Below, piece after piece: positions 1 through 64,000 of a stretch of 64,000 nucleotides of DNA. A model generated the notes under the pieces. That model saw only the letters and a list, made by a program, of their open reading frames with translations, was not told the origin of the DNA and searched no databases. Numbering within the stretch: position 1 is the stretch's first letter; each line of letters begins with the position of its first letter. The translations under genes and the position numbers were made by a program. Source of the DNA: Synechococcus sp. SynAce01 (GTDB taxonomy: Bacteria; Cyanobacteriota; Cyanobacteriia; PCC-6307; Cyanobiaceae); assembly GCF_001885215.1 (NCBI RefSeq), contig NZ_CP018091.1, positions 310,001-374,000 on the forward strand, read 5' to 3'.

Positions 1-199
1 GCATCCACTGCAATGGGTCTGAGGAGGGAAGCCAAGCAGGTTCTGCGCTAAAGAATGAACATTTTCCTAATCGGGATCAACACTCGGGATTACTCCAGAA
101 GTGTCGTCGCCAGGGCAGGGAGCGCTGTGAGAACCCAGACCACGTTTCCTTGCGGGAACAAGTCTCCAAAGATGTCATCGGCCATGGCCTGACTTACCC

Positions 200-823
200 A
201 TGGCCAGTTTGGCAACGGCCTTTGGACTTGGCCGTGGGTGTTTCGGACGCGAGGGCGTGCTCAGGGGTACTGGTACGTTTCCTGAAACCGGGGGAGACGA
301 CTGGTATAAATCCATCGAACGACTCATTGGCCAAACTGATTGGCCCAGCGAGAAGCTTTACACGAATGTCAATGATTGCTAAACTGCAGAATGACTTGTC
401 GTAAACCACATTTCAGGCATCCCCATTATCGTTTCATGTGCAGCCAGTTCGTCTTTACCGTGAGGCATGGGGCCTACCTGGTTGCACGACAGGCTTTGCA
501 TGGACGGCGGAGTCTCCCAAACTAGTACCCACGCAGACGTGGTGGCAGGCGTTAAGCGAGCCGTGATTGTTTCCCTGACAGACGGTGGCAGCAATGCTGT
601 GAAACATGGGCTTCGCACATCAGTCATGCCCAATACACTTCAAGCTGAAGTCAAGGCCCTTGAAGCACAGGGCACCAAAACCAAACTGATTGTGTGCGGC
701 TTGTCTCCAGGCATGACGCACATCAAGAGCCTCGTTGACCCCACCTCGATTAAACCCATGATGACCGATGGGCGCTCTAGAGGGGTTGACGAAGCCAAAG
801 AACTCGTTGCTTTTTGGAACTAG
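200..823 (+). pseudogene. Patatin-like phospholipase remnant
   Basis: One reading frame gives recognisable patatin-family sequence from about 300 onward: a WPSEKL block, then an AASSSLP-like block, then MDGGVSQTSTHADV, which matches the conserved DGG catalytic-Asp region, then the usual C-terminal helices. It is interrupted by three in-frame stops (TAA 380-382, TGA 392-394, TGA 461-463). The N-terminal half with the oxyanion-hole GGGxRG and the GxSxG nucleophile is not visible upstream, so this is a truncated and decayed gene. The last 118 codons from ATG 467 are still open but lack the catalytic serine. Family assignment is by motif memory and is moderately sure. Confidence 0.55.
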
Positions 824-1414
824 TATTAGTTGCCCTTTCATGCCTCATGCATAAATCACATCGTCACCACAATAGACAAATCCGCCATATTTTTTCATTT
901 TCTGTAGATGCGAAAGTTGCAGATCTACTCTATAAAAACTACTTTTCTCAGATATCGACTATCGGCCCATTAAGCGGGCACCTTGAAATAGTATCATTTC
1001 CAAGCCAGACCTGAGACGCCAAAAACTCATCCTGCGAACGCGCAGATCCCGCAGACATCCAACTCCATGGCTTCAAGTTAGTCCGCTTCCATCTAGCATT
1101 GATGATGGGTTAACGGCTGTGTCTATGATCAAACAGCGAGCTTAGTCTCTCACAGAGAATCGCCTAGAGCAGGCCATCATATTGACCTAATATATCTCAA
1201 AGCCTATGGATGTACCTCTCCACATCCCAGAATCAACACTATCCCATTCAGCTATGCCAAATGGACAGCTTCAATTACATAGCTCAAAGGCCGACAGGGA
1301 GTCGTGCGTACTTTTCAAGATACCCACAATAAGTTTTCGCATCTCAAGCATCAAGCCCGACAGGAGTAGCCATGTTAAATAGTTATCATCTTCATCGACA
1401 CAAAGCAACAGCAA
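824..1414. other. AT-rich intergenic stretch
   Basis: About 590 bases between the patatin remnant and the H+-ATPase. It is AT-richer than the core. I see no convincing gene, tRNA or repeat; short open frames here have no recognisable product. It may hold the promoter of the downstream ATPase, but no clear -35/-10 pair stands out. Confidence 0.5.
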
Positions 1415-1420
1415 GGGAGG
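1415..1420 (+). promoter_or_regulatory. Ribosome binding site of H+-ATPase
   Basis: GGGAGG lies 4 nt before ATG 1425. It supports that start rather than the internal ATG at 1461. Confidence 0.6.
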
Positions 1421-1424
1421 GCTC

Positions 1425-3896
1425 ATGAGAACAAGATCAGGTCAATCGAAAAGCTCAGAAATGGAATCAACAGATACAGAGCTTTCAAGTAATCTATCAA
1501 TACCTGATCTGATAGCAAAACTCAAAACATCTAAGACAGGGCTCAGCCAAGAGGAAGCTGATCAACGCCTTTCTAGGTACGGACCAAACGAATTAAAAGA
1601 ACAAAAAGCCAATCCCTTTCTGGCTTTTCTCCAGAACTTCTGGGGACCAATTCCATGGATGATTGAAATTGCAGCAGTTCTTTCGGCAATAGTGGGACAT
1701 TGGCCTGACTTCTTCATCATTCTCCTGTTGCTGATCTCCAATGCTTTTGTTGGCTTCTGGGAGGAACATGAGGCGGGCAACGCAATCGCTGCACTGAAGG
1801 CAAAGCTGTCTGTAAGAGCGCGAGTCAAACGGCATGGACAGTGGATCACGATCGCATCTCGTGAATTGGTACCAGGTGATTTGATCCGCCTGCGACTTGG
1901 TGACATTGTGCCCGCCGATGCCCGCCTGCTTGATGGGGATCCAGTCGAAGTCGATCAATCCGCTCTGACTGGCGAATCTTTACCCACTGAACGCAAGTCT
2001 GGCGAGGCCATATATTCAGGTTCAATCCTTCGCCAGGGGGAAGTCAGTGCAATAGTTTACGCGACAGGTTCAAAGACTTACTTCGGTAAGACCGCGCAAC
2101 TCGTGCAGACAGGACAGACAGTCAGCCATTTTCAAAAGGCAGTCTTGAAGATTGGCAATTATCTAATTGTCCTGGCTTTGGGGCTTGTAACGCTAATTAT
2201 TGTCGTTGCGATCATCCGAGGGGATCCCATCCTTACAACCTTGCAGTTCGCCTTGGTGTTGACAGTAGCGGCGATTCCTGTCGCCATGCCGACGGTTCTT
2301 TCGGTCACAATGGCCGTTGGAGCCCGATTGCTTGCCAAGAAACAGGCGATCGTAAGCAAATTGGTTGCAATCGAAGAGTTAGCAGGTGTAGACGTTCTCT
2401 GCGCGGATAAAACTGGCACACTGACCCAGAATAAGTTAACTTTAGGAGATCCCTTTTGTGTCAACTCAAGTTCTGTCGAGGAGGTCATTCTCTATGGTGC
2501 GCTGGCATCACGCTCGGAAAACAATGACACGATTGATCTCGCTGTATTGGATGGGATAAAGAGCAACCAGTCTCTAAATAATTACGAGATCGTCCACTTT
2601 ATCCCCTTTGACCCAGTGCATAAACGTACTGAATCTACAGTCAAGGGTAGTGACAGCAGGACCTTCAAGGTGACCAAGGGAGCACCGCAGGTAATTCTTG
2701 CTTTAGCTGAAAACACTCAGGAGATTAAAATGGCCGTTGACAAGGCTGTCAATGCATTTGCGGCACGAGGGTTTCGCTCGTTGGGAGTAGCGCGAGCAGA
2801 AGGGGATGGGCCCTGGCAATTTATAGGGGTTCTCCCCTTGTTCGATCCGCCCTGGGGCGATGCAAAGAGCACAATCGCTACGGCAAGCAAGATGGGTGTT
2901 CAGATCAAGATGGTGACAGGCGATGCACTCGCGATCGCTAAGGAAACAGCAAAAGTACTGGGGCTGGGCACAACTATTCTCGATGCCAGCAGTCTGGGCG
3001 ATGTCAAGCAGCAAGAGACAACGGCGGCAGCTAAATCCATCGAGCAAGCCGATGGCTTCGCCCAAGTGTTCCCTGAACACAAGTTCCATATTGTCGATGT
3101 GCTGCAAAAACACGGTCACTTTGTTGGCATGACCGGTGATGGTGTGAATGACGCCCCTGCGCTGAAAAAATCGGACTGCGGCATTGCTGTTTCGGATGCA
3201 ACAGAGGCGGCAAGGGCAGCCGCAGACATTGTGCTGCTGACGCCTGGACTGTCGGTGATTATTGAAGCGATCAAGGAGAGTCGCCGCATTTTTCAACGGA
3301 TGAACAGCTACGCGATCTACCGCATCACCGAAACGCTGCGCGTTCTGTTGTTGATGACATTGGCAATCCTGGTGTTCAACTTCTATCCTGTCACCGCTGT
3401 CATGATCGTCATACTGGCATTACTCAACGATGGTGCAATATTATCGATCGCCTATGACCGCGTTCATTATCGCGATCAGCCTGAAGTATGGGATATGCGC
3501 TTAGTGCTAAGCATCTCTACCGTGCTGGGCGTAATGGGCGTAATCTCTGCATTTGGATTATTTTATCTGGGAGAGCGTGTTTTTCTACTAGATCGCGACC
3601 ATATCCAGACCTTGATGTACCTAAAACTCTCTATCGCAGGACATTTAACCATCTTCCTGACACGTACACAAGGACCGTTCTGGTCGATTCGTCCCGCAAG
3701 GATTCTATGGTTCGCCGTTCTCGGCACCCAGGCTCTTGCCACGGTGATCGCCGTCTATGGGTTCTTCATGACACCGCTCGGCTGGGGCTGGGCACTGTTC
3801 GTTTGGGGCTACGCACTGGTTTGGTTCCTTGTCAATGACCGCGTGAAGCTACTCGCCTATTGGCTTCTAATACCGCGTCGATTGAAATTCTCCTAA
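1425..3896 (+). CDS. Plasma-membrane proton-efflux P-type ATPase (P3A type)
   Basis: An 823-residue ATP-driven cation pump. Visible are the N-terminal cation-ATPase domain (LSQEEADQRLSRYGPNEL), the actuator motif TGES near residue 183, the phosphorylation motif DKTGTLTQNK with Asp near 328, and the hinge motif TGDGVNDAP near 571, followed by about six C-terminal membrane segments. The length and the MTGDGVNDAPALKKSDCGIAV segment fit the plant/fungal-like H+-ATPase branch, expected to export protons from the cytoplasm. No autoinhibitory C-terminal extension is seen. It stands alone in an AT-rich segment next to a decayed gene, which suggests acquisition. H+ rather than another cation as substrate is inferred from family resemblance. 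Confidence 0.9.
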   Translation: MRTRSGQSKSSEMESTDTELSSNLSIPDLIAKLKTSKTGLSQEEADQRLSRYGPNELKEQKANPFLAFLQNFWGPIPWMIEIAAVLSAIVGHWPDFFIILLLLISNAFVGFWEEHEAGNAIAALKAKLSVRARVKRHGQWITIASRELVPGDLIRLRLGDIVPADARLLDGDPVEVDQSALTGESLPTERKSGEAIYSGSILRQGEVSAIVYATGSKTYFGKTAQLVQTGQTVSHFQKAVLKIGNYLIVLALGLVTLIIVVAIIRGDPILTTLQFALVLTVAAIPVAMPTVLSVTMAVGARLLAKKQAIVSKLVAIEELAGVDVLCADKTGTLTQNKLTLGDPFCVNSSSVEEVILYGALASRSENNDTIDLAVLDGIKSNQSLNNYEIVHFIPFDPVHKRTESTVKGSDSRTFKVTKGAPQVILALAENTQEIKMAVDKAVNAFAARGFRSLGVARAEGDGPWQFIGVLPLFDPPWGDAKSTIATASKMGVQIKMVTGDALAIAKETAKVLGLGTTILDASSLGDVKQQETTAAAKSIEQADGFAQVFPEHKFHIVDVLQKHGHFVGMTGDGVNDAPALKKSDCGIAVSDATEAARAAADIVLLTPGLSVIIEAIKESRRIFQRMNSYAIYRITETLRVLLLMTLAILVFNFYPVTAVMIVILALLNDGAILSIAYDRVHYRDQPEVWDMRLVLSISTVLGVMGVISAFGLFYLGERVFLLDRDHIQTLMYLKLSIAGHLTIFLTRTQGPFWSIRPARILWFAVLGTQALATVIAVYGFFMTPLGWGWALFVWGYALVWFLVNDRVKLLAYWLLIPRRLKFS

Positions 3897-4240
3897 TTGT
3901 TTTCAATCGCTGAGTTTTAGGGTCAGAATATGGGGCGTTAGTGGATGAGCGTTGCGGAATCAACTCCGCCAGAGTGGTTCAACTAAACAGCAAGGGCTCG
4001 CCCAACGAAGGCATCACCACTCTCCATCTTTCACCGTTCCAGCTGGCTCCATAGGTCCAGAGCTGCTCCAGAAGATGGTTTCTTACTGGCGAGCCTTTTT
4101 CTATCTATTGATGCGATAGCTGTATCTGTTTCACAATTCATGGCTGAGACGCGCGCTCGCACCCACGAACATCAACGACAGGGTGGATGGGCATCCGGGT
4201 AAGAAGCCAGGCCTTTGCCAGCCATTGGTAGCGTCAGTCC
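3897..4240. other. Intergenic region with distant inverted repeat
   Basis: This is 344 bases without a gene. GGCTCGCC (3995-4002) and GGCGAGCC (4088-4095) are complementary, and the second is followed by five T. They could close a long hairpin acting as a terminator for the ATPase or the end of a small RNA, but the 85-nt loop makes this weak. Nothing else was seen. Confidence 0.3.
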
Positions 4241-5347
4241 ATGAATGCGCCGTTTTCTCGCCGTAAGCTTCTTGCCCTCGCCGCCGGCGCCGCCGGTGCC
4301 GGTGGCTTGCGGGCCCTGGGGGTCTGGCCTGGGGGGAGCCAGACGGCTGAAGGCGAGATCAGCGCCAGCGCTGCGGCAGCCCCAGGAGCGGCGAGCGCGG
4401 CGGAACTTGCCGCCGGAGTGAAACTGCCAGCGCGGGCCGATCTCCGCCTGGTGCTGATCTCTGATCTCAACTCCAGTTACGGCTCCACCACCTACATCCC
4501 CGAGGTGGCCAGGGCCGTGTCCCTGATCCCCTCGCTGCGCCCTGACCTGGTGCTTTGCGCCGGCGACATGGTGGCCGGACAGAAGACCAGCCTCAGCGAT
4601 GGCCAGCTCAGGGCGATGTGGGCGTCTTTCGGGGGGCGGATCCTGGCGCCCTTACGCAACGCCGGCCTGCCCTTTGCGCCAACGATGGGCAACCATGACG
4701 CGTCGTCGAGCCGCAGCGGCGGGCGTTACACGTTCGAGCGTGAGCGCCAGGAAGCGGCCCGTTTCTGGACGAGTCGCCGCAAAGATCTGGGGCTCTCCTT
4801 CCTGGATGCCTCGGGCTTTCCCTTCTTCTATTCCGTTCTGCAGGATGGGCTGTTCCTGCTGGTCTGGGACGCCTCCTCCGCCCTGATTTCAGCCGAGCAG
4901 CTGCGTTGGGCCGAGCGCAGCCTCGCCTCTGACGCCGCCCGCTTGGCCCGCCGCAGGCTCGTACTCGGCCACCTGCCCCTGCAGGCCGTGGCCAAGGGCC
5001 GCGACAGCGGCGGCAACGTGCTGAGCGGAGCGAGCAGCTTGCGCCAGCTCCTGGAGCGCTACGACGTGGAGGCCTACATCAGCGGCCACCAGCACGCCTA
5101 TTTCCCGGCCCGGCTTGGCCAGCTCGATCTTTTCGCGCTCGGCGCCAGCGGCAGCGGCCCGCGCCAACTACTCCTGGGAGGCGCCGCCGCCTTCCAGACC
5201 CTCACCGTGCTCGATCTCTCCTGGCAGAGCGGAAGCACCCGTGACACCACCTACAACCTGCGCACCCTGGAGGTGGTGAACCGCAACGCCCTCCCGGGTC
5301 GAATCATCAACCGCCAGGGCCAGGCGCTGGTGCGGCGAGCCGGCTGA
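4241..5347 (+). CDS. Secreted calcineurin-like metallophosphoesterase
   Basis: A 368-residue protein. The N-terminus MNAPFSRRKLLALAAGAAG has a twin-arginine-like RRK followed by a hydrophobic stretch, so Tat export is likely. Metallophosphoesterase motifs run in order: SDLN (residues 74-77, in place of the usual DxH), GDM (108-110), GNHD (150-153), GHLP (243-246) and GHQHAY (282-287). These are the di-metal ligands of the superfamily. The substrate is unknown. The 3' end overlaps the convergent NADH dehydrogenase gene by 41 bp. The long Ala-rich stretch between signal and domain is a linker. Confidence 0.85.
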   Translation: MNAPFSRRKLLALAAGAAGAGGLRALGVWPGGSQTAEGEISASAAAAPGAASAAELAAGVKLPARADLRLVLISDLNSSYGSTTYIPEVARAVSLIPSLRPDLVLCAGDMVAGQKTSLSDGQLRAMWASFGGRILAPLRNAGLPFAPTMGNHDASSSRSGGRYTFERERQEAARFWTSRRKDLGLSFLDASGFPFFYSVLQDGLFLLVWDASSALISAEQLRWAERSLASDAARLARRRLVLGHLPLQAVAKGRDSGGNVLSGASSLRQLLERYDVEAYISGHQHAYFPARLGQLDLFALGASGSGPRQLLLGGAAAFQTLTVLDLSWQSGSTRDTTYNLRTLEVVNRNALPGRIINRQGQALVRRAG

Positions 5348-6737
5348 CCCCGGGGATCTCGGAGATCTCGGTGGCCGCCGGAGCCCGCGTCAGGCCCACA
5401 TCCACGCCGATGTGCTGCTCCGGGCGGCCGGTGATCAGCAGGGCGCTGCGCTGACGGGTGGCGATCTGCCACAGCCAGCGGGTGAGCAGGGTGATGCGGT
5501 TTTCGGTGGCAGGGATGAAGGCCAGGTGGGCCAGTCCCCAGAGCAGCCAACCGAGCAAGCCAGTGACGCGCAGGCCGCGCAGGTCGGCCACCGCGAACAG
5601 CGGACCGATCACCGCCATGGAGCCAAGATCCAGCCAGCGGAAGGGCGGACTGACCTCGCCCTTGATCTGGCGCAGGATGTCGCCGGCCACCCACGACCCC
5701 ATCTGCACCGCCGGGCCGGCCATGCCGGGCAGCGGCGCGCCGTCGCTGGTGTGGCCGTAGCTGCAGAGATCGCCCACCACCCGCAGCTCCGGATGACCCG
5801 GCACCGAGAAATCGGGCTCCACCAGCACGCGCCCGAGGCGATCCACAGCGCAGCCGCTGCGCTCGGCCAGCAGTTTTCCGAGCCGTGAGGCCCGCACCCC
5901 AGCGGTCCAGCAGACGGTGGCGGCCTCGAGAAAGCGGGGTTCCCCTTCTTCCTTGAGCAGGACCTTGCCCGGCTCGATCGCCCCCACCATTGAGCCCAGA
6001 CACAGCTCCACCCCATTGCGCTCCAGGTACTCCGCTGCCGCCGCCGAGAGGCTGGGATGCATTGTTGGCAGCACCCGATCCACCGCATCCACCAGCACCA
6101 CCCGGCAGAGCTCCACCTGCAACTGCTTGAAATCGCGGCGGATGGCGCTGTGCATCAGCTCCACCAGGGAGCCCGCCAGTTCGCAACCGGCCGGCCCGGC
6201 ACCCACCACCACCACCGACTGCAGGAACTGGCGGCGCTGGGGATCGGTGGTCTGCTCGGCCTCTTCCAGGGCCATCAGCAACCGGCGACGAATTTCCTGG
6301 GCGTGCTCCAGGATCTTCATCGGCGGTGCCAGCGGCCGCCATTCCTCGTGACCGAAATAGGTGCTGCCCGAACCGCAGGCCAGCACCAGCTGGTCGTAGC
6401 CGTAGTGATGGCCGTTGAACCGCAGGGAACGGTTCTCCAGATCAAGGTCGGTGACCTCCCCCAGCAGCACCTGAACGTTGGGGGCCTGACCCACCATCTG
6501 GCGCAGGGGCGAGGCCACATCCGCCGCCGAGACCAGCCCCGAAGCCACCTGATAGAGGAGGGGCTGAAACAGGTTGAAATTGCGCTTGTCAATCAGGGTG
6601 ACGCGCACCGGCTGGCGGGCCAGGGCCTGGCAGACGCGAACGCCGGCGAAGCCACCGCCCACCACCACCACATGGGGCCAGCTCGCCTGGGTGGCGGCGG
6701 GGGGGTCGAGTTCAAGAAAGAAGCGTTCCGGCGCCAT
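5307..6737 (-). CDS. ndh: NAD(P)/FAD-dependent oxidoreductase, type II NADH dehydrogenase family
   Basis: Single-chain flavoprotein of the NDH-2 family, expected to oxidise NAD(P)H at the membrane and pass electrons to quinone without pumping protons. It shows an FAD-binding GGGFAG at residues 27-32, a KRNFNLFQPLLYQVA block typical of the family, and a second Rossmann motif VVVGAGPAGCELAG for NAD(P)H. A C-terminal region rich in W and L may contact the membrane. ATG 6737 is chosen because it sits closest to the Rossmann fold; a 10-residue longer form from 6767 is possible. It converges on, and overlaps, the phosphoesterase gene. Confidence 0.85.
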   Translation of the reverse strand: MAPERFFLELDPPAATQASWPHVVVVGGGFAGVRVCQALARQPVRVTLIDKRNFNLFQPLLYQVASGLVSAADVASPLRQMVGQAPNVQVLLGEVTDLDLENRSLRFNGHHYGYDQLVLACGSGSTYFGHEEWRPLAPPMKILEHAQEIRRRLLMALEEAEQTTDPQRRQFLQSVVVVGAGPAGCELAGSLVELMHSAIRRDFKQLQVELCRVVLVDAVDRVLPTMHPSLSAAAAEYLERNGVELCLGSMVGAIEPGKVLLKEEGEPRFLEAATVCWTAGVRASRLGKLLAERSGCAVDRLGRVLVEPDFSVPGHPELRVVGDLCSYGHTSDGAPLPGMAGPAVQMGSWVAGDILRQIKGEVSPPFRWLDLGSMAVIGPLFAVADLRGLRVTGLLGWLLWGLAHLAFIPATENRITLLTRWLWQIATRQRSALLITGRPEQHIGVDVGLTRAPAATEISEIPGVSRLAAPAPGPGG

Positions 6738-6860
6738 TGAATCGGTGAGCATCAGCAAGACCAACAAGTTGACGTTTAGGGCGCAGGCGCCGAGCGGGTT
6801 GTCTCCGTTGCAGCACTCGCACAGGCAGGGCGGGAACTGGGCTGGGCCTTGATGGGCGGG

Positions 6861-8066
6861 CTAGGCCGGTTCGGCCAAAAACAGGGGGGTGTCGCCTGAA
6901 CGGGGCTGGGCCTGATCCGCTCCGGACTCGCCCCGGGCAAAGGCCAGCCAGCGGAAATCACCGAGGGCGGCGGGATCCACCAGCCGCAGCAAGGCTTCGC
7001 GACGGGCCAGCAGCTCGCCCAGCCCGGCGCCGCCCTGGTGCTGAAGCCCGTGCAGCCGTTCCGCCAGCCCCAGGGCCAGCAGCGCCTCCCCCTGGCGGCA
7101 CTGACCCAGCAGCTGCCAACCGCTGGCGCTGGCCGCCGCCACCAGGCTGTCGATGCAGAGGTGGGCGGTGAGATCCCAGTGGCCGGGATCGGCCAGGGGA
7201 TCGCTGCTGGCCTGCTGGCCCCGGTAGGCCATCAAGGTGCCGTTGGAGCGCTGCGGCGCGTAGTAGCGCCAGGCCTCCAGGGCGTAGTCGACCACCAGCA
7301 GGCGGCCGCAGCGCAGCGCCGCACCACAGGCCGCCAGCCAGGGCTCGAGCCCCGGATGCAGCTCCGTGCACCAGCCTGGAGGCCGCTGCTCCCCAGGCGG
7401 TTGCAGGCCCAGGGGCTGCAGCCGTGCCGCTGCCGCCGGCTCCAGGGGTCCGCCGGGCTCCAGCCGCAACGTTCCCTGCTGGAGCGTCACCAGCTGCTGG
7501 CGCCAGCCCGCCCCGCTGCTCACGATCCGCTCCACCGCCAGGGCATCGAGCACCTCGTGGGCCAGCACCACGCCCCGCAGCGGCCGCGCCGCCAGCTCCT
7601 CGAAGCTGCTCCAGCGCACCGGCAGCGGGCAATCCTCAAGCCGCTGCCGCTGGCGGGCGGCCATGCCGGCGTTGGGCTCCACCAGCACCAGCTCGGTGCA
7701 GGCCGCCAGCAACGGCCAACCGTCCACCAGCGCAGCGGCCAGCTGCCCGGCCAGGTCGCCCTCGCCAGGGCCGGTCTCGATCAGGGAGAGGCGGGAGCTG
7801 CCGATCTCCTGCGAAGAGGTGTCTTGCGTCGGTGGATCCAGTGCAAGCTCCTTGAGCCACTGGGCAACCTGGGCCGCGAGCAGGCCGGCAAAGTCAGCCC
7901 CCAGCGACGGGGCCGTGGCGAAATCGCCATGGCGGCCGATGCGCAGGCGGCCAGCTCCGTAGGCACCGTGCTCAGGGTCATGCAACGCCCAGTCCATGTA
8001 GCGGGCGAAGGGCACGCTGCCGCCTGCCGCTTCGAGGCGCTGTTGCAGCCAGGCAGGAACGGGCAC
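6861..8066 (-). CDS. MidA/NDUFAF7-family SAM-dependent methyltransferase
   Basis: A 401-residue member of the DUF185 family, whose mitochondrial relative NDUFAF7 methylates an arginine of a complex I subunit. Diagnostic features are the N-terminal FARYMDWALHDPEHGAYG block (residues 20-37), GDFATAPSL (47-55) and the SAM-binding ETGPGEGDL (97-105). By analogy it may modify an NDH-1 subunit, but the target in cyanobacteria is an inference. It lies just upstream of ndh on the same strand with a gap of about 120 bp. Confidence 0.85.
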   Translation of the reverse strand: MPVPAWLQQRLEAAGGSVPFARYMDWALHDPEHGAYGAGRLRIGRHGDFATAPSLGADFAGLLAAQVAQWLKELALDPPTQDTSSQEIGSSRLSLIETGPGEGDLAGQLAAALVDGWPLLAACTELVLVEPNAGMAARQRQRLEDCPLPVRWSSFEELAARPLRGVVLAHEVLDALAVERIVSSGAGWRQQLVTLQQGTLRLEPGGPLEPAAAARLQPLGLQPPGEQRPPGWCTELHPGLEPWLAACGAALRCGRLLVVDYALEAWRYYAPQRSNGTLMAYRGQQASSDPLADPGHWDLTAHLCIDSLVAAASASGWQLLGQCRQGEALLALGLAERLHGLQHQGGAGLGELLARREALLRLVDPAALGDFRWLAFARGESGADQAQPRSGDTPLFLAEPA

Positions 8067-8113
8067 GGCAGGAGCCTGGCTGGAAGAGAATGAAGCGTCA
8101 CTGAAGCAGCCGC

Positions 8114-8950
8114 ATGGGTCAAGCCGACCGATCCCGTCCCACTCCTCCGCCTGGCCTGCTCGGGATCGCGGCGGCCCTGCTGGTGCTGCTGACGGCCCTG
8201 GGCGGCCTGGCCGGGGGGGCGATGGCGGCGGACAACCCTGAGTTGCTTCCCGATCACCCCACCCCGGTGATCGATCTGGCCCGGGCCCTCACCGACGGCC
8301 AGCGCGACAGCCTGGAAGCCGAACTGGCCGATTTTGAAACAAGCAGCGGCTGGAAGCTGCGGGTCCTCACCCAGTACGAGCGCACCCCCGGCCTGGCGGT
8401 GAAGGAGTTCTGGGGGCTCGATGAGCGCAGCCTCGTGCTTGTGGCCGATCCGCGCGGCGGCAACCTGCTCAACTTCAACGTCGGCGACGCCCTGTTCGCC
8501 CTGATGCCCCGCACCTTCTGGGTGGAGCTGCAGACGCGCTACGGCAACCAGTACTACGTGCGCGACCACGGCGAAGACGGCGCCATCGTTGATTCCCTCG
8601 CTGCCGTGGAAACCTGCCTGGAGCGGGGCGGCTGTCAGGTGGTGCCCGGCCTTCCCCAGGAGCAGTGGTTGCTCACCTTCTGCACCTCAGTGCTGGGCGG
8701 CTTGATCGTCGGCTTTGCCGGCTACCCACGCAAGGAGGGGGATCGGGTCGCCTGGAGTTGGGTGCTGCTGCTCTCACCGCTGTGGGGAATGCTGTTCCTG
8801 ATCTTTGGACTTGGGCCGGTGATCACGCGCACCTCAGATCTGCTGCCCATCCTGCGCAACAGCCTCGGCTTCCTGGGCTCAACGGTGCTGGCCTACCTGA
8901 TCGCCCAGCGCACGGTGGGCAAGCCCCCGCTCAGCGGCGATCAGGCCTGA
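8114..8950 (+). CDS. TPM-domain thylakoid protein (Psb32-like)
   Basis: A 278-residue protein with an N-terminal hydrophobic segment (residues about 14-37) ending in AMA, consistent with a signal or anchor, then a TPM domain (LPDHPTPVIDLARALTDGQRD onward) and two or three C-terminal membrane segments (about 178-260). Psb32/TLP18.3 relatives in thylakoids help photosystem II repair, so a thylakoid role is likely. It is transcribed divergently from midA and convergently with the lysozyme-like gene. Confidence 0.8.
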   Translation: MGQADRSRPTPPPGLLGIAAALLVLLTALGGLAGGAMAADNPELLPDHPTPVIDLARALTDGQRDSLEAELADFETSSGWKLRVLTQYERTPGLAVKEFWGLDERSLVLVADPRGGNLLNFNVGDALFALMPRTFWVELQTRYGNQYYVRDHGEDGAIVDSLAAVETCLERGGCQVVPGLPQEQWLLTFCTSVLGGLIVGFAGYPRKEGDRVAWSWVLLLSPLWGMLFLIFGLGPVITRTSDLLPILRNSLGFLGSTVLAYLIAQRTVGKPPLSGDQA

Positions 8951-8956
8951 ACTGAT

Positions 8957-9757
8957 TTAGTTGGGGGTGCTGCCGACATCCCGCAGGGCACAAGCCAGGC
9001 TGCCGTAGGTGCACTGAGCAATCGGCGGCTCCACGGTCTGAGCCTGGGCAATGTCATTGCGGCGGATGATGCTGGCCCGCAGCATTGAGAGATTGGCCTC
9101 ATAGAACTGCTTGAGCTCGGTGAAGCGCTTGACCGGCTGGCCATAGAAACTGCGGCCAGCGAGGGTGGGGAAGGAGGCCCACTCAGGTGCCAGCTTGGCA
9201 GCCAGTTGCGGGGTCATCACGCCGCGGTCTGCCAGCTCAAGGGCTCCACGGTGGCGGATCAGAAAAATCGCTGCTTGATCCTGCACCTCAGGGCCGAAGC
9301 CACCCAGACCCATCCGACGGGTCACCATGTCCCAGGTGGGTGGCATGAACTGGTAAGCACCGGCAGCTGCACTGGCATACCGGGCCGTGCGCATCACCCG
9401 GTTGGGGTGACGGTCCAAGGAGGACATCAACGAGCCGCCGAACAGGATCCAGTAACCCTGGTCCTGGCCGTTGGCCCAGGTGCCCTCAGCGAAGCGAATC
9501 GTGTTGAGCAGGGCCCGTCGTTCCGGCGTGATCGCGAAGGAGCGGGCCGTGTCGGCGGCTTCGCGCACATCCACCGCGGCCACGGAACGGGGTTCCAGTG
9601 GGGAGGCCATGGGAGCGCTCATGCTGGGACGACGAATCTCCTGCCAGATGGTGGCCTGAGCCGGGGCTGCTGCCCCGATCAACAGAGCGGAGAGGAGGAG
9701 GCGAGCGGGCGGGAAGAAGTTAGGCAAACCGGGGATGTCGTGAGTGGGGAAGAACAA
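8957..9757 (-). CDS. Secreted lambda-endolysin-like (GH104) muramidase-fold protein
   Basis: A 266-residue protein with an N-terminal signal peptide (hydrophobic about residues 18-36, ending APAQA). The domain at about residues 78-225 parallels phage lambda lysozyme R: E91 in RFAEGTW, a GY...FGG block, a DRHP block, GAYQFMPPTW (133-142), and RGALELADRG. Lambda R is a peptidoglycan lytic transglycosylase using that Glu. Export by its own signal and the chromosomal setting point to a cell-wall remodelling role rather than phage lysis. No holin or other phage genes are nearby. The substrate is inferred. Confidence 0.75.
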   Translation of the reverse strand: MFFPTHDIPGLPNFFPPARLLLSALLIGAAAPAQATIWQEIRRPSMSAPMASPLEPRSVAAVDVREAADTARSFAITPERRALLNTIRFAEGTWANGQDQGYWILFGGSLMSSLDRHPNRVMRTARYASAAAGAYQFMPPTWDMVTRRMGLGGFGPEVQDQAAIFLIRHRGALELADRGVMTPQLAAKLAPEWASFPTLAGRSFYGQPVKRFTELKQFYEANLSMLRASIIRRNDIAQAQTVEPPIAQCTYGSLACALRDVGSTPN

Positions 9758-9840
9758 CGCAAGGCATTAGCCACCTCAGAAAGCAGTGACCGCCATGGGA
9801 ATTTGGCGGACTTTGACGCAACAAGAAAACGAAGAAGGTT

Positions 9841-9848
9841 GCGATCGC
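9841..9848. repeat. HIP1 octameric palindrome
   Basis: GCGATCGC, the highly iterated palindrome of many cyanobacteria. Other copies in this window are at 2931-2938 (inside the H+-ATPase gene) and 56321-56328 (inside the class II aldolase gene). Confidence 0.6.
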
Positions 9849-10024
9849 AACCAAATTGCGGCGGGAATTAGTTGGAACGACTGCAGAACAGCTGAGCGAG
9901 AAAACTTTGTGCTTCAGCAGATGAATCGTGAAAGATTTGGATCAGGAACCGTCGGAGAGATGGATGGATACATCGCGGCGGGCTATGTCGTTGGATAACT
10001 TGACAAATACCGGGCCCACAGGTG

Positions 10025-10094
10025 TTCGCATAAGTGACAGTCGCATAAGTGTCTACCGGTTATCAGATGTGGTGTGGGCGTTCGCATCACTGAC
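10025..10094. repeat. Three degenerate TTCGCATAAGTGAC direct repeats
   Basis: Copy 1 at 10025-10038 (TTCGCATAAGTGAC), copy 2 at 10041-10053 (TCGCATAAGTGTC), and a weaker copy 3 at 10081-10094 (TTCGCATCACTGAC). Closely spaced short direct repeats of this kind occur at transposon ends that bind transposase several times, or at regulator-binding sites. No transposase gene remains nearby. Confidence 0.45.
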
Positions 10095-10217
10095 TCAGGC
10101 AAGGATTCTTGTTGATCAGGGCCCCATCTTTCGCGATGATCAGCTCTCCTGATTGAAGCCATGAGCATCGATAGGCATTTCCAGTAAAAGCCTTCCAGTG
10201 CAGCGCTTCTCGGCCAT

Positions 10218-11303
10218 TCAGGCTAGTGCCGAAGCCGCTCTTGCAGCCGCAAAGGCTTCGATCGCCTCAGCCGCCTGCTCCGCCCCATCGCTCACCAGTG
10301 GCGCCCCCCGGGCGGCCAGCAACGGCTGGTCGAGTTGCCAGTCACCGCCCAGCAGTTGGGCCTGGCTCAGCAACCGGTGCGGCCCGCAGCGCTGCAGCTC
10401 CCGCTCCATGACCGCCGCCTCGGCGAAGCCCTGCCGCGCCACCAGATGGACTCCCATCTGATTGGAGAGGGCCTCACAGAAACTGCTGTAGCCCGCCTTG
10501 CCGATCAGCCGCTCGCACAGGGGCATCACCTCCAGCGGCCGCACGTCTGCGGGCAGAACCCGGCCATTCGGTGCGGCTGCAGCCGCTGGATCGGAGCTGA
10601 TGAACCACCAATCGGGCCAGCGTCCAAACAGTTCGGGATCGAGCCGATAGCCGAAGCCACCGAAGGCCAGCAGCACGCAGCGCTGTCGCTGCTGGGGCAG
10701 ATCCAGTTGGCGGCGCAGGATCTGCGGATTCAGCCGTGGCTTCCCGGCGGTGAGTCCCACCCGCGTCTCCGGCAGCCGCCAGTCCATGGCCAGCGAAAAC
10801 GGGCAGCGGATCAGACCATCACCCCGGCGGTACAGATCCCGGCAACGCTCCGCCCAGGCCAGGAACGCACCGCCCATCGGGGCGTAGATGTCGTCCCAGC
10901 CGAAGTTGCCCATCCAGAGCAACGGCAGCCCGGTGGCTTCCGCCAGCCGGGCTGCGGCAGGGGGAACATCGCCCAGCAGCAGCGCAGGGCCGCCCTGGGC
11001 CGCCAACCAGGCCGCCTCGGTGCTGATCTGCCCAGGCAGGCGCTGCTCCAGGGCCGCAAGGGCCGCGAGTGTGGCCGGCCCGTCCACTCCGAGAGCATCA
11101 GCCTGCACAGCGCCCACATCCCAGCCACAGGGGCGGTGCTCAAAGGGAGTGGCCCCGAAGGCGCCGGCGAGAAAGGAGGTGGGCAGGGAGCTGGAGATCA
11201 CCAGCCGCCAGGAGGGTTGGCGTGCCGCCAGGGCCAGCAGCACCGAAGCCACCCGCGACCCATGGCCAAAGCCGTGGCCGCTGACGCAGGCATAGATCAG
11301 CAC
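10218..11303 (-). CDS. Glycosyltransferase-like protein (GT28/MurG-fold)
   Basis: A 361-residue protein beginning MLIYACVSGHGFGHGSR. That glycine/histidine loop is typical of the N-terminal domain of GT28-like nucleotide-sugar transferases and of the N-terminal half of plant L-arabinokinase. A C-terminal donor-binding region holds GKAGYSSFCEAL. Donor and acceptor are unknown. GTG 11303 is the start; it overlaps the stop of the upstream phosphoesterase by 7 bp, so the two are probably one operon and translationally coupled. Confidence 0.7.
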   Translation of the reverse strand: MLIYACVSGHGFGHGSRVASVLLALAARQPSWRLVISSSLPTSFLAGAFGATPFEHRPCGWDVGAVQADALGVDGPATLAALAALEQRLPGQISTEAAWLAAQGGPALLLGDVPPAAARLAEATGLPLLWMGNFGWDDIYAPMGGAFLAWAERCRDLYRRGDGLIRCPFSLAMDWRLPETRVGLTAGKPRLNPQILRRQLDLPQQRQRCVLLAFGGFGYRLDPELFGRWPDWWFISSDPAAAAAPNGRVLPADVRPLEVMPLCERLIGKAGYSSFCEALSNQMGVHLVARQGFAEAAVMERELQRCGPHRLLSQAQLLGGDWQLDQPLLAARGAPLVSDGAEQAAEAIEAFAAARAASALA

Positions 11304-12148
11304 GTCACGGCAAGGGGTTGCTCCACCAACGTCTGTTCATAGAGCAGGCGACCTTCCGGGCTGTACCAGCGGTGGCTGGCGTGAACCAGCCGGTGGCCGT
11401 CAAGTTCGGCCCAGGAGAAATGGCGCAGTTCCCGCCCCTCACCGTCGATGCCGTGGCGCGGCACACAGGCCGCATTGAGATAGGCGGTGCCGCGGCGATC
11501 AACCAGAAAGCTGCGGCGTTCGCCGCTGCCACGCATCAGGCGGTGGTGCATATGACCGAAAACCACCAGCGGCAGGGGGCGCTGGCGCTGGATGCGCTCG
11601 ATCGCCATCGCCAGGTCCATGTCGCCCCAGTCGCAGGCGGGAGGTTTCCAATCCCGGCCGCAGGGGTCGCGGGCCTCGCTGCCCAGGCCCGTGGGGCCTG
11701 AATGGGCCAGCAGCACGAGGGGGCGCTCTGGATCGGCAGCCAGGGCGGCCGCCGTGATCCGATCGGCCGATTCCCGCGAGGAGACCGGCCCCCACAGCGC
11801 CTTCACCCCCATGGAAAGGTGATAGCCGCCGCCGGCGCTGGCTGGGCGCCCGCCCACCACCGAGAGTCCAGCTGGCTCAAGGTCGCAGCGGCGCCAGCCG
11901 CAATGGCGCTCACCGAGTAGGTCGATCTGGCGCTGGAGCTTGCGGCCGCTGTCGTCTTTGCCGGTGTCGTGGTTGCCGAGAATGCAGGCGAGTGGCTGAT
12001 CGAGCGAGGCGAGGCTGGTGGCGATCCGCTCCTGGCCATCACTGAGATCGCCGACCACCAGAAAGGCATCGGGCGCCAGGATGCGCAGCAGGGCCACGTC
12101 GCTGCGATCCCACTGCCCGTGCAGATCCCCGGCAATGGCGATGCGTAT
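11297..12148 (-). CDS. Cyanobacterial metallophosphoesterase (TIGR04168-like) with non-ATG start
   Basis: Calcineurin-like phosphoesterase with DLHGQWD, VVGDLSDG, LGNHDTGKD and FGHMHHRL as metal-binding motifs. The first canonical start codon is GTG 12097, but this would remove the essential GDLHG motif. The frame is open upstream to a TAG at 12169-12167 and reads IRIAIAGDLHG; at the place where relatives carry the initiator methionine the codon is ATA (12148-12146). A GGGAG lies at 12167-12163, 14 nt before it. Either ATA is used as a weak start or the start has been lost by a G-to-A change. It precedes the glycosyltransferase and is divergent from nadA. Confidence 0.75.
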   Translation of the reverse strand: MRIAIAGDLHGQWDRSDVALLRILAPDAFLVVGDLSDGQERIATSLASLDQPLACILGNHDTGKDDSGRKLQRQIDLLGERHCGWRRCDLEPAGLSVVGGRPASAGGGYHLSMGVKALWGPVSSRESADRITAAALAADPERPLVLLAHSGPTGLGSEARDPCGRDWKPPACDWGDMDLAMAIERIQRQRPLPLVVFGHMHHRLMRGSGERRSFLVDRRGTAYLNAACVPRHGIDGEGRELRHFSWAELDGHRLVHASHRWYSPEGRLLYEQTLVEQPLAVTC

Positions 12149-12191
12149 CTGCGCCGTGTCGACTCCCTAGGCTGGGAGCATCCTGCCGCAA

Positions 12192-13202
12192 ATGAGGCTC
12201 CGGTTGGTTTTCGCGGCCTCTGAGACTCGCTTCCCTTCTCCCACCACCACCGCTGCCGGCTCAGGCTCCGCTCCAAGCCACGCGGCCCTGCCGGGGGCCA
12301 TCGACGCCCTGAAGCGCCGGCGGAACGCCGTGATCCTGGCGCACTACTACCAGAGCCCCGAAATCCAGGACGTGGCCGATTTCATCGGCGATTCCCTGGA
12401 GCTCTCCCGACAGGCGGCTGCAACGGACGCCGAGGTGATCGTCTTCTGTGGCGTTCACTTCATGGCCGAAACCGCCAAGATCCTCAGCCCCGCCAAAATG
12501 GTGCTGCTGCCGGATCTGGAGGCGGGCTGTTCCCTGGCTGACGCCTGCCCCGCCGACGCCTTCGCCGCCTTCCGCGCCGAGCACCCAGACCACCTGGTGG
12601 TGAGCTACATCAACTGCTCGGCGGCGGTGAAAGCCCAGAGCGACCTGATCTGCACCAGCAGCAACGCCGTGCGCCTAGTGCAGCAGCTGCCAGCCGAGCG
12701 GCCGATCCTGTTCGCCCCCGACCAGAACCTGGGTCGCTGGGTGGCCCAACAGAGTGGGCGTGAACTCACCCTCTGGCCCGGCAGCTGCATCGTGCACGAA
12801 ACCTTCAGCGAGGAGGCCGTGCTGCGGCTGAAGCTGGAGCACCCACAGGCCGAAGTGATCGCCCATCCGGAATGCCAGCCCAACCTGCTCGATCTCGCCG
12901 ACTTCATCGGCTCCACCAGCAAGCTGCTGGCCCGCGCGGCCGCCAGCCCGGCCCCCGGTTTCATCGTGCTCACCGAGCCCGGCATCCTGCACCAGATGCG
13001 GCGCCAGGTGCCGGCCAAGAGTTTTTATGAGGTGCCGGGTCTCGACGGCTGCAGTTGCAACGCCTGCCCCTACATGCGGCTGAACACGCTGGAGAAGCTC
13101 TGGCATTGCCTCGAGACGATGGCCCCGGCGATCGAGCTCGACGAAGCCATGCGGCTGAAGGCCCTGGCGCCGATCCAGCGGATGCTGGAACTGAGCGTCT
13201 GA
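12192..13202 (+). CDS. nadA: Quinolinate synthase A
   Basis: A 336-residue enzyme that condenses iminoaspartate with dihydroxyacetone phosphate to quinolinate in NAD synthesis. Seen are [20 protein letters not shown] (residues 50-69), the cluster cysteine in AGCSLA (C113), HPEC (C228) and the C-terminal CSCNACPYM (287-295), which together would hold the 4Fe-4S cluster. The first 30 residues are low-complexity and poorly conserved, so a start a little downstream cannot be excluded. It is divergent from the phosphoesterase at 12148. Confidence 0.95.
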
Positions 13203-13233
13203 GCTGGATCGCGTTCCTCAGCGCAGGTCCGCC

Positions 13234-14319
13234 TCAGTAGCTGTAGTTCGCCACAAACAGCGAGCCTGCATCATCTGTGGGTTCCGAGCCCGGCACATAA
13301 ACGCCGCGGGCAGCGGCGCCGTTGGCCCTGGCGCGGGCCAGCAGGGCCGCCTGACCCGCCGCCAGATCGTGGCCCTTCCACTGGCTGAGGCATGAATGCT
13401 GCAGGGCACGGCCGTAGGAGAACCCCAGGTGCCAGGGGGCGCCAGCAGCGGCCGCATTGATGGCGGAGAGGTACACACTGGCCTCCTCCTCGCCCAGTCC
13501 GCCCGAGAGAAACAGGATCGCCGGCACGGCGGGGGGCACGCTGCGCTTGAGGGTGCGCAGGCTGAAATCGGCCACCTGCTCGGAGCTGGGGCGCTCGGTG
13601 CAGTCGGCGCCGGGGAGGGTCATCGAGGGCTTGAGCAGGGTGCCCTCCAGGAACACTCCGTTGAGCCCGAGGGCTTCATAAACCGTGCGCAGTACCCATT
13701 CCTGCAGGGCGGCGGTGGTGAGGATGTCGTGGTCGCCATCCATCAGGATCTCCGGCTCCACGATCGGCACCAGGCCCTCGTCCTGGACGGTGCGGGCATA
13801 GCGAGCGAGCCCCCAGGCGTTCTCACGCACGCACAGCTCCGACGGGCAGCCATCGGCTGAGATGCGCAGCACCGCCCGCCATTTGGCAAAGCGGGCGCCG
13901 CGGGCATAGGCGCTCGCGGCCCGCTCCCGCAGACCCTTAAGCCCGGTGCACCAGCTTTCGCCGGGCAGGCCACCGGCCAGGGGCTCCACGCCCAGATCCA
14001 GCTTGATGCCGGCGATCAGGCCCTGCTGCTTGAAACAATCGAGGATCGAGGCGCCCGCTTGGCTGGAGCTGGCGGCAGCCTGCTGGAACAGGGTTTCCTC
14101 GTAGAGGATCACGCCACTGATCCATTCGCCGAGGCCAGGGGCGGTGGCCAGCAGAGTGCGATAAGCGCGGCGGTGCTCCTCACTGTTCTCCAGTCCAATC
14201 GCCGCAAAGCGCTTGCCGATCGTGCCGGTGGATTCATCGGCCGCCAGCAGACCACTGCCAGGCCGGGAGAGGGCGGCGGCCGTGGCCTCCAGCTCCTCGC
14301 GATAGGTGTCGAGTGCCAT
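13234..14319 (-). CDS. Fructose-bisphosphate aldolase class I
   Basis: A 361-residue Schiff-base aldolase that reversibly cleaves fructose-1,6-bisphosphate. The family start TYREELEATAAALSRPGSGLLAADESTGTIGKR is clear, with the VPIVEPEIL block (Glu pair) and LEGTLLKPSM carrying the catalytic lysine. A class II aldolase gene lies at 55751, so the cell has both mechanistic types. It is divergent from the MBL exonuclease gene and converges with nadA. Confidence 0.95.
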   Translation of the reverse strand: MALDTYREELEATAAALSRPGSGLLAADESTGTIGKRFAAIGLENSEEHRRAYRTLLATAPGLGEWISGVILYEETLFQQAAASSSQAGASILDCFKQQGLIAGIKLDLGVEPLAGGLPGESWCTGLKGLRERAASAYARGARFAKWRAVLRISADGCPSELCVRENAWGLARYARTVQDEGLVPIVEPEILMDGDHDILTTAALQEWVLRTVYEALGLNGVFLEGTLLKPSMTLPGADCTERPSSEQVADFSLRTLKRSVPPAVPAILFLSGGLGEEEASVYLSAINAAAAGAPWHLGFSYGRALQHSCLSQWKGHDLAAGQAALLARARANGAAARGVYVPGSEPTDDAGSLFVANYSY

Positions 14320-14378
14320 GGGGCCAGCGGCGATGCGGGATCCATGGCTAACTGGGAAGGGTCGTCACCGTCAACGCC

Positions 14379-15425
14379 ATGGCCCTGCCCCGCGACGGCC
14401 TGATCCAGCTCAGCCCGCAGGGGCTGTATTGCCCGGCGGCAGACGCCTGGATCGACCCCTGGCGGCCGGTGCCCCGGGCCCTGATCACCCACGGCCACGC
14501 CGACCATGCACGCCCCGGCAGTGGCGCCTATTGGGCCGTGGCCAGCGGCGAAGGCGTGCTGCGCCAGCGGCTGGGCCAGGCGATCGCGCTCACAGCCATG
14601 GACTACGGCCAGGAGCTGAAGCTGGGTGACGCCACCCTGTCGTTCCACAGCGCCGGCCATGTGCTGGGCTCCGCCCAGATCCGCCTCAGCGCCGGTTCAG
14701 AAACCTGGCTGATCAGCGGCGACTACAAACGGGATGACGACCCCAGCTGCGCGCCGTTCGAGCCGGTGCGCGCCGATGTGTTGATCACCGAGGCCACCTT
14801 TGGCCTACCGATCTACCGCTGGCAGCCGGGCCGAGAGGTGGCCGCCGAGATCCTGAGCTGGTGGCGGGCCGCCCCGGAGCGGCCATCGCTGCTGTTCGCC
14901 TATGCCTTTGGCAAGGCGCAGCGGCTGCTGGCGGAACTGGCGGCGCTGGGAGTGCAAGAGGAGGTGCTGCTGCATGGCGCCGTGCAGACCCTGATGGCCC
15001 CCTACCGATCCCAGGGCATCGTGCTGCAACCGACGCGACCCGTTAGTGAGCTGCCAAGAAGTGAATCACTGGCAGGCCGGCTGGTGATTGCGCCGCCCTC
15101 AGCCCACCGCTCGGTGTGGATGAAACGCTTCAAGGCGCCCCAGACGGCCTTCGTGAGCGGCTGGATGGCCGTACGTGGCGCCCGGCGGCGGCGCGGCTAC
15201 GAGCGCGGCTTCACCCTCAGCGATCACGCCGACTGGAACGGCCTGCTGCGCAGCGTGCGCGATTCAGGCGCCCGCCAGGTGTATGTGACCCACGGCAACA
15301 GCGACGGCCTGGCCCGCTATCTGCGCGAACAGGAAGGGATCGATGCGGAACCCCTGCAGGGGGGCTTTGAAGCGGAGCGCTCAGACGAAGACAGGGTTGC
15401 CGCTGGCGTCGAACCATTGGGCTGA
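14379..15425 (+). CDS. Ligase-associated MBL-fold DNA exonuclease
   Basis: A 348-residue metallo-beta-lactamase-fold nuclease of the group that travels with ATP-dependent ligase and Lhr-type helicase (TIGR04122-like). It has the THGHADH metal motif (residues 37-43), FHSAGHVLGSAQ, SGDYKRDDDP, and a C-terminal beta-CASP-like part ending in LSDHADW and VTHGN. It probably trims DNA ends during repair. In many bacteria the ligase gene follows directly; here about 7.5 kb of AT-rich sequence intervenes before the ligase at 22996. Confidence 0.85.
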   Translation: MALPRDGLIQLSPQGLYCPAADAWIDPWRPVPRALITHGHADHARPGSGAYWAVASGEGVLRQRLGQAIALTAMDYGQELKLGDATLSFHSAGHVLGSAQIRLSAGSETWLISGDYKRDDDPSCAPFEPVRADVLITEATFGLPIYRWQPGREVAAEILSWWRAAPERPSLLFAYAFGKAQRLLAELAALGVQEEVLLHGAVQTLMAPYRSQGIVLQPTRPVSELPRSESLAGRLVIAPPSAHRSVWMKRFKAPQTAFVSGWMAVRGARRRRGYERGFTLSDHADWNGLLRSVRDSGARQVYVTHGNSDGLARYLREQEGIDAEPLQGGFEAERSDEDRVAAGVEPLG

Positions 15426-15710
15426 ATCCAAATCATTTTCAAAATCACTGGTTCCTAAGACGAACAGCCCTGCCGGCTCTCAAAGGCTGGAGTTGCCAAA
15501 GGGGCAAAGATGAGGCCTGCACGGTTGTCCGCACTCTCCGCTCCAATCCGAGAAGCGCGCATTCGCTATAGCAACGGACCAGCTCGCGATATCAGAGCGG
15601 AGAAACAAAAAACCAAAACGTGATCCAAAGACGATCTAATATAGAATCACAGCTATTTATAGCGACACGACACACTCTCCAAAACAGCTGGTCCAGCGGG
15701 AAAGTATTCA

Positions 15711-17132
15711 ATGCTCAGAAATAATTCAAAGCGGCTTTCATTCGCCTTTGTTGCATTTTAAAGCCTTACCGCCTTGCCAGCCCGGGCTCAAGCCAAACCG
15801 GCCGCTGTCAACGTCAAGCAGATCGCAAAGGAGGCTTTTATCGATGGCTTTCCGATGGTGATGAACTATACCATATTCTACGAGTATTTCATCAACAGAT
15901 CTGGAGCCGAATACAAAGCACCTTTAAACCATCTCTACAACACAGCTCGCGCCTACACCCCGAAAGACACTGCGATTGCTACACCCAATAGCGATACGCC
16001 CTATTCATCCTTTGGGATGTATTTACGCGCAGAACCATTTGCTATCTGCAATCCAAGGATTGAAGAATCACGCTACTTCTCCGTGCAACTCGTTGACATT
16101 TACACGTTCAACTATGGGTACATCGACAGTCGCACAACAGACAACAGTGCCGCGCGTAACACGATTGCAGGTCCGAACTGGACGGGAGAAAAGCCTGATG
16201 GAATCGGCAAGCTGTTCCGCAGTGAAACTGACTTCTCCATCGCCATCATCTGAACTCAGTTGATTGATTCTGCCGATCTCGAAAATGTTGTAAAAATCCA
16301 ATCAGTCTACCGGGCCTTAACACTCTCCAAGTTTCAGAACAAGCCATCACCACCAACCGCACCAGCCATCGCCTGGCCCGCGATCAACAAGGAGCTGGCT
16401 GACACCAATCCCTTCACCTACCTGAATTTCGTTTTGGGCTTCGCCCCAGCCACAGGGCCAGCCGCCGTGGAAATTCCCATGCGCAAGCGCTTGGCCAACA
16501 TCGGCATAGAAGCGGGCAAGCCGTTCTCCCTTGATGCACGTTCACCCCAGCAGAAGGCTGAATTCACCATGGGAATGACGAGTGGTCTGGAGGCAATCAA
16601 GGCAACCACCGGCGCCCTTGGCAAGGATGAAAATGGTTGGCACGTAGCCACAAACGGCTTCGGTGATCGCAAGACCTATGCGGGCAACTTCTCACTCCGT
16701 GCTGCCGCCGCCATGGCGGGCATCTATGGCAATGATGCTGTTGAAGTGTTGTATCCATTGCTGGCCACCGATGGAGACGGAAAGAAAGCCGATACCAGCA
16801 CCAACCGCTACACACTCACCTTCACGGCCGATCAGCTGCCACCCGTCAATGCGTTCTGGTCCGTCACCATGTACGACGGAAAGACGCAGTTACTGATCGA
16901 CAACCCGATCAACCGGTATCTGATCAACTCGCCGATGCTGCCCAAGCTGAAAAAGAACATCGACGGCTCACTCACCATCCACATCCAGAAAGATTCACCG
17001 GGCAAGGCAGGGGAAGCCAACTGGCTGCCAGCCCCCAATGGCCCGATCTATTTGGTCATGCGGCTCTACTGGCCCAAAGAATCGGCCCTGAAGGGATCCT
17101 GGCAACCGCCAGCCTTGCAGCGGGTCGAGTGA
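15711..17132 (+). pseudogene. DUF1254/DUF1214 exported protein, two in-frame stops
   Basis: A single frame from ATG 15711 to the stop at 17132 encodes a signal peptide (MLRNNSKRLSFAFVAF, then SLTALPARAQA after the stop), a DUF1254 domain (about 15830-16350) and a C-terminal DUF1214 domain (TFTADQLPPVNAFWSVTMYD onward). It is cut by TAA at 15759-15761 inside the signal peptide and by TGA at 16251-16253, where relatives have Arg in a YRTQL-like block; CGA to TGA would explain it. No frameshift is needed. The function of this family is poorly known. Restart at TTG 15774 would give a protein without a signal peptide. Confidence 0.75.
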
Positions 17133-17656
17133 ATCCGGTCAAAGCCATGGCCCGTCGGTTGCCGGTCTCAGCCTCGTTGGAAACATCCAAGTGGTCACGG
17201 AGCTTCCTCTGACAGAGCGACGTAGTCGGTGAGTAAATGCGGCTCCCACAATACAGGGCAGCGAGTGAAGATCCCATAGCCTATCAATTAGAATTAGCTA
17301 TTTTGCGAATCGAGAATATGTACCACAATCTATTCTTCACAGTCGATCGATCTGAACGACCAAGGCCCGCGGGCTTATCGTTGATGGGCCGTTGCAAGAG
17401 ACAGACCCTCCCTGCCGCCCCTCAATTGAAAACAACAAGAAGAGCAAGATTAAAGCGATAGGCAGCAAAATTCAAATCAAGAAGAACGAGCTACACCGAT
17501 TCATGTTTACCAGAAAGAATTAACAACTTTTCAGTCATTCCGATAACTTAACTCCATGATCAACAATGCCAATCAAAGCCAGTCGCACGGCAGGCTCTTG
17601 GCATCACAATTCAGCATAGATCGAGGCTAAGATAACTGATCGAAGAATTAAAGAAG
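17133..17656. other. AT-rich intergenic region
   Basis: This is 524 bases between the DUF1254 remnant and the orange carotenoid protein gene. I see no supported gene. The last part presumably carries the ocp promoter, but no convincing -35/-10 pair was identified. Confidence 0.5.
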
Positions 17657-18622
17657 TTGCCCTTTACCATCGAGTCTGCTCGCAATATTTTCCCTGGAAC
17701 GCTGGCAGCGGATGTGGTGCCAGCCACGATTGTGCGCTTCAACAAATTGGAGGTTGAAGACAAACTGGCGTTGATCTGGTTTGCCTACCAGGAAATGGGA
17801 AAGACACTCTCAGTGACAACTCCCGACCCTGTGAATATGCAGTTTGCCAGCAGCACGCTCAGCCAGATCAAGTTGATGGATTTTAGTGAGCAAGTGCAAT
17901 TAATGCGCGACCTCGCCAGTCGCACGGATCGACCCATCTCCCGTATTTATGCCACCTGGTCAGTCAATATCAAACTTGGCTTTTGGTTCCAAATGGGCCA
18001 GTGGATGGAAGAGGGGATTGTCACTCCGATTCCTCAGAACTACCAACTCTCAGCCAATGCCTTGGCTGTCCTTCAAGCCATTCGGGATGTTGTTGATCCA
18101 GGTCAACAAATTACGATTCTGCGCAATGCCGTGGTGGACATGGGTTTTGACACAGAGCAGTTGGGCAGTTACAGCTCGGTGGCGGAACCGTTAGTCCCAC
18201 CGATAGAGAGGGCCAAGCGCAACCCGATTGCTGACATTCCTGGCGTGGAAAACCCTTTGATCTGTGAGTATATCGAAAATCTGAATGCCAATGACTTTGA
18301 CGCCCTGCTTCAACTCTTTGCTTTGGATGGCGCCTTGCAACCCCCTTTCCAACGTCCAATTGTGGGGCATGAAGCCCTGATTCGCTTTTTTCGGGAAGAT
18401 TGTCAGAACTTGAGCTTGTTGCCAGAACGGGGCATCACCGAACCGGACGAGGATGGTTACACCCGGATCAAGGTCACCGGCAAGGTTCAAACCCCTTGGT
18501 TTGGTAGGGATGTGGGCATGAACGTGTCCTGGCGCTTCCTTCTCAATCCAGAGAACAAAATCTACTTTGTAGCCATTGACTTACTCGCTTCCGCCCAAGA
18601 GCTGCTGAATTTGGCTCCTTAG
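17657..18622 (+). CDS. ocp: Orange carotenoid protein, full length
   Basis: A 321-residue water-soluble photoprotective carotenoid protein: a helical N-terminal domain (about 1-165), a linker, and an NTF2-like C-terminal domain (about 196-317). In strong blue light OCP binds phycobilisomes and dissipates energy as heat. Carotenoid contacts are present: Y44, W110, Y205 and W292 (equivalents of Synechocystis Y44, W110, Y201, W288), and an Arg at 156 matching the interdomain salt-bridge Arg155. The start is TTG 17657, giving the family N-terminus MPFTIESAR; AAAGAAG just upstream is a plausible ribosome binding site. No fluorescence recovery protein gene is adjacent. It sits in an AT-rich island, suggesting transfer. 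Confidence 0.93.
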   Translation: MPFTIESARNIFPGTLAADVVPATIVRFNKLEVEDKLALIWFAYQEMGKTLSVTTPDPVNMQFASSTLSQIKLMDFSEQVQLMRDLASRTDRPISRIYATWSVNIKLGFWFQMGQWMEEGIVTPIPQNYQLSANALAVLQAIRDVVDPGQQITILRNAVVDMGFDTEQLGSYSSVAEPLVPPIERAKRNPIADIPGVENPLICEYIENLNANDFDALLQLFALDGALQPPFQRPIVGHEALIRFFREDCQNLSLLPERGITEPDEDGYTRIKVTGKVQTPWFGRDVGMNVSWRFLLNPENKIYFVAIDLLASAQELLNLAP

Positions 18623-19110
18623 GTTGTTTTGTTATTCAGCAGTCCTGCGACAAAGAATGCGAAGCCACTTAAGTGATAAGATTTGGCACTTTTTCATAAC
18701 AGCCAGCTCCACATCAATGCCCATTTCATCAGGAGTTTTCCTCCACTTGCTCAAGAAACTACTCCACGGTCTCAACTAGATTGGCGCCACAATCAAACCG
18801 ATTGAAACGGGGCATTATGCTTGAACTAGCATCCATGGGGAAAGCTATAGGGATCGGGGACAAGGGTTGGATCGTCGCCATACGTTTCTAATGGCCAACC
18901 TTCTCTATAGGGTACTTTTCAGAAAATCCAAACCAGGCATGGTGTAGTTGCCTGCAAATTTCGAAATATATGTAAGACAAAGGCAACATCAAAGTCGCTG
19001 GCGACACATCATGAATCACAGCAGTCAACCATAGCATCAGTCGAACGGGAAAATAGCTGTATAATCGCCTTGCTTCAAAGACCCTGCCTAGGCGTTCGAT
19101 AGTCCTATCT
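18623..19110. other. AT-rich intergenic region upstream of recombinase remnant
   Basis: This is 488 bases with no supported gene. A TATAAT at 19060-19065, about 45 nt before the recombinase ATG, could be its -10 element; the -35 region is poor. I looked for integron attC-like RYYYAAC/GTTRRRY pairs and found none convincing. Confidence 0.45.
19060..19065 (+). promoter_or_regulatory. Candidate -10 element of recombinase gene
   Basis: Perfect TATAAT 45 nt before ATG 19111. No good -35 hexamer lies 16-18 nt upstream, so the assignment is tentative. Confidence 0.35.
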
Positions 19111-20045
19111 ATGCCTGAGGATCTGCTCAGCCTCCTTCAAGACAAGCTGGCATCACTTGGTTATGCCCGAAGAACAAAAGAGGCGTATGAACTTTGGATT
19201 CATCGCTTTTTTGCGTTTCATCAGACATCCCATCTAAGTGAAATCAAGGAAACGGAACTCAATTCATTCCTGATTCACCTGGCAACAGTGGAAGGCGTTA
19301 GCCCCTCAAGCCAACATCAGGCCTCTTCAGCATTGATCTTTCTTTGCCGTCATGTACTCGGCAATGGGAAGATCAAAGCATCTTCATTAAATCGGATTCC
19401 CAGACAGGACAAGCTGCCTTTGATTCTTTGCCAGGAAGACGTGGAGAAAGTACTTCGTACCATGTCTAATCCTAGTTCTGTCGTGGCAAGTTTGCTCTAT
19501 GGCAGCGGATTACGACTGATGGAAGCGCTACAGCTCAGATGCAGAGACTTGGAGCTGCGTAGACAGAAGTTCGTATTCGCAACGGTCAAAGCGAGGTACT
19601 CAGGACCACAATCATTCCATTTCCCCTCATCACCCCCCTGCAACAACATCTGTTAACTGTCAGAAAGGTTCATCAGACAGACCTGGAAGCAGGATGGGGG
19701 CGCGTGCAATTGCCAGATGTTCTTAGCCTTGACAAGGGATGGCTTTCAACCTGCTGGGAATGGCAGTGGCTGTTTCCTCAACATAGACGCATGATTAATC
19801 AACTGACCGGCGAGCAGAGTCGTCATCATCTCAATCCAACCGTTGTTCAAAAAGCCCTGAAGCAGGCACTCCACAAATGTGAGATTCATAAACCCGTAAG
19901 CTGCCACACTTTGCGACATAGTTTCGGGACCCATATGTTGGAATTGGGCAATGAACTAAAAACCATCCAGATCCTGATGGGGCATGATCATCTCAGAGTC
20001 ACACAACAATACAGCCAACTAACGAATCCAAATCGTTTCGGGTAG
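19111..20045 (+). pseudogene. Integron-integrase-like tyrosine recombinase, frameshifted
   Basis: The N-terminal part (YARRTKEAYELWIHRFFAFH, SAM-like core-binding domain) and the catalytic part (YGSGLRLMEALQLR with the first catalytic Arg) lie in one frame to about 19577. The rest continues in the +1-shifted frame: an [14 protein letters not shown] block, [21 protein letters not shown] (HxxR box), [14 protein letters not shown] with the Tyr nucleophile. A missing base in GTATTCGCAACGG near 19577 explains the break, since restoring one T gives FVFRNGQ. The [17 protein letters not shown] and WEWQWLFP blocks resemble IntI-type integron integrases rather than phage integrases. No cassette array was recognised. 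Confidence 0.75.
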
Positions 20046-20222
20046 ACCTGTTTCATTGGCTAACACTGACCAGTATGTCGAAACAACTGGCAGCACAAAG
20101 CCGTGTAATACCTACACAAATCTCAATGTCATCAGGACATTGCTTTTTGCCACTGCAATCTCAAAGGCACAGCAACAAAACAAGCAGTGTGGATACACGC
20201 CCCTACGGCAGGCAAGCAGTCG

Positions 20223-20834
20223 ATGCCACTTAGCTTGACCAAGCCTGTAGTGATTCCACCGTCCATGGCACTCGTCTCAACCTTTGAACTGTTACTGAAG
20301 CCGCAGCTACCGACTTCAGTCACGGCAAGTATTCCAAATCTTGCTCCCCTGACCCGGACAATTTTACAGGGGTACTTTTTGTCAATTGCCAATCCTAACG
20401 GAATTAAAATTGCCCTTAGAATCATATTTACAACACAAACACCAGGACTGGATCCCGCCACGGTTCTTGCCTTTCTTGATACTGCGGGGACGAACACAAC
20501 CTTGACAGGTAACACCACCATTGCAAGCGGTATCGCTAGTACTACTTACGACATCACGATTGATGCTAACGATACTTGCCTCTTGATTCTTCAGCCAAAT
20601 ATCACAGATCAGAAGTTTTTCCTAGCCAGTGATTATGAATTGCGCGGATACTCCGAGATTTTTGCCTTAGAGCCAAATAGCCTGCGCTCTCTTGCTGTTC
20701 TTGTTACCGCAGAACACCGAGGCACATTTTATGGATTGCTTGATGACAAAGAGTTCCTCAATCTCGGTGAGGTTGCTTACTCCTTGCCGTTGGCTGGGGG
20801 TGGATCGCTTATCCATGTGGATTCTGCTTCATAA
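20223..20834 (+). CDS. Hypothetical protein
   Basis: A 203-residue protein I do not recognise. It has no signal peptide or membrane span; the sequence is rich in Thr, Ile and Leu with predicted beta character, and ends LAGGGSLIHVDSAS. ATG 20223 is preferred over an upstream GTG (20187). It lies between the broken recombinase and the DUF1350 gene, only 12 bp before the latter, so co-transcription is possible. Confidence 0.55.
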   Translation: MPLSLTKPVVIPPSMALVSTFELLLKPQLPTSVTASIPNLAPLTRTILQGYFLSIANPNGIKIALRIIFTTQTPGLDPATVLAFLDTAGTNTTLTGNTTIASGIASTTYDITIDANDTCLLILQPNITDQKFFLASDYELRGYSEIFALEPNSLRSLAVLVTAEHRGTFYGLLDDKEFLNLGEVAYSLPLAGGGSLIHVDSAS

Positions 20835-20846
20835 GCACCACCGCGA

Positions 20847-21713
20847 ATGACCTTGGGCCTCTTGATGCTTTCACCATTAATGCGGAGTCGACAGGTACTG
20901 CTCCACCCACAACCGCGTGGGGTGATCCAGTTCATCGGTGCCTTCCTGTTCGGCTCCTTTCCAGGCAGTGCCTATCGGCCCCTGCTTCAGGCTCTGTATG
21001 CGCAGGGTTATTCCTTAGTGTTGCATCGTTTTTCATTCAATCCAGTGCAGTTCAACCACTGGCAAGTGGCTTTCGGCTTGCTGGAGAGGAAGCAGCAAGT
21101 CCTCGATCAGATCCAGCAAGCGCTTCCCCCTGACAAGGCAGCGTTCTATGCCGACCCAACCAACACCTGCTGGTTGGGTCACAGCCTCGGATGCAAATTC
21201 ATCCTGTTGCTGGAAATCCTCAGCAACCAGCCTGATCGCCGCGAGGAAATTCTGCGCGGTGCTTTGCCGGTACTCGCTGCTGAATCCATCTTGGCTCGAT
21301 TGGGCCACATGGAGAGAACATCCGCCGATGGCGGCCAAGGTGTCCGTGATCAGGCTTCAATCCTGTTGGCTCCAGAGATCAGCAACACAGTTCGCGTGCT
21401 GCGTTCCGGATGGCAGATCTCCCGACAAGGGGTCCAACCAAACCTGCAACAAACCAAGGATCTCGTCCTGGCCAGCTTCGAGCTGTTCAATCTGACTGGG
21501 GTGATTGGCTTCAACAGCGACGGCATCTCGCTTGACGATGTGGAGTTCCTGAGATCAGAACTGGCACGGCGAGAGGTTCCATCACTGCCCATAGCTGAGC
21601 TGGAGGGATGGCATTTCGAACCTCTGGGATTGCATGTAGGCCGACTGGCTCAGAGCATCGACGACGGATTCGTTCAGCTAAGGGCAACGCTGAAGCAGCC
21701 CCTAGTTTCATAG
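20847..21713 (+). CDS. DUF1350-family alpha/beta hydrolase-like protein
   Basis: A 288-residue protein with PRGVIQFIGAFLFGSFPGSAYR near the N-terminus and a nucleophile-elbow-like GHSLGCKF at about residues 112-119, as in DUF1350 proteins of cyanobacteria and plastids. The enzymatic substrate is not known. An AT-rich hairpin with T runs follows the stop. This gene lies inside the AT-rich island but is intact. Confidence 0.7.
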   Translation: MTLGLLMLSPLMRSRQVLLHPQPRGVIQFIGAFLFGSFPGSAYRPLLQALYAQGYSLVLHRFSFNPVQFNHWQVAFGLLERKQQVLDQIQQALPPDKAAFYADPTNTCWLGHSLGCKFILLLEILSNQPDRREEILRGALPVLAAESILARLGHMERTSADGGQGVRDQASILLAPEISNTVRVLRSGWQISRQGVQPNLQQTKDLVLASFELFNLTGVIGFNSDGISLDDVEFLRSELARREVPSLPIAELEGWHFEPLGLHVGRLAQSIDDGFVQLRATLKQPLVS

Positions 21714-21778
21714 ATCAAGTAGCCAAAGATCAAGCAGACTTTGCAAGGGATATTGCAGCGTTCTAGACGTATCGATCA

Positions 21779-21808
21779 AGGACTTTCTATCCTTTTTAAG
21801 ATCTTTTT
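21779..21808 (+). terminator. Weak candidate terminator
   Basis: AAGGA and TCCTT form a short 5-bp stem with a 7-nt loop followed by T-rich sequence, with a second T6 run just downstream. It lies about 65 nt after the DUF1350 stop. The stem is weak. Confidence 0.35.
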
Positions 21809-21882
21809 TCTACCAGATTTCAGCCAACTCAGCTGGAAGACATAATCATTGGCCGATGGCTGCGGACCCACCCAATAGCTCA

Positions 21883-22767
21883 TCAAACCGAGAGTCTCGG
21901 CTTATTGATCAGCCGTCTGCCATAGAGAATAGCCATGAATCCAGTGCCATACATCAACAAGCTGTAAACAGCAGCAGGCACAGCCATCTCAGGGTTGTTG
22001 AGCAAGCCAGCGGTTATAGCAATCGCCAGGGTTCCATTCTGAATGCCCACTTCAATCGCCAAACAGATCTGTTGGGCGCGGGGCAGCTGAAATAGCCTCC
22101 CAGCCAGAAGGCCGGCCAGCATGGCCAGCAGGTTCAGGAAGAGCACTCCGATTCCCACCTGCATGAGAAACCCCGGCAATTTGCTGCCTTCGCGGAACAG
22201 CAGCAGCCCAATAATCAGGGCTAGCAATCCCGAAGCAAGCCGGCTCATGGGCTTCTCGAGGCGACGTGCGGCTTGAGGAAAGGCGCGCCGAATGGCCATG
22301 CCAATCGCAATCGGTAGCAGGGTGATCAGGACAATCTGCAGCATGGTCGAGCCGATCGGCAGGGCGATGGCGGCCCGTTCTCCAAGAAAGGTTTGGAGTG
22401 CCAGATTGATCAAAATCGGGATGGTAAAAACTGTGATCACGCTATTGATGGCCGTGAGGGTCACCGACAGGGCCACATCGCCCTTGGCCAGGTAGGTGAT
22501 CAGATTCGATGAAGGACCGCCCGGACACACCGCCACCACAATCAGTCCAACAGCAAGGTCGGGCGGCATGGGAAGGATCGTTGCAATCAACGCACCCAGC
22601 AGCGGCAACACCACAATCTGGCAAAACGTACCCACGGCAACGGCCTTGGGATAGCGCGTGATGCGCTTGAAATCGTTGGGAACCAGGCTCAACCCCATCC
22701 CCAACATGACAACTGCCAAAGCCAGCGGCAGTAAAATAGCGGTGAAGAAACTACTCTGCATCAGCAC
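21883..22767 (-). CDS. Bile acid:sodium symporter (BASS) family transporter
   Basis: A 294-residue protein with about nine or ten membrane segments throughout. The PGGPSSNLITYLAKGD block and LSVTLTAINSVITV match the SBF/BASS family, whose cyanobacterial and plastid members carry organic acids such as pyruvate or bicarbonate with sodium. The substrate here is unknown. It is convergent with the DUF1350 gene and divergent from the ligase, and marks the right flank of the AT-rich island. Confidence 0.85.
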   Translation of the reverse strand: MLMQSSFFTAILLPLALAVVMLGMGLSLVPNDFKRITRYPKAVAVGTFCQIVVLPLLGALIATILPMPPDLAVGLIVVAVCPGGPSSNLITYLAKGDVALSVTLTAINSVITVFTIPILINLALQTFLGERAAIALPIGSTMLQIVLITLLPIAIGMAIRRAFPQAARRLEKPMSRLASGLLALIIGLLLFREGSKLPGFLMQVGIGVLFLNLLAMLAGLLAGRLFQLPRAQQICLAIEVGIQNGTLAIAITAGLLNNPEMAVPAAVYSLLMYGTGFMAILYGRRLINKPRLSV

Positions 22768-22995
22768 CAGAACTGGAAAACAGTAAAGGAATGAAGCCGT
22801 TCAAACAACTGGCTCTCAACATCGACTCATTCTCGATCACTACCATCCATGGGTTGCGATCCATCGACCCCTTTTCAAGGTCAACTTGGTCCGTCAACCT
22901 GGTCCGGCAGCGGCACTTCGCTGATCGCCGTGCTGCTCACAGCGCCTGAACTGTCTGGGGCAGTGTGAAGCACGTTCCGCTTGAGCAGGCTGCCC

Positions 22996-24708
22996 ATGCG
23001 CGAGTTCTGCGCCCTCTATGAGCAGCTCGACCGCAGCCCCGGCACCAACGCCCGGGTGGAAGCGCTGCAGGCTTATTTCGCGGCAGTGGATCCAGCCGAC
23101 GGGGCCTGGGCGCTCAGCCTGTTGCTCGGCAAACGACGCAAGCGCCTGCTCACCGGAAGGCGCCTGCGCGAAATCGCCCTGGCCGCCTCAGCTCTGCCCG
23201 AATGGTTGTTCGACGACTGCCACGGCCAGGTGGGCGACAGTGCCGAAACCATCGCCCTGCTGCTGCCCCAGCTGGCGCTGCCCGAAGCCGAGCTGATCGA
23301 GCGGCCGCTGGCAGAGTGGATGGGGGAGCGGCTGCCGGCGATCGCAGCGCTTGAGGTTCACGCCCAGGCTGAAGCCGTGCTCAGCACCTGGGCGGGTCTG
23401 CCGCCGGGCCAGGCCTTCCTGTTCAACAAGCTGCTCACCGGTGGCCTGCGGGTGGGTGTGTCCACAGGACTGGTGACACGGGCCCTGGCGCGGCTGGCGG
23501 GCCTCGAAGAGGCAGAGATCGCCCAGCGGCTCATGGGTGGCCTGGAGCCCAGCGCCGACGCCTTCCGCGCCCTGCTCGCCCCGCTGACGGAGGCGGGGGC
23601 GGTGCCGGCGAGTCGGCCCTATCCCTTCTTTCTGGCCAGCCCCCTCGATCCGGCCCAGCTGGAGGGTTGGGATCCAGCCCATTGGCGGGCGGAGTGGAAG
23701 TGGGACGGCATCCGCGGCCAGTTGATCCGCCGGGCCGGCACCAGCTTTCTCTGGAGCCGTGGCGAGGAGCTGGTGAACGAGAGCTTCCCAGAGTTGGTGA
23801 GCCTGGGTGAGGCCCTGCCGGAGGGCACCGTGCTCGATGGCGAAGTGATCGTCTGGGATGCCGGAGAGGAGCGCCCCGCCAGCTTCGCCAGCCTGCAGCG
23901 GCGGCTGGGTCGCAAGAGCGTGGGCGCCAGCCTGCGCCGTCAATGCCCGATGGCCTTTGTCGCCTACGACCTGTTGGAGTCCGGCGGCGTCGACCAGCGC
24001 ACCGAGCCGCTGCAGCTGCGCTTGGCACGCTTGGAGGAGCTGCAGGTCGCCGTTGACCAGGGTGATCATCCCGAACGGCAACGCCTGCGGATCTCGGCGG
24101 GCTTGTCCCTGGAGTGCTGGGAGGAGCTGGAAGTGCAGCGTGGCCGCGCCCGCGAGGTTGGGGCCGAAGGGCTGATGCTCAAACGGCTCGACTCCCCTTA
24201 CCGGGCCGGCCGCCGACGCGGTGATTGGTGGAAGCACAAACTCGAACCGCTCCATCTCGATGCCGTGCTGCTCTACGCCCAGGCGGGCAGTGGCCGGCGC
24301 GCCAACCTCTTCACCGATTACACCTTTGGCCTTTGGAGCCAGCCGCCTGGAACCACTGGCTTTGGCGATGCCGCAAACGCTGGCCCAGGAGAACCAGAGC
24401 CCCAGCTGATGACCTTCGCCAAGGCTTACTCCGGCCTTGATGACGCCGAGATCAACGAACTCGACCGCTGGATCCGCCGCCACACCACCGAGCGTTTCGG
24501 GCCAGTGCGGGCGGTGGAGCCCCTGCAGGTGTTCGAGCTGGCCTTCGAAGGGCTGCAGCCCTCGAAACGCCACAAGAGCGGCATCGCCGTGCGCTTTCCG
24601 CGCATCTCCCGCTGGCGCCGCGACAAACCGGCGGCCGAAGCCGATTGCCTGGCAGGCGCCCTGGCGTTGATGGACAGTGAGCGGGAAGGAAGTGGATCAG
24701 CTCGGTAG
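22996..24708 (+). CDS. ATP-dependent DNA ligase (ligase-associated repair cluster type)
   Basis: A 570-residue ligase. It has an N-terminal DNA-binding domain (about 1-200), the adenylation motif EWKWDGIRGQ with the nucleophilic Lys at about 235, DGEVIVWD, GAEGLMLKR, RRGDWWKHKLEP, and a C-terminal OB-fold to TFAKAYSGL. It belongs to the group found with an Lhr-type helicase and two nucleases (TIGR04120-like), acting in DNA repair rather than replication. ATG 22996 (MREFCALYEQL) matches relatives better than TTG 22981. The helicase gene starts 41 bp downstream. Confidence 0.9.
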   Translation: MREFCALYEQLDRSPGTNARVEALQAYFAAVDPADGAWALSLLLGKRRKRLLTGRRLREIALAASALPEWLFDDCHGQVGDSAETIALLLPQLALPEAELIERPLAEWMGERLPAIAALEVHAQAEAVLSTWAGLPPGQAFLFNKLLTGGLRVGVSTGLVTRALARLAGLEEAEIAQRLMGGLEPSADAFRALLAPLTEAGAVPASRPYPFFLASPLDPAQLEGWDPAHWRAEWKWDGIRGQLIRRAGTSFLWSRGEELVNESFPELVSLGEALPEGTVLDGEVIVWDAGEERPASFASLQRRLGRKSVGASLRRQCPMAFVAYDLLESGGVDQRTEPLQLRLARLEELQVAVDQGDHPERQRLRISAGLSLECWEELEVQRGRAREVGAEGLMLKRLDSPYRAGRRRGDWWKHKLEPLHLDAVLLYAQAGSGRRANLFTDYTFGLWSQPPGTTGFGDAANAGPGEPEPQLMTFAKAYSGLDDAEINELDRWIRRHTTERFGPVRAVEPLQVFELAFEGLQPSKRHKSGIAVRFPRISRWRRDKPAAEADCLAGALALMDSEREGSGSAR

Positions 24709-24749
24709 CGTGTCGCCCGGTAACGGGCAATCTGGCCGCTCAACAATCT

Positions 24750-27329
24750 GTGCCCAGAGCCTCACTCACCCCGATCGAAGCCTGGTTCGAGCAGCAGGGC
24801 TGGCGGCCCCAGCCGTTCCAGCGGCGTTGCTGGCGGGAGTTTCTGGGCGGCCGCAGCGGGCTGATCCAGGTGCCCACCGGCGCCGGCAAAACCTATGCCG
24901 CCGTGATGGGGCCGATCGCAGCGATGCTCGCCGAGGCGAAGCGCAACGGCGGAGCAACGCCCACGGGCCTGCGCCTGCTCTATCTCACCCCGCTGCGGGC
25001 CCTCAGCCGTGACCTGGCCCTGGCGATCCGCCTGCCTATCGAGGCTATGGGCTGGCCGTTGCGTGTGGGCATCCGCAACGGCGACACCCCCAGCGCCGAG
25101 CGGGCACGCCAACTCAAGAATCCGCCGCAGATCCTGATCACCACCCCCGAATCGCTCTCGGTGCTGCTGGCCGGCAAGGCCGCCAGCGCGCTGTTCGGCG
25201 CCCTTGACGCCGTGGTGCTCGATGAATGGCACGAGCTGATGGGCAGCAAGCGCGGCAGCCAGAGCGAGCTTTGCTTGAGCTGGTTGCGCCAGCGCCGACC
25301 CGAGCTGCGCACCTGGGCGATCAGCGCCACGATCGGCAACCTGCAGGATGCTGCCCGCGCAGCGGTGGGTGCCGCAGGCCAAGAACCAGGCACCGAGCCC
25401 CTGATCATCACCGCCAAGCTTCGGCGTGCCACCGAGATCCGCAGCTTGCTGCCCGAGACCATCGACGGCTTTCCCTGGGCCGGCCACCTCGGCCTGCGCA
25501 TGTACGAGGAGCTGGTGGCAGCCCTGGATCCGGCCGTCTCCACGCTGCTGTTCACCAACACCCGCAACCAGGCCGAGCGCTGGCATCAGTGCCTCCGCTA
25601 CGCCTGCCCGGAGATGGAGGACGGCCTGGCCCTGCACCACAGCTCCATCGACCGCGGGGAGCGCGAAGCGATCGAAGCGGGCGTCAAGAACGGGATGATC
25701 CGCTGGGTGGTCTGTACCAGTTCCCTGGATCTGGGGGTGGACTTCCAGCCGGTGGAGCGGGTGGTGCAGATCGGCTCCGCCAAGAACCTGGCGCGGCTGC
25801 TGCAGCGGGCCGGCCGCTCCGCCCACAGCCCCGGGGGCACCTCCCAGGTGCTGTTCATGCCCACCAACGCCCTGGAGCTGCTGGAGCTGAGCGCCCTGCG
25901 GCGGGGGCTGGACGCAGGGCTGGTGGAAACGCGGCGTCCGCCTGTGGCCCCGCTCGATGTGTTGCTGCAGCACCTCACCAGCCTGGCCTGTGGTCCGGGG
26001 TTCGAGCCCGAGCAGGAGCTGAGGGCGGTGCGCAGCGCCTGGAGCTTCCGCCACCTCGATGACGCCAGCTGGCAGTGGTGCCTGCGTTTCCTCGAGCAGG
26101 GCGGCGACTGCCTCGGGGCCTATCCCCGCTACCGCAAGCTCGAGCGCGAGCCGATCGATCCACCTGCTGCCGTTATTCCCAGCGTCATTCCCACCGCCGC
26201 GGCCAGCACCCCAGGCGAGCCCCCCTTCCGCTACAAGGTCGGCGACAACGCCATCGCCCGCCTGCACCGGCTCAACATCGGCACGATCACGGCCGATCGT
26301 TCGGTCACGGTGAAAGTGGTGCGCGGCGCCAGCCTCGGCCATGTGGAGGAGTCGTTCGTGGCCCGGCTCAAGCCGGGGAATGTCTTTTTCTTCGCCGGCC
26401 GCCAGCTGGAGTTCGTGCGCCTGCGTGAGATGACCGCGCTGGTGAAGGCCAGCAGCAAAAAAAGCCAGACGGTGCCGGCCTGGGCAGGCGGGCAGCTGGC
26501 GCTCTCCGATCTGCTCGCCAGCCACCTGCGCAGCGAGGTGCACCGTTGCGCCGCGGCCATGGAACAGGAGGATCCGGCCAACTCAGGCCTCGACAGCGCC
26601 GAGTTACGGGCCCTCGAACCGCTGCTGCGCCGCCAGGCCGACCTCTCCCGCCTTCCCCGCCAGGATCAGTTCCTGGTCGAAACCTGCCGCAGCCGCGATG
26701 GCAGCCACCTGTTCGCCTTTCCCTTCGAAGGGCGCTTCGTGCACGAAGGGCTGGGCTTTCTCTGGGCTGGCCGCTTGACGCGCCATCAGGCCGGAACAAT
26801 CACCGTGTCGGTGAACGACTACGGCTTCGAGCTGCTGGCACCCCGCGGCTACCCCTTCGCGGAGTTGGTGGAGTGCCACAGCGAGGAGCTGCTCGATGGC
26901 GCCAGCCTGCAGGCGGATCTGGAAGCCTCGATCAATCTCTCCGAACTCTGTCGCCGTCGCTTCCGCGTCATCGCCCAGGTGGCGGGCCTGGTGGTGAACG
27001 GCTTTCCTGGCCAAAGCAAGAGCGGCGGCCAACTGCAGATCAGCGCCGCCCTGCTCTTTGACGTGTTCGAGCGTCACGAACCGGGCAACCGTTTGCTGGA
27101 GCAGGCCAGGCGCGAGGTGATCGAGGAGCAGCTGGAACTGGGTCGCCTGCACCTGGCCCTGGAACGGTTACGGGCCAGCAGCTTGCTGCTGGAGGAAACA
27201 GCCCGGCCCGGCCCGCTCGCCTTTCCGCTGCTGGTGGAGCGGCTGAACAACAACCGGATGAGCAGCGAATCGGTGCTGGAGCGACTCGAGCGCCTGGTGG
27301 CCGAAGCCCGCCGGGCTGAAGAACGCTGA
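24750..27329 (+). CDS. Ligase-associated Lhr-Core-type DEXH helicase
   Basis: An 859-residue superfamily 2 DNA helicase. Walker A VPTGAGKT at residues 41-48, DEWHE (motif II) at 158-162, SAT in AISATIGN, and motif VI QRAGRSAHSPGG are visible, followed by the winged-helix and Lhr C-terminal regions. Length and context match Lhr-Core proteins, 3'-to-5' ssDNA-dependent translocases encoded beside ATP-dependent ligase and nuclease genes. GTG 24750 is the start. It is co-directional with the ligase and probably in one operon. Confidence 0.9.
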   Translation: MPRASLTPIEAWFEQQGWRPQPFQRRCWREFLGGRSGLIQVPTGAGKTYAAVMGPIAAMLAEAKRNGGATPTGLRLLYLTPLRALSRDLALAIRLPIEAMGWPLRVGIRNGDTPSAERARQLKNPPQILITTPESLSVLLAGKAASALFGALDAVVLDEWHELMGSKRGSQSELCLSWLRQRRPELRTWAISATIGNLQDAARAAVGAAGQEPGTEPLIITAKLRRATEIRSLLPETIDGFPWAGHLGLRMYEELVAALDPAVSTLLFTNTRNQAERWHQCLRYACPEMEDGLALHHSSIDRGEREAIEAGVKNGMIRWVVCTSSLDLGVDFQPVERVVQIGSAKNLARLLQRAGRSAHSPGGTSQVLFMPTNALELLELSALRRGLDAGLVETRRPPVAPLDVLLQHLTSLACGPGFEPEQELRAVRSAWSFRHLDDASWQWCLRFLEQGGDCLGAYPRYRKLEREPIDPPAAVIPSVIPTAAASTPGEPPFRYKVGDNAIARLHRLNIGTITADRSVTVKVVRGASLGHVEESFVARLKPGNVFFFAGRQLEFVRLREMTALVKASSKKSQTVPAWAGGQLALSDLLASHLRSEVHRCAAAMEQEDPANSGLDSAELRALEPLLRRQADLSRLPRQDQFLVETCRSRDGSHLFAFPFEGRFVHEGLGFLWAGRLTRHQAGTITVSVNDYGFELLAPRGYPFAELVECHSEELLDGASLQADLEASINLSELCRRRFRVIAQVAGLVVNGFPGQSKSGGQLQISAALLFDVFERHEPGNRLLEQARREVIEEQLELGRLHLALERLRASSLLLEETARPGPLAFPLLVERLNNNRMSSESVLERLERLVAEARRAEER

Positions 27330-27394
27330 CCGCGATTAAGCCTTACAGAAAGCGGGTCACGTCCTGCTCAACCATGACCAACGACTGATCCGTC

Positions 27395-27481
27395 TCAGGC
27401 TTTCTCCAGGCGCTTGACGATCACGGTCATGAGCACCAACGAGCCAACCAGAACGGCAAGCAGAAAGGCATTGATGATCAT
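27395..27481 (-). CDS. Candidate 28-residue single-span membrane microprotein
   Basis: An open frame reading MIINAFLLAVLVGSLVLM followed by a short KRLEKA tail: one hydrophobic helix and a positive C-terminus, the shape of small photosystem, cytochrome or membrane-complex subunits. I cannot match it to a named subunit (PsbM, PsbX, PetG, PetL, PsaM and Psb30 were considered). No strong ribosome binding site is seen. It lies between the helicase and the small hypothetical gene at 27509. Confidence 0.4.
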   Translation of the reverse strand: MIINAFLLAVLVGSLVLMTVIVKRLEKA

Positions 27482-27508
27482 GGCTTCAGGTCAATCAGAA
27501 CGCCATTA

Positions 27509-27757
27509 TCACTGAGGTGATCGTCCCTGCTCGGGAAGGGGTGGTTGGACATGCAGGCAGCGGTCACGCAGCAGGCGGGCGACCGGGAGGTTGAAGCAGG
27601 GAGGATCGCTGTCGATCTGGAGCAACCACTCCGCCATCTCCATGCGCAGGGCGTAGGCATCTTCGAAGCGCTCGGCGCGTTCAAGGCCGAGCAGGCGCTG
27701 CTCGATCCACTGACGGGTTTCGCTGGGTAACTGGCGTTGGATTCGGCGTCGGCTCAT
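27509..27757 (-). CDS. Small conserved hypothetical protein
   Basis: An 82-residue, charged, mostly helical protein starting MSRRRIQRQLPSETRQWI. There are no membrane spans. An upstream ATG at 27766 adds three residues. The pattern looks like a small cyanobacterial conserved protein, but I do not recognise a domain. It is on the same strand as the AAA+/Fe-S fusion gene, 91 bp downstream of that gene. Confidence 0.6.
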   Translation of the reverse strand: MSRRRIQRQLPSETRQWIEQRLLGLERAERFEDAYALRMEMAEWLLQIDSDPPCFNLPVARLLRDRCLHVQPPLPEQGRSPQ

Positions 27758-27848
27758 CGGAAACACTCCGGCTGACGCCTGAATCCTGATCGATCAGCGG
27801 GCCCTTTGGGTAGCAAGACGAACACATTGGGGCCAACACCTCCAGCGT

Positions 27849-30002
27849 TCAGATCGGCGCCGCCACCAACCAGCGACCGCCAGCCCCCAGGGCCAGGGCC
27901 AACAACCAGGCCAGCCACACCAGCCGGGGGCTGGGCAGCAGCAGGCGCCGCAGCAGCAGCAAGCTGCCGGCTGCGCCGATCAGCAGCACCAGGCTCTGGC
28001 AGAAGGCGATCACGTGGGGATCGGCGCTCCAGCTGGGCCAGGGGCCTGGCCACACCCCAGCCAGGCTCACCGGCAACACCATCCCCGCCTCCGCCATGCC
28101 GAGCGGAAGATGGCGGGCCAGCAACAGGGCCCAGAGCAGGGGCAACAAGCCATAGAGCCCCAGCCGCAGCCGGCTGGCGTAAAGCGAAGAAGCCGGCAGC
28201 GAGGAGGCCAGCAGCCGCAGCGCCAGGAACAACAACGACGGCAGGGCCAGGGCCAGGCAGCCAAAGGCCAGCCGCGGCAACAACGGTCCGAGCTGCAGGC
28301 TAGCTGGAGCCAGCGCCCAGCCCCCCAACAGCCGCTCCCAGAACTTCAGGCAGACGCCCCCCGCCAGCACCAGGATCAGCCCGGCTTCCCCCGCCGGTGG
28401 CACCATCTCGCGCTGCAGATCGGCGGCGGGAGGCCTCAGGCTCAGTTGCACGGAGCGATGCGGGCAGGCCTGGGCGCAGGTGAGGCAGAGCACGCAGTTG
28501 CGGTTGTCCTCGAGGTGAGCCGGGTGGGTGCCAAGCGGGCAGCCCGCCGTGGCCAGGCCCTCCCCATCGGCGGGGCCACCTTTGAAGCAGGCATAGGTGC
28601 TGCAGCTGCCGCTGCAGGTGCCCTGCTCGGCGCGCAACTCCAGGATCGAGAGCTTGGCGAACAGGCCGTTCATCCCCCCCACCGGGCAGAGATAGCGGCA
28701 CCAGAAGCGCTTCTCGAAGCGCAGCGAGCCGATCACAGCTCCCGCCGTGATCAGCAACAGCAGGCAACTGCTCAGCCAGGCGGTGTGCTCCAGATCGGCC
28801 AGTTCCTCCCAGAGCAGGATCGCCGCAAAACCAGCCGCGAGGGCCGGTGCGGCCCAGGCATCGGTGTTGCCCCGGGGCCAGGCGGCCGGCTGCCAGCCAA
28901 ACAGCCGCGCCAGCCGCTGAACGATCTCGCCCCAGACCATGAACGGGCAGAACGAGCACCACAGCCGGCCCACCAGGGGATAACTGAGCAGGATCAAGGG
29001 CCACCACCAGGCCCAGAACAGATTGAGGCCACCATTGCTGGCCCGGTCCTGGGGACCCAGCCACAGCCAGAGGTTCACCAGCACGAACACCCAGCTCACC
29101 AAGCCGAACAGCAGGCCGTTCCAGAGCCGGGGCGAGCGCATCCACTGGCGCAGTGGCGGCCGCCAGCGCCAGAGATCGAAGCGCAGCCGTTGGGGCCGCG
29201 GCGTCAGCCAGAACACCTCTTCCGGCAGGGCCACGGGCTCAAGCGACGCCAGGGCCGAAGCCGGCATCTGGCGCAGGGCCCGGTCCACCAGCCCTTCGAG
29301 CTCGCGCACGTTGCCGGGGAAATCATGGATCTGCAGGCGGCGGATCACCTCCTCTCCCACCACCGGCGACACCGCCCAGCCCAGCTTTCGGCTGTACAGC
29401 CGCAGCAAATAACGCAGCCACTCGCCCAGGTCCTGGCGTCGCACCCGCAGCGGCGGCACCCGGATCAGGGTGCAGCAGCGATCGAAGCCGGGCAGGGCCG
29501 TTTCGGTGGTGAAAAACAGGCGGCCAGCGAAGTTGCGGGGCGTCGAGCCTGGTCCTGGGGCCTGCCAGTCGCCGCTGCGGGCCAGCGTCAACAGGGCCGG
29601 CAGCAGGGCGGGATCGACCCGATCGAGCTGGTTGATCAGCAGGCTGCCGTCACCGATGTCATCGAGCAGGGCACCGGCGCCATCGCTGCTGGCACTGCCG
29701 AACAGCTCCGCCCCATTACTGCGCAGCAGGGCTCCATCGAGCTGCACCATCAGCTGGCGGCGGGTGGCGGAGCCGAAGTGGATCAGGGCGGCCGCATCGT
29801 CCTTCTCCAGGCCGGGCTCACCGGCCATCAGCACCGGTCGCCGCTCAGGGTCGCCAGCCGCCTGGCGGACCCGATCCCTCAGCTTGACGGCGTAGCGGCT
29901 GCTGCCGACGATTCCCCGCCGCGCCCGGCCCACCAGGTAGGGAGCCAGGCGGCTGTACCGCTCGGAAACGGGCAGCTGGCCGGCTTCAGGCATGGACAAC
30001 AT
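27849..30002 (-). CDS. Degenerate NtrC-type AAA+ domain fused to NapH-like membrane Fe-S protein
   Basis: A 717-residue fusion. Residues about 21-245 are a sigma-54-activator-like AAA+ domain: LVGRARRGIVGSSRYAVKLR, Walker A GEPGLEKD (61-68), ELFG (99-102), and HDFPGNVREL (226-235). The GAFTGA loop is missing, and the Walker B DE is replaced (LLINQL, 121-126). Residues about 290-450 hold membrane segments with WCSFCP (348-353) and WCRYLCP (434-440) as in NapH/NosR/CcoG-type proteins; C463, C467, C472, C488 and CVLCLTCAQACP (503-514) would bind Fe-S clusters. More membrane segments follow to the end. Cyanobacteria lack sigma-54, so a redox or sensing role is more likely than transcription activation. 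Function unknown. Confidence 0.85.
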   Translation of the reverse strand: MLSMPEAGQLPVSERYSRLAPYLVGRARRGIVGSSRYAVKLRDRVRQAAGDPERRPVLMAGEPGLEKDDAAALIHFGSATRRQLMVQLDGALLRSNGAELFGSASSDGAGALLDDIGDGSLLINQLDRVDPALLPALLTLARSGDWQAPGPGSTPRNFAGRLFFTTETALPGFDRCCTLIRVPPLRVRRQDLGEWLRYLLRLYSRKLGWAVSPVVGEEVIRRLQIHDFPGNVRELEGLVDRALRQMPASALASLEPVALPEEVFWLTPRPQRLRFDLWRWRPPLRQWMRSPRLWNGLLFGLVSWVFVLVNLWLWLGPQDRASNGGLNLFWAWWWPLILLSYPLVGRLWCSFCPFMVWGEIVQRLARLFGWQPAAWPRGNTDAWAAPALAAGFAAILLWEELADLEHTAWLSSCLLLLITAGAVIGSLRFEKRFWCRYLCPVGGMNGLFAKLSILELRAEQGTCSGSCSTYACFKGGPADGEGLATAGCPLGTHPAHLEDNRNCVLCLTCAQACPHRSVQLSLRPPAADLQREMVPPAGEAGLILVLAGGVCLKFWERLLGGWALAPASLQLGPLLPRLAFGCLALALPSLLFLALRLLASSLPASSLYASRLRLGLYGLLPLLWALLLARHLPLGMAEAGMVLPVSLAGVWPGPWPSWSADPHVIAFCQSLVLLIGAAGSLLLLRRLLLPSPRLVWLAWLLALALGAGGRWLVAAPI

Positions 30003-30088
30003 CTCCCCCGAACAGCAGGCACCGCCATAGCGACCGAGCTTGCTCCAGCGATCACCCGATTCTGGAGCCTGTTGCCGATGATGGGGCC

Positions 30089-30673
30089 ATGACCCTCACC
30101 CTTTATGGCGGAGCCCGCAGCCGGGCCTCGATGCCCCGCTGGTATCTGGCCGAGAAACAGATCCCCTACACCTGGATTCAGCTCGACATGGCCGCCGGCG
30201 AACACCGCCAGGAACCCTTCCTCTCGCTCAACCCCTTCGCCAAGGTGCCCCTGCTGGTCGACGAGGGCGCCAGCTCGGCAGATAGCGGCAGCCTGCGCCT
30301 GTTCGAAAGCGGCGCCATCCTGCTGTACCTGGCCGACCGCTACGGCCATGAGTTCAGCAGCCCGGCCCAGCGGGCCGAAGCGGAGCAATGGGTGCTGTTT
30401 GCCAATGCCACCCTGGCCACCGCCCTGTTCGTCGAAGCCGCGCGCGAGAAGGAGTTCCCACGGCTGATGGCGGCCCTCAACACCCGGCTGGAGGGCGGAG
30501 CCCCCTTGTTAGGTGAGGCCTGGGGGGTGGCGGACTGCGCTGTACAGGCCCATCTGGCCTACCTGCCGATCTTCTTCCCCCAGCTCGATCTAGGCGCCTA
30601 CCCACACGTGCAGGCCAGCATCGAGGCCACCCAGGGGCGTGTCGCCTACCAGGCGGCGATGGCCACGGGCTAA
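30089..30673 (+). CDS. Glutathione S-transferase family protein
   Basis: A 194-residue protein with the thioredoxin-like N-terminal domain (TLYGGARSRASMPRWYLAEKQIPY, then NPFAKVPLLVDEG with the cis-Pro) and a helical C-terminal domain. Typical members conjugate glutathione or reduce peroxides. It ends 7 bp before pdeM starts, so the two genes are probably co-transcribed. It is divergent from the AAA+/Fe-S fusion gene. Confidence 0.9.
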   Translation: MTLTLYGGARSRASMPRWYLAEKQIPYTWIQLDMAAGEHRQEPFLSLNPFAKVPLLVDEGASSADSGSLRLFESGAILLYLADRYGHEFSSPAQRAEAEQWVLFANATLATALFVEAAREKEFPRLMAALNTRLEGGAPLLGEAWGVADCAVQAHLAYLPIFFPQLDLGAYPHVQASIEATQGRVAYQAAMATG

Positions 30674-30680
30674 TTCGCTG

Positions 30681-31331
30681 ATGGCCAGCCACCATCCCTT
30701 CGACTGGCGGGGCCACCGCCTGGAGCTGCTCGGCGCCAAGGCCGTCTGGGATCCGGCCCAGCGGCTGCTGCTGCTTGCCGATCTGCATCTCGGCAAGGCC
30801 GAAACCTTCCAGGCCCACGGCATCCCCCTGCCCAGCGACGGCGATCGGGGCACCCTCAATGCCCTTCTGGATCTGGCCCACCACTGGCGCCCCCGGGAGG
30901 TGGTGGTCCTCGGCGACCTGATCCACAGCCGCCTCGGCCTCACCGCCGAGCTGCGCCAGAAGCTGGCGGCCCTGCCGGCCTTGCTGGGCTGCCCGCTCAG
31001 CCTGATCGGCGGCAACCATGAACGGGGCAGCTGGTTGGCGGGCCTGAGCCAGCAAGCCAGCCTCCAACGCGGTCCGCTCTGGTTGAGCCACATCCCGGAG
31101 CAGGCACCGGCAGGGGCCGACGAGCGGCTCAATCTCTGCGGCCATCTCCACCCGGTGGCGCTGGTGGGCTCCGGCAACGACCGGCTGCGGCTGCCCTGCT
31201 TCAGCTTCGATGCCAGCGCGCCACGGCTGCTGCTGCCCTCCTTCGGCCAGCTCACCGGCGGCCATCCCTGCGACCCTCGCCTGCCCTGCTGGCTGGTGGC
31301 CGACGGTTCCGTTGTGGCCTGGCCGGCTTAA
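30681..31331 (+). CDS. pdeM: Ligase-associated DNA endonuclease PdeM
   Basis: A 216-residue metallophosphoesterase-fold nuclease. It has ADLHLGKAE (residues 33-41), GDLIHSR (78-84), GNHE (111-114) and CGHLHP (153-158), the di-metal site. This short form is the Mn-dependent nuclease that accompanies the Lhr-Core/ligase/exonuclease set (TIGR04123-like). ATG 30681 is chosen because an upstream start would overlap the GST gene. The other three members are at 14379, 22996 and 24750 on the same strand. Confidence 0.85.
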   Translation: MASHHPFDWRGHRLELLGAKAVWDPAQRLLLLADLHLGKAETFQAHGIPLPSDGDRGTLNALLDLAHHWRPREVVVLGDLIHSRLGLTAELRQKLAALPALLGCPLSLIGGNHERGSWLAGLSQQASLQRGPLWLSHIPEQAPAGADERLNLCGHLHPVALVGSGNDRLRLPCFSFDASAPRLLLPSFGQLTGGHPCDPRLPCWLVADGSVVAWPA

Positions 31332-31804
31332 AGCGTGCGGGCCATCGAACGCACCACATCACCGCGGGTGAGCACCCCGGCGAGCTTGCCGGCTTCGAGC
31401 ACAAACAGGCGCTGGGTGCTGCGGTCGTGCAGCAGCCGGGCCGCCTCGGCGAGGGAGAGCGTGGCCTCGCAGCTGTGGGGATGGTCCCGCATCAGTTCTC
31501 CCACCGTGCTGCCCAGCACCTGGTGCACCTGCCTGTCCCAGTCGAGGGGGTTGCGCAGATAGATCACCGCATCGAGCAGCATCACGTAGGGGCCGGCATC
31601 GAAGCCGCCCTCCTTCACCATCAGCTCCTGCTCGCTGAGCTCACCGATCAGAACGCCACTGTCATCCACCACCGGCAGACCACTGATGTGGTGATCGCTG
31701 AGCAGTTGCACCGCCTCCTGCAGGGGCGTGCTCGCTTTGACGCTCAACACCGGGGAGGTCATCGCCTCTGCCACCTGAATGCTGGACGGGGTGTCGGAAG
31801 TCAT
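31328..31804 (-). CDS. CBS-domain protein
   Basis: A 158-residue protein made of two CBS domains (VAEAMTSPVLSVKASTPLQEAV... and VGELMRDHPHSCEATLSLAEAA...), which bind adenine nucleotides and act as energy sensors. It has no fused catalytic domain. The stop overlaps the convergent pdeM stop by 4 bp. Confidence 0.9.
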   Translation of the reverse strand: MTSDTPSSIQVAEAMTSPVLSVKASTPLQEAVQLLSDHHISGLPVVDDSGVLIGELSEQELMVKEGGFDAGPYVMLLDAVIYLRNPLDWDRQVHQVLGSTVGELMRDHPHSCEATLSLAEAARLLHDRSTQRLFVLEAGKLAGVLTRGDVVRSMARTL

Positions 31805-31904
31805 CGGGGCGGCGCGGCTGCAAGGGTTCTAGGCCAGCGGGAAATCCTGCGGTGCTCGGATACGTCCAGACTGGACGCCCCAACAGCTGATCGGGCGTGT
31901 CGCT

Positions 31905-31952
31905 CCCATCAGATCCAGCAGAACCAGCAGCAAGTCCAGCAGATCCAGCAGC
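31905..31952 (+). repeat. Short CAGATCCAGCAG-like tandem repeat
   Basis: Imperfect repeats of a 9 to 12-bp unit built on GATCCAGCAG precede the phosphatidyltransferase ATG. If translated from GTG 31897 they encode an Asp-Pro-Ala-rich leader. Confidence 0.5.
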
Positions 31953-31956
31953 CGGC

Positions 31957-32514
31957 ATGACGGCAGGTGCCCGCCGCTGCCGCGCCCTCGCCGACGGGCT
32001 CACCGTGGCCCGTGCCCTGATCGGCCTGCCCCTGCTGCTCGCCCTTCTCGCCGGCCAGGGCGGATTGGCCTGGATCCTGCTGCTGCTCGGCGGCCTCTCC
32101 GACTGGGCCGATGGCGCCCTGGCCCGCCGGGCCGGCGGCGGCTCGGCCTGGGGGGCCCGGCTCGATCCCCTCACCGACAAGATCCTGATCAGTGCGCCGT
32201 TGCTGTGGCTAGGCGCCAGCGGTGGCCTGCCGCTCTGGGCGGTGTGGCTGTTGCTGGCGCGCGAGCTGTTGGTCTCCGGCTGGCGGGCCGGCCAGGGGGA
32301 TGGCGGCCCCGCGTCGCGCGCGGGCAAGGCCAAGACGGTGCTGCAATTCAGCGCCCTGCTGCTGCTGCTCTGGCCCACTGGCTGGGGCCCCACTGGCGGC
32401 GGCCTGGCCGCGGCCCTTCAGGCCCTGGGCTGGTGGCTGTTCTGGCCCTCGCTTCTGCTGGCGCTGAGTTCGGCGCTGGGCTACCTCAGGCCAGCAAGGC
32501 CGCGTCAGCACTGA
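31957..32514 (+). CDS. CDP-alcohol phosphatidyltransferase
   Basis: A 185-residue integral membrane enzyme with the signature DGALAR...GARLDPLTD (D52, G53, A56, R57, G66, D70, D74), which transfers a phosphatidyl group from CDP-diacylglycerol to an alcohol. Phosphatidylglycerol phosphate synthase (PgsA) is likely, since PG is the main phospholipid of cyanobacteria, but the alcohol is not proven by sequence. GTG 31897 upstream would add a repetitive Pro/Ala/Ser leader, so ATG 31957 is preferred. The 3' end overlaps the CSP41-like gene by 29 bp. Confidence 0.85.
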   Translation: MTAGARRCRALADGLTVARALIGLPLLLALLAGQGGLAWILLLLGGLSDWADGALARRAGGGSAWGARLDPLTDKILISAPLLWLGASGGLPLWAVWLLLARELLVSGWRAGQGDGGPASRAGKAKTVLQFSALLLLLWPTGWGPTGGGLAAALQALGWWLFWPSLLLALSSALGYLRPARPRQH

Positions 32515-33430
32515 AATCCGGTGTGCCAGCTGCGCGCAAGGCGTAGTCGTTGGCGTAGCTGTCGGCCAGGGCGCCCTCGGCATCGAACACCGGCGACCAG
32601 GCCAGCTCCCGCTCCAGCCGGTGCACATCCACGAGGAAGTGGTTCAGGCGCAGGGGGAAGGCCTTGCGGGCCTTGGGGTCAAGCCCGGCTGGATCGAAGG
32701 AGCGGATCTCCACCGCCGCCGGATCCTGGCCGCAGGCGCGGGCCGCCGCGGCCACCAGGCCGCGAAAACTGATCCCTTGGCGGGCCGTGCAGTTGTAGAT
32801 CCGGTTGGTGGCCGCTTCCACCTCCAGGCAACGGGCCATGGCGATGGCGAGATCGCTCACGTGGCCGAGCTGGGTGATCGTGCTGCCATCGCCTGGCAAC
32901 GGCACGGGGCGACCGTGCACGATCCGATCAAAGAACCAGCTCTCCACCGGGTTGTAGTTGCCCGGACCGATGATGTAGGTGGGCCGGAAGCTGGTGAAGG
33001 GAATCCGCTCGCTGCGCAGCCAATCCTCGGTTTCGAGCTTGCCGGCATGGCGGCTGGCCGGGTCGGTGGGGCTGTTCTCGCTGAGGGGCCAGAGCTCACT
33101 GTCGGCGTAAACACCGGCCGAGCTCACATACACAAAGCGGTGCTTCGGCTCGCCGGTTCTCTCGAGCACGGCGCGGCTGTCAGCAAGGGAGCGGCCGCTG
33201 CTGTCGATGATCACGTCGAAGCTTCGCCCCTGCAGCGGCGCCAGGGCCTCGGCGTCGCCGCGATCGCCCGCCAGATGCTCCACCCCGGCCGGGACGGGAT
33301 TCCTGCCGCGGGTGAACAGGGTGAGCTCGTGGCCGAAGGCGAGCAACTGGGCCACCAACGGCTTGCCGATGAAGCGGGTGCCACCCATCACCAGGATCTT
33401 CACGGCAGTGGCAGTCGAACGGGGCGCCAT
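32486..33430 (-). CDS. CSP41-like NAD(P)-binding epimerase/dehydratase
   Basis: A 314-residue extended SDR protein with [12 protein letters not shown] as nucleotide-binding loop and family blocks [18 protein letters not shown] and [25 protein letters not shown]. These match chloroplast CSP41 (stem-loop RNA-binding) proteins and cyanobacterial homologues. An RNA-related or ribosome-associated role is suggested by family, but not shown here. It is divergent from hisA. Confidence 0.85.
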
Positions 33431-33462
33431 TCAAGCGCCGGGGAGGATGGAGTCACCGTTCC

Positions 33463-34248
33463 ATGCGCCTCCCCGCCGCCCGCCCGATGCAAGTCATTCC
33501 CGCCATCGACCTGCTCCATGGCCACTGCGTCCGCCTCCACCAGGGCGACTACGACCAGGTCACCCGCTTCAACGACGACCCGGTGGCCCAGGCGCTGCAG
33601 TGGCAAGAGCAGGGTGCCGAGCGCCTGCATCTGGTCGATCTCGATGGCGCCAGAGAGGGCGTGCCGGCCAATGACGCGATCATTGGGGCCATCACCAACG
33701 CCCTGGCCATCCCGGTGCAGCTGGGCGGCGGCGTGCGCACGGCCGAGCGGGCCGAGGCCCTGCTGAGCTGCGGCCTCGATCGGGTCATCCTCGGCACCGT
33801 GGCGATCGAGGAGCCCCAGCTGGTGCGCCACCTGGCGGCCCTCCACCCCGGCCGGATCGTGGTGGGAATCGACGCCAGAGACGGCAAGGTGGCCACCCGC
33901 GGCTGGCTGGAGGAGAGCACGATCGAGGCCACCGCTTTGGCCGCCAGCCTCGAAGGCAGTGGTGTGGCCGCGATCATCAGCACCGACATCGCCACCGATG
34001 GCACCCTGGCTGGCCCCAACCTGGAGGCGCTGCGCCAGATGGCCGCCGCCAGTTCAATCCCGGTGATCGCCTCCGGTGGGGTGGGATCGCTCACCGACCT
34101 GCTTTCTCTGCTGGCGCTTGAACCCCTGGGCGTCAGCGGCGTGATCGTCGGCCGCGCGATCTACGACGGCAGCGTCGATCTCGCCGAGGCGCTGCAGGCG
34201 GTGGGCCCCGGCCGTTGGCAGGACCCCCTCTCGCTCAGCGTGGGCTGA
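33463..34248 (+). CDS. hisA: ProFAR isomerase HisA
   Basis: A 261-residue (beta/alpha)8 barrel catalysing the fourth step of histidine synthesis. The [18 protein letters not shown] block carries the general base Asp, and [15 protein letters not shown] carries the second catalytic Asp. QLGGGVRT and ASGGVGSL are the two phosphate-binding loops. ATG 33487 ([10 protein letters not shown]) is an alternative start. Fur-like regulator and DUF3685 genes follow on the same strand. Confidence 0.95.
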
Positions 34249-34391
34249 AGGTTCAAAATGGCTCAAAGACAGGCTCATGACTCAGCTGAGGAGAGGCCTT
34301 CCTAGGGGCCAGAAGGGTTCTGACAAAAGGATTGGGGCGCCGATACAATGATGATCTGGTAGTCATCCATTCCTCTCCGACTTGTTCATTC

Positions 34392-34844
34392 GTGCCTGCA
34401 TCGCCACCAGCCACTGTCCTTGAGGACAACATCCAATCAGGCGATGTGAACGAAGCCTTTGGTCGTTGCCGGGATCTGGGCATGCGGCTGAGTCGCCAGC
34501 GGCGCATGGTGCTCGAGTTGTTGTGGACGGAGAAGAGTCACCTCAGCGCCCGGGATATTTTCGAGCAGCTCAACAGCCAGGGCCGCAACATCGGCCATAC
34601 CTCCGTTTATCAGAATCTCGAAGCGCTTCAGTCAGCTGGAGTGATCGAATGCCTCGACAAAGCCAGTGGCCGGCTCTACGGCTACCGCAGCGATCCCCAC
34701 AGCCATCTCACCTGTCTGGAATCCGGCGCCATCCACGACCTTGACGTCGTGCTCCCGAACGAATTGGTCAGCCAGATCGAAGCGCTCACCGGCTTCGAGA
34801 TCGAGTCGTACACCTTGCAGCTCAGTGGCCGCCGCCGGGCTTGA
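34392..34844 (+). CDS. Fur-family transcriptional regulator
   Basis: A 150-residue protein. The winged-helix part is clear (RLSRQRRMVLELLW, HLSARDIFEQLNSQGRNIGHTSVYQNLEALQSAGVIECLD), followed by the dimerisation domain (HSHLTCLESGAIHDLD). In Fur, PerR and Zur this last block usually has CxxC; here the second Cys is Ser, and no C-terminal Cys pair is seen, so the structural zinc site is changed. GTG 34392 is chosen; an upstream TTG at 34332 is possible. The regulated metal or signal cannot be told. The TGA overlaps the next start TTG 34841. Confidence 0.85.
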   Translation: MPASPPATVLEDNIQSGDVNEAFGRCRDLGMRLSRQRRMVLELLWTEKSHLSARDIFEQLNSQGRNIGHTSVYQNLEALQSAGVIECLDKASGRLYGYRSDPHSHLTCLESGAIHDLDVVLPNELVSQIEALTGFEIESYTLQLSGRRRA

Positions 34845-36637
34845 CACCCCGTCCGCAGCGCCCCTGCCCTGGCGAGGGGCTGGAGAAAACCGCCCAGGCT
34901 GGTTACCTTGACGGCATTGGCCTGCCCAGGAGCGTGATCGAAGCCCCAGAGCCCGCCAGTCCAGGCCCCGGCGGTGGCCCCCAGCTGCTCCTCTTCGCCG
35001 AACCCCTCCAGCGCGAGGGCCTGCTTCGTCTGCTGGGGGCCGAGGCCAGCTCGTTCCGTCTGGCCATCAGCCCCTCCGAGCTCGCGGGCGCTCCCCAGCT
35101 GGTGCTCTGGAGCCTGGCTGCACCGCTTGAGCCCGCCACCCTGTTGCGGGAACTGGAACAACTCGAGCAGCGCTGGCATCCGGCCCCCCTGCTTCTGCTC
35201 CTGCCGGCCATGCCGGCCTGCAGCCGCGACTGGTTGCTGCAATTGCCCGTGGCGGGTCTGTTGCAGCAACCCGACCCCGACCAGGTGGGCGCCGCCGTGG
35301 CCACGCTCCTGGCCGGTGGCCGGGTGCTCGACCTGCGCGGCGGCGGCAACAGCGAAGCCACCCCTGGAACCTCTGCCAAGGCAATGGGCGCGATCGGAGC
35401 GGGCCAGGGGCTGGGCCAGTCGTTGCTGCAGAGCGGCCTGCAGCAGATCGAGGCCGAGCTGCGGCTTTGCCGCCGTTGGCTCAGCCCACCACCGGAGAAC
35501 CTGCTGCTGGCGGCCTTGCTGGAAGGCCGGCTGCGGGAACTGGCGGCCGCCCGTGCCTTCCTGCTCTGGCTCTGGGGACCCCTCAGCCTGGCCTGGGGGG
35601 CACCGGAGCCGGGCGAGGTGGGGTTGCCGCAACCGCCTGCGAGTGGCAGCACGGCGATCACCCTGCGCCAGCGCACCGCCGAGGGGGTCTGGCAGGCGAT
35701 CCAGGGCCGGCTGGCCAGCGCCAGCGGCTGTGATCAGGAGGGCGGCAGTGCCCTCACATCCCAGGCCGATGGCGCCCTGTTTGCCCTGCAGGGGCTCAGC
35801 CCCGAGCGCCGCCGCGATTTGCTGATGGCCTTGCTGGGCCAACTCGATCACCTGTTGCAGCGCCTGCGCCAGGAGCGGCTGCGTGGCGACGAGCTGCAGG
35901 GTCGCTGGCTGCAACTCCAGCCCGAGCTGCGCCGCCACGCCCTGCGCCAGATGGCTGGGCCCTACGTGCAGCTGCCCCAGCAAGGGGCCTTGCTGCCGGT
36001 CGCCGACACCCTCAGCGGCCAGAGCGATCTGCTGCTCAACGATCCCGAGCTTCCCCCCTGCCTGCCGATGCTCGCGGCCCTGCTCAACGCCCAGCCCCTG
36101 CTGGTGGAGGGACGGCTGCTTGCCCCGGACGAGCCCCAGGCCCTGCTCCACCTAGAAGCTCTCGTGAGCAACTGGCTGGTGCGAACCGCCGAGCTGATCA
36201 GTGCCCAGGTGCTGGCCTGCTGCGGCGACTGGCCGGAACTGCGCCGCTACCTGCTTGTGCAGGAGCTGCTGGCCACCCGCAGCCTGGAGCGGCTGCGCAA
36301 CCAGCTCAATGCCCGTCAACGCTGGAGCGAGTGGTTCGAGCGACCGATCCAGCTCTACGAAAGCCGCCGGCTCATCTACCGCCTGGAAGGGGGATCGATC
36401 AAGCCCTTGCTGCTGACCGAACCCCGCGACCAGGAATTGCGCCAACTGGGCTGGCTGCAGCAGGCCGTCACCCTGGCGCTCGAAAGCCGCGATGCCCTCG
36501 CCCCCCAGCTCCAGGCCCTGCTGCGCCGCCTCGGCGATCTGCTTGTGGTGGTGCTCACCCAGGTGGTGGGCCGGGCGATCGGCCTGGTGGGCCGCGGCAT
36601 TCTGCAGGGCATGGGCCGCGGCATCAGCAAGCCCTGA
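34841..36637 (+). CDS. DUF3685 (Ycf55-like) protein
   Basis: Up to 598 residues, very Leu-rich. The N-terminal third looks like a receiver-type alpha/beta fold without phosphoacceptor motifs (PQLLLFAEPLQREGLLRLL...). The rest is a long helical region matching DUF3685 of cyanobacteria and red-algal plastid Ycf55. Function unknown. The TTG 34841 start overlaps the fur stop; GTG 34934 (VIEAPEP) is an alternative. A C-terminal amphipathic or membrane helix is likely (LLVVVLTQVVGRAIGLVGRG). Confidence 0.75.
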   Translation: MTPRPQRPCPGEGLEKTAQAGYLDGIGLPRSVIEAPEPASPGPGGGPQLLLFAEPLQREGLLRLLGAEASSFRLAISPSELAGAPQLVLWSLAAPLEPATLLRELEQLEQRWHPAPLLLLLPAMPACSRDWLLQLPVAGLLQQPDPDQVGAAVATLLAGGRVLDLRGGGNSEATPGTSAKAMGAIGAGQGLGQSLLQSGLQQIEAELRLCRRWLSPPPENLLLAALLEGRLRELAAARAFLLWLWGPLSLAWGAPEPGEVGLPQPPASGSTAITLRQRTAEGVWQAIQGRLASASGCDQEGGSALTSQADGALFALQGLSPERRRDLLMALLGQLDHLLQRLRQERLRGDELQGRWLQLQPELRRHALRQMAGPYVQLPQQGALLPVADTLSGQSDLLLNDPELPPCLPMLAALLNAQPLLVEGRLLAPDEPQALLHLEALVSNWLVRTAELISAQVLACCGDWPELRRYLLVQELLATRSLERLRNQLNARQRWSEWFERPIQLYESRRLIYRLEGGSIKPLLLTEPRDQELRQLGWLQQAVTLALESRDALAPQLQALLRRLGDLLVVVLTQVVGRAIGLVGRGILQGMGRGISKP

Positions 36638-36792
36638 ATGATCCAGGCCCTGGCTTCTGGCCGGGCTTCGCCGGGCCTTCTGGCGGAGAGGCGCCGGCCG
36701 GGCGTCACAATGGCTCCCATTCCCCTCTGGTTGCCCGGTTGCGCGTGCCCCCTGGTCTTGTCTCCTTCTCCAGCCAGCGGCTTGGCCAGCTG

Positions 36793-37335
36793 ATGGCCCG
36801 GCTCTCGGGCCTGCTGCTGCTGCTGCTCCTGCTGGCGGCTGCGCCGCAGGCGGCCGAGGCCGCACTCGAGACCAACAGCTACGACGGCAACATCTACGCC
36901 CTCTATGCCGGCAACGGCTCCCTGGTGCCGCCCCGCAGCAGCCTGGAGCAGGCGCTGGCTGATCACCGCGCCGCCGTGGTGGTCTATTACCTCGATGACA
37001 GCGCGGACAGCAAGCGCTTCTCGCCGGTGCTCAACGAGCTGCAGCGGCTCTGGGGGCGCAGCGTCGAGCTGATCCCCCTCACCACCGATGCGCTTCAGAA
37101 CCGTCAGGAGACGGGCCGCACCGATCCCGCCCACTACTGGAAAGGGGACATCCCCCAGGTGGTGGTGTTTGACCCCACCGGTGATGTGGTCTTCGATGAC
37201 AGCGGCCAGGTTGACATCGACGCCATCAACACAGCCCTGCGCGAGGCCACCGGCCTCGATCCGATGGCCGGCGCCGGCCTTAGCACCACCCGCAGCTTCA
37301 ACGAACTCAACAGCGAAGTGGTTCCCGCCGGCTGA
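36793..37335 (+). CDS. Thioredoxin-like thylakoid protein (PSI accumulation factor-like)
   Basis: A 180-residue protein with a signal peptide ([23 protein letters not shown]), then [28 protein letters not shown] and a thioredoxin-fold domain without a CxxC motif. The pattern matches a cyanobacterial thylakoid thioredoxin-like family that I recall being annotated as a photosystem I accumulation factor; that name is from memory and only moderately sure. A GTG start at 36745 would lengthen the signal peptide. The stop overlaps the fumC ATG by 1 nt. Confidence 0.7.
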
Positions 37336-38765
37336 TGGGTAGCGCCAGCCCGCAGCAGCGGATCGAAACCGACAGCCTCGGGGCGATCGAGGTGCCAGCC
37401 AGCCACTACTGGGGCGCAGAGACCCAGCGCTCCATCCATTTCTTTGGCTATGGCGAGCGGATGCCGGCGGCGATCGTGCGGGCGTTCGGCCAGCTCAAGG
37501 CGGCCTGCGCCGAGGTGAATGCAGCCATGGGTCTGCTCGCCCCTGAGCAAACCGCAGCCATCGTCGCCGCGGCCGAGGAAGTGGCCAGTGGCGCCCTCGA
37601 TGGCGAATTCCCCTTGCGCGTCTGGCAGACCGGCTCCGGCACCCAGACCAACATGAACGTGAATGAGGTGATCGCCAACCGGGCGATCGAGGCGATGGGC
37701 GGCGTTCTGGGCAGCAAGACCCCGGTGCACCCCAACGACCACGTCAACCTCAGCCAGTCGAGCAACGACACCTTTCCCACCGCCCTTCATATGGCCGTGG
37801 CCGTCGAGATCGACCAAGGCCTGATCCCCGCGATCGGCGCCCTGATCGAGGCGCTGCGGCAGAAGGAAAGGGCCTTTGCCGAGGTGATCAAGGTGGGCCG
37901 CACCCATCTCCAGGACGCGGTTCCCCTCAGCCTCGGCCAGGAATTCTCCGGCTACCGGGCCCAGCTGGAGCAAGGCCTGGAGGCCGTTCAGCTGTCCCTG
38001 CCCAGGCTGCGGGAGCTGGCGATCGGCGGCACGGCGGTGGGCACGGGCCTCAACGCCCCCGCCGGCTTCGGTGAGGCGGTGGCGGAGCGGCTGAGCCAGC
38101 GGCTGGGGCTCCCTTTTGGCAGTGCTCCGAACAAATTCCAGGCCCTCGCCGGCCACGAACCGCTGGCCGTCACCCACGGCGCCTTCACGGTGCTGGCCGG
38201 CTCGCTCCTGAAGATCGCCAACGACATCCGTTGGCTGGGCAGCGGCCCGCGCTGCGGCCTCGGCGAACTGGTGTTGCCGGAGAACGAACCGGGCTCCAGC
38301 ATCATGCCGGGCAAGGTCAATCCCACCCAGTGCGAAAGCCTCACCATGGTGGCCATTCAGGTGATGGGCAACAACACAGCGGTGCAATTCGCCGCCAGCC
38401 AGGGAAACTTCGAACTCAACGTTTTCAAGCCCCTGCTGGCCCACAACCTGCTGGAGAGCTGCGCCCTGCTCTGCGGGGCCTGCAACGGCTTCCGCCGCTT
38501 CTGCATTGAGGGGCTTGTGGCCAACACCGCCCGCATCGAGACGCTTCTTGATCAGAGCCTGATGCTGGTCACGGCCCTGACACCGGCGATCGGCTACGAC
38601 CGGGCCTGCCAGATCGCCAACCATGCCCACCAGAACGGGCTCAGCCTGCGGGAGTCCGCCCTGTTGATCGGCCAGATCAGCGCCGAGCAGTTCGACCACT
38701 GGGTGCAGCCCAAGCAGATGGTGATCAGCGCACCCACCCGGCTCACAAGCCAGGAGGGCCACTGA
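37335..38765 (+). CDS. fumC: Class II fumarate hydratase
   Basis: A 476-residue enzyme interconverting fumarate and malate, iron-independent. The signature [11 protein letters not shown] is present, as are [17 protein letters not shown] and [15 protein letters not shown], which favour fumarase C over aspartase or argininosuccinate lyase. The ATG overlaps the preceding stop by 1 nt, so translational coupling is likely. Confidence 0.95.
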
Positions 38766-38831
38766 CCCAAAGCCAGGCCCCTGGCAGCGGCCTGACAGGG
38801 ACAGGAGTTGGGGCTGGTGGTTCCATCACCC

Positions 38832-39407
38832 ATGACAGAATCCGTTCGGTCGATTCGTCTTCACCCTTTCATGTCGATTTGCCCGGTGCCTCGCCTTCGC
38901 ATGGGCCTGCTCGCAGGGGCAGCCCTGATCGCCGTTGCCTTGCCAGCGGACGGGGTCGCCCAGACCCCGACAATGCAGGCACCGGCTGAGAAGACCGCAG
39001 AAACGCTCATTTACAAGCTCGAGACCACCTGCAGCCTCAAAGGTGCCGAGCCGGTCGACTGCACCGTCGATGCGATCGACACTGGAGACGCCACGGTGTA
39101 TCGCCATCAGATCGGCTCGCGCTCGGAAACGATCCGCATCAGCGAAGAACCGATCCGGATGTCCCGCTGGATGCCCGCTGGCAAGCAGTGGGTTTCGCTC
39201 GAGCAGGCCGGTGCCCGACTCTCCACCAACACGATCTGCTTCAACGGCCTCGATCTCTGTGTGGTGAACCCCAACTACCTCAACAGCATCACCGAAGACA
39301 ATCCCACCGCCATGGACGGCAGGGATCTGGTGCGGGTCTTCTTCGCTGAGGATGGGCGCATCAACACCACCTGCTACGACGAAGGCTGCGAGCGGATCAA
39401 GAAATGA
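38832..39407 (+). CDS. Exported hypothetical protein
   Basis: A 191-residue protein with an N-terminal signal peptide; the hydrophobic core (MGLLAGAALIAVALPADGVAQ) starts about residue 22. Four to six Cys suggest disulfides in the periplasm. No known domain is recognised. ATG 38832 is used; ATG 38871 gives a more normal signal length. Its TGA overlaps the ATG of the next exported protein (ATGA at 39404). Confidence 0.7.
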   Translation: MTESVRSIRLHPFMSICPVPRLRMGLLAGAALIAVALPADGVAQTPTMQAPAEKTAETLIYKLETTCSLKGAEPVDCTVDAIDTGDATVYRHQIGSRSETIRISEEPIRMSRWMPAGKQWVSLEQAGARLSTNTICFNGLDLCVVNPNYLNSITEDNPTAMDGRDLVRVFFAEDGRINTTCYDEGCERIKK

Positions 39408-40374
39408 AGCTATTCAATGGACTGGGCAGCGTGATGCTCAGCGGTCTTCTGCTCGTCCCGGCCGGGGCAGGCCTGGCCGTTGATCGATCGTCCCACCTGA
39501 GCCTGCCAGGGGTGGCCAGTGACAGGCCTGAAACGGCTGAATCCAGCAGCTCCAGCACCACCTGATCGCCAGGGGCGGTGGCGGCCGGGGAGGCGGTGGA
39601 CGGGGCGGCAGCCGAGGTAGCCGGGGCGGAAGCGGCGGCCGGTCCAGGGGATCCGGGAGTGGCTCCCGCACGGGATTCCACCAGGCCAGCGGATCGCTCA
39701 ACCGCGGATCCTCCAGGCCCAGCGGCGGCTGGAACAACAAAGTGAGCAGCGGCAATCGCGGCAGCAGTGGCAACCGGCCCAGCCTCAATCGCCCCAGTGG
39801 CAACAACCGCCCCAGCACCGGTAGCCGCAACTCCAACCGTCAGGGCAATCGCGGGCAGAACGCCAACTTGAACCGGAATGTCAACCGGAATGTGAGTCGG
39901 AACGTCAACCGCAACGTCAACCGCAACAACAACTGGAACGGTCGACGGGTGAACGTCAACAACGTCAACGTGCGGCCAGGCTGGGCCAGGCCGGGTTGGG
40001 GCGTTGCCCGGCCCTGGAACCACGGCTGGTATGGCGGCTGGTCCACCCCGTCTTGGGGCTGGTGGGGTGCAAGGGCGGCTACGTGGGGGGTCGGGACCCT
40101 GGCCACCGCAGCGATCATCAACAATGCCGTCGATAACGCCGTCTCCAGCAACCAGACCTACATCGTTGTGCCCAACAGCGATTACCAGTTGCTTTATGGC
40201 AGCGTGCAGCCCTCCGGCACCGATGTGGTCAGCTTCGCGGTAAATGAAAACGGTGAGACCTACCAACTCTCAGCCGATTGCAATGCCGGATTGATCGACG
40301 GCCAGGAGCCGCAGAGTGCCGATGAAGCCGAACTGCTCAATGCCGCCTGTCAGGTGGCCTTCGGCTCGGCCTGA
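39404..40374 (+). pseudogene. Gly/Asn-rich exported protein with apparent frameshift
   Basis: ATG 39404, in an ATGA overlap, opens a signal peptide (MKLFNGLGSVMLSGLLLVPAG) that stops after 53 codons. Near 39540 the adjacent frame continues as QQLQHHLIARGGGGRGGG, then Ser/Arg/Gly-rich, then NRNVNRNVSRNVNRNVNR repeats, a Trp/Gly-rich hydrophobic stretch, and a globular C-terminus (SNQTYIVVPNSDYQLLYG...) to 40374. One missing base near 39540 (GCTGAATCC read as GCTGAAATCC) would join them into about 323 residues. A separate start at GTG 39742 would give an unexported 210-residue protein. True mutation versus assembly error cannot be told. Confidence 0.6.
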
Positions 40375-40384
40375 TTGAAATCCT

Positions 40385-40414
40385 GATCCGGGGCCAGAGG
40401 CTCTGCCCTGGATC
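40385..40414 (+). terminator. Stem-loop between exported protein and F420-ligase-like gene
   Basis: GATCC-G-GGGC-C-AGA pairs with TCT-GCCC-T-GGATC (one bulged C, one G-U) around a 3-nt loop. There is no T run after it, so it may be a weak terminator or an RNA-processing hairpin rather than a strong intrinsic terminator. Confidence 0.4.
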
Positions 40415-40461
40415 GGGCCAACGCTTACGCTCCCGCTGATTCCGGTTGCGCCAGTTCCGCT

Positions 40462-41664
40462 TTGCCCTTCCTGTCTTCACTGTTCTCGGTCGCCTTGATC
40501 AGCGCCGGCTTCTTCGGCCTTGCCCTCCTCTGGCTGGAGTTGCGACACCGGTTGCGGCCCGCCTCTCCCTTGCGTCTCTCCGTCGCCGACTGGTCCGTGA
40601 CCACGGGCGCCAGCGAAGCGCTGGTGGAGGGGCTGGTGAGGATCCATAACCCCCATGCCCGCATGGAAGTGATGGTGCCGGAGCTGCTGCTCAAGCCCAC
40701 CCTGCTGGGACGCGCCAACCTCGCCGGGCTGCAGCTCTCCACCGAGGTTCTGGCCGAGCATCCCGATGAAAAGGCCCGCCCGGACGGCTATTGGGCCGCC
40801 TACATCGTCAAAGGAAAAAAAACCACCCAGGCCAGGCTGCGCCTCCACATCAAGGCGCCAGCCGGAGCCAATGCAGCCGGAACCAATCTCGCGGCCCTGC
40901 TCGACACCCTCTGGCTGGAGATCCTCTGGATCAACTACGGCCCCTTCGGCCGCCTGCAACGCCGCGATGGTGTGCTGGTCCCGCTGCGCAAGCCCGAACC
41001 GCTCGATCCCGGCACCGCCCCCTGGCGGCAGGGGGAAGGCTGCTCGGTGTTGCCGGTGCCCACCCACTTGCTCGGGGTGCTCGACGATCCAGCCGAGGTC
41101 TTGCGCCGTTATGCCGGCGGAGTGCTCCGGGCCGGGGACATCCTCACCATCGGTGAAACGCCCCTGGCGGTGATGCAGGGCCGTTACAACCATCCCGCCA
41201 TGGTCGAGCCCTCCGGCCTGGCCCGGCTGCTCTGCCGCGCCTTCCATCCCACCAGCAGCCTGGCTACAGCCTGCGGACTGCAGACCCTGATCGACGACGT
41301 CGGTCCAGCCCAGGTGCTCGTGGCCTGGCTGGCCGGGCTGGTGCTGAAGATTCTGGGTAGCAAAGGCTGGTTCTACCGCCTGGCCGGGGAGCAGGCCCGG
41401 CTGATCGATGACATCACGGGCACCACGCCCCCCTACGACCAGACGATCGTGCTGGGCCCCAGCCAGCCCGAACAAACCTGCCGCGAACTCGCCGCCGCCC
41501 TCGGGGTGCCGGTGGCGGTGGTTGATGTCAACGACCTCGGCCGGGTCAAGGTGCTCGCCTCCAGTGAGGGCTGCGATGAAGGGCTGCTGCTGCGAGCCCT
41601 TCGGCCCAATCCGGCCGGCAACGCCAACGAGCGCACGCCGCTGGTGGTGGTGCGGCCGGCCTGA
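40462..41664 (+). CDS. F420-0:gamma-glutamyl ligase-like membrane-anchored protein
   Basis: A 400-residue protein with an N-terminal membrane segment (residues about 3-22), a beta-rich middle, and a C-terminal domain beginning LGVLDDPAEVLRRY, with LRAGDILTIGETPLAVMQGRY resembling CofE-like F420 gamma-glutamyl ligases. The start is TTG 40462. Cofactor F420 synthesis is not generally established in these cyanobacteria, so the true substrate may differ. Confidence 0.65.
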   Translation: MPFLSSLFSVALISAGFFGLALLWLELRHRLRPASPLRLSVADWSVTTGASEALVEGLVRIHNPHARMEVMVPELLLKPTLLGRANLAGLQLSTEVLAEHPDEKARPDGYWAAYIVKGKKTTQARLRLHIKAPAGANAAGTNLAALLDTLWLEILWINYGPFGRLQRRDGVLVPLRKPEPLDPGTAPWRQGEGCSVLPVPTHLLGVLDDPAEVLRRYAGGVLRAGDILTIGETPLAVMQGRYNHPAMVEPSGLARLLCRAFHPTSSLATACGLQTLIDDVGPAQVLVAWLAGLVLKILGSKGWFYRLAGEQARLIDDITGTTPPYDQTIVLGPSQPEQTCRELAAALGVPVAVVDVNDLGRVKVLASSEGCDEGLLLRALRPNPAGNANERTPLVVVRPA

Positions 41665-41715
41665 GCTGCGGCAAGCAGGGGGCTGCCGATACAGTTCAAG
41701 TAGTGGACGTATTTT

Positions 41716-42837
41716 GTGCATCACCCATCCCCCCATGGAACTTCGGGAGGTGATTCACCCGCCCAGTCTTCGGATCTCAGGATTGAGCCGTTGCAGGGCT
41801 GGACTCTGCCCCTGCTCCAGTCCGCCGCATTTGTCGATCTGCAGCCGCTGCTGCAGCGGTCGCTGCTGCTGAAGCAACCGGAGCGCCTGCTCAGTGCCCT
41901 GGTCAGCCGGCCTCCGCTGGCCCCTGAGATTCTCCTGGCCTTCCTGAACCCCCAGAAGATTCTGGGTCTCGTCGTCGTGCGCCGCCTCAATCGCAGCGGC
42001 AGCTGCTGGGGGATCGAGCAGTTGAGGGTCTGCGAGCAGGCCCTCGAGGAGCCAGGCAATCCCAGCGAGCGGCAGGTGGAAGCCGCCATGCTCAAGGAAG
42101 CCCTGCATGGTCGTTTGGGAGCGACCAGCTGGATGGCTTCCGCCGGCACCTGCCAGCTCGATCGCCTCGCCCTGCTGCGGGAACAGGGGTTTCAACCGCT
42201 GCGCCAACAGACCATCTGGACGTGGCGAGCGGCTCGGCTGCAGGCAGGGGCCGATGGCCTTCCCGCCGACCTCCAGCTCAGCTCCTTGAACAGGCGCACC
42301 GCTCCCCTGCTCTGGCATCTGGAGCAGGCGGCCTGCCCGGCCCAGCTGCGCCAACTTCTGGATCGTCGCTGCGAAGACCTGCTGGATCAGACCCAGGGCA
42401 CTGGCCTGCTCTGGGTCGACCCCACACGTCAACAGGCAGTGGCTGGCGTTCGCCGTCTCCGCCGGCATGGTCAGGCCCCGCACGAGCTGGAAGTGACCCT
42501 CCATCCCGGCTGGTCCCATCTGCTGGGAGCGCCCCTGGCTCGCATGCTGGCCCAGGTGGCAGCAGGGGCCCATCAGGTGCGGCTGCGCAGTGACACCAAC
42601 GACAGCGACCGGGGCCGCTGGCTGCAGGACCTCGGCGCCGTTGCCGAGGGTGAGGAATTGTTGATGGGCCGCAGCGTCTGGCGGCGCCAGGAGCATCTGG
42701 AGCGAACCGCCGCCTCCCGCTGGCGGTTCGACACCGTGCTCGAACCGTTCAAGCCCCGCCGCAGGCCAGTCCCGACGCCGTTGTTGCCCAACCATGGACT
42801 TCGCCGTGAATCCGCCGTGCTCAGCTCCAGCCGTTGA
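41716..42837 (+). CDS. Hypothetical protein, possibly GNAT-like
   Basis: A 373-residue soluble protein, rich in Leu, Arg and Gln. Segments such as ILGLVVVRRLNRSGSCWGIEQLRV and LLWVDPTRQQAVAGVRRLRRHG resemble the beta-strand pair of GNAT acetyltransferases, but no clear acetyl-CoA loop is seen. The start is GTG 41716. It is followed with overlap by yqgF (TTG 42834 start possible), in a tight cluster with DUF3727, yqeG and proB. Confidence 0.6.
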   Translation: MHHPSPHGTSGGDSPAQSSDLRIEPLQGWTLPLLQSAAFVDLQPLLQRSLLLKQPERLLSALVSRPPLAPEILLAFLNPQKILGLVVVRRLNRSGSCWGIEQLRVCEQALEEPGNPSERQVEAAMLKEALHGRLGATSWMASAGTCQLDRLALLREQGFQPLRQQTIWTWRAARLQAGADGLPADLQLSSLNRRTAPLLWHLEQAACPAQLRQLLDRRCEDLLDQTQGTGLLWVDPTRQQAVAGVRRLRRHGQAPHELEVTLHPGWSHLLGAPLARMLAQVAAGAHQVRLRSDTNDSDRGRWLQDLGAVAEGEELLMGRSVWRRQEHLERTAASRWRFDTVLEPFKPRRRPVPTPLLPNHGLRRESAVLSSSR

Positions 42838-42866
42838 GCCCTGCTCAGCCCCCCCGGCCCCGTTCC

Positions 42867-43346
42867 ATGCTCGCCTTTGATGTAGGGCGCCGGCGCATCG
42901 GTCTGGCCGGCTGTGATCCCCTGGGGCTGTGTGTCAGCCGTTTGCCCCCCCTGCTGCGGGGCCCCTTCAACCGCGACCTGCTGGTGCTGCGGCCCCTGAT
43001 TCAGCAACGCCAGGTCAGCGCCCTGGTTGTGGGACTCCCCCTCGATGAGCGCCAGCAGACAACAGCCCAGGCCGTGCACTGCCGCCGCTATGGCCTGGCG
43101 TTAGCCCAGGCACTGAGCCTGCCCCTGGCCTGGGTGAACGAACACAGCAGCAGCTGGGCAGCCGGCGAGCGCCACGGCCTGCATGGCGATCGCAGTGGAC
43201 GTTTAGATTCAGCCGTAGCGGCTTTGCTGCTTGAGCAGTGGCTACTGGAAGGTCCTGAACCCCAGACACAAGGCCTCTCCACCGGGCTCAAGAGCCAGCC
43301 GGCCGATGCTGAGACATCCTTAAGGGGTCTGCCCCATCCACCATGA
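42867..43346 (+). CDS. YqgF/RuvX-family RNase H-fold nuclease
   Basis: A 159-residue protein with MLAFDVGRRRIGLAGCD (catalytic Asp), VVGLPLDER, WVNEHSSSWAA and DSAVAALLLEQWL (second Asp). This matches the YqgF group, pre-16S rRNA nucleases or Holliday-junction-resolvase-like proteins. Compared with YqgF the first motif is normal; the region after GLP is shorter. TTG 42834 would add 11 residues. It ends 4 nt into the next ATG. Confidence 0.75.
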   Translation: MLAFDVGRRRIGLAGCDPLGLCVSRLPPLLRGPFNRDLLVLRPLIQQRQVSALVVGLPLDERQQTTAQAVHCRRYGLALAQALSLPLAWVNEHSSSWAAGERHGLHGDRSGRLDSAVAALLLEQWLLEGPEPQTQGLSTGLKSQPADAETSLRGLPHPP

Positions 43347-43900
43347 CTGCCGAAGGACCGACGATCACAGAATCCGGGGACGTCCCCACCGTGAACGTCC
43401 GCGACAGCCATGACCGCCAACTGCTCTGCTTTCTGGAGCAGCTGATCCCCCTGGACGGTCAGGATTACGCCCTGCTCACCCCGGTGGACACCCCGGTCTG
43501 CCTGTTCAGGATGCAGGGGGATGAGGAGCCCGAGCTGATCGACACGATCGATGCCAGCGAGCCGATCCTGTCGGTGGCCGATGTGGTGCTGCAGGAACAT
43601 GACCTGGTCCTGGTGCGCTCCGCCGTCACCCTCACCGTCAGTGGCGAACTGGAAGAGCCCGACCCCGATGATCTCGACGACGAGGATGGGGAAAGCGAAG
43701 ACGACACCGACACCTACGAACTCCTGGTGAGTTTCATGGTCGATAACGGTGAATACGGCCTCTACATTCCCCTTGATCCGTTCTTCGTGGTCGCCAAGAT
43801 GCAGGGCAGTGGCGAAGGAATCGTGGTTGAAGGTGAAGAATTCGAGCGAATTCAGCCGCGCATCGAGAACGAGCTCGATGAACGGGAGCTGGCGGGGTGA
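43343..43900 (+). CDS. DUF3727 protein
   Basis: A 185-residue acidic protein of the cyanobacterial/plastid DUF3727 (DUF1292-like) family, with DSHDRQLLCFLEQLIPLDGQDYALLTPVD and a very acidic stretch in the middle (EEPDPDDLDDEDGESEDDTD). Function unknown. ATG 43343 overlaps the yqgF stop and its own stop overlaps GTG 43897 of yqeG. Confidence 0.85.
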   Translation: MTAEGPTITESGDVPTVNVRDSHDRQLLCFLEQLIPLDGQDYALLTPVDTPVCLFRMQGDEEPELIDTIDASEPILSVADVVLQEHDLVLVRSAVTLTVSGELEEPDPDDLDDEDGESEDDTDTYELLVSFMVDNGEYGLYIPLDPFFVVAKMQGSGEGIVVEGEEFERIQPRIENELDERELAG

Positions 43901-44412
43901 GACTCCAGCGCCTGCTCCAACCCAGCTGGATGCTCGATACCAGCCTGGCAGAACTGCCACTGGAGCGCCTGTTCCAGGGGAGGATCAAGGCGCTGATCCT
44001 GGATGTTGACCGCACCCTGCTGCCCCGCCACAAAGCTGAACTGCCGCCGCTGATGGAGCAGTGGCTGCGCCGGGCCCAGCAGACCATGCGTCTGCACCTG
44101 TTCAGCAACAACCCCTCAAAGCGCCGCATCGGTGCGGTGGCTGAACGTCTTGATCTGCCCTTCACCACATCAGCTGGCAAGCCGCGTCGCCGCGCCCTGC
44201 GCAAGGTGCTGGCCGAGCTGGGCCTTCCTCCCAACCAAGTGGCCATGGTGGGCGACCGGTTGTTCACCGACGTGCTGGCCGGCAACCGACTCGGCCTGTT
44301 CACCGTGCTGGTGAAGCCCGTTGACCCCCAGGGCCAACCCTGCCAGCGCGACCACCTGCAACGGGCGGAGTTGCGCCTGGCCCGCTGGATCAGCACCCGC
44401 CTGGACCGATGA
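43897..44412 (+). CDS. YqeG-family HAD phosphatase
   Basis: A 171-residue HAD IIIA phosphatase. The first motif LILDVDRTLLP holds the nucleophile Asp, FSNNPSKRR the second motif, and KPRRRAL...MVGDRLFTDVLAGNRLG the third and fourth. Related plant proteins dephosphorylate phosphatidylglycerol phosphate. GTG 43897 and the stop both overlap neighbours by 4 bp, so this is one operon with proB. Confidence 0.9.
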   Translation: MRLQRLLQPSWMLDTSLAELPLERLFQGRIKALILDVDRTLLPRHKAELPPLMEQWLRRAQQTMRLHLFSNNPSKRRIGAVAERLDLPFTTSAGKPRRRALRKVLAELGLPPNQVAMVGDRLFTDVLAGNRLGLFTVLVKPVDPQGQPCQRDHLQRAELRLARWISTRLDR

Positions 44413-45521
44413 GCATGCGGCGCGTTGTCAAGGTGGGAACGAGCCTGCTGCGGGGCTCGGCGTCACGCAGCACCGATGCCGTGATCGCCGCTCTGGCCTC
44501 CAGCCTCAGCCAGCAACAGCGCCAGGGTGATGCCATCACGCTGGTAACCAGTGGGGCCGTCGGGCTGGGCTGCCGCGCCCTGGAGCTGGCCCAGAGGCCT
44601 GGCGAGGTGGTGGCTCTACAGGCCGCCGCAGCCATTGGCCAGGGCCGGCTGATGGGGCTCTACGAGGCTGCTTTCGCACGCCACGGGGCCTTGGTGGCCC
44701 AGGTGCTGCTGACCCGCGGTGATCTGGCCTCCCGGCGCCGCTATCAGAACGCCTGCCGCACCCTGGAGCAGCTGCTGAGCTGGGGGGTGGTGCCAATCGT
44801 CAACGAAAACGACACCCTGGCCACCGATGAGTTGCGCTTCGGCGACAACGACACACTCTCGGCGCTGGTAGCCGTGGCGATCGGCGCCGATGAGCTGGTG
44901 CTGCTCACCGATGTGGACCGGCTGTATTCCGGCAATCCCCGCACCGATGCCCAGGCCCGGCCAATCGAGGAGGTGCAGGATCTGGCCGAACTGGCACGCC
45001 TCAGCCATGTGGCTGAAGGCGGCGGCCAGTGGGGCACCGGCGGCATGACCACCAAGCTGACGGCGGCCCGAATCGCCACCTCCAGCGGAATCCGGGTGCG
45101 CCTGGCCGATGGCCGTGATCCGGCGGTGCTCGACGCCCTCTTCGCCGGCGAAAAGCTGGGCACGGTGTTCCAGCCCAGCACCACACCCCTGACCGATCGC
45201 AAGAGCTGGCTGGCCCATGCCCTCTTGGTGAAGGGCAGCCTGCGCATTGATGCGGGCGCTGAGCGCGCCCTGCTGCGCCAGGGCGCCTCCCTATTGGCGG
45301 TGGGCATCCGCGCCGTTGAGGGTGAATTTTCGCGGCGCGAGGCTGTGCGCCTACTGGCCAGCGACGGGCGGGAACTGGGCCAGGGCCTGTGCACCCTGAG
45401 CAGCGAGGAATTGCGCCAGATCATGGGCCTCAGCAGCGATGAGGTGCGCCGCCAACTGGGGGCTGTAGGTGATGCGGTGGTGCACCGCGATCAGCTGGTG
45501 CTCACCTGCCTAGCCGGTTAA
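44409..45521 (+). CDS. proB: Glutamate 5-kinase
   Basis: A 370-residue enzyme making glutamyl-5-phosphate, the first step of proline synthesis. The amino-acid-kinase domain (VVKVGTSLLRG, VTSGAVGLG, NENDTLATDELRFGDNDTLSA, LLTDVDRLYSGNP, GTGGMTTKL) is followed by a C-terminal PUA domain. ATG 44409 sits in an ATGA overlap with yqeG. It is the last gene of the cluster; the next gene is convergent. Confidence 0.95.
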   Translation: MSMRRVVKVGTSLLRGSASRSTDAVIAALASSLSQQQRQGDAITLVTSGAVGLGCRALELAQRPGEVVALQAAAAIGQGRLMGLYEAAFARHGALVAQVLLTRGDLASRRRYQNACRTLEQLLSWGVVPIVNENDTLATDELRFGDNDTLSALVAVAIGADELVLLTDVDRLYSGNPRTDAQARPIEEVQDLAELARLSHVAEGGGQWGTGGMTTKLTAARIATSSGIRVRLADGRDPAVLDALFAGEKLGTVFQPSTTPLTDRKSWLAHALLVKGSLRIDAGAERALLRQGASLLAVGIRAVEGEFSRREAVRLLASDGRELGQGLCTLSSEELRQIMGLSSDEVRRQLGAVGDAVVHRDQLVLTCLAG

Positions 45522-45546
45522 ACAACATGGGCGCCAATCAACGCGC

Positions 45547-47598
45547 TCAGTTGGACCCAGAGCTTGTCTCACTCGTTCGATTCTGATGCATTTCAATCTG
45601 CCTGTGGGGGACACCGAGGCTGATGCCATGCAGGTGGAACGCCTCATTGATCCGCAGCCTGAACTCTCTGCCGACGACCCACTGTTTCAGCGGTGATGTG
45701 GTGATCCAAGCCCGTAGCAAATGACCAGAGTGCTTGATTGCGTCGACTCCCAAGATCTCCACGGGATGAAGGATCAGTGCCTGCCACTCTGGATCGGCTT
45801 CCATATCATCAGCAACCTGCCTGATCACTGCAAGGGCTTGGCGCAGATCGGCATCGGCAGACACCTCCACTTCAAAGTCCACCCGTGACCAATCTTTGGA
45901 AAGATTTGAAACCGTGCGTATTTCACTGTTGGGAATGGTGATCAGCTCACCCCCAGCGGATCGTAGTTGGGTGGTGGCCAGATTCATATTTTCAACGAAT
46001 CCACCAGAGGCGTCCACATTGATGATATCGCCGATCGCGAATCGATCCGTTGAGAGGATCATAATTCCATTCACGATGTCTTCCAGCAAACTCCTGGAGA
46101 GAAAGCCAATGGCAATGGCCACCACCCCCGCTCCCGCGAGGACGGCTGGGTCAATTCCAACGATTAACATCGTGGCATAGATTCCAAAAAGAATGCATGT
46201 CAACCTACCGATCCCTTTAAGCACTTTTGCATAGGTGGTTGCACGCATCTGATAGCGATTAGAACCTGGATGCTGGAGGATTGAATCACGAACCCAATTA
46301 TTGATCGTGTGATCAATCATCAAAACAATCACCAGCTGAGCAAGGGAAGCCAACAACCAGATCAATGGAACAAGAATAGCTTGCTGGGCAAGGGCCAACG
46401 TGGTCGTACGGCTACTTGGCCAGATCAATAAAACAGAAATAACCCCAGCCACAATCGTACTCAGCAGCAGAAGATCGACGAGCTGAAGTGCAATATTCCA
46501 GAGACTTTTGATCCGCTGAAGGGACCTGTAGTCCTCAGACCCGATCCCAGAGGCCTTCTGAGGTGGCTTGTGACCCATCTGCTGGACTGTCCTGCCGAAC
46601 CGTCGCAGGGCTCTGGCAAAGACATTCCGTTTGTGACGCAGCGGAACTGAAAGTTTGAAGCGCCTCGAAACATTCGACGCCATTGAGGAGTGCTCGGTCT
46701 TCGCGAGCGGATCGGCGCCTCCTTGGGGAGGTCCATCAGGATTCATGGCCGCTTGTTTTGCCGCTGATTCCAGTTGATTCAGACTGGATTGAATGGCACG
46801 AATCCGGTCTCGGAGCAGCCTGCTCAGGCTCGAGAGGAGCACAAAGGCAGTAAAGGCAACAGCCGTGAATCCAGCGGCAAGGATTGGGCGACCCAGGGGA
46901 TACCGGGCATCAAAGGCGACTCCCCAAACCGCACCGTTGAGAGAGGCCCGAAGATCCTCCTTCCATTTCTCAGCCAATTCTTGCGTTGTTGTGCCGGCAT
47001 TGTCAGCATCAACATCAGTGATTGTGGCAATAATTTGCTGAGATAGATCAATGTCTCGATCAGCCACCGCAAAGACAACCGTGGCATTGTTCTGTTTGCC
47101 AATTTCTATGCTTGGGGTGGCTTTGTTGACCGGCTTAGGCGTCGTTACCAACCAGAAAACGGGCGCCTTGCCTTCCACCGGGCTCTGATCAACGCCATGT
47201 CGATCCCCGGGTTCTGCCCATTGTTTTGTTGAACGCCTCAGCTGCGCCACGACAGCGCTGAAACTTTGTTCAATCGTGTCCGACCGTCGCTCCACGGTCT
47301 CAATGACTTCATCCTCTGTTGTATTAGGCTCCAGCTGAACAGCGACGATCAATCGTGCATCAGTTCTTTCGCTTGAAATATACGGAATGACCACTCGACT
47401 ACACCACCTGCGCCCACAGCGTTGGGCCTGGCGTGGATCCCACCATTGCTTGGCAGACGTTGTTGTAACAGAACTCTCCCCACCGGAGAGCGGTAGTTGC
47501 GCATGGGCATGAGAGAAGGAAGCCAGGACAATCGCCAGGATGCCAGCCAGCAGAAACAAAGGCCACTGCTTCTTGACTGCCTTCTCTTTTGCCAACAT
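45547..47598 (-). CDS. MscS-family mechanosensitive channel, large periplasmic N-terminus
   Basis: A 683-residue protein. It has a signal peptide (MLAKEKAVKKQWPLFLLAGILAIVLASFSHAHAQ), a periplasmic region of about 230 residues, a membrane segment, a charged cytoplasmic loop, then several membrane segments leading into the MscS pore and beta domain (VVAIAIGFLSRSLLEDIVNGIMIL, GDIINVDASGGFVENMNLATTQLRSAGGELITIPNS). It opens under membrane tension to release solutes. ATG 47598 is preferred over 47697 because it gives a clean signal peptide. Base composition is AT-richer than its neighbours. Confidence 0.9.
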   Translation of the reverse strand: MLAKEKAVKKQWPLFLLAGILAIVLASFSHAHAQLPLSGGESSVTTTSAKQWWDPRQAQRCGRRWCSRVVIPYISSERTDARLIVAVQLEPNTTEDEVIETVERRSDTIEQSFSAVVAQLRRSTKQWAEPGDRHGVDQSPVEGKAPVFWLVTTPKPVNKATPSIEIGKQNNATVVFAVADRDIDLSQQIIATITDVDADNAGTTTQELAEKWKEDLRASLNGAVWGVAFDARYPLGRPILAAGFTAVAFTAFVLLSSLSRLLRDRIRAIQSSLNQLESAAKQAAMNPDGPPQGGADPLAKTEHSSMASNVSRRFKLSVPLRHKRNVFARALRRFGRTVQQMGHKPPQKASGIGSEDYRSLQRIKSLWNIALQLVDLLLLSTIVAGVISVLLIWPSSRTTTLALAQQAILVPLIWLLASLAQLVIVLMIDHTINNWVRDSILQHPGSNRYQMRATTYAKVLKGIGRLTCILFGIYATMLIVGIDPAVLAGAGVVAIAIGFLSRSLLEDIVNGIMILSTDRFAIGDIINVDASGGFVENMNLATTQLRSAGGELITIPNSEIRTVSNLSKDWSRVDFEVEVSADADLRQALAVIRQVADDMEADPEWQALILHPVEILGVDAIKHSGHLLRAWITTSPLKQWVVGREFRLRINEAFHLHGISLGVPHRQIEMHQNRTSETSSGSN

Positions 47599-48055
47599 CA
47601 ACAGGGACCCTTGATCGCATGATTGACAACTGTATCGCTCACCCAAGTGCCGATGCTGTCCCAAAAGAAGCTGACGGATCAACGGCAGTGAGCGCAAGCC
47701 ATTCAGGCCAAGTCAGCGAAAGATTGAAGGCTGCTGTCCTTTCGATTGTCTTGACAACCCAAAGGCAACATAAGCAGTCTTGAAGACACTCATGCGGGGC
47801 CAGCGTCAGCTCATCAGGGCACACCTTTCGAATAAGGTTCCCTTAAGTGCTGATGACCCTGGGAAGACTGGAGTTCAAAAGGCACATACTTGGTGGCCGC
47901 CTTCAACACAAGCCTGCTTCCACTCACGTTGGCTTCCAACGAAGTCAACTTCAGCTCAAGTTGTTTTCGCTCAGATCCAGACTCCGCTCACGCCACACCA
48001 AACCGCCCACACCAAAATGCTCACGCCGCACACTTGCCATTAACAGGCGCTTCCG
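47599..48055. other. Intergenic region between divergent genes
   Basis: About 457 bases, AT-richer than the core. No supported gene, tRNA or repeat was seen. It should contain promoters for the MscS gene (minus) and the deacetylase cluster (plus), but none is clear by eye. Confidence 0.5.
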
Positions 48056-48853
48056 ATGAGCCCGCCCATGGCTGTCCTAATCCTGAGTTTGCTGTTGCTG
48101 GGGCTGGCGCTGCTGGTCCTGCTGTTTCCTTCTCTGGTGATCCGTGTCCTGCTGGTTGCCCTGAACCCCTGGATGATCTTTGTGGGGCCGGACCGAGAGA
48201 AGCGGCTGGCCCTCACCATCGATGACGGACCGAGCGGCGCCGGCTCAGGCGCCATTCTCGAACTGCTTCAGGAGTTAGGGGTGCCGGCCACCTTCTTCCT
48301 GATCGGCTCCCATCTGCAGCGCGACGAGCCCTTCCCCCGCCGGGCGCTGGCGCAGGGCCACGAACTCGGCAACCATCTCTGGCGTGACGAACGGGCGATC
48401 GCCCTGTCCAGGCCAGCCTTCGAAGACCAGCTGCGCCGGACCGAGCAGGCCATCGAGCGTGCCGTTGCCCCAGCCCAGCCCAGCTGGCGCTGGTTCCGCC
48501 CCGGCGGCGGCTGGTTTCACAGGGAGATGGATGACTGGCTCGCCGGCGGCCCCTATCGCCTGGTGCTCGGCTCGATCTTCCCCTGGGACACCCTGCGGCC
48601 ACCCCTGTGGTTCATGCGCCTGTTCATCTGGATCAATGCCCACCCCGGTGGAATCCTGGTGCTGCACGACACCCCAGAGCTCAGCGCCCGCACCGCCTTG
48701 ATCCTTCGCCGGATCGTTCCCGACCTCCGCCGCCGGGGCTACCGGTTTGTACCGCTGCACGAGCTGCTCGCGGAGGTGGGGCCTACGATCCGGGCCGTCC
48801 GCCCGAAGGGAAATGCGCTTCAGCAGCCTGCTCGATCGGATCAGCGCCGTTGA
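48056..48853 (+). CDS. Polysaccharide deacetylase (NodB-type)
   Basis: A 265-residue protein with an N-terminal membrane anchor (residues about 6-37), then the NodB fold: TIDDGPS (D56, D57), [11 protein letters not shown] (His metal ligands), [12 protein letters not shown] and VLHDTPE. Members remove acetyl groups from GlcNAc in cell-wall or surface glycans. The 3' end overlaps the start of lpxD by 41 bp, so the two envelope genes are probably one transcript. Confidence 0.9.
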
Positions 48854-49868
48854 GGAGAGCAGCCCCAGGCACCTGGCGGCCGATCCTGAGCTCAGCGGCG
48901 CTGAAGCCCTCGATCGCGCCGGGGCCGGCCAGCTGGCCTTCCTCGAATCCGGCAACGCCCTGGCGGCCGCCCTTTCAGCCAGCGCCGCCGCCGCCCTGCT
49001 GCTGCCCCTCGACGCCGACCTGCAGCGCCTGGCCACCGAGCGGGGGCTGGCCTGGGTGGCACTCAAGGATCCGCGCCTGGGCTTCGCCGAGGCCCTTGCC
49101 GCCCTCCACCCCCAGGCCACCAAGCCAGCGGGGATTCACCCCAGCGCCGTGGTGGATCCAGCCGCCAGCCTGGCCGCCGAGGTGCACGTGGGTGCCCGCG
49201 CCGTGATCGGTGCCGGCTGCGCGGTAAGCCGCGGTTGCACCCTCCATCCCGGCGTAGTGCTCTACGACAACGTGCAGCTGGCTGAAGGCTGCGAGATCCA
49301 TGCCAATGCGGTGCTCCATCCCGGCAGCCAGCTCGGGGCTGGCTGTGTCATCCAGTCGAACGCGGTGATCGGTGCCGAGGGCTTTGGTTTCGTACCCACC
49401 GCCTCCGGCTGGGTGAAGATGCCCCAGACCGGCCGGGTGGTGCTGGAGGAGGGGGTGGAAGTGGGCTGCGGCTCCACCATCGATCGCCCCACGGTGGGCG
49501 AGACCCGCATCGGTGCCGGCACCAAAATTGACAACCTGGTGCATGTGGGCCATGGCGTGATCACCGGCCGGGGCTGTGCCCTGGCGGCCCAGGTGGGGAT
49601 CGCCGGTGGCGCCGTGCTTGGCAACGGTGTGATCCTGGCGGGCCAGGTGGGCGTGGCCAACCGTGCCGTGATCGGCGATCGGGCCATTGCCTCCTCCAAA
49701 TCCGGAATCCATGGTGAAATCGCCGCCGGCGAGGTGGTCAGTGGCTACCCGGCGATCCCGAACCGGCTGTGGTTGCGTTGCTCCGCCGTCTTCAACAAAC
49801 TTCCGGAGCTGGCCCGCAGCGTGCGCCAGCTGAGGGCCAGCTCCGGGCCAGCTCCGGAGGAACCCTGA
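48813..49868 (+). CDS. lpxD: UDP-3-O-acylglucosamine N-acyltransferase
   Basis: A 351-residue acyltransferase of lipid A synthesis. It has an N-terminal domain (about 1-95) and a left-handed beta-helix of hexapeptide repeats ([24 protein letters not shown] onward), with [12 protein letters not shown] carrying the catalytic His and [22 protein letters not shown] 48813 ([10 protein letters not shown]) fits relatives; an upstream start would extend into the deacetylase gene. Confidence 0.93.
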
Positions 49869-49933
49869 CGGCACAAGGGGGGCAGGGCAACCCGGCCGGT
49901 AATCTCGCTGATTGATCAAGACCGGCCACCTGC

Positions 49934-51007
49934 ATGACCAGTTACCGGATCACCCTTCTGCCCGGCGATGGCATCGGCCCGGAGATCACGGCGGTGGCCC
50001 GGGGGCTGCTGGATGCGCTGAGCGCCAGGCACGGTTTTGCCCTGGAATACGACAGCCAGCCGATCGGTGGCGCCGCGATCGACGCCTGCGGGGAGCCATT
50101 GCCGGCCAGCACACTTGAGGCCTGCCGCCAGAGCGACGCCGTGCTGCTCGCGGCGATCGGCGGCCCTCGCTACGACAGCCTGCCCAGGGCGCAGCGCCCC
50201 GAAAGCGGCCTTCTCGGCCTGCGCGCTGGCCTGGAGCTGTTCGCCAATCTGCGGCCGGTGAAGATCATCCCGGCTCTGGCCGGCGCCAGCAGCCTCAAGG
50301 CCGAAGTGATCGAGGGGGTGGATCTGCTGGTGGTGCGTGAGCTCACCGGTGGCATCTACTTCGGCACACCCAAGGGCCGAATCGAGGCCGATGGCCAGGT
50401 GAGGGCCTTCAACACGATGGCCTACAGCGATTTCGAAATCGACCGGATCGCCAGGGTTGGTTTCCAGTTGGCGAGCGAGCGCGGCGGCAGGCTCTGCAGT
50501 GTTGACAAGGCCAACGTGCTCGATGTCAGCCAGCTCTGGCGTGACCGGGTCGAGCAGATCGCGCTCGAATTCCCATCAGTGGAGCTCAGCCACCTCTATG
50601 TGGATAACGCCGCGATGCAACTGGTGCGGGCCCCGAAGCAATTCGATGTGCTGCTCACCGGCAACCTGTTCGGCGACATCCTCAGCGATGAAGCCGCCAT
50701 GCTCACCGGCAGCATCGGCATGCTGCCGTCAGCGTCGCTCGGCGCCAGCGGGCCGGGAGTTTTTGAGCCGGTGCATGGTTCAGCCCCGGACATCGCCGGC
50801 CTCGATCGGGCCAACCCCCTGGCCATGGCACTCTCAGCCGCCATGTTGCTGCGCGTCGGCCTGAAGCAAGGCGAAGCCGCCGACCAGCTGGAGCGGGCTG
50901 TCGACGCCGTGTTGGCCGCTGGCCATCGCACCGGCGATCTGGCCGGCAGCGGCGAGGCCGCCGTGGGCTGTCAGCGCATGGGTGAGCTGGTGCTGGCGGC
51001 CCTCTAA
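49934..51007 (+). CDS. leuB: 3-Isopropylmalate dehydrogenase
   Basis: A 357-residue enzyme of leucine synthesis. [13 protein letters not shown] at the start, [15 protein letters not shown], and [27 protein letters not shown] are the family signatures, with the NAD-binding [10 protein letters not shown] near the C-terminus. The GIYFG block supports isopropylmalate rather than isocitrate as substrate. It lies 65 bp after lpxD. Confidence 0.95.
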
Positions 51008-51051
51008 CCGGCGACCTGCGAAACTCAGATCCCCCTTCCTCGCGCTCGCCG

Positions 51052-51954
51052 ATGTCCAAGCGTCACCCGATCGTGGCTGTCACCGGTTCTTCCGGCGCCG
51101 GGACCAGCACTGTCAAACGCGCCTTCGAGCACATCTTCGATCGCGAAGGAATCGTGCCGGCCGTGGTGGAAGGTGACAGCTATCACCGTTTCGAGCGGGC
51201 TCCGATGAAGGCGGAGATGGCCAAGGCCCAAGAAGCGGGCGTGAATTTCTCGCACTTCGGACCGGAGGCCAACGTCTTCGACAAGCTCGAAGAGTTGTTC
51301 CGCACCTACGGCAAAACCGGCAACGGCGAGAAGCGCTACTACCTGCACAGCCCCGAGGAAGCCGCCGAGCACAACGGCCGGCTTGGCACCAGCCTGGATC
51401 CCGGTCAGTTCACCCCCTGGGAGCCGATCTCCCCAGACACCGATGTGCTGTTCTACGAAGGCCTGCACGGTGGCGTGGTGGGCGAGGGCTATGACGTGGC
51501 CGCGCTGGTCGATCTGCTGATCGGCGTGGTGCCGATCGCCAATCTGGAGTGGATCCAGAAGATCAGCCGTGACAACGCCGAGCGTGGCTATTCGGCCGAG
51601 GCGATCGTCGATACGATCCTGCGCCGCATGCCTGACTACATCAATCACATCTGTCCCCAATTCAGCCGCACCGATATCAACTTCCAGCGGGTGCCCACGG
51701 TGGACACCTCCAACCCGTTCATCTGCCGCAACATCCCCTCCCCGGATGAAAGCTTCGTGATCATTCACTTCCGCAAGGGAGCCCGCGAGAAGTGGGGGAT
51801 CGATTTTTCCTATCTGCTGCGCATGATCCACGACTCCTTCATGTCGAGCCCGACCAGCATTGTGGTCAATGGCGGCAAAATGGGCTTCGCGATGGAGATC
51901 ATCCTGACGCCGATCATCGGCCGGATGATCAAGGACAAATCCAACCACGCCTGA
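51052..51954 (+). CDS. prk: Phosphoribulokinase, proteobacterial-type (class I)
   Basis: A 300-residue Calvin-cycle kinase making ribulose-1,5-bisphosphate. The P-loop GSSGAGTST, VVEGDSYHRFERAPMK, FSHFGPEANVFDKLEELF, and VLFYEGLHGGV are clear. This short form with SKRHPIVAVTGSSGAGTSTVK resembles the octameric proteobacterial enzyme, not the longer plant-like cyanobacterial PRK that has the redox cysteines in its P-loop region; no such Cys pair is seen near the N-terminus. Redox control by CP12/thioredoxin is therefore unlikely. It lies 44 bp after leuB. Confidence 0.9.
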   Translation: MSKRHPIVAVTGSSGAGTSTVKRAFEHIFDREGIVPAVVEGDSYHRFERAPMKAEMAKAQEAGVNFSHFGPEANVFDKLEELFRTYGKTGNGEKRYYLHSPEEAAEHNGRLGTSLDPGQFTPWEPISPDTDVLFYEGLHGGVVGEGYDVAALVDLLIGVVPIANLEWIQKISRDNAERGYSAEAIVDTILRRMPDYINHICPQFSRTDINFQRVPTVDTSNPFICRNIPSPDESFVIIHFRKGAREKWGIDFSYLLRMIHDSFMSSPTSIVVNGGKMGFAMEIILTPIIGRMIKDKSNHA

Positions 51955-51984
51955 GCGATTAGGCTGGCGCCATTACGTTCAGCA

Positions 51985-52323
51985 TTGGTGAGGCCGATTT
52001 CCTTCGCCACACCTCCAGGTTCCGATCCGTCGTCCCCGCTGCCGTCCTTCGTGATCCGAGGGGCCGGCGCCCCGGGAACGGCTCCCCTGCGCTGGGATCA
52101 GATCAACAGTGGTGAGGTGCTGCGCAGGGCGCGCCAGATTTATTTCCACTATTTCGAACATTGCCCGGGGGGAACCGCCCCGATCGGCATCGTCCTGCAC
52201 AGCCGCAACGGCCAGGGGCGCGTGGTATTTGAAGTGCCGGTGCTGCTCCCCGACGAACAGTTCGTGCCCCTGGATCTGATCCGCAGTCGCGGTGGCCGTC
52301 CCCGCGGCTTTCGCGGGCTATGA
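51985..52323 (+). CDS. Conserved hypothetical protein
   Basis: A 112-residue soluble protein (LRWDQINSGEVLRRARQIYFHYFEHCPGGTAPIG...) that I recognise as a cyanobacterial small conserved type without known function. The start TTG 51985 or GTG 51988 is unsure. Its stop overlaps ATG 52320 of the prepilin peptidase, so they are coupled. Confidence 0.65.
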   Translation: MVRPISFATPPGSDPSSPLPSFVIRGAGAPGTAPLRWDQINSGEVLRRARQIYFHYFEHCPGGTAPIGIVLHSRNGQGRVVFEVPVLLPDEQFVPLDLIRSRGGRPRGFRGL

Positions 52324-53183
52324 CCCTCCAGACAGCTGCCCCCGCCTTGTCGATCACCCCTGGCCTGGCCATTCTTGTCGCCCTGCTTGGCGCCTGTGTC
52401 GGCAGTTTTCTCAACGTGGTGATCCACAGGGTTCCGCGGCGCGAATCGATCCTGTACCCCCCCAGCCATTGCCCACGTTGCGGCACCAGCTTGCGCTGGC
52501 AGCACAACCTGCCGCTGATCAGCTGGCTGCTGCTGCGCGGTTGCTGCGCCGATTGCCAGCGGCCGATCGCCATTCGCTATCCACTGATCGAGCTGCTCAG
52601 CGCCGGCCTTTGGATCGCCATGCTGTTCGCCAGGCCAGGCGCGATGGCAACGCCGCCGACCTGGATGCTGCTGTCCGCCGGCTGGCTGCTGGTCAGCTGG
52701 TTGCTGCCCCTGGCCCTGATCGACTGCGACCATCTCTGGCTGCCCGAACCCCTCTGCCGCTGGGGCCTGGTGCTGGGTCTGGCCGTCACCGCCCTGCTCG
52801 GGCTGAGCCAGTCGGCCGCGACGGCCCGCGAGCTGCTGGCCGACCATCTCCTGGCTGCCACCGCTGGCCTGCTGGCCTTTGAAGGGCTCAGCGCCCTGGC
52901 CGAACGGTTGATCGGCCGGCCGGCCTTGGGGCTGGGCGACGCCAAGCTCGCTGCCCTGCTCGGCGCCTGGCTGGGCTGGCAAGGCCTTTGGGTGGCGGTG
53001 ATGCTGGCCGTCCTTACCGGAGCCCTGCTCGGTGGCGCCGCCAGGCTGGGCGGCTTGCTCGGGCCCAGGGAGCCCTTTCCATTCGGTCCATTCCTGGCCT
53101 TCGGCGGCATCGCCACCTGGGTGGCCGGCGAAAGCTGGTGGCTGAGCCAGCTCCAGATCCTCAGCGGCGGCGCCAGCCTTTAA
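52320..53183 (+). CDS. pilD: Prepilin peptidase / N-methyltransferase
   Basis: A 287-residue membrane enzyme that cuts type IV prepilins and methylates the new N-terminus. Paired cysteines CPRC (51, 54) and CxxC near 76-79 make the zinc site. The aspartates LIDCDH and GLGDAKL are the protease pair. About seven membrane segments follow. No pilin genes lie next to it. Confidence 0.93.
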   Translation: MTLQTAAPALSITPGLAILVALLGACVGSFLNVVIHRVPRRESILYPPSHCPRCGTSLRWQHNLPLISWLLLRGCCADCQRPIAIRYPLIELLSAGLWIAMLFARPGAMATPPTWMLLSAGWLLVSWLLPLALIDCDHLWLPEPLCRWGLVLGLAVTALLGLSQSAATARELLADHLLAATAGLLAFEGLSALAERLIGRPALGLGDAKLAALLGAWLGWQGLWVAVMLAVLTGALLGGAARLGGLLGPREPFPFGPFLAFGGIATWVAGESWWLSQLQILSGGASL

Positions 53184-53215
53184 TGGACTCCTCGCTTCGA
53201 GCTTGCTGATAGCCC

Positions 53216-54097
53216 ATGTCGCTGTTCGACTGGTTCGCCGATCGACGCAAGACCACTCCGGTCGTCCGTGCCGCCCAGGAGGTGGAAGAAGGGGATGGCC
53301 TCTGGAGCAAGTGCCCGGAATGTGGCCTGGTCGTCTACCGCAAAGACCTGATCACCAACGCCAGCGTCTGCATCGGCTGCGGCCACCACCACAACATCGA
53401 CAGCGGCGCCCGGATTCGGCTGATGGCCGATGAGGGGAGCTTCATGCCGGTGGACCGTGATCTGGCACCGACGGACCCGCTGGCCTTCAAAGACCGACGC
53501 AGCTATGCCGATCGGATCCTCGACAGCCAGGGCAGCACCGGCCTGAGAGATGCGGTTGTCTGTGGATTTTGCCGGCTGGATGACAGGCCCCTGGCACTGG
53601 GGGTGATGGATTTCCGCTTCATGGGCGGCTCGATGGGATCGGTGGTGGGCGAGAAGCTGACCCGGCTGATTGAGACGGCCACAGATCGCGGCCTGCCGGT
53701 GGTGATTGTCTGCGCCTCCGGCGGTGCCCGCATGCAGGAGGGAATGCTGAGCCTGATGCAAATGGCGAAGATTTCTGGTGCGCTGCAGCGGCACCGCCAG
53801 GCCGAACTGCTCTACATCCCCCTGCTCACCCACCCCACCACCGGCGGCGTAACCGCCAGCTTCGCCATGCTCGGCGACCTGATCCTGGCCGAACCCAAGG
53901 CCCTGATTGGCTTCGCCGGCCGCCGGGTGATCGAGCAGACCCTGCGTGAAAAACTCCCGGAGGGTTTCCAGACCGCCGAATATCTGCTCGAGCACGGCTT
54001 CGTCGACCAGATTGTTCCGCGCACCCAGCTGAAAAGCACCCTCTCCAGCCTGCTCAGGCTGCATGGTTGCCGCACCGCCGTGGCAGCAGGAGCATGA
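53216..54097 (+). CDS. accD: Acetyl-CoA carboxylase carboxyltransferase subunit beta
   Basis: A 293-residue subunit of fatty-acid synthesis. The N-terminal zinc ribbon CPECG...CIGCG (C33, C36, C52, C55) and the crotonase-like core ([56 protein letters not shown]) are plain. Its TGA overlaps the ATG of the next gene (54094). Confidence 0.97.
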
Positions 54098-54555
54098 GAT
54101 CACTCCCCCGGTCACGCTGGCGCACCAACCTGCTGAGCAAGGTCCTTTTGAGCAAGGTCCTTTTGAACAAAGTCCTGGTGAGTCTTGTCCTGGTTCTTGG
54201 GCTTGGCCTGCCACTTGGCTTGGCCTGGGCGCCGGCCGCCATTGCCGCGCCGGTGAGCTGGAAGGAAGTGAGCGCCAGTGAGGAGGGGCAGCAGTGGTGG
54301 GACGAAGGCAGCCTGCGGCGCAGCCGCGAGGGCTACCTCTCGGTGTTGAGCCGCTTCAAGCCAGAAGACAGCAGCCAGCAGGGCAGCCTCTACGTGATGG
54401 AGATCAACTGCAGCGAGCAACGCTTCCGTGACGTTTCGGTGAATGGCCTGCCGCGCTTCAAGGCCCCCTGGCAAAGCGCCGCAGGCGACACCTTGATCAG
54501 CGAGGTGATCGAGGAGGCCTGCGCGGCCGGTGCTCCCTTGCTCGCCGCCGCATGA
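54094..54555 (+). CDS. Exported hypothetical protein with repeat-built signal peptide
   Basis: A 153-residue protein with an N-terminal hydrophobic region (residues about 14-51). It includes a tandem repeat [15 protein letters not shown] encoded by 15-bp units and ends in [11 protein letters not shown]. The mature part has two Cys and no recognised domain. ATG 54094 overlaps the accD stop, and the stop overlaps the Gfo/Idh/MocA ATG (54552), so all three are coupled. Confidence 0.7.
54135..54194 (+). repeat. Four 15-bp tandem units in signal-peptide coding
   Basis: Units of 15 bp: two identical copies of GAGCAAGGTCCTTTT (54135-54149, 54150-54164), then two diverged copies (54165-54179, 54180-54194). 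The unit is a multiple of three, so copy-number change keeps the frame. Confidence 0.75.
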
Positions 54556-55655
54556 CTACAACTGCGTCGCCGCTCAAGGTCGCGGTGGCCGGCCTGGGTT
54601 TTGGCGAAAAGGTTCACCTGCCTGCCCTGCGGGCCTGCCCGGGCACCGAACCGGTGGCCCTCTGGCATCCGCGCACCGCTCGCCTTGAAGCCGCCTGCCG
54701 CAGCGCCGAGTTACCCGGATTCAGTGATTTCGAAGCCCTGCTCGCCGATCCCGGCATCGAGGCTGTGGTGATCGCGACCCCACCGGCGCCGCGCTTTGAG
54801 CTGGCCTGCGCCGCCTTGAAGGCGGGCAAGCACCTGCTGCTGGAAAAACCGGTCTGCCTGGAGGCCGAGCAGGTGCTTGAACTGCAACGGCTGGCCATCA
54901 GCGCCGGACTGAGCGTGGCGGTCGACTTCGAATATCGGGCCGTACCGCTGTTCCAGCAGCTCGAAGCCCTGCTCAGAGCCGGGGCCATCGGCGATCCCTG
55001 GCTGGTGACCATGGACTGGCTGATGGGCAGCCGCGCCGATGCCTCCAGACCCTGGAGCTGGTATTCACAGCGCAGCGAAGGTGGCGGCGTGCTGGGGGCC
55101 CTCGGCACCCACGCCTTCGACATCCTGCAGTGGTTGGTGGGTCCGTGCACCGCCCTGAGCGCTTCGCTCGCCACGGCGATTCCCGAGCGCCCCCTGCCCG
55201 ATGGCAGCGGCCGGCAAGGCCGGGTGGATGCCGACGACAGCGCCCTGCTCGGCCTGGAGCTGGAAGGGGAGCGCGGCCAACGGATCCCCGCCCAGCTCGC
55301 CCTTTCCTCGGTGACGCGCCAGGGCCGGGGCTGCTGGCTGGAGCTGCATGGCAGCGAGGGGGCCCTGGTGCTGGGCAGCGACAACCGTTCGGATTACGTC
55401 CACGGTTTCCAGTTGTGGCAGGCCAGTGGCAGCGGCCCGTTGCAGCTGCTGGCTCCGGATCCAAACCTCGCCTTCGCCCAAACCTGGGTGGATGGCCGGA
55501 TTGCGCCGGTGGCTCGCCTCCACCAGGCCTGGAGCGACAGTGTGCGGGAGGGACGGCCGATGCTGCCGGGCCTGGCCGAGGGCTACCGCAGCCAACGCTG
55601 TTGTGATCGCGCCCTGCTGGCTGCTGAAACAGGAGAACGACAGAACATCACCTAA
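54552..55655 (+). CDS. Gfo/Idh/MocA-family oxidoreductase
   Basis: A 367-residue NAD(P)-dependent sugar or cyclitol dehydrogenase-like protein. The nucleotide-binding VAVAGLGFGEKVHLPAL, EAVVIATPPAPRF, and GKHLLLEKPVCLE with the catalytic Lys are present, and GALGTHAFDILQWLVG is in the substrate domain. The substrate is not deducible. ATG 54552 is in a 4-bp overlap with the previous gene. Confidence 0.88.
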   Translation: MTTTASPLKVAVAGLGFGEKVHLPALRACPGTEPVALWHPRTARLEAACRSAELPGFSDFEALLADPGIEAVVIATPPAPRFELACAALKAGKHLLLEKPVCLEAEQVLELQRLAISAGLSVAVDFEYRAVPLFQQLEALLRAGAIGDPWLVTMDWLMGSRADASRPWSWYSQRSEGGGVLGALGTHAFDILQWLVGPCTALSASLATAIPERPLPDGSGRQGRVDADDSALLGLELEGERGQRIPAQLALSSVTRQGRGCWLELHGSEGALVLGSDNRSDYVHGFQLWQASGSGPLQLLAPDPNLAFAQTWVDGRIAPVARLHQAWSDSVREGRPMLPGLAEGYRSQRCCDRALLAAETGERQNIT

Positions 55656-55737
55656 GGTGAGCCTAATTCCGTCTTGGCCTTTGATCACCGGCGTTCCGGT
55701 TTCCAGGCCCCAATACGGTTCCTTCACCACTTCCATC

Positions 55738-55742
55738 AGAGG
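55738..55742 (+). promoter_or_regulatory. Ribosome binding site of class II aldolase
   Basis: AGAGG 8 nt before ATG 55751, a better site than most in this window, as expected for an abundant Calvin-cycle enzyme. Confidence 0.55.
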
Positions 55743-55750
55743 TTTTCACC

Positions 55751-56824
55751 ATGGCCCTCGTTCCGCTTCGGCTGCTGCTCGACCACGCTGCTGAGAACGG
55801 CTATGGCATTCCGGCCTTCAACGTCAACAATCTGGAACAGGTGCAGTCGATCATGGAGGCGGCCTACGAAACCGACAGCCCCGTCATCCTGCAGGCCTCC
55901 CGCGGCGCCCGTCAGTACGCCGGCGAGAACTTTCTTCGCCACCTGATTCTGGCAGCCGTGGAAACCTATCCCGGCATCCCGGTGGTGATGCACCAGGACC
56001 ACGGCAACAGCCCCGCCACCTGCTTCGGTGCTGCCGCCAACGGCTTCACCTCGGTGATGATGGACGGCTCGCTGGAAGCCGACGCCAAAACTCCGGCCAG
56101 CTACGACTACAACGTGGCCGTCACCAAGGAAGTGGTGGATGTGGCCCATGCCATCGGCGTGAGCGTGGAAGGCGAACTGGGTTGCCTTGGCTCTCTTGAA
56201 ACCGGCAAGGGCGAGGCTGAAGACGGCCACGGCTTTGATGGCGCCCTCTCCCGCGACCAGCTGCTCACCGATCCCGCCGAAGCCGCCGATTTCGTTGCCA
56301 AAACCAAGGTCGACGCCCTGGCGATCGCGATCGGCACCAGCCACGGCGCCTACAAATTCACCCGCAAGCCCACCGGCGAAGTGCTGGCCATCTCCCGGAT
56401 CGCCGAGATTCACAAGGCCATCCCCAACACCCACCTGGTGATGCACGGCTCCAGCTCGGTTCCCAAGGAATGGCTGGACATGATCAACCAGTTCGGTGGC
56501 GCCATCCCCGAAACCTATGGCGTGCCCGTGGAGGAAATCCAGAACGGCATCCGCAACGGTGTGCGCAAGATCAACATCGACACCGACAACCGCCTGGCCT
56601 TCACCGCCGCCGTCCGTGAGGCTGCCGCCAAGGATCCGGCCAACTTCGACCCCCGCCACTTCAACAAGCCGGCCCGGGCCTACATGAAGAAGGTCTGCCT
56701 TGATCGTTACCAGCAGTTCTGGTGCGCCGGCCAAGCCAGCAAGATCAAGCAGCAGAACATCAACTACTACGCCGAGCTCTACGCCAAGGGCGTGCTTGAA
56801 CCCAAGACCGCCGTTGCGGTCTGA
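55751..56824 (+). CDS. fba: Fructose-bisphosphate aldolase class II, Calvin-cycle type
   Basis: A 357-residue zinc aldolase used in the Calvin cycle and gluconeogenesis. The zinc ligands sit in MHQDHGNS and in MHGSSSVP, with catalytic Asp in HQDHG. The long form with [16 protein letters not shown] is typical of photosynthetic bacteria. A class I enzyme is also encoded (13234-14319). A strong intrinsic terminator follows. Confidence 0.97.
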
Positions 56825-56937
56825 GTGAAACAGGTCTGAGTTAGCCGGCTTTTGGTAAAACGGCGTGAGCTCAACGGCTTACGACTCCAGCCCCCGACTC
56901 AACCTTCCGCTTCCAGACCAAGACCACCATTCCATCA

Positions 56938-56959
56938 GGGAGCTTCGGCTCCCTTTTTT
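56938..56959 (+). terminator. Intrinsic terminator of class II aldolase gene
   Basis: GGGAGC-TTCG-GCTCCC followed by six T: a 6-bp GC-rich stem with a stable tetraloop, 113 nt after the stop. Confidence 0.9.
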
Positions 56960-57039
56960 GTCGGCCAGGTACGGCCTGAATGAACACGCTCAAGTGCAGA
57001 TGCCTGGGTAGGCCTCTCTGACTGGAGACAGGGACCGGG

Positions 57040-59964
57040 TCAGGGGGTGGGCAGCAGGTTGGGGGTCAAGTTGGGGGCTGGTGGTTCAGCCGGGGATGCC
57101 GGATCGAGAATCTGCGGGAGGAACCCGTTGGGGTTCGTCGGGGAAACGGAGGCAGGGGCCGTCCCGGAAACCAGCTTCGCGAGGGCCGTGTCGAGATCGC
57201 GCTCCATCACGAACCTGGTGCCATCGGTGACCACGACCCGCACCAGGGTGGGCAAGGCATTGTTCTTCGACTGCAGATAGATCGGCTCGACGTAGAGCAA
57301 GCCATTCCCCACCGGCAGCACCAACAGGTTGCCGCGCAACAGCTGGGAGCCCGTGCGGTTCCAGAGTCCGAACTGGAAACTGATCTGAGGGTCCTGCTCG
57401 ATCAGGGCCGTGATCTGCTGGGGGCCCAGCAGCAAGCGCTGCTGCGGAAAGCGCACCAGCTGAAGTTCGCCGTAATTGGGAACGTCGTTGCGGGCTGCCA
57501 GCCAACCCACCATGTTGGAGCGCCGTACCGGCGAGAACGGCAGCAGCAAAACGAATTCGGGCCTGTCAGTGTCTTTTCCGGGGAGCTGCACATTGGCGTA
57601 ATACGGCTCGACAGGAGAGATGCGCGAGCCGTAGATCTCCAGTGGCACCGACCATTCATCCTCCCCGTTGTAAAACGTGCGCACGTCGGTGACGTGGTAC
57701 TTCAGCAATCGCTCCGATTGGATCTTGAACTGACTGATCGGTACCCGGATGTGCTCAAGCAGGGGCTTCGGCATCGCCGCCAGCGGTTGGAACAACTCAG
57801 GAAAAGCCCGTTGCCATGTGCGCAGGATTGGGTCGCTCGGATCACTCACATAGAGCCAGAGCCGGCCGTCGTGGGCATCGACCACGGCCTTGACGGGGTT
57901 GCGGAAATAGCGGATGCCATTGGCATTGGCTTCGCTGTAGGGATAGCTGCGGCTCGTTGTGAACCCATCCAACATCCAGTATTGATGTTGCTCGGAGCGA
58001 AAGCCTGGACTGTCCCCCACCGCAACGGTGACTAGGTAGGGCTCACTCTCAAAACCCAGGAAAGGAGCGAGCGCCTCAAGCCGGTCCTTCACCGGGCGAC
58101 GCAGCAGCAACAGCGAGCGGGGGGTGAAGGAGCCGCTGAACAACACCCGCGGCTCCTTCAGGTACACCGCCGCCTTGAACCGTTGCCAGCCATTGCCGAG
58201 CGAGATGCCCAGTTGGCCATCGAAGTGGGTCCAGAAATTCAGCTCCCCGTCGGGGAAGTCGAACTCCTCCACAGTGGTTGGAGCGATCACGTAGGGAGCA
58301 GACTCGGAGCCGTAATAGAGGCGGGGCCGGCCCACAGGGAAAGCTCCGAGGGCGCTGGCATCACTGATTCCAAGGGCCTCATTTCCCTGCACACGCCCGC
58401 TGCGGCCCAGATCCTTGACAAAAAACGACGGCAAGCCGTCGGGGCCGAACGTGTTGACCGGCGAGACGGTGAAGCCATAGCCATGGGTGAAGACCAGATG
58501 GCGGTTCAACCAGGTGCGTGAGCCCTCCGGCAGGGCGCCGCTATCGATTTCCCGGGCCGCGATCAGCACCTGCTGGGATCCCCCCGTGCGCGATTCATCG
58601 CCGAGCGCGTAGCGATCGACCGCCACCGACGGGAAGGTGTAATACAGCCGCAGCTGCTGCAGCTGGCGGTTGGCGGCCAGCAGCGGTTTGCTGTCCCAGA
58701 GACGGATGTTGGCCAGGGTGCCCGGTGCCGCCTTGATGTCGGCGGGGGTCAGGAGCTGGCGGGGCTCGAGGACGAGATCCTGGACACTCTCAAGGCCGAA
58801 GGCATTGCGGGTGGCGCGAATGCTGCGCTCCAGATAGGGGGTTTCAACCACCAGCTCCCGCGGTTCCACCCAGAGGTTCTGGACCTGCGGTGCCACCAGG
58901 AACTCGGCGATCGGCAGCACCAGCACGGTGGCCACCAAGGGCAACAGGGTGAAGCGCCGCAGCCAGTTGCGCCGGATCGGCAACACCAGCTGCAGAGCGG
59001 TGATCAGCAGCAGCGCGGAGAGCAACAGCCGAATCGGCAGGCGCACATGCAGGTCGACAAAGCCGGCGCCGGAGGCGACCCCGCTGCCGTCCACCATCAG
59101 AGCGAAGGGGGAGAGCGCCGCGCTGCAGGAGGCCACCACCGCCAGCACAGCGATCTGAGGCTTGAGCACCCGCTTCTGAGCCTGGCTGAGGCCGGCGAAG
59201 CGCAGATCACTCAGGGCGCTGCCTTCGCTGAAGGTGAGCCAAAGGCAGCCTGCCAGACCGACCGTCACCTGGGCGAAGAGCACACTGAGCAACAGCCTCA
59301 GGGCCGGCAGCTGCAAGACCGTGAAGCGGAGATCAAAGCCGGTCAGCGGGTCCCCCTCCCCGAACGGCACCGCCAGCAGGGCCGGCAGCCACAGGCTCCA
59401 GCCCCGGGCCAGGGCGGTGGCCGATCCCGCCAGGGCCGCCGTCATCACCACCCGCAAGGTGGTCAGGGGCCAGAGCAGTAAGGGGCAGAGCAGGCCAAGA
59501 CCCAGGCCGATGAACAGCAACGGGGGCAGATCGGCGAACACGGGAAAACCGCTGATCACCTCACCGCTGAATGGCGAAGCAATCAGCCCCCGGGCCTGAA
59601 CGGCCAGGTAGGTGAGTCCGCCGGCCAGCAGCAGCAGCAGAGCAGCCAAAACGGCAACCAGAGAGGCTGGCCCCAGTTGAAGCTGATAAGAACGCGACAG
59701 GGATTTGACCCCACCTTGATGACGGAGGCTCCAACAACGCTGGAGCTGCTTGAGCTGGAGGGCGATCCCCAGACCCATCACCACCGCAAAGGTCGTCAGC
59801 TGCAACAGCCAGCGGCGCAGCAGCACGGACTGGAAGCCAAATTGCGCGAACCACTCCCACTCGATCCCCAGACGGGACACCGTGACCACCAGCACCATGG
59901 CCGCGAACGCAGCCAGAAGCGCTCTTGCGGCCAGCGACAGCAGCCGGTGGGAGGGGGTAGGCAC
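57040..59964 (-). CDS. UPF0182 family membrane protein
   Basis: A 974-residue protein with seven or so membrane segments in the first 330 residues, then a large soluble region. RLGIEWEWFAQFGFQSVLLRRW near the N-terminus and the HLVFTHGYGFTVSPVN block are typical of UPF0182. Function unknown. It ends in a Pro-rich tail. It is divergent from thrC; a perfect hairpin lies between them. Confidence 0.92.
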   Translation of the reverse strand: MPTPSHRLLSLAARALLAAFAAMVLVVTVSRLGIEWEWFAQFGFQSVLLRRWLLQLTTFAVVMGLGIALQLKQLQRCWSLRHQGGVKSLSRSYQLQLGPASLVAVLAALLLLLAGGLTYLAVQARGLIASPFSGEVISGFPVFADLPPLLFIGLGLGLLCPLLLWPLTTLRVVMTAALAGSATALARGWSLWLPALLAVPFGEGDPLTGFDLRFTVLQLPALRLLLSVLFAQVTVGLAGCLWLTFSEGSALSDLRFAGLSQAQKRVLKPQIAVLAVVASCSAALSPFALMVDGSGVASGAGFVDLHVRLPIRLLLSALLLITALQLVLPIRRNWLRRFTLLPLVATVLVLPIAEFLVAPQVQNLWVEPRELVVETPYLERSIRATRNAFGLESVQDLVLEPRQLLTPADIKAAPGTLANIRLWDSKPLLAANRQLQQLRLYYTFPSVAVDRYALGDESRTGGSQQVLIAAREIDSGALPEGSRTWLNRHLVFTHGYGFTVSPVNTFGPDGLPSFFVKDLGRSGRVQGNEALGISDASALGAFPVGRPRLYYGSESAPYVIAPTTVEEFDFPDGELNFWTHFDGQLGISLGNGWQRFKAAVYLKEPRVLFSGSFTPRSLLLLRRPVKDRLEALAPFLGFESEPYLVTVAVGDSPGFRSEQHQYWMLDGFTTSRSYPYSEANANGIRYFRNPVKAVVDAHDGRLWLYVSDPSDPILRTWQRAFPELFQPLAAMPKPLLEHIRVPISQFKIQSERLLKYHVTDVRTFYNGEDEWSVPLEIYGSRISPVEPYYANVQLPGKDTDRPEFVLLLPFSPVRRSNMVGWLAARNDVPNYGELQLVRFPQQRLLLGPQQITALIEQDPQISFQFGLWNRTGSQLLRGNLLVLPVGNGLLYVEPIYLQSKNNALPTLVRVVVTDGTRFVMERDLDTALAKLVSGTAPASVSPTNPNGFLPQILDPASPAEPPAPNLTPNLLPTP

Positions 59965-60030
59965 AGCTTGAGGTTAGAGAGAGGTGCGGAAAAGAGAATC
60001 ATGATCCGCCGCTTCCCGACCACCAACAGC

Positions 60031-60073
60031 CTCCCGCTGAATCCCGACCTCGAGTGTCGGGATTCAGCGGGAG
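60031..60073. repeat. Perfect 18-bp inverted repeat
   Basis: Left arm 60031-60048, right arm 60056-60073, exactly complementary over 18 bp, with a 7-nt loop that begins with the palindrome CTCGAG. No T run follows on either strand. It sits 45 nt before thrC GTG 60118 and 67 nt before the UPF0182 ATG, so in either transcript it would lie in the promoter or leader. Confidence 0.85.
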
Positions 60074-60117
60074 ACTAGAAGCGCGCTGCTAGTTTTCTTA
60101 GTTGTTGCTGCAAGGCC

Positions 60118-61404
60118 GTGACAGCCACCCTTTCCCGCGCCACGTTCACGGGCCTGCGCTGCAAGGAATGCGGACACCCCTACGAGGCCACGGCCCGCCA
60201 CGTCTGTGAAGACGTCTGCTTTGGCCCCCTTGAGGTCGTCTACGACTACGACGCCATTCGCGCCCGGGTGAGTCGGGCTTCGATCGAGGCCGGTCCGGCG
60301 TCGATCTGGCGCTATCGCGAGTTCCTGCCGATCGCCGGCGACCCGATCGATGTGGGCACCGGCTTCACGCCGCTGGTGAAAGCCAACCGCCTGGCCCGGC
60401 GTCTGGGCCTGAAAAATCTTTACATCAAGAACGATGGGGTGAACATGCCCACCCTTTCCTTCAAGGATCGGGTGGTGTCAGTCGCCCTCACCCGCGCCCG
60501 CGAGCTGGGGTTCACCACGGTGAGCTGCGCGTCCACCGGCAACCTGGCCAACTCCACCGCCGCCATCGCCGCCCACGCCGGCCTGGAATGCTGCGTGTTC
60601 ATTCCCAGCGATCTGGAGCTGGGCAAGGTGCTCGGCACCTTGATCTACAACCCCACCTTGATGGCGGTGAAGGGCAACTATGACCAGGTCAACCGGCTCT
60701 GCTCGGAGGTGGCGAACACCTACGGCTGGGGCTTCGTGAACATCAACCTGCGCCCCTACTACTCCGAAGGCTCGAAAACTCTCGGCTACGAAGTGATCGA
60801 GCAACTCGGCTGGCAACTGCCCGATCACATCGTGGCTCCCCTGGCCTCCGGTTCCCTGTTCGGCAAGATCCGCAAGGGATTCGATGAATTCATCAAAGTG
60901 GGGCTGGTCGACGAAAAGCCGGTGCGCTTCAGCGGTGCCCAGGCTGAAGGCTGCTCACCGATCGCCCAGGCGTTTGCCGAGGGCCGTGACTACATCACTC
61001 CTGTGAAACCGAACACGATCGCCAAGTCGATTGCGATCGGCAATCCCGCCGATGGCCCCTATGCCCTTGATATCGCCCGCCGCAGCAACGGCTCGATCGC
61101 CGCGGTCAGCGATGACGAGATCGTGGCCGGCATCCAGCTGCTGGCTGAAACCGAAGGGGTGTTCACCGAAACCGCCGGCGGCACCACAATCGCGGTGCTC
61201 AAGAAGCTGGTGGAGCAGGGCAAGATCGATCCCAGCGAAACCACCGTCGCCTACATCACCGGCAACGGCCTCAAGACCCTCGAAGCGATCAGCCCGGTGG
61301 TGGGAGAGCCGTACACCATCGAGCCCCAGCTGGCCAGCTTCAACGCGGCCTGGGAGCGGGCCCAGTCGTTGCAGCGAGCCAGCTGGGAGCCCATGGGCGT
61401 CTGA
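60118..61404 (+). CDS. thrC: Threonine synthase
   Basis: A 428-residue PLP enzyme converting O-phosphohomoserine to threonine. The PLP lysine is K116 in TLSFKDR. An N-terminal four-Cys group (CKECG at 15-19, C30, C34) looks like a zinc ribbon. The PLP phosphate loop and GNLANSTAA are clear. GTG 60118 starts right at the conserved N-terminus. The MoaD-like gene follows by 108 bp. Confidence 0.93.
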   Translation: MTATLSRATFTGLRCKECGHPYEATARHVCEDVCFGPLEVVYDYDAIRARVSRASIEAGPASIWRYREFLPIAGDPIDVGTGFTPLVKANRLARRLGLKNLYIKNDGVNMPTLSFKDRVVSVALTRARELGFTTVSCASTGNLANSTAAIAAHAGLECCVFIPSDLELGKVLGTLIYNPTLMAVKGNYDQVNRLCSEVANTYGWGFVNINLRPYYSEGSKTLGYEVIEQLGWQLPDHIVAPLASGSLFGKIRKGFDEFIKVGLVDEKPVRFSGAQAEGCSPIAQAFAEGRDYITPVKPNTIAKSIAIGNPADGPYALDIARRSNGSIAAVSDDEIVAGIQLLAETEGVFTETAGGTTIAVLKKLVEQGKIDPSETTVAYITGNGLKTLEAISPVVGEPYTIEPQLASFNAAWERAQSLQRASWEPMGV

Positions 61405-61512
61405 GCCAAAGCCGAAAGGGCGTTTCAGCCGGCACCAACCCAGCCCTTTTCAAGCCATGTCCCAACCCCCCAGCGCCCCTCCATTGGGCCGTTGTTCCTC
61501 CCCCCACCTCCC

Positions 61513-61788
61513 ATGACCATCCAGGTTCTGATCCCCACCCCCCTGCAGAAATTCACCGCCGATCAAGCCAGTGTCGACGTGGACGCCAGCACGGTGGATG
61601 AGCTGCTCACCGCCCTCGAAAGCCACTTTCCCGGCATCCTGGCCCGCCTCACCGACGAGAACGGCAAGCTGCGCCGCTTCCTCAACGTCTATGTCAACAG
61701 CGAGGACATTCGCTTTCTCGATCACCAGGCCACGGCCCTGAGTGATGGTGATGAAGTGAGCATTGTGCCGGCGGTGGCCGGAGGCTGA
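61513..61788 (+). CDS. MoaD/ThiS-type ubiquitin-like sulfur carrier
   Basis: A 91-residue beta-grasp protein with the C-terminal VAGG tail that is adenylated and thiocarboxylated in sulfur carriers. [24 protein letters not shown] at the start and SIVPAVAGG at the end fit MoaD-like proteins that sit beside thrC in bacteria. ATG 61513 is preferred over 61492. No E1-like enzyme or JAMM protease is in the window, so the sulfur pathway served (molybdopterin, cysteine or other) is open. Confidence 0.85.
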
Positions 61789-61898
61789 ATCCTGCAGGTT
61801 CAGTGGCGAATCGAATCTCCCAGGGTCAGTGGACCTGAACTGGTAACGCCAACGGTGCCCTTCCGTCCATAGGCTTGATTGCCATTGTGGCCGGACGC

Positions 61899-62891
61899 AT
61901 GACCCAGACAGCCAGCCCCCCTACCAATACAGCCACTCCAGGCTTCACGGATGTGGAGCCAGGGGCCAAAGCCGTTCTGTTCGATTACCGCCAGGCCGCC
62001 AATCCGGTTCGCCACGGGCTGACCGAGCCGATCCCTGAAGGGCGCTGGGGCCCTGAACTGCATGCCACAGGGCCCTCAGCCATCCTGCCGCTCGACCTCA
62101 GCGACAAACTGGGCTGCCAGGGCCCTGCCACCAGCCCGGCCCTGTCGGCCAACTTCGTGCGCATCCTGGCTGGGGACACCATTGAGGTGGCCGCCAAGGC
62201 CACCAGTGCACTGTTTTATGTGTTCAGGGGTCAGGGGCATTGCCGGCGCGAGGCCAGCCGCCACGGCGCCGCCCATGACCAGGCCTGGAGCACAGGAGAC
62301 CTGTTCGTGCTGCCCAGCGGTCCGGCTCCCCAGCTCGAAGCGGAGCAGGAAAGCGTTCTCTACTGGGTGCATGACGCCCCCTTGCTCTCCTTCCTTGGCG
62401 TCAGCCCCGAGGAGCCCCGCTTCGAGGCCACCCACTACCCGGGCCCCTGGATGCGCCAGGAACTGGCAGCCTTGGCCGCCGATCCCAGCAGTGCCCGCAG
62501 CAACAGGCTCAGCCTGCTGATGGCCAACGCGGATCTGCCCCGCAGTCGCACGGTGACCCACACGCTCTGGGCCATGCTCGGCCTGGTGCCGGCCGGCGCG
62601 ATCCAGCCGCCCCATCGCCACCAATCGGTGGCCCTCGATCTGGTGATCGACTGCCAGCCCGGCTGCGTCACGATCTCCGGCCCTGAGCTCAATGCCGATG
62701 GCACGATCCGTGATCCGCTGAGCATGGCCTGGGAGCCCGGTGCGGCGTTTGTGACCCCACCGGGACACTGGCATTCCCACGTGAACCAGAGCGGCCACCC
62801 GGCCATGCTGCTACCGATTCAAGATGCCGGGCTGCACACCTATCTGCGCAGCCTGGATATCCGCTTCAGCAGCGGCATGCCTCAGGAGTGA
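61899..62891 (+). CDS. Bicupin protein
   Basis: A 330-residue protein with two cupin domains: LSANFVRILAGDTIEVAAKATSALFYVFRGQG in the N-terminal half and GAIQPPHRHQSVALDLVIDC with PPGHWHSHVN in the C-terminal half, where a HRH triad would bind metal. The second cupin looks catalytically competent; the first has lost the His pair. Similar to gentisate-dioxygenase-like bicupins, but the substrate is unknown. ATG 61899 is preferred over ATT 61875. The 3' end overlaps ftsH by 10 bp. Confidence 0.75.
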   Translation: MTQTASPPTNTATPGFTDVEPGAKAVLFDYRQAANPVRHGLTEPIPEGRWGPELHATGPSAILPLDLSDKLGCQGPATSPALSANFVRILAGDTIEVAAKATSALFYVFRGQGHCRREASRHGAAHDQAWSTGDLFVLPSGPAPQLEAEQESVLYWVHDAPLLSFLGVSPEEPRFEATHYPGPWMRQELAALAADPSSARSNRLSLLMANADLPRSRTVTHTLWAMLGLVPAGAIQPPHRHQSVALDLVIDCQPGCVTISGPELNADGTIRDPLSMAWEPGAAFVTPPGHWHSHVNQSGHPAMLLPIQDAGLHTYLRSLDIRFSSGMPQE

Positions 62892-64000
62892 GCCAGAACC
62901 CCGCCGGCGGCCTCGGACCGCCGATTCGCTGCCGCCGGCTGGGAGGCTTCAAAGCGCTCCACCAAGTGGCGGAAGGTCTCGCCATCGAGGGTTTCCTGTT
63001 CGATCAACTCCTCCACCAACTGGTCGAGCAGGTCACGGCGGGGACGCAGCAGGTTCACCGCCTGATCCAGGGCTTGCTGGGCCAACTGACGCACCTGCGA
63101 ATCAATCTGCCGGCCGGTTGACTCGGCATAGCTGGGCCGGGTGTGGATCAGGTCGCGGCCGAGGAACACCTCGGAGGCATCGCCCTCCAGGGCCACTGGC
63201 CCAAGGCTGGAGAAGCCATAGCGGGTGACCATCTCCCTGCAGATCCGGGTGGCCATCTGGAAATCGCCGGAAGCCCCCTGGGTGATCTCGCTGGGGCCGA
63301 ACACCACCAGTTCCGCCGCCCGTCCCCCCATCACCACCACCAGGCGGTCGCGCAGATAGGCGCGGCTGATCAGGCCGGAATCGAGGATGTCCTCGTCGGG
63401 AGTGGTGCGGGCAAAGCCGCCGACCCCTCCGGAACGGGGCAGCAGGGTCACCTTGTCCAGAGCGTCGGCCTTGGGCAGCAGGGTGGTGATCAGGGCGTGG
63501 CCCACTTCGTGGTAAGCGATCAGCCGCTTTTTGGCGCTGTCTTGAAGGGGGGCCACCGTCAGCCCCATCGTGATGCGCTCCAGAGCATCATTGAGGGCGA
63601 GATCATCGATGCTGGTTTCATGCCGGCGGGCCGTGAGGATTGCCGCTTCGTTGAGCAGGTTGGAGAGATCAGCTCCTGAAAAACCTGGCGTGCGGGCAGC
63701 CCAGGCCGCTAGCGACACGGCCTCAGACAGAGGCCGGCTGCGGGCATGGACGGCAAGGATCGCTTCGCGCCCGCGGCGATCGGGGAGATCAACGGTGATC
63801 TGGCGATCAAAACGGCCCGGCCGGGTCAGGGCGACATCGAGCACGTCTGGACGGTTGGTGGCCGCCAGCAGAATCACCCCGGAGTTCTCCTCAAAGCCAT
63901 CCATCTCCGTGAGCAGCTGGTTGAGGGTCTGCTCACGCTCATCGTTGCCGCCGCCGATCCCGGCGCCGCGCTGACGGCCAACCGCATCGACCTCATCAAT
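62882..64000 (-). CDS. ftsH: ATP-dependent zinc metalloprotease FtsH, 3' part
   Basis: The 372 C-terminal residues of FtsH; the gene continues beyond the right edge. The visible part begins in Walker B (IDEVDAVGR) and has the second region of homology ([23 protein letters not shown]), the zinc motif HEVGH, and the downstream Glu/Asp ligand region. FtsH is a membrane AAA+ protease for membrane-protein quality control such as D1 turnover. Which of the cyanobacterial FtsH paralogues this is cannot be decided without the N-terminal membrane part. Confidence 0.95.

Follow-up and report, generated by a model that had tools for sequence, protein, structure and literature searches.

Bacterial enhancer-binding proteins such as NtrC, NifA and PspF, the activators that work with sigma-54, combine an AAA+ core and lid with a GAFTGA loop, a Walker B Asp-Glu pair and a DNA-binding domain, and both sigma-54 and its activators were absent from 29 cyanobacteria surveyed (PMC3162934). 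The GAFTGA element has been lost in VpsR, TyrR and HupR (PMC3162934), which are DNA-binding regulators. Among membrane iron-sulfur proteins, NapH and MauN, together with the membrane modules of NosR and RdhC, have a core of about four transmembrane (TM) helices with two Cx2-3CP motifs (PMC5928378), and electrons from quinol are held to cross the membrane through NapH-like proteins (PMC8238504; PMC5928378). CcoG (FixG), which sits in the membrane and carries 4Fe-4S-like motifs, functions as a cupric reductase (PMC8267372). The cyanobacterial protein described here has the same AAA+ core and lid as NtrC, NifA and PspF, by sequence and by predicted fold. Unlike them, it has no GAFTGA, no Walker B Asp-Glu pair and no DNA-binding domain, its host has no sigma-54, and its AAA+ part is fused to a membrane Fe-S module. 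It resembles VpsR, TyrR and HupR in the loss of GAFTGA, but sits in the membrane and has no DNA-binding domain. Our literature searches returned no description of this protein or of its function.

The gene was found in a window of 64,000 nucleotides (the whole stretch of DNA analysed) from Synechococcus sp. SynAce01. A preliminary description, made from the sequence alone, had assigned to it an NtrC-like AAA+ domain fused to a membrane Fe-S region; the coordinates given for the frame were exact, and Pfam and NCBIfam models matched both halves of the one ORF. The features, in window positions, are as follows.

27849..30002, minus strand: whole gene, a single ORF of 717 aa
29502..29912, minus strand: AAA+ core of the NtrC/PspF type (aa 31-167), by Pfam, NCBIfam and structure match
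29799..29822, minus strand: modified Walker A, GEPGLEKD (aa 61-68), with Glu in place of the Gly before Lys
29652..29696, minus strand: expected GAFTGA site (aa 103-117), loop deleted
29628..29633, minus strand: Walker B pair, changed to Asn124-Gln125
29256..29447, minus strand: AAA+ lid domain (aa 186-249), matched by AAA_lid_14
29298..29321, minus strand: FPGNVREL block (aa 228-235), its Arg not conserved in every orthologue
28650..29132, minus strand: NapH-like membrane core of about four TM helices (aa 291-451), by TIGR02163 and AlphaFold helices
28947..28958, minus strand: CxxC(P) motif, C349/C352, invariant
28686..28700, minus strand: CxxxC(P) motif, C435/C439, invariant
28464..28616, minus strand: iron-sulfur region (aa 463-513), by conservation and Fer4 models
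27864..28394, minus strand: C-terminal membrane extension of about five helices (aa 537-713), beyond the NapH match
22981-24708: neighbouring gene, ATP-dependent ligase
24750-27329: neighbouring gene, DEXH helicase
30089-30673: neighbouring gene, GST
30639-31331: neighbouring gene, PdeM endonuclease

Comparison with a 95%-identical homologue beginning MPEAD... suggests that the true start may be Met4, at window position 29993. Homologues at E 1e-40 or better were detected in 173 of 242 Cyanobacteriia genomes and 96 of 121 genera (type 2 proteins, described below, included), and the absences listed all fall in Cyanobiaceae, the window's own family, mostly in small genomes. Against near relatives, dN/dS was 0.18-0.52 for the AAA part and 0.10-0.26 for the membrane part, both below 1, the AAA half evolving faster. 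A chance or spurious ORF is ruled out by this distribution, by the dN/dS values and by 13 conserved Cys/His positions, and the conclusion that the gene fusion is real stands.

A tree separated the homologues into two types with an SH-aLRT of 100: type 1, to which the window gene belongs, has a GEPGLEKD-like Walker A, and type 2 has a GxxGxGKT Walker A with DN, SN or AN at Walker B. The window's genome encodes both, type 2 being a diverged paralogue. Outside picocyanobacteria, most orthologues are 840-880 aa long and carry an N-terminal CRP-like domain (PF00027, cNMP_binding, E 1e-8 to 1e-12 in four of the five long orthologues scanned), which is absent from the window protein and its clade and, judged by length, from a few other lineages (Spirulina; L111, L126). 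No class III cyclase was found in the window's genome, which fits the loss of a CRP-like input, though the type 2 paralogue there keeps the domain (cNMP_binding E 1e-14). Several irregular members were encountered. In one genome (L154, G257:C1:2174900-2176853) the gene is divided between two open frames of 467 and 235 aa, likely by a frameshift or sequencing error; a 660-aa frame of a distant relative (G106:C1:127560-129062) matches the AAA part twice in tandem; open frames of about 1134 aa in G304, G311 and G320 suggest an additional N-terminal extension in family f52; and a contig titled as a Bifidobacterium breve MAG (L080) carries a clearly cyanobacterial gene and is mislabelled or misbinned.

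In the AAA+ half of the window protein, AAA_lid_14 scored above its Pfam cut-off (E 6.8e-9), NCBIfam searches matched the AAA part of PspF, NtrX and NifA, and Sigma54_activat (aa 31-167) reached E 7.4e-4 and 19.7 bits, just below the cut-off of 20.2; its orthologues score 51-54 bits with the same model. The predicted structure (AlphaFold, mean pLDDT 87.9) matches the AAA+ domains of NtrC1, PspF and FleQ, with the lid leading into the membrane helices, and a search of viral structures returned generic AAA+ matches only. From ELFG (aa 99-102) to GSLLINQL, with LLINQ as the Walker B, is a distance of about 16 residues, and the missing GAFTGA and the FPGNVREL block were both as first described. 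Two further statements had to be narrowed. The Walker A motif, said to be kept, does have G61, G64, K67 and D68 invariant in an alignment of the 109 type 1 proteins that cover the region (31 non-picocyanobacterial and 78 picocyanobacterial), but the Gly before Lys is Glu in 99 of the 109 (26/31 and 73/78, respectively). The replacement of the Walker B acid pair by NQ is correct for N124-Q125 but specific to the clade, the loss of the Glu being universal: none of the 109 has the catalytic Glu at the second position. The preceding residue is Asn in 29 of the 31 non-picocyanobacterial members and Asp in 69 of the 78 picocyanobacterial ones, giving NN in most cyanobacteria and D followed by Q, K or N in most picocyanobacteria, and because this first position differs between the groups, NQ is read as a clade-specific state. 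Neither a GAFTGA-like motif nor an intact Walker B Asp-Glu occurs in any of 194 homologues, a set spanning both subfamilies with some duplicates and three stand-alone relatives without an AAA part. The catalytically dead state is therefore a property of the family and not local decay.

The same alignment bears on a reading that we consider unlikely, in which only the membrane module matters and a vestigial AAA+ part, with no role for nucleotide, serves as a scaffold. The absence of the catalytic Glu and of GAFTGA, the loss in some members of the Arg of the GNxREL block, the faster evolution of this half and the existence of membrane relatives on their own are all consistent with it, but the four invariant P-loop residues in 109 type 1 proteins, the dN/dS range of the AAA part and the retention of the AAA-membrane fusion in nearly all members argue against it. 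In one picocyanobacterial subclade (L012, L013, L015, L019, L091) the ELFG segment has been lost too, a further erosion of the AAA part. Evolving faster, and without ELFG in that subclade, the AAA part may be heading to irrelevance.

The membrane half had been described as NapH/CcoG-like, of which the NapH side was borne out by the NapH/MauN profile (TIGR02163, aa 339-520, E 7e-11, at 42.1 bits against a curated cut-off of 213.05) and the CcoG side was not, no NCBIfam CcoG match being found at E 0.1. Fer4_5 was matched at E 8.1e-8, no FMN-binding domain was detected by Pfam, and a Foldseek search of this half against the PDB gave no significant match (best E 0.33). The 4Fe-4S cysteine motifs of the preliminary description are present. 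The iron-sulfur region, where AlphaFold confidence is low at aa 461-497, contains C463, C467, C472, C488 and H493, followed by CxxCxxCxxxC at 503-513, and 13 Cys/His positions are invariant or near-invariant; C349, C352, C435, C439, C463, C467 and C472 are invariant in the cyanobacterial set and C488, C503, C506, C509 and C513 nearly so. The CxxC, CxxxC and Fe-S cysteines are invariant in both subfamilies. One set is a canonical CxxCxxCxxxCP, and the remaining four Cys, the first set, are unusually spaced. Compared with NapH and MauN, the protein has the same core of about four TM helices and the two Cys motifs, with C-terminal 4Fe-4S cysteines that are canonical in one of the two sets, but it lies far under the family cut-off, its first motif is CxxCP, it adds the five-helix extension, and nap or nos genes were not seen adjoining it; unlike NosR and RdhC, it has no FMN domain.

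This half has homologues that stand alone, namely 4Fe-4S membrane proteins of Deinococcus and haloarchaea (L157, L158, L159) with neither AAA+ nor CRP-like domains. The Deinococcus relative aligned over 408 columns with the C-terminal extension included (hhalign E 1.4e-46), and the haloarchaeal one at E 3e-24. Since such relatives exist on their own, the membrane half is a self-sufficient module, and it was probably in cyanobacteria that it acquired the AAA+ and CRP-like parts, a direction that we infer. In Deinococcus ficus (L157:7057-9338) the gene has a 4-bp overlap with that of a His-rich, apparently secreted protein, a pair that looks like metal handling.

The window gene sits within a ligase-associated DNA damage response set (window 22981-31331), and the helicase and other neighbours recur adjoining the type 1 gene in many picocyanobacteria, a synteny that reflects close kinship; no conserved partner was found in 22 non-picocyanobacterial type 1 loci. 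Those 22 were compared with 45 type 2 loci, or 35 after removal of near-identical ones. In 21 of the 35 type 2 loci, and in none of the 22 type 1 loci, the next gene downstream, on the same strand, is a cysteine synthase gene (Fisher p 1.8e-6, an approximate value as the lineages are related). The fetched stretches around the 35 type 2 genes also contained rhodanese (9), PetC (7), SQR-like (6), psbA (6), cydAB (5), heme oxygenase (5), HemN (5) and NrdG (3) genes, enrichments that are individually weak except for cysK and rhodanese. HemN, PetC, PsbA and CysK were named by profiles over cut-off and heme oxygenase by Pfam; SQR-like, NrdG-like and BigR-like denote similarity under curated cut-offs. 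On two plasmids type 2 is followed by cysK among PetC, PsbA, rhodanese and DUF2892 genes, and these records annotate it as 'nitrogen assimilation regulatory protein' or by a domain name only. In the window's own genome, cydA, cydB, type 2 and cysK form a run on one strand (L118:3688-10183) in which the type 2 and cysteine synthase genes overlap by 23 bp. The best relative of this type 2 protein elsewhere, 80% identical, belongs to another cyanobacterial family and a congener has no match, suggesting horizontal gain, as judged from sequence comparison. A CysE-like C-terminal tail docking into CysK found no support, since the helix that ends the type 2 proteins is loosely hydrophobic and shows no motif conserved at the terminus.

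In Acaryochloris, a group of psbA1, DUF2892, petC and rhodanese genes is induced under microoxic conditions, as are ho2 and hemN, Synechocystis has a similar group (PMC5295598), and petC2 next to sqr has been discussed for hypoxia (PMC11304991). Because of the recurrent neighbours and this published microoxic induction, type 2 is placed in low-oxygen and sulfide gene neighbourhoods, islands that point to redox control and not to gene activation. No such context was seen for type 1. The type 2 paralogue, its linkage to these genes and the CRP-like domain of orthologues are all additions to the preliminary description.

This context weighs on a second reading, which we also regard as rather improbable, that the protein, like CcoG, reduces metal (cupric or ferric) and that its AAA+ part is an added regulatory unit. 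The precedent of CcoG itself, with which the protein shares a general membrane layout with 4Fe-4S motifs, would favour it, as would the stand-alone relatives, the haloarchaeal one adjoining a DtxR-type regulator and a heavy-metal P-type ATPase and the Deinococcus one the His-rich protein. However, the CcoG profile is not matched and no cbb3 assembly genes were seen nearby, the type 2 loci are of a sulfur and low-oxygen and not a metal character, and no metal genes are conserved around type 1.

A role in gene activation finds less room. No sigma-54 (PF04552) was found in the window's genome, where positive controls were detected, and across the 242 class genomes the search returned only fragments of 33-41 codons in four, taken as chance, in agreement with the initial statement that cyanobacteria lack this factor. 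By Pfam, no DNA-binding domain, including a C-terminal FIS-type HTH, was present in any member scanned. Without GAFTGA, the Walker B Asp-Glu, a DNA-binding domain or sigma-54, the protein is rejected as a sigma-54 activator; the negative conclusion of the preliminary description holds, and neither of the contrary results that it had named, homologues with intact Walker B and GAFTGA or a sigma-54 gene, was found when looked for. A membrane-tethered sigma-70 regulator of the VpsR, TyrR or HupR kind, whose Fe-S part would sense redox state, fits worst and is very improbable: sigma-54-independent relatives are known (TyrR, DhaR, HupR and probably VpsR; PMC3162934) and, of the proteins with a solved structure, VpsR is one of the closest in sequence, but the members scanned have no Pfam DNA-binding domain and the lid continues into TM helices.

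We therefore favour, at about even odds, a membrane redox protein in which a nucleotide-binding pseudo-ATPase serves as a cytoplasmic control module and not as a gene activator. The C-terminal 60% is a NapH-like Fe-S membrane module, most likely accepting electrons from the pool of plastoquinone or of thiols, or sensing its redox state. On the cytoplasmic side, the N-terminal part derives from the AAA+ domain of a sigma-54 activator; its sigma-54 loop and catalytic Glu are gone, and the nucleotide-binding Lys is kept. Because the P-loop Lys is invariant and the catalytic Glu absent, nucleotide is most likely held without hydrolysis, as a ligand that stays fixed or exchanges slowly; such binding, and a role in redox sensing or gating, are plausible proposals of the preliminary description. 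The AAA+ part would then most likely act as an oligomerisation and switch module, and its gating could run in either direction, setting how active the Fe-S part is or relaying its redox state. The CRP-like domain would be a preceding input in most cyanobacteria, lost in picocyanobacteria. Counting against this preferred reading, the functional context is drawn from type 2 and the window gene is a type 1 gene without conserved neighbours; what we infer for type 1 is carried over from type 2. The faster evolution and partial erosion of the AAA part, the lack of a solved structural relative for the membrane half and the atypical spacing of the first 4Fe-4S cysteine set count against it too.

In a wider and more doubtful extension, which we put forward tentatively, both types would be cyanobacteria-wide electron conduits or redox sensors set by nucleotide on a dead enhancer-binding-protein AAA+ domain, and originally by a CRP-like domain too, type 1 serving nearly everywhere as the housekeeping form and type 2, with its cysteine synthase, for low oxygen and sulfide. 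The protein, kept in about four-fifths of the sampled cyanobacterial genera, unites three recognisable domains in a way that is unusual, its function being undescribed in the papers searched, and the linkage of type 2 renders a positive function testable. If our reading is true, the type 2/cysteine synthase pair would offer an entry to cyanobacterial sulfide and low-oxygen management, and sigma-54 activator domains would have been reused as membrane redox control modules in a phylum without sigma-54, and not simply lost.
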